A stretch of 26,135 bases of DNA from a virus: IMG/VR virus record IMGVR_UViG_3300020439_000065, positions 1 to 26,135 of that record. One strand, written 5' to 3'. Below, one piece after another: positions 1 through 26,135 of the stretch. Positions within the stretch are counted from its first letter, which is position 1. Each line of letters begins with the position of its first letter. A program made the translations under genes and the position numbers. The notes beneath the pieces are model-generated. The model saw nothing but the letters and a program-made list of their open reading frames with translations. It was not told where the DNA came from and made no database searches.

Positions 1-3
1 AAG

Positions 4-1251
4 ATGGATGATGACAATCCAGATGCATACAAACCTGCACCAGGTGATAAGGGCGCAAAGACTAAACCATCTAAACACACTAAGAAGTATAAACAAATGT
101 TTGGTGAAAACTACGATGGTGATATGGCACAAAACTCATTAGAGAACATCGTTAGAAATGCAAATAATCTCAAGAGAGTTGTCAAAGAAGACGGTGATTA
201 TCCAGCATGGTGGAATAGTAAACTCACTAAAGCAGATGACTATCTAGATGTATGTCATGATTATCTTATGTCAGAACTTTCACAATCAGAACAAATAGAC
301 GAAGAACTTAAATCTTCAGACAGGTCATATGTCGAAAAAAGAGTCAAAATGATTGACCAACTCGAAGATAAACTTATTCGTATGAGAGGTGCAAAAGGCA
401 CAAAAGAAGCACAGAAATTATTACAAAAAGCAAGATTCGCCCTAGAAGATGTACTCGATGCAGATGATATGTCAGAGGATTTAGAAGAAAAGGCACCAAA
501 TACTGCTGATGCAATGAAGAGATATAAAGCAGGTAAGGCAGGTTTTACAGATAAAGCACATTTAAAAGCAAAAGGTCTCATACCAAGAGCAGATGGTACT
601 AAAAAGAAATCACCTAAGTATGAAGATTTAGAAGAAGGCAAACTCGTAGCATCTATTGACACTATATTGACAGCAATGACAAATAAGTGGAAAAAGAAGG
701 CACAAATCGAATACAATAAAAATCCAGAAAAAGGATTATCATACATTCAAAGATTAGGTTCAATCATTGGTGCCAGAGTTACAGATAAAGAACAACAGAA
801 GAATCATTTATTCTTAAAAATGGGTGATGAGTTACAAGAGAAAAAAGATATGACCGCAATCTCGTCTTGGAAAAAGAAATTAAAAAATGTCAAAGGTTTA
901 TCTAAAGATACTTTACAACAACTATCGATGTTACCTACACCAGTTATTACATCTTTAATAAATCAAATAGGTATGATTGTATCAGGAGATGAATTAGAAG
1001 AAAAAGGTTTATGGGATAACATACGTGCAAAAAGAGCTCGTGGTGAAAAAATGAGAAAGAAAGGTGAGAAAGGTGCACCTACTCAAGACCAAATCAAAAG
1101 AGCTCAAGGTGAAGAGTTAGGTAAAAATGCAGATGCTGGTGATTACATCGATGATTTTAGAAAGTCAGATGCACCTCAATTTAAAGGCAAATCAGACGAG
1201 AAGATTAGAAAGATGGCAATTGCCGCCTTTCTCTCAAAGAAAAAAAGATAG
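4..1251 (+). CDS. Conserved virion-associated-type protein of unknown function, possibly 5'-truncated
   Basis: This is a 415-residue lysine/glutamate-rich protein. The N-terminal segment around residues 8-38 (KPAPGDKGAKTKPSKHTKKY, then KQMFGE) is a motif I recall from structural-region proteins of T4-like marine phages; no enzyme motif is visible. The rest is charged and helical, with repeated short ELEEK-like stretches. The reading frame is open through the first base of the window (AAG before the ATG), so the true start may lie upstream and the 5' end is uncertain. The next gene begins 3 nt after the stop, so the two are probably co-transcribed. A role in the head, scaffold or ejected proteins is inferred from context only. 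Confidence 0.7.
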   Translation: MDDDNPDAYKPAPGDKGAKTKPSKHTKKYKQMFGENYDGDMAQNSLENIVRNANNLKRVVKEDGDYPAWWNSKLTKADDYLDVCHDYLMSELSQSEQIDEELKSSDRSYVEKRVKMIDQLEDKLIRMRGAKGTKEAQKLLQKARFALEDVLDADDMSEDLEEKAPNTADAMKRYKAGKAGFTDKAHLKAKGLIPRADGTKKKSPKYEDLEEGKLVASIDTILTAMTNKWKKKAQIEYNKNPEKGLSYIQRLGSIIGARVTDKEQQKNHLFLKMGDELQEKKDMTAISSWKKKLKNVKGLSKDTLQQLSMLPTPVITSLINQIGMIVSGDELEEKGLWDNIRAKRARGEKMRKKGEKGAPTQDQIKRAQGEELGKNADAGDYIDDFRKSDAPQFKGKSDEKIRKMAIAAFLSKKKR

Positions 1252-1254
1252 ACC

Positions 1255-1986
1255 ATGAGGCAATTAATAGAAGATATTAGATATTTTATGGAAGCAGGTG
1301 GTGCCTCAGCAGGTACTATGGAAATCGTAAAAACTAAAGTCGACAAAGCAAAAGAATATGCTGATAAATTGATGACTGCAAATGGTAGAAAACTTGAAGA
1401 AGAGATACCAAAGTTTGATGCAAACTATAAGATTGCTCAAAGACTTGCAAAAGGTGGTTTTGCAAAAAGAAAAGATATGCCTGTTATTGATAACAGAGAT
1501 ATCAGATTACTACAGAATAGACTGAAAAATGGTGCAATAGACATTAATAGACCTTTTGCAAAGAACGAAGTTCCTGATGACCCATTTCCACAAGGGTTAG
1601 ATACTCAGAAAGGAAAAGAATGGGTAACAGGTGGTCTTGCTAAGAATGATGGCGATGCGAAAGATGATGTAGTCAAAGTTAGAATGAAATCAGTTGCAGT
1701 AGGACAATTAAAACCTATACAGAGTCAAATATATTTTGATAAGTCAATTAAAAACGTAGCACAATTTGGTGCAGAAGGAACAAAAGACTTTTCAAAATCA
1801 AAAAGTAATTTTTACGTAGTGTCATCTGATAATAGAATTATCGATGGACACCACAGATTTTTATCAGCAGTACTTGTAGACCCAGGCATCAAAGTAACTG
1901 CATTAGAAATAGATATGCCTATTAACAAACTATTACCAATGACACTTGCATATACAGATGCTATTGGTAACGTAAGGAATGCGTAA
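1255..1986 (+). CDS. ParB/sulfiredoxin-fold-like phage protein
   Basis: This is a 243-residue protein. The C-terminal half (about residues 145-240) resembles a ParB-type N-terminal domain: a strand with KPIQSQIYFDKS, then a strand reading FYVVSSDNRIIDGHHRF, with the diagnostic IDGHHR box at residues 196-201. In the ParB/Srx fold the GxHR loop binds a nucleotide phosphate, and some members cut or bind DNA. The N-terminal half is charged and unlike ParB. It follows the first gene by 3 nt, and its stop overlaps the next start by one base (TAATG), so it belongs to the structural-region operon. Nucleotide binding is inferred; the phage role is unknown. A packaged protein is possible. Confidence 0.65.
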   Translation: MRQLIEDIRYFMEAGGASAGTMEIVKTKVDKAKEYADKLMTANGRKLEEEIPKFDANYKIAQRLAKGGFAKRKDMPVIDNRDIRLLQNRLKNGAIDINRPFAKNEVPDDPFPQGLDTQKGKEWVTGGLAKNDGDAKDDVVKVRMKSVAVGQLKPIQSQIYFDKSIKNVAQFGAEGTKDFSKSKSNFYVVSSDNRIIDGHHRFLSAVLVDPGIKVTALEIDMPINKLLPMTLAYTDAIGNVRNA

Positions 1987-2438
1987 TGAAAAAAGAAACG
2001 TTAGAAATTGGTACAGACGAAATAAGAAAAGCTTATTCTGAGGATACACCAGGTCAAATGGTCGATAGTTATATTATGAAAGACCAAAAGACTAAAAAAG
2101 AAAATGCTAAGAAACATTTCTCACAAGTGTTTGGTAATCCTCTTGAAGGTTTCCCCTACAATGAAGAGTTTGAAGTTCACTTGAAAGAGGCAGTTGAAGA
2201 GATTGGCGAGTTAGAAGAATCAGATGAAGCTTTAAAAAAGAAAGCAGAAAAAACAGGCATGCCATTAGGCATACTCAAACAAGTATTTAAAAGAGGCGTA
2301 GCCGCTTGGAGAACTGGTCATAGACCTGGCACAAATCCAACTCAATGGGGTCTGGCAAGAGTGAATAGCTTTGTTACTAAATCTAAAGGTACATGGGGCG
2401 GTGCAGATAAAGATTTAGCAGCAAAAGTTCGTGGCTAA
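1986..2438 (+). CDS. DUF5824-like conserved phage protein
   Basis: This is a 150-residue protein. Residues about 82-150 form a compact domain with LKKKAEKTGMPLGILKQVFK, then RGVAAWRTGHRPGT, QWGLARVNSF and a glycine-rich end. I recognise this pattern from DUF5824-type domains that recur in T4-like marine phages, often at the C-terminus of larger structural or accessory proteins. The N-terminal half is acidic and probably helical. The basic, tryptophan-containing domain could contact nucleic acid, but no function is established. The start overlaps the previous stop by one base, and the stop overlaps the next GTG start by 8 nt. Confidence 0.7.
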   Translation: MKKETLEIGTDEIRKAYSEDTPGQMVDSYIMKDQKTKKENAKKHFSQVFGNPLEGFPYNEEFEVHLKEAVEEIGELEESDEALKKKAEKTGMPLGILKQVFKRGVAAWRTGHRPGTNPTQWGLARVNSFVTKSKGTWGGADKDLAAKVRG

Positions 2439-3033
2439 TTTAAAAAAAAGAGCATTTCATAAACTAAGAGATTCAAACGAGATGTTAGTATCTCGTCTGT
2501 GTTATGACCATGGTGATTTTTTTCGTAAGCTGTACAATAGTAGATGTATTAGAAAACGAAGAATTGATGAAGTGGTAGAACTTACAAATCAAGTTTTTCC
2601 AAATCACATAATTGAAACTGGTACAACAATGGTAGAGAGAGATTGTCCTGATTTAAAGATTGAACTGCCTGTAAGACATACAAATGATAACCGTTTGTCC
2701 AATAAATTACCTCAACTAAAAGAGGACGAATGGTTTTATATAGATGTCAAAAGAGTACCTGGTGTGATGGCATATTCTCTACCAAAAACTCCAGAACTTG
2801 CTCAGAGAGTTTATGATTTTTGTATAGATAACATAAACAAATGGGCACCCATATATCACGGAGATTGGAATCTGGATAATATCATTGTCGATGGTGATAA
2901 GATGACATTAATAGATTTTGACTACATAAATACTAACACTAGGCAAGAAAATATCGAAAAATTAGATAGAAAAATGAAGGAGATAGACCAACTAGGAAAA
3001 CTTTATGAAAACGTTCAGAGAAGTTGCAATTGA
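2431..3033 (+). CDS. Kinase/phosphotransferase-fold-like protein
   Basis: This is a 200-residue protein starting at GTG; an ATG at residue 18 (2482) is an alternative. Residues 143-164 read HGDWNLDN then IDFD, matching the catalytic loop (HxDxxxxN) and metal-binding DFD-type motif of aminoglycoside phosphotransferase/choline-kinase-like enzymes. The predicted catalytic base is D145, with N150 and D162/D164 as metal ligands. A hinge-like stretch precedes it (VKRVPGVMAY). The N-lobe is short and no glycine-rich loop is obvious, so this would be a minimal or degenerate kinase. The substrate is unknown. It sits between DUF5824- and DUF5872-like genes in the virion block, and its 3' end overlaps the next gene by 29 nt. 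Confidence 0.6.
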   Translation: MANLKKRAFHKLRDSNEMLVSRLCYDHGDFFRKLYNSRCIRKRRIDEVVELTNQVFPNHIIETGTTMVERDCPDLKIELPVRHTNDNRLSNKLPQLKEDEWFYIDVKRVPGVMAYSLPKTPELAQRVYDFCIDNINKWAPIYHGDWNLDNIIVDGDKMTLIDFDYINTNTRQENIEKLDRKMKEIDQLGKLYENVQRSCN

Positions 3034-3538
3034 TAATGTCTTAGACGAATTGCAAGAAACAAAAACAAATGTTTTAGACAATCCTTTTAGATTGGGTTCT
3101 TTCATGTACTTTGAGGTAATCAAAGAAGTTAGAAAAAGAATCGAAGAAGGTAAGTATAGACTTACTGAAATAGACAAAAACATAATAGAAACTGATTTAG
3201 GTCAGTACGAAATATACGAAGGTGAATTAGTTCCTCTAGATTGTCCAATGATGGCAATTACAGAAGACGAAGATAAACCTTTAAACAAACCTATGAGAGG
3301 CGGACCTAAAAAGTTTTATGTTTATGTAAAAGACGGCGATAAAGTTAAGAAAGTCACATTCGGAGACACAACAGGTCTTTCAGTGAAGTTCTCGGACAAA
3401 AGTGCTAGAGCATCTTATGTTGCACGTCATAATTGCGATACTGCTAATGATAAAACCTCAGCAGGATATTGGTCATGTAGACTTCCTTACTATGCAAAAC
3501 AACTAGGGTTATCAGGCGGCGGTTCGTTCTTCTGGTAA
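3005..3538 (+). CDS. DUF5872-like conserved phage protein
   Basis: This is a 177-residue protein. The C-terminal domain (about residues 97-177) has a strand KKFYVYVKDGDKVKKVTFGD, followed by SARASYVARHNC and YWSCRLPYYAKQLGL, and ends in a glycine-rich SFFW tail. This is a family I recall from structural regions of T4-like marine phages (DUF5872-like). Two cysteines (C144, C158) with a nearby histidine could bind metal, but this is not shown. The N-terminus (MKTFREVAIDNVLDELQ) begins like T4 capsid-targeting leaders and has an LxE at residues 13-15, so prohead processing is a weak possibility. An AGGA-type ribosome site precedes the ATG inside the upstream gene. Confidence 0.65.
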   Translation: MKTFREVAIDNVLDELQETKTNVLDNPFRLGSFMYFEVIKEVRKRIEEGKYRLTEIDKNIIETDLGQYEIYEGELVPLDCPMMAITEDEDKPLNKPMRGGPKKFYVYVKDGDKVKKVTFGDTTGLSVKFSDKSARASYVARHNCDTANDKTSAGYWSCRLPYYAKQLGLSGGGSFFW

Positions 3539-3544
3539 AAAATT

Positions 3545-4150
3545 ATGTTAGAAACAATGTGCGAAGTGTTAAAACACTCATACAACCTTGGTCTAATTTC
3601 AACAAGAGACGGCAACGCTTCAATTAGACATAAAAAAGATGGTCACTTCTATATCACTCCGTCAGGTGTGAGAAAACAAAATTTACAATACACACATTAC
3701 AAAAAAATTGATGTCGTATCAGGATTGTCAATGGACTATACTCAAGAAAGTATAGGAATGAAACCTAGTGGAGAACTACCACTACACTACGGATTGATGA
3801 AAAGGATAACAACAGGTGTTAGATGTGTAGTGCATTTACATCCAACCTATACCGTAGCAGCTATGCATAGAGGTATAGAATTATCAACATTATGCGAAAA
3901 GTTTCCTGAACTATCAAGATACACAAACGTAGGTCCAAATGTTGGTATGGTACCACCTATCAGTAAAGAACTTGCAGATAAGACACATAAAGCAATGGGA
4001 TTAGATTCAGATGGTAGTACTAAATATGATATAGTAGGTATCGATGGACATGGTGTAGTCGCAGTTGGAGAAACACCTTGGCAAACATTCGAACATATTG
4101 AAAGATTAGAACACATTTGTAAAATTGTATTAGTATCAGGAAATGTCTAA
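3545..4150 (+). CDS. Class II aldolase/adducin-family protein
   Basis: This is a 201-residue protein close to the usual length of bacterial class II aldolases such as L-fuculose-phosphate aldolase and ribulose-phosphate epimerases. The expected order of motifs is intact: GNAS at residues 23-26, TPSG at 38-41, a catalytic-position glutamate E77 (SGELPLHYG), zinc ligands H97 and H99 (VVHLHPTYT) and a third zinc ligand H169 (GHGVV). The family cleaves or isomerises phosphorylated sugars in the cytoplasm using zinc. The substrate cannot be told from sequence. It lies in the late virion block, 6 nt after the previous gene, and overlaps the small cupin-like gene by 8 nt, suggesting joint expression. 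It is unusual in a phage and likely an acquired metabolic or surface-sugar gene. Confidence 0.85.
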   Translation: MLETMCEVLKHSYNLGLISTRDGNASIRHKKDGHFYITPSGVRKQNLQYTHYKKIDVVSGLSMDYTQESIGMKPSGELPLHYGLMKRITTGVRCVVHLHPTYTVAAMHRGIELSTLCEKFPELSRYTNVGPNVGMVPPISKELADKTHKAMGLDSDGSTKYDIVGIDGHGVVAVGETPWQTFEHIERLEHICKIVLVSGNV

Positions 4151-4427
4151 ACCTTACATAGATAAACCTTTCGAACAAGAAGGCACAGGTCAAAAATATT
4201 TGATTAGAACTTTTGACGAAAATTTAAAAGAATCAGAATTAGTTTGGCATAGAGATTTACAAAATAGAAATATACATGTTCTAGATGGAAAAGGTTGGAA
4301 ACTTCAAATGGATGACAAGTTACCAACAGAATTGAAAATAGGAAAAGAGTATTACATCGCAAAAATGAGTTATCATAGACTTATTAAAGGTGAAAATAAC
4401 TTAATTCTGAGAATTAAAGAAATATAA
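4143..4427 (+). CDS. Small cupin-like protein
   Basis: This is a 94-residue protein with a single compact beta-rich domain. The core reads LVWHRDLQNRNIHVLDGKGW, then PTELKIGKEYYIAKMSYHRL, which fits a minimal cupin barrel in which a WHRD-type motif and a later YHR motif place histidines toward a metal site (H36 and H78 by my count). I recall similar short proteins from T4-like marine phages without a known function. It overlaps the aldolase stop by 8 nt, so the two may be coupled. Its last codons contain the late promoter of the next gene. Metal binding is inference. Confidence 0.65.
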   Translation: MSKPYIDKPFEQEGTGQKYLIRTFDENLKESELVWHRDLQNRNIHVLDGKGWKLQMDDKLPTELKIGKEYYIAKMSYHRLIKGENNLILRIKEI

Positions 4428-4430
4428 ATA
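4423..4430 (+). promoter_or_regulatory. T4-type late promoter box TATAAATA
   Basis: An exact TATAAATA is followed by ACTATT, very close to the extended T4 late consensus (TATAAATACTATT). It ends 6 nt before the ATG at 4437. With T4 spacing, transcription would begin within one or two bases of the start codon, giving a leaderless message. No Shine-Dalgarno is visible. The box overlaps the stop codon of the upstream cupin-like gene. Confidence 0.75.
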
Positions 4431-4436
4431 ACTATT

Positions 4437-5003
4437 ATGGCAAAACAACAAGAAACTTGGCAAGAAAGTTTAGAAAGAGTTCGTGGTAAGATAGTTGAAC
4501 AGCAAAATATTGTTGAAGAAACATCTATATCCGAATCTTCAGTCGATGAAGAAATAGAGCAACTTTTATGCAATGAATTTAATGAAGAATCAACTGAAGA
4601 GGAAGTAATTTTAGAAGCATCTGCTGGTGCTATGATAGACCAATTATTCAAACTTAAAGGTGATAAAGATGCTGGTTATGGTGTTGCAAAGATGTTAAAC
4701 ATGACTGGTGTTAAAGTTGTTCAACAAATGCAAAAACAAAATCCAGATGGATTTATGAAAACCGTTAAAGCATTAGGTAAAGATAACAAAATCAAACTTG
4801 CTACAAACAATGCATTGATGAAAATGTTCAAAGATGCAGGTGTAAAACCACTTAAAGATGAAGTGGAAGTGCAAGAAGAACTTTCAATAGAAAAACTTGC
4901 AGAAAGAAACATGTTGGGAAGACTTGCCAAATCTTTAAGACTTAATGAAGAAGGCAAACGAAAAATGTTTGCCTACTTCGAAAAAGGGGAACTAAAACAA
5001 TGA
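4437..5003 (+). CDS. Conserved phage protein of unknown function, late operon leader gene
   Basis: This is a 188-residue protein that I cannot assign. The first 60 residues are very acidic (EQQNIVEETS..., EEIEQLL, EESTEEEV), followed by an alpha-helical basic/hydrophobic domain (about residues 62-140) and a final helical segment RNMLGRLAKSLRLNEEGKRK. The layout of an acidic, possibly removable N-terminus plus a helical body is compatible with a head core or scaffold-type protein, but that is inference. A perfect late-promoter box lies 6 nt upstream. The stop overlaps the next start (ATGA at 5000). Confidence 0.65.
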   Translation: MAKQQETWQESLERVRGKIVEQQNIVEETSISESSVDEEIEQLLCNEFNEESTEEEVILEASAGAMIDQLFKLKGDKDAGYGVAKMLNMTGVKVVQQMQKQNPDGFMKTVKALGKDNKIKLATNNALMKMFKDAGVKPLKDEVEVQEELSIEKLAERNMLGRLAKSLRLNEEGKRKMFAYFEKGELKQ

Positions 5004-5485
5004 TAGATGAATTAACAAAAAAACTCTTAGATGATTCACGTGCAATCTTAGAGGGCAAAAAACTTGACCCTGTGGGTAAAGCAGATGCAGATATCGACAA
5101 TGATGGCGATGTAGATTCTTCAGATGAGTATCTAAAGAAAAGACGAGCTGCTATTTCAAAAGCAATGAAAGATGAAGGCAACGCCTTCACTAAAGCATTG
5201 GCATCTGCAAGAGAAAAAGGCGAAGGCGAGTTTGTAGTCGCTGGTAAAAAATACCAAGTTAAAGAAGTCGAAGAGTTAGAGAAAGATAAATCTAAGAAAG
5301 ACATCAAAGAAGCAGAAGAGAAAGACGAAGACGAAGAAGAAGTTGAAGAGTCTAATCTGTTTGAAGATGAAGAGTTGGCAGGTATGATGAATGCTATGAT
5401 GAAACACAAACATGGTTCACCAGCATTTAAGAAAGCCAAAAAAGAAATCGACATGTATCTTTCAAAGAATTACAAAAAGAAGTAG
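5000..5485 (+). CDS. EF-hand/dockerin-loop-containing acidic protein
   Basis: This is a 161-residue, extremely charged protein. Residues 31-42 (DIDNDGDVDSSD) are a textbook 12-residue calcium loop with aspartates at loop positions 1, 3, 5, 7, 9 and 12 and glycine at 6, followed by a helix DEYLKKRRAAISKAM. A second lysine/glutamate-rich low-complexity stretch runs from about residue 85 to 120. Only one loop is present, so a dockerin-like or pseudo-EF-hand single site is likely. Similar loops occur in virion-region proteins of T4-like marine phages as I recall. It overlaps the upstream stop by 4 nt, with AGGGGA as ribosome site. Calcium binding is inferred from the motif. Confidence 0.75.
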   Translation: MIDELTKKLLDDSRAILEGKKLDPVGKADADIDNDGDVDSSDEYLKKRRAAISKAMKDEGNAFTKALASAREKGEGEFVVAGKKYQVKEVEELEKDKSKKDIKEAEEKDEDEEEVEESNLFEDEELAGMMNAMMKHKHGSPAFKKAKKEIDMYLSKNYKKK

Positions 5486-5492
5486 GAGTCTC

Positions 5493-6641
5493 ATGAACTT
5501 ATTTCACGAAGCAAAAAAGATTTTAGATAAAGATGGTAAGGTCAATCCCCTTGGACCTTACGGAAAACAAAAACTCACTGGTCGTGAAGTATCAACTTAC
5601 TTTCGTAGAAATAAAGTTAAAGATGCCAAGATTCGTAAAGCAGTAGAAGTTGCTTTAGACCTTGGTGGTGCAGATACGATTGCTCGTCAAGAAATTAAAA
5701 AGTTTTACGGCGATAAAATTCTTAAGTCTAAAGAAGTACAACAAGCACTACAATACGCCAACGAAGAAGTTTTTAAAGAAGATACTGATTTATCAGAAGA
5801 CTATAGAAAACTTGCAAAGTATGGCATGGGTACAGAAACTTCTAAAAGTGCTAAAGTTGGTCTAGAGTTAGATTTCTATGACTCTAAAGGTAACAAAAAA
5901 TTTGGTAAAATCTTACAGAAAACTAACACAGGTTATCTTGTCAAAGACGACAAGGGTAAAAAACATGTATTGAAGTATCTTGATAGAAAGAAAGCTAAAG
6001 ATATGTTGAAACCAAATTACATCCATACAGAAGATGCAGAAAAGAAAGCAGAATTAGCACTCAAACAAACAAGAGAGAAAGAAGCTCTTGCAAAGAAACA
6101 CGAAAGAGAAAAAGAGTCTATTGCTGAGAAAAGAGTTGCAGATGTAGATGGACCACCAAGTCAAAAGTGGAAAGCGTTAAGTTTTTCTCAACACCCACAT
6201 AAAGGTTTTGAAGGTGAAACAATGCCTCAGAAGATGAAAGACTTCAGAAAACCTGCATTAACACCTTCTCAATTGAAAAAACAAATGAGAGTTGAAGATG
6301 CCTACAGAGCAATGTGGGAAGACGGTGAAAAATATGCACCTAAACAAGAACTCGGTGAACAAGATTTACACGAAGAAGTTGCAAATATCACCGTAGACCC
6401 TAAAAACAGAATCAATAGTGGTCAACAACAAGGCTATCATGGTATGGAAATTGCTAAACAGGCAAGAAGAATGGGCCTGAAATCAGCAGTTATGCATAAA
6501 CATGTAAGAATAAAAGGTAGTAAGAAAGCAGTCAATGACTTTCTAAGATTAGTCATAGGTAAGTCAAGATACGGAGACCCAACAGAAAAAGATATGTCTA
6601 CACCACAAGTAGATAAAATGTTGACTAAAGGGTTGAAGTAA
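5493..6641 (+). CDS. Conserved charged phage protein of unknown function
   Basis: This is a 382-residue protein with the start at 5493, chosen because AGGAG lies 5 nt upstream; an upstream in-frame ATG at 5412 would overlap the previous gene extensively. Residues about 1-90 form a helical basic domain (KLTGREVSTYFRRNKVKDAK, then GADTIARQEIKKFYGDKIL). Around residues 115-170 is a small beta segment with KFGKILQKTNTGYLVKDDKG, resembling an SH3-like barrel. Then comes a coiled coil of alternating K/E (residues about 180-215) and a C-terminal domain with GYHGMEIAKQARRMGLKSAV and HKHVRIKGSKKAVNDFLRLV. No function is recognised. It lies in the virion block, and its stop overlaps the next start by one base. 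Confidence 0.65.
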   Translation: MNLFHEAKKILDKDGKVNPLGPYGKQKLTGREVSTYFRRNKVKDAKIRKAVEVALDLGGADTIARQEIKKFYGDKILKSKEVQQALQYANEEVFKEDTDLSEDYRKLAKYGMGTETSKSAKVGLELDFYDSKGNKKFGKILQKTNTGYLVKDDKGKKHVLKYLDRKKAKDMLKPNYIHTEDAEKKAELALKQTREKEALAKKHEREKESIAEKRVADVDGPPSQKWKALSFSQHPHKGFEGETMPQKMKDFRKPALTPSQLKKQMRVEDAYRAMWEDGEKYAPKQELGEQDLHEEVANITVDPKNRINSGQQQGYHGMEIAKQARRMGLKSAVMHKHVRIKGSKKAVNDFLRLVIGKSRYGDPTEKDMSTPQVDKMLTKGLK

Positions 6642-7195
6642 TGGAAAAAGTATTAACAGCAGATGCAAGATATAAAATCTTCAAAGAAAAACTGAAGAAA
6701 TTAGGTTATGTCAAAAAAGAGACTCTTAAAATCAATAAGATTATGGAGAAGATTTCTGATTTTGGTATGATGTCAGATGCTGGTAATAAAAAGATTGCAC
6801 GTGCTGTAGCACAATCAAAGAATGAAGCAGACCTGAAGAAGAGAATCGAAAAGATTTCTACTATGGCAGGTGGTAAGTATGCTGAAGCAAGTGAAGACGA
6901 AGTCTTTATGAGAGCTAAAGATGCATTGGCATCAGTTGCAAAAGGTGTGCAAAACAGACCTGATGCAAATATGTTAGTTCAACTTCGTAAATTTAAAGAT
7001 GGTTCTAAAGACGGTGAAGTCAGAACAGACGACATGAAGAAAAGTAAAGTGAAAAGAGACGATGCAGTCAAAGTTCATGACATTTTAATGAAGGTAAGAG
7101 CACCAATTAGGGATAAATACCTTCGTTTATTACAAAAAGATACTAAAAACTTCAAAAAAGTTTTTAACGCAATCGCAAAAATGAAGGTTGCTTAA
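6641..7195 (+). CDS. Conserved phage protein of unknown function
   Basis: This is a 184-residue, basic, predominantly helical protein (MEKVLTADARYKIFKEKLKK...; later MLVQLRKFKDGSKDGEVR). No cysteines and no catalytic motif are visible. The C-terminus (YLRLLQKDTKNFKKVFNAIA) is strongly basic. Its start overlaps the stop of the preceding gene (TAATG), and a GGGAGAAG ribosome site for the next gene follows its stop. The position between large charged virion-block proteins suggests a structural or packaged protein, but nothing in the sequence proves it. Confidence 0.6.
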   Translation: MEKVLTADARYKIFKEKLKKLGYVKKETLKINKIMEKISDFGMMSDAGNKKIARAVAQSKNEADLKKRIEKISTMAGGKYAEASEDEVFMRAKDALASVAKGVQNRPDANMLVQLRKFKDGSKDGEVRTDDMKKSKVKRDDAVKVHDILMKVRAPIRDKYLRLLQKDTKNFKKVFNAIAKMKVA

Positions 7196-7212
7196 TTAGG
7201 GAGAAGAAAATC

Positions 7213-7752
7213 ATGGCATTATGGGGAATAACAGATTCAGATGAATCAAGACCAAAATACCTAAAACAAGAAGATAAAAATAATTGTGTGGGTAAACCTG
7301 AAGGTTGGGTTTTAAAGAAATCAGTTGGCTCTAGAAACTTGGAAGAAGTTCTAGTTGCAGTTGGTTCACAAACAAACCTTGCAACTGCATTAGGTAACGC
7401 AGATATAGTAGGTGTATACTTTAAAGCTGCATCATATGACCAAGGCGATACAGGTGCTGTTATAGTCAACTATAACGAGAACGTTGACGTAACTAATGGT
7501 GCAACATTAGTTGTAACAGGTTCAGTATCAGGAAGTATTACTGCAACTGCAGCTGCTCAGACAGGTGTTAACAGCGCAGAGTTCACATTTACCGTACCTT
7601 CACAAACAGAAGACTTATCTATCGGCGCACAAACAATCAGTGGAACAATTGTAGATAACGGAACATCTACTGCATCAGACAAAGTATTTGCTGTTGGTGA
7701 TAGATTAGGTGGTGCTGGAACAGGTACTTACGCTGATATTAGTGTAGCATAA
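7213..7752 (+). CDS. Putative virion protein with Ig-like beta-sandwich domain
   Basis: This is a 179-residue protein. The first 70 residues (MALWGITDSDESRPKYL..., ERG-like GWVLKKSVGSR, EEVLVAVGSQ) match a short N-terminal module I recall from T4-like marine phage structural proteins. Residues about 79-150 (VIVNYNENVDVTNGATLVVT, SAEFTFTVPSQTEDLSI, ISGTIVDNGT) resemble bacterial Ig-like domains of the Big_5/SbsA type, which phages often display on capsid or tail surfaces. The rest is glycine/alanine/threonine-rich. A good Shine-Dalgarno (GGGAG) precedes the ATG, and the stop overlaps the next gene by one base. A decoration role is inferred. Confidence 0.7.
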   Translation: MALWGITDSDESRPKYLKQEDKNNCVGKPEGWVLKKSVGSRNLEEVLVAVGSQTNLATALGNADIVGVYFKAASYDQGDTGAVIVNYNENVDVTNGATLVVTGSVSGSITATAAAQTGVNSAEFTFTVPSQTEDLSIGAQTISGTIVDNGTSTASDKVFAVGDRLGGAGTGTYADISVA

Positions 7753-8015
7753 TGAAGACTAAAGTTTTAGGTTCACAAGCCGCATGTGGAACAAGTTCAG
7801 GAAACGGTTCTAACTTTGGAAGTGCAACGGTAGTAAGATTGTATAATTCTGGAACAACTGCAAGATTAGTTTCTGTAGAAGATTCAAGTAATACTCTTAT
7901 AGGCACATTCACACTTGCTGGTGGCAGAACAGAGTTTGTAGAGAAAAATGCTTCCGATGAGATATTCGCTGCCAATGCAGAAGTATTAGGAGTCGGAGTC
8001 GCAATAACAACATAG
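7752..8015 (+). CDS. Small beta-rich putative virion protein
   Basis: This is an 87-residue protein rich in G, S, T, A and V and almost free of charged clusters, unlike its lysine-rich neighbours (SGNGSNFGSATVVRLYNSGT, STLIGTFTLAGGRTEFVEK-like pattern, AEVLGVGVAITT). It probably folds as a small beta sandwich. It directly follows the Ig-like-domain gene with a one-base overlap (TAATG), suggesting that the two are made together and perhaps sit in the same particle. The family is not assigned. Confidence 0.6.
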   Translation: MKTKVLGSQAACGTSSGNGSNFGSATVVRLYNSGTTARLVSVEDSSNTLIGTFTLAGGRTEFVEKNASDEIFAANAEVLGVGVAITT

Positions 8016-8022
8016 GATTATT

Positions 8023-8451
8023 ATGAAAAGTTTTAAAGAATATATAACAGAATCAGGATTAGGTCTAGGAATAGATTTAAGAACATCACATCACACTCCT
8101 TATGATGTCGATGACTCTGAAGTTAAAAACTCAATCAACGCAATATTAGGACACGTAGCAGTATCAGAATTTTTAAACCCAAATGCCGCTGTTGCTCAAA
8201 TGGAATCTAAATTAGGTCAACTAGGTATTGCAAGAATGAGAAGTGCTGACCAAGGTGATATGGCAATGGAAGAAGAATTCGGTGACTCAGGTGAAATGAG
8301 TATTTCTTTCAGCAGATACGGTGAAATCACTGGTAAATCTGTAGACACACCGATTGATGAACTAGACAAAGAAGAAAAGACTTACGACTTACAAGTTAGA
8401 TACGAAAAACTAGACACAGGTTCTTACAAAGTTTACGGTCAGTTAGTTTAA
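8023..8451 (+). CDS. Candidate internal head protein with capsid-targeting N-terminus
   Basis: This is a 142-residue protein whose first ten residues MKSFKEYITE closely resemble the T4 internal-protein leaders (IPI-III begin MKTYxEF-like and end in a LxE/IxE cleavage site for the gp21 prohead protease). The cut would fall after ITE at residue 10, leaving a mature acidic protein (residues 11-142) with a beta-rich end (TYDLQVRYEKLDTGSYKVYG). If so, the protein is packed into the prohead and ejected with DNA. The mature part matches no family I know. An AGGA ribosome site precedes the ATG; no promoter of its own is seen, so it is read from the late operon. Confidence 0.6.
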   Translation: MKSFKEYITESGLGLGIDLRTSHHTPYDVDDSEVKNSINAILGHVAVSEFLNPNAAVAQMESKLGQLGIARMRSADQGDMAMEEEFGDSGEMSISFSRYGEITGKSVDTPIDELDKEEKTYDLQVRYEKLDTGSYKVYGQLV

Positions 8452-8457
8452 TACTAA

Positions 8458-8464
8458 CTAAATA
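8458..8464 (+). promoter_or_regulatory. Cyanophage-like late promoter box CTAAATA
   Basis: CTAAATA (within AACTAAATACAT) lies in the 24-nt gap between two genes, 11 nt before the ATG at 8476. CTAAATA/NATAAATA are late-promoter forms described for T4-like cyanophages. The predicted leader is about 5 nt, still too short for a Shine-Dalgarno. It is the weakest of the five late boxes. Confidence 0.5.
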
Positions 8465-8475
8465 CATTTTACATT

Positions 8476-8847
8476 ATGGGTCTTTTTGACAAAATTACAG
8501 CAAAGAACTTTTCAGCGTATGCGATGAAGCATTACGATGACCCCCAATGTGAGGACATCGAAGACTTCAATGAGGACTTACGCAGATTCAGATATCTAAA
8601 ACGTCTCTTACATCGATACCATGACCTTGGTGAGATGAGAGAACGTCTCATGTTAAATCATATTATATGTTTACTCAATGTTTTTGGTTTTGAACCATGC
8701 ATGAGAATGTTAAATTTCAAAATTAGCGAAAAGGAACATTGGACTTCCATAAAAACCATGTTACTTTATCTAGAGTATATCGATGATACATGGTTTCCTG
8801 ATATTTCAGTAGATATGAAATTAGCTGAAAGACTCAGAGATATGTAG
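8476..8847 (+). CDS. Conserved T4-like marine phage protein of unknown function
   Basis: This is a 123-residue protein, all-helical in appearance: a helix with NFSAYAMKHYDDPQCEDIED, then FRYLKRLLHRYHDLGEMRERL, LNHIICLLNVFGFEPCMRML and a C-terminal helix SIKTMLLYLEYI. I recognise this pattern as a protein widely conserved in T4-like cyanophages and pelagiphages, always hypothetical. The central histidines and cysteines (H16ish, C25, C65, C76) do not form an obvious metal site. It has a CTAAATA late-type box upstream and no Shine-Dalgarno. The function is unknown. Confidence 0.7.
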   Translation: MGLFDKITAKNFSAYAMKHYDDPQCEDIEDFNEDLRRFRYLKRLLHRYHDLGEMRERLMLNHIICLLNVFGFEPCMRMLNFKISEKEHWTSIKTMLLYLEYIDDTWFPDISVDMKLAERLRDM

Positions 8848-8856
8848 TTTCAAAAA

Positions 8857-8864
8857 CATAAATA
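8857..8864 (+). promoter_or_regulatory. T4-type late promoter box CATAAATA
   Basis: CATAAATA is followed by GTTACT and then the ATG at 8871, a 6-nt gap identical to that at the 4423 box. It lies in the 23-nt intergenic gap after the previous stop. There is no Shine-Dalgarno, so the transcript would be leaderless or nearly so. Confidence 0.65.
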
Positions 8865-8870
8865 GTTACT

Positions 8871-9488
8871 ATGGTCGGAAGAGTAATAGATAGTTTAATC
8901 GTATTTCGTATCTTAAAGATGCTAACTACACCGTTTAAAAAAACACAAGCATATAAGTTTGGTTTTATAGATGACCGTGGAAACAGAATCAAAACATTGC
9001 CTGACCCAAATAACCCAGCAGTCAAACTTCCAAATAATCCTTCAACTAAAGACGAAAAAAATTCACTTACACCACTTCATAGATTAGTATTCAATCTTAA
9101 AAAAATCATAGAAAAAGTACCATTTGGTAAATCTGCCTTTGCCTCATATGCAGTTGCATTGTTACTTCTTAAAGAAGAAACTAATTTACCAAGTGACCAA
9201 GTAGACCAATTATTTGAAGAGTTTTATAGACATTTAAAAGATAATAATTTATTTAATGCAGAAATGTTATCAGAGAGTCAAAGTGTAGGAAGAATTACCA
9301 ATCAAGAAAATTATTATCTAAGAACACAAATCAAACAAAACTTTGATGAATTAGAAGAAATCAAAGTTTATCCTGCAAAAACTGAAGTCACAAATATCAA
9401 AGAAATCAGCATAGGATATGGAATTACCATATATGAGGGTTATATTGGCAGTGACAGAATAATACTAACGGCCGAAGATGTTTATTGA
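8871..9488 (+). CDS. Conserved T4-like phage protein of unknown function
   Basis: This is a 205-residue protein. The N-terminal part (IVFRILKMLTTPFKKTQAYK, then FGFIDDRGNRIKTL) and the middle (LTPLHRLVFNLKKIIEKVPF, ASYAVALLLLKEE) are conserved blocks that I recall from many T4-like phages of marine bacteria and vibrios, annotated only as hypothetical or structural. The hydrophobic helix around residues 107-120 is too short and amphipathic to be a sure membrane span. The C-terminal beta part ends IYEGYIGSDRIILTAEDVY. It overlaps the PAP2 gene by 11 nt and is transcribed from a late-type box. Confidence 0.7.
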   Translation: MVGRVIDSLIVFRILKMLTTPFKKTQAYKFGFIDDRGNRIKTLPDPNNPAVKLPNNPSTKDEKNSLTPLHRLVFNLKKIIEKVPFGKSAFASYAVALLLLKEETNLPSDQVDQLFEEFYRHLKDNNLFNAEMLSESQSVGRITNQENYYLRTQIKQNFDELEEIKVYPAKTEVTNIKEISIGYGITIYEGYIGSDRIILTAEDVY

Positions 9489-10260
9489 AGAAATACTAAA
9501 AGTTGACGAATTGCTTTTTGCTCCACAATCGGAACTTAAACCACCAAAATACGAAAAACTAAAAATCTTTGATGAAGGTTGGCAAAATTTCATGTTGCCT
9601 AGACCTCCAAAAAATTCATCACGTGAAGCATTAAACGAATTGAAATTGATACAAAAAGAATACAATAGTGCTGATGATGAAACTAAACGTCAATATATAA
9701 ATTGTGATGAAGATGCATCTTATTATATAAAAGAAGTATTAAGAGATAATAATTTTGATTTTGATGAAGATACAATGGAAATGATAGAAGACCAATGTCG
9801 ACCTATTATTAAACATTACAAAAACCATTATAATAGACCAAGACCTTATCAACTTGCTGATGCTTTAAATATCGAGTTCAAAAGATTTAAAACAGAAACA
9901 TCAAAAACACCTTCATATCCTTCAGGTCACACCGTGCAACCATATGTCGTTGCAAATCATTACGGTAATTTATATCCAGAAGTCAAACAAGAATTGAGAG
10001 ATGCAGCTGATATATGTGCTTACGGCAGAGTACAAGCAGGTCTACATTATCCTAGTGATTATAGAGCTGGAATTATTTTAGCAGACCACATATCAGAATT
10101 TTTAAATTTAGATAATCTTAAAGAAGATGCACCATTAAACTCTACTGGTGATGCCGTGCAATCGAATCACCCTTTAGTTCGCAGTAAGTCGTTATACAAA
10201 AGAAAGAACGAATTTGACACAAAACGACTATACAAATTACTAAAAAAGAGATATAATTAA
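9478..10260 (+). CDS. PAP2-superfamily phosphatase (class A acid phosphatase-like)
   Basis: This is a 260-residue protein with the complete three-part signature of the PAP2/vanadium-haloperoxidase superfamily: K115-x6-R122-P123 (KNHYNRPRP), P148-S149-G150-H151, and R184-x5-H190-x3-D194 (GRVQAGLHYPSD). H190 would be the phosphate-accepting nucleophile, activated by D194. Unlike membrane lipid phosphatases it has no transmembrane helices, and unlike periplasmic acid phosphatases it has no signal peptide, so it should act in the cytoplasm or be packaged. The usual serine before the third-motif arginine is glycine. The N-terminal 100 residues are helical. The substrate could be nucleotides or phosphorylated metabolites. 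It overlaps the preceding gene by 11 nt. Confidence 0.88.
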   Translation: MFIEEILKVDELLFAPQSELKPPKYEKLKIFDEGWQNFMLPRPPKNSSREALNELKLIQKEYNSADDETKRQYINCDEDASYYIKEVLRDNNFDFDEDTMEMIEDQCRPIIKHYKNHYNRPRPYQLADALNIEFKRFKTETSKTPSYPSGHTVQPYVVANHYGNLYPEVKQELRDAADICAYGRVQAGLHYPSDYRAGIILADHISEFLNLDNLKEDAPLNSTGDAVQSNHPLVRSKSLYKRKNEFDTKRLYKLLKKRYN

Positions 10261-10265
10261 TCGTA

Positions 10266-11087
10266 ATGGTTAAATTTCTCAATTATCTAGCCCTACTTAC
10301 CTCTTTAGTAATCGCAGGTATAGCAGCTTATTTCTCAATTTTAGGTATGGCAACTATGTTTGCAGGTGCTTATCTAGGTACGGTTGTTATGATGTCAGCA
10401 CTTGAAACAGGTAAACTTGTAACGGCTGCATATTTACATCTATTGTGGGACAAACTCAACTATCTTAAATATTATTTATTATCATCTGTAGTAGTATTGA
10501 TGCTAATCACATCACTTGGTATATTTGGTTATCTTTCAAAAGCAAATATCGAAGTGAATCTTGTAGGAGATGGTAATAATCTAGAGTTATCGATACTTGA
10601 TACACGTATTGAAGCAGAACAATCAAAAGTACAAAGACTACAGGAAAGACTCGCAGGACTCGACCTGGTCGTCACCACGGGTCGTCCACAAGACAGAAAC
10701 TATATCAATCGACAACAACGTGACGAGAGACGACAGATTGCAGAGGACATTGATACATCAATAGACTTGATAACACAATACACTGAAGAAAAACTACCAA
10801 TACAGAGAAAACAACTTGAACAAGACTCAAAAATAGGTCCAATTAAATATGTGGCCGAAGTAATTTACGGTCAAGAAGAGTCTGTCAAGTATCTTGACAA
10901 CGCTGTCCGGTGGGTAATTTATGCGCTAATTTTTGTATTTGACCCGCTGGCTGTCCTATTACTTGTATCGTCAGCAGGATTAATTGCACGTAAAGTAGAA
11001 GAAGATAAACCAAAAGTTGTAGAAAACAGATACGTCATTCAAGTACCAAAAGACAGAGTTAAAAATATCAAAAAAGACTTACAATAA
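10266..11087 (+). CDS. Four-helix inner-membrane protein with internal coiled coil
   Basis: This is a 273-residue protein. Hydrophobic helices are seen at about residues 7-29, 30-47, 67-90 and 213-240, the last followed by a basic cytoplasmic-type tail (ARKVEEDKPKVVENRY). Between the third and fourth helices lies a 110-residue polar, coiled-coil-rich region (LDTRIEAEQSKVQRLQERL, later EEKLPIQRKQLEQDSKIG). I recall similar proteins from T4-like marine phages, with no known function. It could act at the host membrane in superinfection exclusion, lysis timing or replisome anchoring; none is proven. A strong GC-rich hairpin lies within its coding sequence (see separate entry). The primase promoter begins inside its last codons. 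Confidence 0.7.
   Translation: MVKFLNYLALLTSLVIAGIAAYFSILGMATMFAGAYLGTVVMMSALETGKLVTAAYLHLLWDKLNYLKYYLLSSVVVLMLITSLGIFGYLSKANIEVNLVGDGNNLELSILDTRIEAEQSKVQRLQERLAGLDLVVTTGRPQDRNYINRQQRDERRQIAEDIDTSIDLITQYTEEKLPIQRKQLEQDSKIGPIKYVAEVIYGQEESVKYLDNAVRWVIYALIFVFDPLAVLLLVSSAGLIARKVEEDKPKVVENRYVIQVPKDRVKNIKKDLQ
10661..10684 (+). other. GC-rich hairpin inside the membrane-protein gene
   Basis: CGACCTGGT pairs with ACCA plus GGTCG around a CGTC loop (a 2-nt bulge CG on the 3' side), a nine-base-pair GC-rich stem within an otherwise AT-rich gene. It encodes residues just after the first coiled-coil segment. It could slow ribosomes, mark an mRNA processing site or be chance. Confidence 0.4.
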
Positions 11088-11107
11088 CACCCATTTTAGT
11101 GTATAAT
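11078..11107 (+). promoter_or_regulatory. Sigma70-type early/middle promoter of the primase operon
   Basis: A perfect TATAAT (11102-11107) is preceded by CTTACA at an 18-nt spacing (or TTACAA at 17). The spacer carries ACAATAACACCCATTTTA, which matches the spacer of the promoter at 19215 at 16 of 18 positions with the same distance to TATAAT. The box ends 7 nt before the ATG at 11115. The host RNA polymerase is the likely reader. Confidence 0.75.
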
Positions 11108-11114
11108 AATATAC

Positions 11115-12134
11115 ATGCTATGGTTGGAAAAGAAATATTTGTCTATGGTCATGTCAAATTTAGACATGGCAAAATGGATTAACGAAAACACGTTAAATCA
11201 TCGATGTCCTTATTGTGGCGATTCGCAAAAAAATCAGTATAAATCACGTGGATATCATTTTCTTAAAGACCAATCTTTCATTTACAAATGCCATAATTGT
11301 GGTAAGACCACTTCAAGTGTTCATTTTCTAAAAGATAATTTTCCAATGATACACAAAGAGTATCTAAAAGAATGGTTGCAAGAATCAGGTAAAAAACCAG
11401 TAAAAAAAATGCCTTCATCTAATAAATTTAAGTTTACACCAAGAACAGATATTCTAAATAAACGTGAAGACTTAAAAGCAGTTGCAGTTCCAGTTTTAGA
11501 GAAGGCAATTGCAAAAGAATACCTTTTAGATAGAGGAGTTCCAGAATCCAAACTGAAAGGTCTTTGGTTTTGTGATAATGCTCAATCGTTATCGTTTCTA
11601 GGCACAAAATACAAAGATAGAGTCTTGGGTAATGACCCTAGAATAATATTACCATTTTATGCAGAAAATGGGGAACTTGTAGGATTAACAGGTCGAGCAA
11701 TTAATGATTCGCCTTTACGTTATTTAACTATGAGATTCCGAGATGATGTTCCACTCATCTTTAATCTTAATGATGTGGACAAAACTAAAACTATTTACGT
11801 CACTGAGGGACCAATAGATAGTTTATTCCTACCAAATAGTATTGCTGTAGCAGGTAGTGACTTTAAGAAAATAAGCAAAGATATAAAAGAAAATGCGATA
11901 CTAATTTACGACAACGAACCAAGAAATAAAGAAATAATTAAAAAGATAGAAGAGGTCATAGACCTAGGTTATCGAGTCTGTATATGGAATGATAAAAACA
12001 TTTCACAATGTAAAGACATAAATGATATGATAATGAGCGGTTTAAGTGAAAATGAAGTGGTGACTATTATTGAAAAATGTAGCGTATCTGGTCTCTCAGC
12101 ACAATTAGCATTAAAGGAGTTTAAAAGAGTATGA
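11115..12134 (+). CDS. 61: DNA primase, T4 gp61-type
   Basis: This is a 339-residue protein. The N-terminal zinc-binding module has C31-P-Y-C34 and C59-H-N-C62, which fixes the family as a DNA primase. The Toprim catalytic core has the glutamate in IYVTEGPIDSLF (about residue 235) and an acidic pair in ILIYDNEP (about 269). In T4 the equivalent gp61 works with the gp41 helicase to make RNA primers for lagging-strand synthesis. The start at 11115 lies 7 nt from the TATAAT, so a leaderless message is predicted; in-frame ATGs at 11145 and 11151 are alternatives. The gene overlaps nrdA by 4 nt, linking replication to nucleotide supply. Confidence 0.9.
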   Translation: MLWLEKKYLSMVMSNLDMAKWINENTLNHRCPYCGDSQKNQYKSRGYHFLKDQSFIYKCHNCGKTTSSVHFLKDNFPMIHKEYLKEWLQESGKKPVKKMPSSNKFKFTPRTDILNKREDLKAVAVPVLEKAIAKEYLLDRGVPESKLKGLWFCDNAQSLSFLGTKYKDRVLGNDPRIILPFYAENGELVGLTGRAINDSPLRYLTMRFRDDVPLIFNLNDVDKTKTIYVTEGPIDSLFLPNSIAVAGSDFKKISKDIKENAILIYDNEPRNKEIIKKIEEVIDLGYRVCIWNDKNISQCKDINDMIMSGLSENEVVTIIEKCSVSGLSAQLALKEFKRV

Positions 12135-14437
12135 ATTCAGATATCAAAGTAGTCAAGTCTGACGGTTCAAAAGTAGAAATTAATTTAGAAAAAATTCATA
12201 AAATGGTAGAGAAGGCATGTAGAGGTATTACAGGTGTCTCTGAGTCTTTAGTAGAAATGAATAGTGGTCTACAATTTTTTGATGGTATAACAACAAAAGA
12301 AATACAAAAGATACTTATCAAAAGTGCTAGTGATTTGATATCGTTAGAGAGTCCTAATTATCAATTTGTAGCAGCTAGACTTTTATTATTTGCAATTCAA
12401 AAACAAGTTTTTAACACAAAATGGAAAGATGCAGAGATATATCCTTCGCTTAAAGATATTATAGAAAGAAACGTAGACCACGGAGTTTACAACAAAGAAA
12501 TATTAAATTATTATTCAGATAAAGAACTTAAGAAACTAAATGGTTATCTTAGACACAGCAGAGATTTCGAATTTACTTATGCAGGTCTACAACAAATAGT
12601 AGACAAATATTTGGTACAAGATAGAAGTAGTGGAGACATTTTTGAAACTCCGCAATTCATGTACATGTTAATCGCCATGACATTATTTCAAAACTATGGT
12701 GAAAATAGATTAGATTATGTAAAGAGGTATTATGATGCAATCTCACAATTCAAAATTAACATACCAACACCAATTATGGCAGGTGTTAGAACACCGCTTA
12801 AACAATTCGCTAGCTGTGTGCTTGTCGACTCAGGAGACTCTCTCCCATCTATCTTCGCAAGTGACATGGCTATTGGAAGATATGTCGCACAACGAGCAGG
12901 TATTGGGATTAACGCTGGTAGAATCAGAGGAATTGGTAGTAAAATTAGAGGCGGTGAAGTCCAGCATACTGGAGTTATCCCTTTTCTTAAAAAATTTGAA
13001 TCAACGGTTAGATGCTGTACACAAAACGGTGTCAGAGGTGGAAGTGCTACTTGCCACTTCCCTATATGGCACCAAGAAATCGAAGACATCATTGTTCTCA
13101 AGAATAACAAAGGGACTGAAGACAATCGTGTCAGGAAACTCGACTACTCGATTCAATTAAGCAAGTTATTTTATGAAAGATTTATCAATAACGAAGATAT
13201 CACTTTGTTTAGTCCTCATGATGTGCCTGGTCTCTACGAGTCATTTGGCACAAATGGGTTTGATGAACTATATCAGAAGTACGAAAATGCATATTCTATC
13301 CCTAAAAAGAAAGTAAATGCAAGAGAACTTATTACAGATTTATTAAAAGAAAGAGCGGAGACTGGCCGAATCTATATCATGAATATAGACCATTGTAATA
13401 CGCATAGTAGTTTCTTAGACAAAGTGAACATGAGTAATCTTTGTCAAGAAATTACCTTGCCGACTGACCCTATTGAACACATTGATGGTGATGGTGAGAT
13501 TGCATTATGTATTTTGTCAGCAATCAATGTAGGTGTCATTAAAGATGATGAGTTAGAATCATTATGTGACATCGCAGTGAGAGGTTTAGAAGAACTGATT
13601 GATTATCAAGAATATCCAGTTGAAGCTGCAAGAATATCGACTATCAACAGAAGAAGTCTAGGTATCGGTTATATTGGCCTCGCACATTTCTTAGCAAAAA
13701 ATAAAGTCAAATATGATTCACCTGAAGCATTACAACTTGTACATGATTTAACAGAAAGTTTTCAATATTATCTGTTAAAATCATCTAATCAAATTGCTAA
13801 AGAAAAAGGTGCATGTGGTGATTTTGATAAAACAAAATACTCAAAAGGAATTTTACCAATCGACACATATAAGAAAGATGTTGACGAATTAGTTAATTCA
13901 AAATATAAACATGATTGGGAAGAATTGAGAGAGAATATACAAGTTGTTGGTTTAAGACATTCGACACTTACAGCACAAATGCCAAGCGAATCGTCAAGTG
14001 TTGTATCGAATGCAACAAACGGAATAGAACCACCAAGAGATTACTTGTCAGTTAAGAAGAGTAAGAAAGGTACACTTAAACAGATTGTACCACAATATTC
14101 TATATTAAAAAATGCATATACTTTATTGTGGGATATGCAATCAAACGAAGGATATATTAACGTAGTTGCTGTGATGCAAAAATTCTTTGACCAAGCAATA
14201 TCAGGAAACTGGTCTTATAATCCAGAAAATTATGAAAACAACGAAGTACCTGTGTCAGTTATGGCAAAAGATTTGTTAAACACGTATAAGTATGGATGGA
14301 AAACATCTTATTATCAAAATACCATGGACGGTAAAACAGAAGATGTAATTGCAGATAAACCTAGTGCTGTAGATGATGCAGCTAATGTTATGTCAAAGTA
14401 TGAAGAAGGAGAAGATTGCGATGCCTGTGCCATTTGA
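12131..14437 (+). CDS. nrdA: Ribonucleoside-diphosphate reductase alpha subunit, class Ia
   Basis: This is a 768-residue protein, full length for NrdA. The order is: ATP-cone (residues about 5-90; VVKSDGSKVEINLEKIHKMV), then the ten-stranded catalytic barrel. The active-site residues are present: C229 and C460 (redox pair; FASCVLVD and IALCILSAINVG), N436-x-C438-x-E440 (NLCQE, with C438 the thiyl radical), the radical-transfer tyrosine pair (KTSYYQNT) and the C-terminal shuttle cysteines C763 and C766 (CDACAI). The enzyme reduces ribonucleoside diphosphates to deoxy forms. It overlaps primase by 4 nt, is preceded by AAAGGAG, and shares an operon with nrdB and glutaredoxin. It looks fully functional. 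Confidence 0.97.
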   Translation: MNSDIKVVKSDGSKVEINLEKIHKMVEKACRGITGVSESLVEMNSGLQFFDGITTKEIQKILIKSASDLISLESPNYQFVAARLLLFAIQKQVFNTKWKDAEIYPSLKDIIERNVDHGVYNKEILNYYSDKELKKLNGYLRHSRDFEFTYAGLQQIVDKYLVQDRSSGDIFETPQFMYMLIAMTLFQNYGENRLDYVKRYYDAISQFKINIPTPIMAGVRTPLKQFASCVLVDSGDSLPSIFASDMAIGRYVAQRAGIGINAGRIRGIGSKIRGGEVQHTGVIPFLKKFESTVRCCTQNGVRGGSATCHFPIWHQEIEDIIVLKNNKGTEDNRVRKLDYSIQLSKLFYERFINNEDITLFSPHDVPGLYESFGTNGFDELYQKYENAYSIPKKKVNARELITDLLKERAETGRIYIMNIDHCNTHSSFLDKVNMSNLCQEITLPTDPIEHIDGDGEIALCILSAINVGVIKDDELESLCDIAVRGLEELIDYQEYPVEAARISTINRRSLGIGYIGLAHFLAKNKVKYDSPEALQLVHDLTESFQYYLLKSSNQIAKEKGACGDFDKTKYSKGILPIDTYKKDVDELVNSKYKHDWEELRENIQVVGLRHSTLTAQMPSESSSVVSNATNGIEPPRDYLSVKKSKKGTLKQIVPQYSILKNAYTLLWDMQSNEGYINVVAVMQKFFDQAISGNWSYNPENYENNEVPVSVMAKDLLNTYKYGWKTSYYQNTMDGKTEDVIADKPSAVDDAANVMSKYEEGEDCDACAI

Positions 14438-15392
14438 AAAGAGAACTATAGCATTTCAGAGACCTGATAATTGTAAAGAAGGTGAAGAACAAAAATTTGT
14501 AAAAGGTAAAACAAATCCTGAAACATGGGAATTTGTCAAAAACAGATACGTAGTTTTTAGAGGATTAATAGAACCAGAGATTATCAAGTTCTGTTTAGAT
14601 ACATGGAAAGCAGTCGAACATCATCCAAATTCTCAGAGCATTTTAAATCAAGAAACGAGAGATATCACATATAAAAATCCAAAAGCTTCTATTGGTAAAT
14701 CTGTAGCTGGATATTCAACGCCTTGGGGAATAGCAATGCACGAATATCTACATAAAAAATTAGATGATGTTTTAGATTTAAATTTAGGTCCTACGTACAC
14801 ATATACTAGAAAATATTTACGAGGTGCATATCTAGGTTCACATACAGATAGACCATCATGCGAAGTTAGTGCAACTATATGTTTGGATTATAAAACAGAT
14901 GATAACACACCATGGCCCATATGGATTAGAAACGATAGAGATTTTATAAATGAATCTTCTGATTATGTAAAAGAATGCACTCAAGATATACCTCAAAGAT
15001 TAAGAGAAGAAAATAGTTGTCGTAAAGTTTTACTTGAACCTGGCGATGTCATGATGTATCAAGGACCAAATGCACCTCATTGGAGAGATTATCTTTTAGG
15101 AGATTATTCATATCATATGTTTGTACATTTCTATAATAGAAATTCTCGTTTAAGAGAGGCATTTAGCGAAGATTGGTTTTCAAAAAAACACGAAAAAAGT
15201 AGATTACCTGGCAATACGTTATTAAGTGCTTTAGAGTTAGACGGTAGAGAACACATATATAGTACTCAGCAAAATAATCCAGATTTTCATCACTTTACTG
15301 ATGTATATAATTCAGTAAAAGAGAGCAATCATGAACATGATATGCAAAAAATTTCTGCTACTAATGATTATACTGATTGGGAAAAAATATGA
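14421..15392 (+). CDS. 2OG-Fe(II) oxygenase-like protein between nrdA and nrdB
   Basis: This is a 323-residue protein. The start at 14421 (preceded by AAGGAGAAG) is chosen over upstream in-frame ATGs inside nrdA. The core has GSHTDRPSCEVSATICL, giving the HxD pair H141/D143, and GDVMMYQGPNAPHWRD, giving the distal iron ligand H220; the strand YHMFVHFYN follows. These are the facial-triad positions of 2-oxoglutarate/Fe(II) dioxygenases. The 2OG-binding arginine is not certain. It overlaps nrdA by 17 nt and nrdB by 4 nt, so it is expressed with the reductase. Such genes are common in T4-like marine phages; the substrate is unknown. Confidence 0.8.
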   Translation: MPVPFEKRTIAFQRPDNCKEGEEQKFVKGKTNPETWEFVKNRYVVFRGLIEPEIIKFCLDTWKAVEHHPNSQSILNQETRDITYKNPKASIGKSVAGYSTPWGIAMHEYLHKKLDDVLDLNLGPTYTYTRKYLRGAYLGSHTDRPSCEVSATICLDYKTDDNTPWPIWIRNDRDFINESSDYVKECTQDIPQRLREENSCRKVLLEPGDVMMYQGPNAPHWRDYLLGDYSYHMFVHFYNRNSRLREAFSEDWFSKKHEKSRLPGNTLLSALELDGREHIYSTQQNNPDFHHFTDVYNSVKESNHEHDMQKISATNDYTDWEKI

Positions 15393-16489
15393 GCACCGTA
15401 TTCAACAAAAACAACGTAGACTTCAGAAAGAACAAAATGTTCTTTGGTGAAGAATTAAACACTCAAAGATTTGATGAGTTCAAATATCCAATCTTTGATA
15501 AACTTACACAAAAGCAATTAGGGTTCTTTTGGAGACCTGAAGAAGTATCTTTACAAAAAGATAGAGGAGATTATCTATCACTCACTGATGCACAAAAACA
15601 TATCTTTACATCAAATTTAAGATATCAAACACTTTTAGATTCAGTTCAAGGTAGAGCACCATCTATAGCATTTCTACCATTCGTGACTCTACCTGAACTT
15701 GAGTCTTGTATCATCACATGGGACTTCATGGAAACTATTCATAGTCGTTCTTATACACACATTATAAAGAATGTTTACGCAGACCCAAGTGATATATTCG
15801 ATACAATTATAGATGAACCTGCAATTATCAAAAGAGCAGAAATGGTAACAGAAAAGTACGACAAATTTATAGAGTTAGGTCGTAGACAATTATTAGGTCT
15901 CAAAGTAGACGAATACGAATTATATAAAGCATTATATCTGGCACTTATATCAGTTAACATCTTAGAAGGTATACGATTCTTTGTATCATTCGCATGTTCA
16001 TTTGGATTTGGTGAGTTGAAACTTATGGAAGGTTCAGCAAAAATTATATCATTCATTGCTAGAGATGAAGCACAACACCTTGCAGTATCACAACACATTC
16101 TCAAAGCATATAAAAATCAAGAAAAAGATAAGATAATGAATCGAGTTATGAAAGATTGTGAGCAAGAAGTTTATGCAATGTACGAAGATGCAGTTGCACA
16201 GGAGAAAGAATGGGCAGAGTTTCTATTCAAAGAAGGTTCAATGATTGGTTTATCTGTACCATTACTTGGTCAATATGTAGAATTTATAGCAAACAAAAGA
16301 CTTAGAGCGATAGGATTAAATCCAATCTATGATATATCAAGTGCAAACAATCCTTTACCATGGACACAACATTGGTTTAATAGTAGAGGGTTACAGAATG
16401 CACCACAAGAAACTGAGATTGAATCATACGTCATTGGTGGTATCAAACAAGATGTGAATGATGATACTTTCTCAGACTTTAAATTATAG
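15389..16489 (+). CDS. nrdB: Ribonucleoside-diphosphate reductase beta subunit, class Ia
   Basis: This is a 366-residue protein, typical NrdB length. The start is at 15389 (ATGA overlap with the preceding stop). All di-iron ligands are visible at positions close to the E. coli numbering: D84 (LLDSVQGR), E115 and H118 (METIHSRSYTHI), E193 (LEGIRFF), E227 and H230 (RDEAQH). The radical tyrosine is Y122. This makes it an oxygen-dependent tyrosyl-radical class Ia protein, not a manganese or tyrosine-less variant. It supplies the radical to NrdA. It is followed by a short gap and a PP-loop gene. Confidence 0.97.
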   Translation: MSTVFNKNNVDFRKNKMFFGEELNTQRFDEFKYPIFDKLTQKQLGFFWRPEEVSLQKDRGDYLSLTDAQKHIFTSNLRYQTLLDSVQGRAPSIAFLPFVTLPELESCIITWDFMETIHSRSYTHIIKNVYADPSDIFDTIIDEPAIIKRAEMVTEKYDKFIELGRRQLLGLKVDEYELYKALYLALISVNILEGIRFFVSFACSFGFGELKLMEGSAKIISFIARDEAQHLAVSQHILKAYKNQEKDKIMNRVMKDCEQEVYAMYEDAVAQEKEWAEFLFKEGSMIGLSVPLLGQYVEFIANKRLRAIGLNPIYDISSANNPLPWTQHWFNSRGLQNAPQETEIESYVIGGIKQDVNDDTFSDFKL

Positions 16490-16498
16490 AGATAAATT

Positions 16499-17101
16499 AT
16501 GCAAATATATGAAAAATTAGAAAGAATTGTTGTTATGTTTACTGGCGGTATTAAGAGTACCGCATTGTTAGATTTTGTTGCAAAAAACAAAGGCGAAGAA
16601 GATGAACTAATATGTCTTCATGTTACAGAAGAAGGTAAAAAAACACACGAAAATTTACAAAAAATATGCGACTTCTATGGTGTCGATTTAATAATAGATA
16701 AAAGATACGACCCATTAAACGAAAATTATATGAGTATGGAAAGATTGTCTTATAGTATGTGGTTTGTATCAGCACTAGATATGGCATTAAGACAAACTGA
16801 TAAAAAAATAAATGTTGTTTTTGGTGCAGATTGTGGTTTAGAAAAAATTGCTGATGGAGGCACATTACAATTTCCTATTTTCCCAAAAACACTAGAATTA
16901 ATTCAAGCATTTAGATTGTTTACAGATTTTGCCGAACCTACATTCAAGGGTGTTCGACAATTCACACCTTTATTGAATGGATTGCCATTAAGACAACAAT
17001 ACGATAGACTTTCGAATGAAGTTAAACAACTAGTCGAACAGATAATCGATGACTCAGGCAGTGAAAGTGAACAAATGCTACTAGAAGATTTAAGGAGGTA
17101 A
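16499..17101 (+). CDS. PP-loop ATP pyrophosphatase-like protein with altered motif
   Basis: This is a 200-residue protein. It begins with a Rossmann-type strand and loop VVMFTGGIKSTALLDFVA. The motif TGGIKST (residues 15-21) corresponds to the SGGxDS loop of N-type ATP pyrophosphatases (QueC, TtcA, PAPS reductase, NAD synthetase); the aspartate position is lysine here. Further conserved-looking parts are LICLHVTEEG, VVFGADCGLEKIADGG and the C-terminal LLNGLPLRQQYDRLSN. The family activates substrates by adenylation, for example in tRNA thiolation or base modification. The substrate is unknown, and the change may reduce or alter activity. It lies between nrdB and glutaredoxin. Confidence 0.6.
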   Translation: MQIYEKLERIVVMFTGGIKSTALLDFVAKNKGEEDELICLHVTEEGKKTHENLQKICDFYGVDLIIDKRYDPLNENYMSMERLSYSMWFVSALDMALRQTDKKINVVFGADCGLEKIADGGTLQFPIFPKTLELIQAFRLFTDFAEPTFKGVRQFTPLLNGLPLRQQYDRLSNEVKQLVEQIIDDSGSESEQMLLEDLRR

Positions 17102-17103
17102 TT

Positions 17104-17328
17104 ATGATAGAAATTTTCAGTAAACCAGCATGTCCATATTGTGTAAAAGCAAAGACACTTTGTGAACAACAAGGATATGATTTTGAATATAAAATGTTAG
17201 ACGAGGACTTTACAAGAGAAGAACTCTTTGAACAATTTCCTACAGCAAGAACTTTTCCACAAATCAGAATAGATGGCCATGCAATCGGTGGATACGACAA
17301 TCTCTTAGAATGGCATCTCAATAAGTAA
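17104..17328 (+). CDS. Glutaredoxin
   Basis: This is a 74-residue protein with the CPYC redox motif (residues 10-13), the cis-proline strand TFPQIRI and the glutathione-binding GGYDNL end, in the normal order for a single-domain glutaredoxin. It would re-reduce the C-terminal cysteines of NrdA using glutathione, as T4 NrdC does. It has the strongest Shine-Dalgarno in the window (AAGGAGGTAATT) and follows the PP-loop gene by 2 nt. The stop overlaps the next start (TAATG). Confidence 0.93.
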   Translation: MIEIFSKPACPYCVKAKTLCEQQGYDFEYKMLDEDFTREELFEQFPTARTFPQIRIDGHAIGGYDNLLEWHLNK

Positions 17329-17624
17329 TGAGAAAAATACAACTATTCATGCCTATTGAAAAAGACCAAGATGTCATTTGTGAGAGATGGAAACATCTAC
17401 TCAAAAAAATAGACCGTGAATTTTGTGAAGTTCGCACTTACGTTGTAGGTGTGGATTTAAGTAAATCTGATTTACATCCAAAATGGCAAGAAGAAACACT
17501 ACCGTTTTGTGTGGAAACAAAACCAAATCAACAACCAAAGAAAAAATCTTTTGAATCTATGTGGAAAACATACATCTTAGAACAAGATAAAGCAGAAGAC
17601 GAATATATACCAGATTATGATTAA
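17328..17624 (+). CDS. Small protein of unknown function
   Basis: This is a 98-residue protein with a beta/alpha start (KIQLFMPIEKDQDVICERWK), a middle strand CEVRTYVVGVDLS and an acidic, aromatic tail (EYIPDYD). Three cysteines are spread out (C20ish, C33ish, C62ish). There is no family assignment. It overlaps the glutaredoxin stop by one base and the following microprotein by 8 nt, so it belongs to the nucleotide operon. Confidence 0.55.
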   Translation: MRKIQLFMPIEKDQDVICERWKHLLKKIDREFCEVRTYVVGVDLSKSDLHPKWQEETLPFCVETKPNQQPKKKSFESMWKTYILEQDKAEDEYIPDYD

Positions 17625-17775
17625 ATTAGTTTACTATTGCGAAGAACATGATTGCGAAATCGAAGTCAAGTGTAGAGACAATAAATTCGATTTAGAGGCA
17701 CACCCACCAAAAAAATGCATTTTGACTGGTGCACCTATTGAAGACTTTTATTATGACGAATACGAAGACGATTGA
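17617..17775 (+). CDS. 52-residue zinc-finger-like microprotein
   Basis: This is a short ORF that fills the gap between its neighbours: MIKLVYYCEEHDCEIEVKC, then an acidic/basic stretch with a fourth cysteine (PPKKCILTGAP) and an acidic end. Cysteines C8, C13, C19 and C34 with H11 could bind one zinc ion. It starts in an 8-nt overlap with the upstream stop, and its 3' end overlaps the next gene by 23 nt. It is supported by close packing and a non-random cysteine pattern, not by a known family. Confidence 0.45.
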   Translation: MIKLVYYCEEHDCEIEVKCRDNKFDLEAHPPKKCILTGAPIEDFYYDEYEDD

Positions 17776-18163
17776 TTTAGAAAAAACTATTTGTATAATC
17801 AAAGAAAACTTAACGACTGATTTACTCTCTAGAAGTTGGATTAATAAAAACGCTAAACAAAAGATGGCAGGTCATTGTTATCATGCATCAGCAGTTTTAC
17901 AAGATTTTTTTCCTGAACTAGATTTATACAGAGGTATAGATGAAGAAGGTGAATATCATTGGTGGTGTCAAAAGGGTGATGAGATTATTGATATCACAGC
18001 AGAACAATATACAGAACGTGGTCTTACACCACCATATAAAGATGGTGAAAAACAAAGTAGATTAGGTTGGTCATACAAAGACAAAGTTAAAAAACTAAAT
18101 GAAAGATGTCAGAATCAAATAGAAAACAAACAAACTACAATCTATAGTCATGAGAATTTATAG
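17753..18163 (+). CDS. Conserved phage protein with Cys-His-Asp arrangement
   Basis: This is a 136-residue protein from the ATG at 17753; a GTG at 17729 is an alternative. The conserved core is MAGHCYHASAVLQDFF (C42), then YHWWCQKGDEIIDITAEQY (H69, D80), and the end is SRLGWSYKDKVKKLNERC. The Cys-His-Asp order and spacing recall the papain/transglutaminase-like fold, in which a cysteine on a helix is followed by a histidine strand and an aspartate strand. I recall similar proteins in T4-like marine phages as hypotheticals. Catalytic activity is inferred only. It overlaps the next gene by 14 nt. Confidence 0.6.
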   Translation: MTNTKTIDLEKTICIIKENLTTDLLSRSWINKNAKQKMAGHCYHASAVLQDFFPELDLYRGIDEEGEYHWWCQKGDEIIDITAEQYTERGLTPPYKDGEKQSRLGWSYKDKVKKLNERCQNQIENKQTTIYSHENL

Positions 18164-18461
18164 TAAAATAAGTGCTATGGTAGATAAAGCTGTAGAATAT
18201 AGTAAGAAATTAGACATATCACATTACGATGCAGATATCAACATCTATAGACTTCCTCCGTCATTTACACAAAAAGGTATCATAGAACACCCTAGACAAT
18301 TGGAAGGCAAAACTTATTTGTCCATCTATGTCAGATTAGACGAAGAGAGATACATAACGTTAGCACATGAAATGATACATGCCAAACAAATATTAGAAGA
18401 AAGACCTATTGATGAAAATGAGGCATACATTATGGAGAAACAACTAGCAAATGATTTATAA
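18150..18461 (+). CDS. Minimal HExxH (gluzincin-like) metallopeptidase-fold protein
   Basis: This is a 103-residue protein. A helix TLAHEMIHAKQ carries H73-E74-x-x-H77, the zinc-binding and catalytic motif. A second helix DENEAYIMEKQLA contains E89 and E91, at a distance suitable for a third ligand as in small gluzincins. The short N-terminal beta part (INIYRLPPSF, TYLSIYVRLDEERY) would form the edge strands. No signal peptide is seen, so it is cytoplasmic or virion-packed. The target is unknown. Start and stop overlap its neighbours by 14 and 11 nt. Confidence 0.65.
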   Translation: MRIYSKISAMVDKAVEYSKKLDISHYDADINIYRLPPSFTQKGIIEHPRQLEGKTYLSIYVRLDEERYITLAHEMIHAKQILEERPIDENEAYIMEKQLANDL

Positions 18462-19218
18462 TCCTGATATGAAACTTCATTTCTTCGATGAACCCTATAA
18501 ACATGTTCTAATAGAAAACATTATGTTGCCTGAGATAGCAGACGAATTTTTATATAGTGAAACTATCGAAAGATTTTACGAAAAGGTTGGTTTAGAATTT
18601 GTTGAAGAGAGGTCTAATTGGAATAATATGAGAATGGATTTTAGACATTTTACCAAACATGTCATAGATGGAGAAGAAATTTCTCTAGACGATGAAAATA
18701 TTAAAAAATTAATTTATCACGCTAAAGAAGAATCGTTTTCATGGTTACAAAAATGTGCAAACTATTTTGGTGTTATAGATTTACCAGAATTTTTAAGTGA
18801 TACATATAAAACTGAAAAATTTAAAGAAGAATTTAAAAATGACATGTGTTATAGTGCATATATGCCTGTATCTAAACCCACACGATATGGTCAAGCAATA
18901 CATAATGATTTCGTATTTAAACCCATATCAGGTATGATATATTTTAGACATCCAGATGATGTTAGTGCAGGTACAGACATGTTTGATAAAGACCGTAATT
19001 TTGTAAAATGTGTAGATAACATACACAATACTGCTTTTATATGGCCTAATATAGATGGTGACACATATCATAGACCTGCTTTGAGACAACCATCGCCTTT
19101 TCATAGAAAAATTATGAATATCAAGGTCAAACCAAGAAAAGAACTCACGCCTGAAGAGTGGGATAAATTACATAAAATACAGAGAGACCGAAACGAAATT
19201 GATTCGACTAGGGGTTGA
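18451..19218 (+). CDS. 2OG-Fe(II) oxygenase-like protein
   Basis: This is a 255-residue protein; the ATG at 18469 is an alternative start giving MKLHFFDEP. The core has a strand and HxD pair in GQAIHNDFVFKPISGMIYF (H151, D153) and a distal histidine in NTAFIWPNIDGDTYHRPAL (H207), with a basic strand HRKIMNIKVKPR after it. This fits the jelly-roll dioxygenases, with the 2OG arginine perhaps R219. The N-terminal 100 residues are helical. The stop overlaps the -35 element of the next promoter. The substrate is unknown; hydroxylation of a nucleic acid, sugar or protein is possible. Confidence 0.6.
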   Translation: MIYNPDMKLHFFDEPYKHVLIENIMLPEIADEFLYSETIERFYEKVGLEFVEERSNWNNMRMDFRHFTKHVIDGEEISLDDENIKKLIYHAKEESFSWLQKCANYFGVIDLPEFLSDTYKTEKFKEEFKNDMCYSAYMPVSKPTRYGQAIHNDFVFKPISGMIYFRHPDDVSAGTDMFDKDRNFVKCVDNIHNTAFIWPNIDGDTYHRPALRQPSPFHRKIMNIKVKPRKELTPEEWDKLHKIQRDRNEIDSTRG

Positions 19219-19244
19219 CAATAGCCCCCATTTTATACTATAAT
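19215..19244 (+). promoter_or_regulatory. Consensus sigma70 promoter upstream of the HAD nucleotidase
   Basis: A perfect TTGACA (19215-19220) lies 18 nt before a perfect TATAAT (19239-19244). The spacer contains ACAATAGCCCCCATTTTA, shared with the primase promoter. Six nt separate the TATAAT from the ATG at 19251, so a leaderless transcript is predicted. Confidence 0.8.
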
Positions 19245-19250
19245 ACAAGT

Positions 19251-19766
19251 ATGAAAAATAAAGTGAATAGAATATTTGTAGATATGGACGGCGTACTTGC
19301 CGATTTCCTAAGAGGTGTAGAAATGCCACAATATCTTGGTGAACCTCTAACTAATGATGATGAAGGACATTCAACATACGATAAAAGAAAAGAAGAATTA
19401 ACAAACAAGAGATTATTTGCAAATCTACCTCCGATGGTAGATATGTATGACTTGATTGCATACATCAAACATTGTGAATGTCCTTGGGAAATTCTAACTG
19501 CTGCTGGTAAAGTGAACAGAGAGTTAGTTGTTTACGACAAAAATTACTGGATAAGAAGATATGTTGACCCTAGTGTAGTTGTTACTTGTACTATGGGTGG
19601 TACTCAGAAAGCAGCTTTTGCTGAAGAGGGTGCAGTATTAATTGATGATAGACCAAAAAACATCAAAGCATGGGAAGATGCAGGTGGTATCGGTATCATA
19701 CATACTAGTGCGAAATCAACAATCGAGAGATTAAAAGAATTAAGAAATGGTGAGAGTGGTGAGTAA
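19251..19766 (+). CDS. HAD-family 5'(3')-nucleotidase-like protein
   Basis: This is a 171-residue protein. The start is set to the ATG at 19251 because the promoter boxes occupy any earlier start (a TTG at 19215). Motif I is IFVDMDGVLADF with nucleophile and acid aspartates D10 and D12; motif II is EILTAAG; motif IV is LIDDRPKNIKAW. The small helical cap between motif I and II matches 5'(3')-deoxyribonucleotidases and related phage HADs, which dephosphorylate nucleoside monophosphates in the cytoplasm. It is close in size to the family. It has its own sigma70-type promoter, so it may be expressed early with the primase/nrd operon, aiding nucleotide salvage. Confidence 0.85.
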   Translation: MKNKVNRIFVDMDGVLADFLRGVEMPQYLGEPLTNDDEGHSTYDKRKEELTNKRLFANLPPMVDMYDLIAYIKHCECPWEILTAAGKVNRELVVYDKNYWIRRYVDPSVVVTCTMGGTQKAAFAEEGAVLIDDRPKNIKAWEDAGGIGIIHTSAKSTIERLKELRNGESGE

Positions 19767-19905
19767 GACCTTAATTGGAAATTCGAACTCAAGAAACGGC
19801 AGAAAGTCGCCCGCCGTATCATCATTTTAGGTCATCTTTGAGCATGTGCGCCCTAGTTTATTGACCTTAACTATAAACTGAAATTGCGGTCTATTTTTTC
19901 GGTGT
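19767..19905 (+). ncRNA. Candidate structured RNA or 3' UTR upstream of a terminator
   Basis: This 139-nt stretch has no open gene and a visibly higher G+C than its neighbours. Complementary pieces are ACGGC (19796-19800) with GCCGT (19813-19817); GACCT (19767-19771) with AGGTC (19829-19833), which encloses it; and CTCAAGA (19788-19794) with TCTTTGAG (19835-19842), which would cross the second pairing as a pseudoknot. GACCTTAA occurs twice (19767, 19863). A terminator follows directly. No tRNA cloverleaf or known family is recognised. A function as ncRNA or mRNA 3' structure is inferred. Confidence 0.4.
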
Positions 19906-19941
19906 GGGAGTTTTGACTATAAAAAAAACTCCCCTTTTTTT
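19906..19941 (+). terminator. Rho-independent terminator
   Basis: GGGAGTTTT (19906-19914) pairs with AAAACTCCC (19925-19933), followed by C and a run of seven T. It closes the transcript running through the HAD nucleotidase and the structured stretch, just before the next late promoter. Confidence 0.85.
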
Positions 19942-19945
19942 AAAC

Positions 19946-19953
19946 TATAAATA
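19946..19953 (+). promoter_or_regulatory. T4-type late promoter box TATAAATA
   Basis: An exact TATAAATA (within ACTATAAATAAAAG) begins 5 nt after the terminator and ends 5 nt before the ATG at 19959. At T4 spacing the first transcribed base is the A of the ATG. It starts the lysis/cytochrome operon as a late unit. Confidence 0.75.
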
Positions 19954-19958
19954 AAAGT

Positions 19959-20204
19959 ATGAAAACTCTAAAGACTATCTTAGAAAAAATCTGGAATTGG
20001 ATTAAATACTTATTTACGACACGTTATAAAATTACCGTATCATTCAATAAAGAATACGGTGATGCAGACGATAGGTCATACATAGTAAAAAAAGTTTTAG
20101 TGCAGAAAGAAAAGCACTTGAAATTTAGAACGGAAGAAGATAAAATAGTAGAGTACAGAAGTTCAGCTGGACTGAATTATATTATAGAGGATTATGATGG
20201 TTGA
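19959..20204 (+). CDS. Small conserved protein with amphipathic N-terminus
   Basis: This is an 81-residue protein. The first 25 residues (MKTLKTILEKIWNWIKYLFT) are aromatic and amphipathic, likely membrane-associated. The rest is a beta-rich domain (YKITVSFNKEY, SYIVKKVLVQKEKHLKFRTE, LNYIIEDYD). I recall homologous small proteins in T4-like cyanophages with no function. It is the first gene of the late operon with spanins and cytochrome, has no Shine-Dalgarno, and overlaps the next ORF by 11 nt. Confidence 0.65.
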   Translation: MKTLKTILEKIWNWIKYLFTTRYKITVSFNKEYGDADDRSYIVKKVLVQKEKHLKFRTEEDKIVEYRSSAGLNYIIEDYDG

Positions 20205-20364
20205 ATTATTATTTTTATCAGGAATAGCTCTAGTTGCATTATTCAGTATTTACCTTTTTTTAGCAAAAAGCTTAGAAGGTACTAAATGCATAACACAACC
20301 ATACAGAACTAAAAATGGCAAGTTAAGAACTGCCTTAAAAAACAGGAGAAATTACTTAAATTAA
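20194..20364 (+). CDS. Small single-span membrane protein (holin candidate)
   Basis: This is a 56-residue ORF filling the gap before the cytochrome gene; a second ATG one codon later is an alternative. A single hydrophobic helix (LLFLSGIALVALFSIYLFLA) is followed by a polar, strongly basic tail (RTKNGKLRTALKNRRNYLN). One transmembrane segment with a basic cytoplasmic tail, close to spanin genes, fits a small holin or antiholin, but such proteins are too variable to assign. It ends 1 nt before the cytochrome ATG. Confidence 0.5.
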   Translation: MMVELLFLSGIALVALFSIYLFLAKSLEGTKCITQPYRTKNGKLRTALKNRRNYLN

Positions 20365-20365
20365 A

Positions 20366-20809
20366 ATGAATGATATAGCAGGATTAATGGTAGCATTTTT
20401 AATCTCATTTGGTGGATTACTATATTACACATACGATAATTTAGAATACAAGGGATACCCTAGAGTACAAAATTGTACAGGAGAGTGTTACGAAGAATAT
20501 GTCAGAACACATGGTACAGCAGTAGAAATAGAAATGAAGAAACAAGAACTTGCGAGTGCAGATGAGTTTAGTAGTATCAGAAGTTTATGGGCAGGTTGTG
20601 CCGCTTGTCATGGTCAAAATGGAGAAGGCATGGCAGTTTTTCCAGCACTCAAGGGACAGACAGCAGATTATATCATCGACAGATTGACTACATATAAGAA
20701 TAAAGGCGAAGTCGGTGCTATGTCATCAACCATGTGGGCCCAAGCAGGACAATTATCAGAACAAGACATTGCAACACTTGGCAAATTTATTGAGGTTGAA
20801 TTAAAATAA
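20366..20809 (+). CDS. Membrane-anchored c-type cytochrome (class I, c553-like)
   Basis: This is a 147-residue protein. An N-terminal hydrophobic helix (residues about 3-22) acts as a signal anchor with the rest in the periplasm. A covalent haem site is present, C78-A-A-C81-H82, followed by a typical class I end: GEGMAVFPALKGQ, DYIIDRLTTYKN, a methionine ligand candidate M119 or M123 (AMSSTM) and the C-terminal helix LSEQDIATLGKFIEV. C37 and C41 near the membrane (NCTGEC) are an extra pair. It would carry electrons, and maturation needs the host cytochrome c assembly machinery. It sits between a small membrane protein and spanins, overlapping the next start by one base. It is rare in phages; host-derived origin is likely. 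Confidence 0.9.
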   Translation: MNDIAGLMVAFLISFGGLLYYTYDNLEYKGYPRVQNCTGECYEEYVRTHGTAVEIEMKKQELASADEFSSIRSLWAGCAACHGQNGEGMAVFPALKGQTADYIIDRLTTYKNKGEVGAMSSTMWAQAGQLSEQDIATLGKFIEVELK

Positions 20810-21192
20810 TGCAACAATTTTTTATAGCAATAATATTGGTACTTGGATTAGGTTCATGGTATCTATACAACGAAAATCAAACACTCACTGCAAATAACTT
20901 TAAATTAGAACTTGCAGTCGAAGAACAAAAAGAAACAATGAGAGTAATGCAAGAGAACTTTGAAAAGCAAGGTATAGCATTACAGAATCTATCCAGAAGA
21001 AATGCACAAATCGAAGCAGATAAAGACAAATATCTACAAATCTTATCAAAACACAACTTCGAAAAACTTGCGATTGCAAAACCAGGTTTAATGGAGATAA
21101 GGTTCAATAAAGGTACAGACGAAGTTTTAAGGGAGTTAGAGAATGATACTAAAGAAATTAGTAATCTTGACAGCACTAGCAGTAACGATTAG
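20809..21192 (+). CDS. Inner-membrane spanin (i-spanin)-like protein
   Basis: This is a 127-residue protein. It has an N-terminal transmembrane anchor (FFIAIILVLGLGSWYLY) followed by a long periplasmic coiled coil (residues about 25-85, FKLELAVEEQKETMRVMQEN...), the classic Rz layout. The last 50 nt overlap the start of a lipoprotein gene in another frame, the standard i-/o-spanin gene arrangement. The pair would span the periplasm and fuse the inner and outer membranes at the end of lysis. The start overlaps the cytochrome stop (TAATG). Confidence 0.75.
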   Translation: MQQFFIAIILVLGLGSWYLYNENQTLTANNFKLELAVEEQKETMRVMQENFEKQGIALQNLSRRNAQIEADKDKYLQILSKHNFEKLAIAKPGLMEIRFNKGTDEVLRELENDTKEISNLDSTSSND

Positions 21193-21661
21193 TGGTTGCT
21201 CAATATTAGGTACAAAGAAAGTAGAAGTTGTCTCGAAACCAGTTCAACTGGATATCATGCAACCAACACTACCAAGAGAGGTATCTTTACAAACTCCAAA
21301 ATGGTACGTTGTTTCAGAAGCCAGAATTGCAAACCCATGTATTAAAAGATTACAAGACGATGGTTCAATGAAAAGACCAAAGTCTTGTCTACCAGAAGAC
21401 AGGGAGAATCCAGATTGGCCAGAAGGATATACATATCTCGATAGATTTCTAGATGAAATGAAAGCACAAAACAATGGTGATGTTGTTTTCGTAGGAACTA
21501 CAATAGGTGACTACAAGAAGATGACAATAAATAATCAAGAAGTTCGTAGATATATAAGAGAACTAGGTGAAGTAATAATTTATTATCGTGATGTAACAAT
21601 GCCGAATGGTGACAAGGGTGTCGGTATTGAAGTGAAAAAGAATGAAACCAATAAAAACTAG
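21143..21661 (+). CDS. Outer-membrane spanin (o-spanin)-like lipoprotein
   Basis: This is a 172-residue protein. The signal peptide MILKKLVILTALAVTISGC ends in a lipobox (ISGC, C19), so it should be lipidated and placed in the outer membrane. The mature part starts with a proline-containing linker (VSKPVQLDIMQPTLPREVSL) and ends with a helix-forming stretch (QEVRRYIRELGEVIIYYRD). It is longer than classical Rz1 but resembles the o-spanin type of T4-like marine phages as I recall. A pair C48/C63 is found in the extra insert. A GGGAG ribosome site inside the i-spanin gene precedes it; it overlaps the next gene by 20 nt. Confidence 0.75.
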   Translation: MILKKLVILTALAVTISGCSILGTKKVEVVSKPVQLDIMQPTLPREVSLQTPKWYVVSEARIANPCIKRLQDDGSMKRPKSCLPEDRENPDWPEGYTYLDRFLDEMKAQNNGDVVFVGTTIGDYKKMTINNQEVRRYIRELGEVIIYYRDVTMPNGDKGVGIEVKKNETNKN

Positions 21662-22436
21662 TAAACCAGGTCCAGAATATTATAGACCTGCACAAGGATT
21701 TTATAATCATTTCTTTCCTACTACCATATTCAATGGTAGAGTCAATTTAAATCACGAAGAGGTCAGACAACACATAGACCATGTTACATCTAAAATACCT
21801 AAGGTGGTAGAAAATATTGATGGTGACCATCTACACAGAGGTAACGACTATACAACTTATTTCTTTCAAGAACTTAAACAGGAAACACACAATCAACCAT
21901 GGTTCACTTCTTTTGCAAATCAAATGAAAGATTCTTATGTTGAATATCTAAGAAGTCAATTTCATTTAGACATGACAGGTCTTAAAAGAAGTGATATACA
22001 TTTTTTTGCTTGGGTAAATAAATATTCGACTAAACATTCACACTCAGTACACGACCATGTTAGGTCAAGATTATCTGGCACATACTATCTGACCTGCGAA
22101 AATGCACAACCTATCACATTTATAAATCCAGCAAATGTAGCTGTTTTCAATAACGATGTATTAAACAACGACCACCTTGCAGAAGAAGATAGTCAATTTC
22201 TTATAAATGGTGCTGGTTCATCTCAGATGGAAGTTAAATTTATGCCGAAAGAAGGCGATTTCCTTTTATGGCCTAGTTATCTATTGCATTATGTACATCC
22301 AAGTGATGAATACGAAAACGATAATTATCAGAGATATTCTATATCATTTAATTTAGCACATAATATGCCTTTAGACAACAAAGAACATGGTGATGAATTA
22401 GATTATTCGTTTCTAATGGAGAATAATAATGTTTGA
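21642..22436 (+). CDS. 2OG-Fe(II) oxygenase family protein (2OG-FeII_Oxy_5-like)
   Basis: This is a 264-residue protein. It shows the family layout: an iron-ligand cluster H137-D138-H139 in SVHDHVRSRLSGTYYL, a long loop with PITFINPANV, then GDFLLWPSYLLHYVHP with distal histidine H216, and NYQRYSISFNLAH with the 2OG-binding arginine R231. These match the PF13759-type dioxygenases frequent in T4-like marine phages. The reaction would be an oxygen- and 2-oxoglutarate-dependent hydroxylation of an unknown substrate. The gene starts 20 nt inside the o-spanin gene and ends 8 nt into the next oxygenase, so the three are coupled. Confidence 0.85.
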   Translation: MKPIKTSKPGPEYYRPAQGFYNHFFPTTIFNGRVNLNHEEVRQHIDHVTSKIPKVVENIDGDHLHRGNDYTTYFFQELKQETHNQPWFTSFANQMKDSYVEYLRSQFHLDMTGLKRSDIHFFAWVNKYSTKHSHSVHDHVRSRLSGTYYLTCENAQPITFINPANVAVFNNDVLNNDHLAEEDSQFLINGAGSSQMEVKFMPKEGDFLLWPSYLLHYVHPSDEYENDNYQRYSISFNLAHNMPLDNKEHGDELDYSFLMENNNV

Positions 22437-23115
22437 TTATTATGCAAACGAAGAATTATATAAATTTTCTGAGAAGTGGAGTCCAATATATGATGATGTC
22501 AACAAGGTTCTTATCATAGATGACTTTTATGCCAATCCAAACGACATATATGACCATATCGAATGTCGACCTAAACCACTTTGGAAATATAATCCAGAAC
22601 GCAATAGTCAAAACACTAAAGACTACCTTGATTGTCGTATTATAGATAGAAACGGACATCCAGGCAGAATATATTACGCAGAACACGAAAGACTTTTAAA
22701 TCTATTTCGTCAATATTGGTGGAAAGGTCACTACGAATGGTCAAATGTATATGAATTTAATTGTTTCAAAACAATAAATGTTGATGATAAACAAATACAA
22801 CATTATCCACACATCGATAGTGAATTGCAATGTCCTGATGAAACATCTGTACTCAATATGTTAGTTTACATGGATAAAGAAGAAGACGGTGGTACAGCAA
22901 TATATCGTGGAGAATGGATAACAAACGATGAACAAATGAATCTTATGTATCCTGTTCATGAAAGATTTAAACTAGACCATGTTATACCTGCAAAATTTAA
23001 TAGATGTGCTATTTTTCCAGGTAATCGTATGCATGGCGCTTATATTGATGATTATAGTAAATATAAAGAAAACTGGAGATATACGAAAGTTACATTCTTT
23101 CATCCAAAAAAATAA
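22429..23115 (+). CDS. DUF6445-like 2OG-Fe(II) oxygenase protein
   Basis: This is a 228-residue protein with NKVLIIDDFYANPNDIYDHI at the start, typical of phage oxygenases of the DUF6445 type. Iron ligands would be H128 and D130 (YPHIDSE) and H202 (RMHGAYID), with R217 as 2OG-binding arginine (RYTKVTFF). A core strand LNMLVYMDKEEDGGTAIY lies between. All key residues are present. It overlaps the upstream oxygenase by 8 nt, so two different oxygenases are made together. The substrate is unknown. Confidence 0.8.
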   Translation: MFDYYANEELYKFSEKWSPIYDDVNKVLIIDDFYANPNDIYDHIECRPKPLWKYNPERNSQNTKDYLDCRIIDRNGHPGRIYYAEHERLLNLFRQYWWKGHYEWSNVYEFNCFKTINVDDKQIQHYPHIDSELQCPDETSVLNMLVYMDKEEDGGTAIYRGEWITNDEQMNLMYPVHERFKLDHVIPAKFNRCAIFPGNRMHGAYIDDYSKYKENWRYTKVTFFHPKK

Positions 23116-23291
23116 TGTCTGTTGGTAGATGTAGTACATGTGGTAAAACACTTGATTTATATAAAGTGAAATATCACACACCACAAAATGAACCACCAGT
23201 ACATATTTTTTGTGATGCATATTGTAGTAATGATTGGTATTTAAAAAATAATAAAATAAATAAAAATTTGGTTGCAAAATCAAATAATTAA
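23115..23291 (+). CDS. 58-residue zinc-finger microprotein
   Basis: This is a short ORF beginning with a one-base overlap of the oxygenase stop. Cysteines C6-x-x-C9 (GRCSTCGKTL) and C33-x3-C37 (IFCDAYCSNDWY) form a four-cysteine site resembling MYM/TRASH-type fingers. The tail is basic and asparagine-rich. It ends 15 nt before the next gene, and its last codons overlap the promoter of that gene. Zinc binding is likely; a role in transcription or protein binding is inferred. Confidence 0.65.
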   Translation: MSVGRCSTCGKTLDLYKVKYHTPQNEPPVHIFCDAYCSNDWYLKNNKINKNLVAKSNN

Positions 23292-23300
23292 TTATATAAT
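23272..23300 (+). promoter_or_regulatory. Sigma70-type promoter, leaderless spacing
   Basis: TTGCAA (23272-23277) lies 17 nt before a perfect TATAAT (23295-23300). The ATG at 23307 follows after 6 nt (AAAATT) with no Shine-Dalgarno. It lacks the CCCATTTTA spacer motif of the other two sigma70-type promoters. Confidence 0.6.
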
Positions 23301-23306
23301 AAAATT

Positions 23307-23642
23307 ATGGGTTGGTTAAATTTAAGTAGTAGTATTCGTTACACACCACACGGTAAAAAACGCAAGACTAAAGCATTTACAAAGAAATCCAAACGTACTA
23401 AATATTCAGAGTTAATTTCACAACAACAAAAAGTTTACGATGAAGTGATGAAAGAAATTAAACAAGAATATCCTTCATATGTATCTGATGCACGTGGTAA
23501 TCTTACACCAAAAAAAGAACCAATGCAGTATACTGGTGAAAGAAAATTATTGGGCATAGCTGCGATGCATAAATCAAATCTAGTGCCTGTTTTTGAAGAA
23601 GATGAAAATTATGCCAAAGATTTGGCGAACATGAGGAGATAA
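23307..23642 (+). CDS. Small basic phage protein of unknown function
   Basis: This is a 111-residue protein. The N-terminal 35 residues are very basic (PHGKKRKTKAFTKKSKRTKY), suitable for contact with nucleic acid, followed by a helix (SELISQQQKVYDEVMKEIKQ), a linker, and GERKLLGIAAMHKSNLVPVF. I recall similar small proteins in T4-like marine phages, with no function. The gene has its own sigma70-type promoter at leaderless distance and is followed by GAGGAG for the next gene. Confidence 0.6.
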   Translation: MGWLNLSSSIRYTPHGKKRKTKAFTKKSKRTKYSELISQQQKVYDEVMKEIKQEYPSYVSDARGNLTPKKEPMQYTGERKLLGIAAMHKSNLVPVFEEDENYAKDLANMRR

Positions 23643-23646
23643 AATT

Positions 23647-24540
23647 ATGTCGATGAGTATTATTACATCTATTGCGAAAAGTGATACAACTAAAACGTTG
23701 AAAGATGTGAGAAGGTTAAAAACATCTCTTGATAGAGAGCATATCACTGAGAAACAAGGATTTGGTGCATTCGAATTTGTTGTAATATCTGATTACGACA
23801 AAGAAGAATTTGACTCAGTATGGGGAAATGCAGGTAATTATAGATTTATACCTGTTGAACAAGAAGAGATGCATGACCCTTCGTTTATGCAACGTCATGT
23901 CTTTAATAATTTATGGTCAGGTACAGGCGATAGAATGGTCTATATGGACCCTAAAGTGCATGTTCAAGGGTTGACCGCTATTTTAATGTACAAATCACCA
24001 CCTGATAGAGGCGACTCAGGTCATTGTGACTTACCTATGTCTCAAGAAATCAAAGATAAACTCAATAATGAAGGTGCAAGTGGTATTGTTGCAGTCAAAA
24101 ATTGGGCAAATCTAGGTGACACTGATTATTTTCCATTCTTTTACATGTTCTCATACGGTAATTTAAAACACGAATCTCTTCAGTTGAAAGACATTGAAGA
24201 ACAAAAAAAATATCCAACGTTTTGGCATTGGGTTGAGTCAAGAGATGATTGTGTTATCGTTGACCAAGAAATTGGTGTTGCAGGTCCTTACTTCGTCAAT
24301 AACGAAGCAGAAAACATGAAACTCAATCAAGCATGGGATGACAATGTTGCAAGTCTTTACAACGCAGAACCATCTTTATATACAAGAGCAGAATTAGGTG
24401 GAGAACCTGATGCATTGTATTTGAGTTATGGTCACGACTACAGAACCTTACAAAAACAAGTCAGTGTTCTGTACTTTGTTGGTGATGAAGACCCTAGTTC
24501 TGACCGTTATGCAGAACTCTGGTTAACAGGCGTAGAATAA
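23647..24540 (+). CDS. Protein of unknown function
   Basis: This is a 297-residue alpha/beta protein. The N-terminal part includes FEFVVISDYDKEEFDSVWGN and a strand DRMVYMDPKVHVQGLTAILM. The middle is rich in aromatic residues (YFPFFYMFSYG, YPTFWHWVESRDD), and the end has LYLSYGHDYRTLQKQVSVLY. No motif of a known enzyme is certain. It is the last gene of the + strand operon, preceded by GAGGAG and followed by a 112-nt gap and a terminator. It could be related to host interaction; this is a guess. Confidence 0.6.
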   Translation: MSMSIITSIAKSDTTKTLKDVRRLKTSLDREHITEKQGFGAFEFVVISDYDKEEFDSVWGNAGNYRFIPVEQEEMHDPSFMQRHVFNNLWSGTGDRMVYMDPKVHVQGLTAILMYKSPPDRGDSGHCDLPMSQEIKDKLNNEGASGIVAVKNWANLGDTDYFPFFYMFSYGNLKHESLQLKDIEEQKKYPTFWHWVESRDDCVIVDQEIGVAGPYFVNNEAENMKLNQAWDDNVASLYNAEPSLYTRAELGGEPDALYLSYGHDYRTLQKQVSVLYFVGDEDPSSDRYAELWLTGVE

Positions 24541-24652
24541 AAAAAATATATCCAGTGAAATCGTAGGATAGAATATAGAGTCGATTGACGTCCTTCCGCT
24601 CGGAACAAGTTAGGAAAACATTCACATATAACTAACAGAGTAAATTGTCATT
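24541..24652. other. Gene-free gap with one short hairpin
   Basis: No open gene. A small palindrome TTCCGCTCGGAA (24594-24605) forms a 4-bp stem with loop GCTC. The stretch ATTGACGTCC just before it is locally richer in G+C. No second promoter is clear. It acts mainly as the 3' untranslated region before the terminator. Confidence 0.4.
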
Positions 24653-24684
24653 AAGGGAACTTTTGCAAGAGTTCCCTTTTTTTT
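24653..24684 (+). terminator. Strong Rho-independent terminator
   Basis: AAGGGAACT (24653-24661) pairs perfectly with AGTTCCCTT (24670-24678) around an 8-nt loop, followed by six more T. The T-run reaches the stop codon of the convergent minus-strand gene. The reverse orientation has no long U-run after the stem, so it mainly ends + strand transcription. Confidence 0.88.
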
Positions 24685-26062
24685 AGCTGATTTTAATAAA
24701 ATAACTCGATTGGTCAGTTGCAGAAGAACCGTAATTAAATAATGCAGTAGCGAGATTATTTCTTGCTGATGCTTGACCTGAATAAACACTATCTAAAAAT
24801 GCAATGCAGAGAGCCTTACTATTTTTAAATCCTTGGTCTTGTTTATTATATAATGTCGTGAATTCTTCTTGAGTCAGTAATTTCTTACTCGGTGAACTAT
24901 TTTTATTATGTCGTTGATATCCTTCCCAGAGATACGTAAACATTTTTTCGTCTTTTTTATATTTGTTGAGAAAACTTGTTTCGTTTTTATATAATTCATT
25001 AAATTTCTCTTGTAACAAATAAAAATTAACGTTACCTCCCCCTATTTTACCACCTGCAGCTGATGACCCTTTTATTTCACCTTGCCAAGACGTTGTTTTG
25101 TTGAAGTTACGAAACTGAATTTGCACACCATTGATTGTGACATAGATATCAATTGATTTAAAGAACTCACCTGTTTGCCCCCATGACCATTTGTACCATT
25201 TAGTATTAGGTAATGCGATTCGGTTGAATTCAGTGATTTTTCCGCCTGATTTACCAAGTTTTTTGAGCGAAATTCCAAGACATTTTCCATCATCTGCAAG
25301 TTTCTGGACCTTTGTTTTGAGTTCACCCCATGATGTACAACCCTTTAAAGGTGTCTCACTCTTAGATAATGTGGACATCCAGATATCGCCTGGGTTCCAT
25401 TTATCGTGTGAGAATGAACCTGGCGCCTGCCTATCATTCGAAGCTGCATCACGTTTTTGTACTGCTGATTTCTCTTTATATAAATTCTTCATGAATTTAC
25501 TGCCTCGATGAAAGTAGACTTTACCTGAGAATTTACTTTTATATGCAGAATAAATTATATTACTGATACGAATATATTGTTGTTCGTCTATCCATGCTTG
25601 TGTGATTTCTTTATAACATTCGTCAATACTTGCATCAGCATCAACATAAGAAGTGACATTACTTTTTTTTAATTCTGCAAGAGTAGGTAAAACCTTTAAT
25701 GTTGTCTTTGCAACGTTGAATTGATACGAACAAACGTAACACTGCATACACTCTTGAATTTGTGTTGCCCTTGCGCCTGCACCACTGCCTGTGCCTCCGC
25801 CCATTTCGGGTGCTTTAAATAACTTTGATGTTCTCAGAGTCAGAGTTTTAGAACCTTGACGATAGGTGACTTCTCCGTGCGCCTTATCACCCTTAGGAAA
25901 AGAAACACTCTCTACGAGAAACCCTGCACCTGTGCCATTTGCAGTCGTATAGAATTTGACCTTATCACGTATCATAAAACGAATACAATCAGCACGTGAC
26001 GAACCTGCATAAGGGCCTGCTGATGCTTCTTTCTTTAAGTCATTTGCTGAGAGTAATGCCAT
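24683..26062 (-). CDS. Large conserved T4-like marine phage protein of unknown function
   Basis: This is a 459-residue protein and the only supported gene on the minus strand. N-terminal part: RADCIRFMIRDKVKFYTT, then a glycine-rich linker (GGGTGSGAGA) and a cysteine cluster (ECMQCYVC, about residues 104-111). The central domain has SHDKWNPGDIWMS and KCLGISLKKLGKSGGKITEF, a pattern I recall from conserved hypothetical proteins of T4-like cyanophages. The C-terminal half is helical (FNELYKNETSFLNKYKKDEK). No catalytic motif is sure. It has its own TATAAATA late box 6 nt upstream and no Shine-Dalgarno, so it is a late gene, possibly for a virion or DNA-associated protein. Confidence 0.75.
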   Translation of the reverse strand: MALLSANDLKKEASAGPYAGSSRADCIRFMIRDKVKFYTTANGTGAGFLVESVSFPKGDKAHGEVTYRQGSKTLTLRTSKLFKAPEMGGGTGSGAGARATQIQECMQCYVCSYQFNVAKTTLKVLPTLAELKKSNVTSYVDADASIDECYKEITQAWIDEQQYIRISNIIYSAYKSKFSGKVYFHRGSKFMKNLYKEKSAVQKRDAASNDRQAPGSFSHDKWNPGDIWMSTLSKSETPLKGCTSWGELKTKVQKLADDGKCLGISLKKLGKSGGKITEFNRIALPNTKWYKWSWGQTGEFFKSIDIYVTINGVQIQFRNFNKTTSWQGEIKGSSAAGGKIGGGNVNFYLLQEKFNELYKNETSFLNKYKKDEKMFTYLWEGYQRHNKNSSPSKKLLTQEEFTTLYNKQDQGFKNSKALCIAFLDSVYSGQASARNNLATALFNYGSSATDQSSYFIKIS

Positions 26063-26068
26063 AATATC

Positions 26069-26076
26069 TATTTATA
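26069..26076 (-). promoter_or_regulatory. T4-type late promoter box TATAAATA (minus strand)
   Basis: On the minus strand TATAAATA is followed by GATATT and then the ATG of the 459-residue gene, a 6-nt gap as at 4423 and 8857. It shows that the late-promoter/start-codon geometry is the same on both strands. The remaining bases to the window end hold no gene that I can support. Confidence 0.75.
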
Positions 26077-26135
26077 CCATAACACGAATCCGTAGACACT
26101 GCAAGACGCTTCCGAAGATACTGACCGTTCCGTAG

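What the first reader, a model, noticed from the sequence alone, without database searches (positions are those of the whole stretch)
20366..20809. Phage-encoded membrane-anchored c-type cytochrome
A complete CAACH haem site, a class I C-terminal helix and an N-terminal anchor show a c553-like electron carrier. Phage cytochromes are rare. Placed in a late operon with spanins, it may keep the respiratory chain running while host synthesis stops, or influence the membrane potential that sets lysis timing. The extra C37/C41 pair near the membrane is unusual.
Basis: partly seen in the sequence, partly recalled or inferred. Interest (0 to 1): 0.8.

Follow-up and report, generated by a model that had tools for sequence, protein, structure and literature searches.

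The report
Widespread phage-encoded respiratory cytochrome c
Hundreds of uncultured ocean phages related to T4 carry a gene for a membrane-anchored haem protein of the kind bacteria use in respiration, often beside a phage copy of a respiratory oxidase, which suggests that these viruses rewire the breathing of the bacteria they infect.

Summary
ORF 20366-20809 encodes a 147-residue, N-terminally anchored class I cytochrome c: CAACH at residues 78-82, Met123 as predicted axial ligand, Cys37/Cys41 near the membrane.

It is not rare. A profile found relatives in 486 IMG/VR contigs. In the 104 viral loci read, CAACH and CxGxCY are present in 104 of 104. The gene is under purifying selection. Its haem domain is cytochrome c4/c554-like. 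The N-terminal half matched nothing in about 800 proteobacterial genomes, and no phage record searched has the gene, so this is neither host contamination nor a known phage family.

The spanin position is a peculiarity of the window's own lineage (3 of 104 relatives). The usual place is the ribonucleotide-reductase block: nrdB upstream or glutaredoxin downstream in 59 of 104. This counts against a lysis-timing role.

In other phages it forms overlapping operons with alternative oxidase (PF01786, E about 1e-66) and two unnamed small membrane-protein families; two long T4-like contigs carry cytochrome plus both small proteins.

Best reading: a respiratory electron-transport gene set of T4-like phages of marine heterotrophs, parallel to cyanophage plastocyanin plus PTOX. 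Electron transfer, partners and host are inferred. I found no description of it in the papers searched.

The parts
20366..20809 (+). phage cytochrome c gene (147 aa)
   Evidence: PF00034 E 2.9e-8; family of 486 viral contigs; dN/dS about 0.13 against L002
20375..20431 (+). N-terminal membrane anchor (residues 4-22)
   Evidence: hydropathy 1.8; helix 3-24 in the AF2 model
20474..20488 (+). C37-x3-C41 of the CxGxCY motif, possible disulphide
   Evidence: invariant in 104 of 104 viral relatives; CxxxC[YFW] in 0 of 76 bacterial relatives
20597..20611 (+). CAACH haem-attachment site, residues 78-82
   Evidence: sequence; invariant in 104 of 104
20732..20734 (+). Met123, predicted distal axial haem ligand (Met119 at 20720-20722 is also invariant)
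   Evidence: alignment with c4/c554 cytochromes; invariant in A1
20759..20800 (+). C-terminal helix of the class I cytochrome c fold (residues 132-145)
   Evidence: AF2 model
20809..21192 (+). Rz-like i-spanin, overlaps the cytochrome gene by one base
   Evidence: phrog_739 E 1.1e-15
21143..21661 (+). Rz1-like o-spanin (lipoprotein signal, ISGC)
   Evidence: phrog_812 E 2.4e-11
19959..20204 (+). small ORF (A30) found next to Rz/Rz1 in relatives, also where the cytochrome gene is elsewhere
   Evidence: synteny
20197..20364 (+). 55-aa single-TM ORF directly upstream of the cytochrome gene, conserved in L002, L003 and L007
19906..19941 (+). terminator-like hairpin plus T-run that separates the upstream 5'-nucleotidase gene from this operon
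   Evidence: read directly from the sequence; loop longer than the limit of the scan
12131..14437 (+). nrdA of the same phage; the cytochrome gene sits beside the nrd block in most relatives, not here
   Evidence: synteny
15377..16489 (+). nrdB (labelled by ORF position and synteny with nrdA and glutaredoxin)
17104..17328 (+). glutaredoxin-like gene, immediately downstream of the cytochrome gene in 46 of 104 relatives
   Evidence: phrog_22 E 8e-17; synteny

Best explanation
The gene encodes a phage respiratory auxiliary protein: a monohaem, c4/c554-like class I cytochrome c held on the periplasmic face of the host inner membrane by one N-terminal helix. It is probably matured by the host's cytochrome c assembly system. 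It most likely adds to, or replaces, the host's own electron carrier between the bc1 complex and the terminal oxidase, so that quinol oxidation, membrane potential and ATP supply continue for phage replication after host protein synthesis stops. It belongs to a set of respiratory genes in T4-like phages of marine heterotrophic bacteria, whose other members are an alternative oxidase and two small membrane proteins of unknown role. Shown: sequence family, haem motif, conservation, selection, genomic association. Inferred: haem loading, topology, redox partners, host, physiological effect.
For: Pfam PF00034 hit. The profile of 25 phage members matches solved c4/c552/c554 cytochromes at E 6e-18 to 1e-14. 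The AF2 model matches the same fold: 8yts Z 7.0 over 78 residues, 1cno Z 6.1, and cytochrome c4 in the Pseudomonas bc1-cbb3 supercomplex (8smr) Z 5.6. Haem site and cysteine pair invariant, axial Met invariant in alignment A1. Purifying selection: dN 0.059, dS 0.453 against L002. 486 viral contigs. Co-location in several independent arrangements with alternative oxidase, a two-TM protein and a small single-TM protein, often with 1-4-base gene overlaps; seen from the oxidase side, 32 of 80 loci carry the cytochrome within 6 kb. Two long T4-like contigs (130 and 135 kb) carry cytochrome plus both small proteins. The nrdB/glutaredoxin neighbourhood points to service of nucleotide synthesis. Cyanophages carry the functional parallel petE plus PTOX (PMC3037559).
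Against: No biochemistry: haem incorporation and electron transfer are untested. The host is unknown, so a compatible terminal oxidase and a cytochrome c maturation system are assumed. The window lacks the oxidase and both small proteins, though it is only a 26 kb fragment. Alternative oxidase is itself independent of cytochrome c, so its co-location shows a common respiratory theme, not a shared pathway. In the window's lineage the gene lies next to the spanins. The AF2 model is of middling confidence (pLDDT 71.7, pTM 0.46), and Z values of 5-7 are modest by themselves.
Confidence: 0.68

Rival explanations
1. Lysis-related role: the cytochrome acts in the late operon with the spanins and sets or senses the membrane potential that triggers lysis.
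For: In the window it overlaps the Rz gene by one base and lies in the A30-CYTC-Rz-Rz1 operon; the same arrangement occurs in L002, L003 and L007.
Against: Only 3 of 104 relatives have it; in the others the gene is elsewhere, mostly beside nrdB or glutaredoxin, while A30-Rz-Rz1 stay together without it. On the tree window+L002 and L007 fall in different groups, so even this position is not one conserved unit. A TATAAATA late-promoter-like site lies at 19946, but such sites are no commoner than chance.
Confidence: 0.08
2. Saboteur: the phage cytochrome competes with the host carrier, or docks to bc1 or the oxidase, and throttles or diverts host respiration (for example towards the phage alternative oxidase) instead of supporting it.
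For: The phage-specific N-terminal domain and the co-encoded oxidase, which bypasses proton pumping, fit diversion as well as support.
Against: All haem and ligand residues of a working carrier are kept under purifying selection; a blocker would not need a functional haem site. Two long contigs with the cytochrome have no alternative oxidase.
Confidence: 0.13
3. A redox role other than respiration, for instance electron delivery to a periplasmic phage or host enzyme, or peroxide or superoxide removal.
For: The invariant CxGxCY motif is unexplained; small class I cytochromes also serve other partners (general knowledge).
Against: No candidate periplasmic redox enzyme recurs next to it; the recurring neighbour with a known function in electron transport is a quinol oxidase.
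Confidence: 0.09
4. Host contamination or assembly chimera.
For: Class I cytochromes are common in bacteria.
Against: Phage genes around it in the loci read, 486 contigs, no full-length bacterial homologue in about 800 proteobacterial genomes (best hit 78 bits and only the haem domain, against about 245-260 for phage members).
Confidence: 0.01

Closest known systems
Bacterial cytochrome c4 / c554 (e.g. PDB 1etp, 2zzs, 6q2u, and 8smr chain K in the bc1-cbb3 supercomplex)
   Same: Haem domain: CxxCH, distal Met, C-terminal helix, loop pattern; sequence-profile E 6e-18 to 1e-14
   Different: One haem, not two as in c4; N-terminal anchor plus a phage-specific CxGxCY segment; phage-encoded
Cyanophage plastocyanin (petE) and PTOX
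   Same: T4-like marine phages carrying an electron carrier and a quinol oxidase in variable cassettes (PMC3037559)
   Different: Cytochrome c instead of a copper protein; alternative oxidase distinct from cyanophage PTOX (phrog_4235 only at E 1e-4); no psbA in 16 contigs, so probably heterotrophic hosts
Viral cbb3 oxidase subunit I reads from the Indian Ocean (PMC3474794)
   Same: Earlier claim of viral respiratory genes
   Different: Metagenomic reads of a different protein; no cytochrome c, no operon
T4-like pelagiphages and OM43 phages (Mosig, HTVC008M, Melnitz)
   Same: Nearest isolates by major capsid protein of a cytochrome-carrying contig, 63-64%; Melnitz has a distant two-TM homologue
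   Different: None of them encodes the cytochrome

Membership tests
Class I cytochrome c (PF00034) | CxxCH haem-binding motif near the N-terminus of the domain | tested here: met
   CAACH residues 78-82, 104 of 104 relatives
Class I cytochrome c (PF00034) | Score above the curated cut-off | tested here: met
   35.4 against 21.3 bits
Class I cytochrome c (PF00034) | Distal Met ligand and C-terminal helix | tested here: met
   Met123 invariant and aligned to the c4/c554 ligand position; helix 132-145
Class I cytochrome c (PF00034) | Covalent haem c | not testable with these tools
   needs expression, haem stain and spectrum
Cytochrome c4 (dihaem) | Two CxxCH haem domains | tested here: not met
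   single CxxCH; CxGxCY is not a CxxCH site, so c4-like domain, not a cytochrome c4
Cytochrome c553 | Closest sequence match to c553 proteins | tested here: inconclusive
   same fold, but c4/c552/c554 score far better (E 6e-18 to 1e-14 against 1.7e-6)
Rz/Rz1 lysis cassette | Conserved linkage of the cytochrome gene with spanins | tested here: not met
   3 of 104 relatives
Alternative oxidase PF01786 (neighbour in other phages) | Score above cut-off and conserved diiron ligands (Glu and ExxH) | tested here: met
   224.5 against 22.7 bits; E33, E73, H76, E124, E175, H178 invariant
Cyanophage petE/PTOX cassette | Homology of the carrier to plastocyanin and of the oxidase to phage PTOX | tested here: not met
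   carrier is a cytochrome c; oxidase hits phrog_4235 only at E 1e-4; analogue, not member

The most novel reading that the evidence does not exclude
T4-like phages of marine heterotrophs encode a respiratory complex of their own: the anchored cytochrome, the two-TM protein and the small single-TM protein assemble with each other and with host bc1 or terminal oxidase (and, in some phages, with phage alternative oxidase) to take control of host electron flow during infection.
Probability: 0.25. Interest if true: 0.88.

Novelty: new variant of a known kind. Interest (0 to 1): 0.7.

Why it matters
Phage takeover of photosynthetic electron transport in cyanobacteria is well established. An equivalent for respiration in heterotrophic bacteria is, as far as the searched papers show, not described. 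Hundreds of ocean phage contigs carry this cytochrome and a similar number carry an alternative oxidase, so infected cells may respire differently from healthy ones, which bears on marine oxygen and carbon budgets. The genes are small and can be tested in laboratory strains, so whether viruses steer respiration becomes directly testable.

Tried and rejected
Host contamination: rejected. Lysis role: weakened by synteny. T4 late promoter: TATAAATA at 19946, but 3 sites in the window against 3.4 expected, so not used as evidence. CuA-like reading of C37-x3-C41: considered from memory of cytochrome oxidase subunit II (CxxxCxxxH); position 45 is Tyr instead of His and there is no cupredoxin domain, so dropped. 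Decayed second haem site (CxxxCY): possible origin, untested. Host: nearest capsid relatives are SAR11 and OM43 phages, no psbA, best-scoring bacterial alternative oxidase in a 1.2 Mb genome; suggestive only. Fold of the two-TM protein: fair model (pLDDT 80), but no match in PDB by sequence or Foldseek. BFVD search of the cytochrome model: no significant match. Literature on 'phage C48C1', the only phage record with the oxidase: none found.

Full report
WHAT IS THERE. The window is a 26,135-base IMG/VR virus record with T4-like genes: primase (phrog_47), nrdA (75% identical to cyanomyovirus nrdA), nrdB, glutaredoxin and Rz/Rz1 spanins. The ORF 20366-20809 encodes 147 residues: one N-terminal hydrophobic helix, a linker of about 50 residues with C37-T-G-E-C41-Y, and a haem domain with CAACH (78-82), M119, M123 and a C-terminal helix. 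Pfam PF00034 scores it at E 2.9e-8.

A LARGE PHAGE FAMILY. A single-sequence scan found 34 relatives in IMG/VR (57-90% identity). A profile of 25 members found 486 contigs, of which the best 80 were kept. In the 104 viral-type loci held (including one contig binned with a Sphingobacteriales MAG that carries T4-like genes), CAACH and CxGxCY are present in all. Nei-Gojobori dN/dS between the window and L002 is 0.059/0.453, with both halves of the protein constrained. PHROGs has no such family, tblastn against 50,697 phage records finds nothing at E 1e-3, and BFVD has no significant structural match.

NOT HOST DNA. Profile searches of proteobacterial genomes (398 across the phylum, 150 in one order, 369 in one class, with some overlap) found only the haem domain, at best 78 bits against about 245-260 bits for phage members. 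None of the 76 bacterial relatives read has a CxxxC[YFW] motif. The haem domain is c4/c554-like: solved c4, c552 and c554 proteins match the phage profile at E 6e-18 to 1e-14, c553 only at 1e-6; the AF2 model agrees (8yts Z 7.0, 1cno Z 6.1, 8smr chain K Z 5.6). Because it has one haem site and not two, it is not a cytochrome c4.

GENOMIC CONTEXT. In 59 of 104 loci the gene lies immediately after nrdB and/or immediately before glutaredoxin; contigs are partly redundant, so these counts are not independent. Other loci have it beside gp46/SbcC-like, helicase-like or other genes (named by eye except where a family search is cited). The spanin position of the window is shared only by L002, L003 and L007, and the window/L002 pair and L007 fall in different parts of the cytochrome tree. 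The association with lysis genes is therefore local.

RESPIRATORY NEIGHBOURS. Three other families recur beside the cytochrome gene, frequently overlapping it by 1-4 bases. (a) Alternative oxidase, PF01786 E 1.6e-66, with all diiron ligands invariant; it is not the cyanophage PTOX (phrog_4235 at E 1e-4); 17 of 104 loci within the flanks held. (b) A 126-142-residue protein with two predicted TM helices and an invariant His in the second; 30 of 104. (c) A 56-114-residue protein with one C-terminal TM helix; 60 of 104. Seen from the other side, a scan with the oxidase found 463 viral contigs; of the best 80 loci, 32 carry the cytochrome, 23 the two-TM protein and 21 the small protein within about 6 kb. 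Two long T4-like contigs, G001 (130 kb) and G002 (135 kb), have cytochrome, two-TM and small protein, dispersed, without the oxidase. The window has none of the other three, but is a fragment.

HOST. Unknown. psbA is absent from 16 contigs including the two long ones, so cyanobacterial hosts are unlikely. The capsid protein of G002 is closest to SAR11 and OM43 phages (63-64%). The best-scoring bacterial alternative oxidase lies in a 1.2 Mb genome (34% GC around it and 58-63% identity to phage oxidases). These point to small-genome marine proteobacteria but do not settle it.

MECHANISM. Class I cytochromes of this type carry electrons from bc1 to cbb3/aa3 oxidases (established knowledge); a c4 is seen in the Pseudomonas bc1-cbb3 supercomplex (8smr, title). 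With an anchor and all ligand residues conserved, the phage protein most likely does the same, keeping quinol oxidation and membrane energy going while nucleotides are made for phage DNA. The nrd neighbourhood fits this. Alternative oxidase would add an unpumped outlet for electrons. Haem loading, topology, partner and effect are inferred. The function of the CxGxCY pair (disulphide or partner docking) is open.

NOVELTY. Cyanophages carry petE and PTOX in mobile cassettes (PMC3037559), and viral cbb3 subunit I reads have been reported (PMC3474794). Phrase searches for phage or viral cytochrome c and viral alternative oxidase found nothing closer (the library lacks most subscription papers). 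I rate it a new variant of a known kind: electron-transport auxiliary genes, but for respiration and with a phage-specific cytochrome architecture.

Noticed in passing
L083:6420-6980, L095:6426-6989, L010:5411-5998 and 463 IMG/VR contigs: Alternative oxidase (PF01786) encoded by T4-like marine phages, distinct from cyanophage PTOX; also unannotated in GenBank phage C48C1 (OQ984149, 26279-26830, 'hypothetical protein').
   Followed up: partly
L012:4719-5117, L022:1118-1495, G002 116964-117356: Family of 126-142-aa membrane proteins with an invariant His in the second TM helix and a WDxDKEA-like C-terminus; repeatedly beside cytochrome or alternative oxidase; no convincing Pfam, PHROG, NCBIfam or PDB match.
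   Followed up: partly
L064:2940-3230, L058:5287-5547, L010:6435-6764: The small single-TM protein carries near its N-terminus PSAVDDAA(D/N)VMSGY, nearly identical to the C-terminal tail of the phage NrdA (window NrdA ...KPSAVDDAANVMSKYEEGEDCDACAI): a piece of the nrdA 3' end seems to have been copied onto a membrane anchor.
   Followed up: partly
L036 (JAAXIF010000105.1): A 121 kb contig assigned to a Sphingobacteriales MAG carries the T4-like primase-nrdA-nrdB-cytochrome-glutaredoxin block and is probably a misbinned phage contig.
   Followed up: no
window 14373-15392, 18451-19218, 21642-22436, 22429-23115: Several 2OG-Fe(II)-oxygenase-like or related genes in one phage fragment (PF13759 at 21642, DUF6445 at 22429; the other two by eye only).
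   Followed up: no
window 3545-4150 and 9478-10260: A class II aldolase / methylthioribulose-phosphate dehydratase-like gene (E about 1e-13) and a PAP2-type acid phosphatase-like gene (E 5e-7) in the phage.
   Followed up: no
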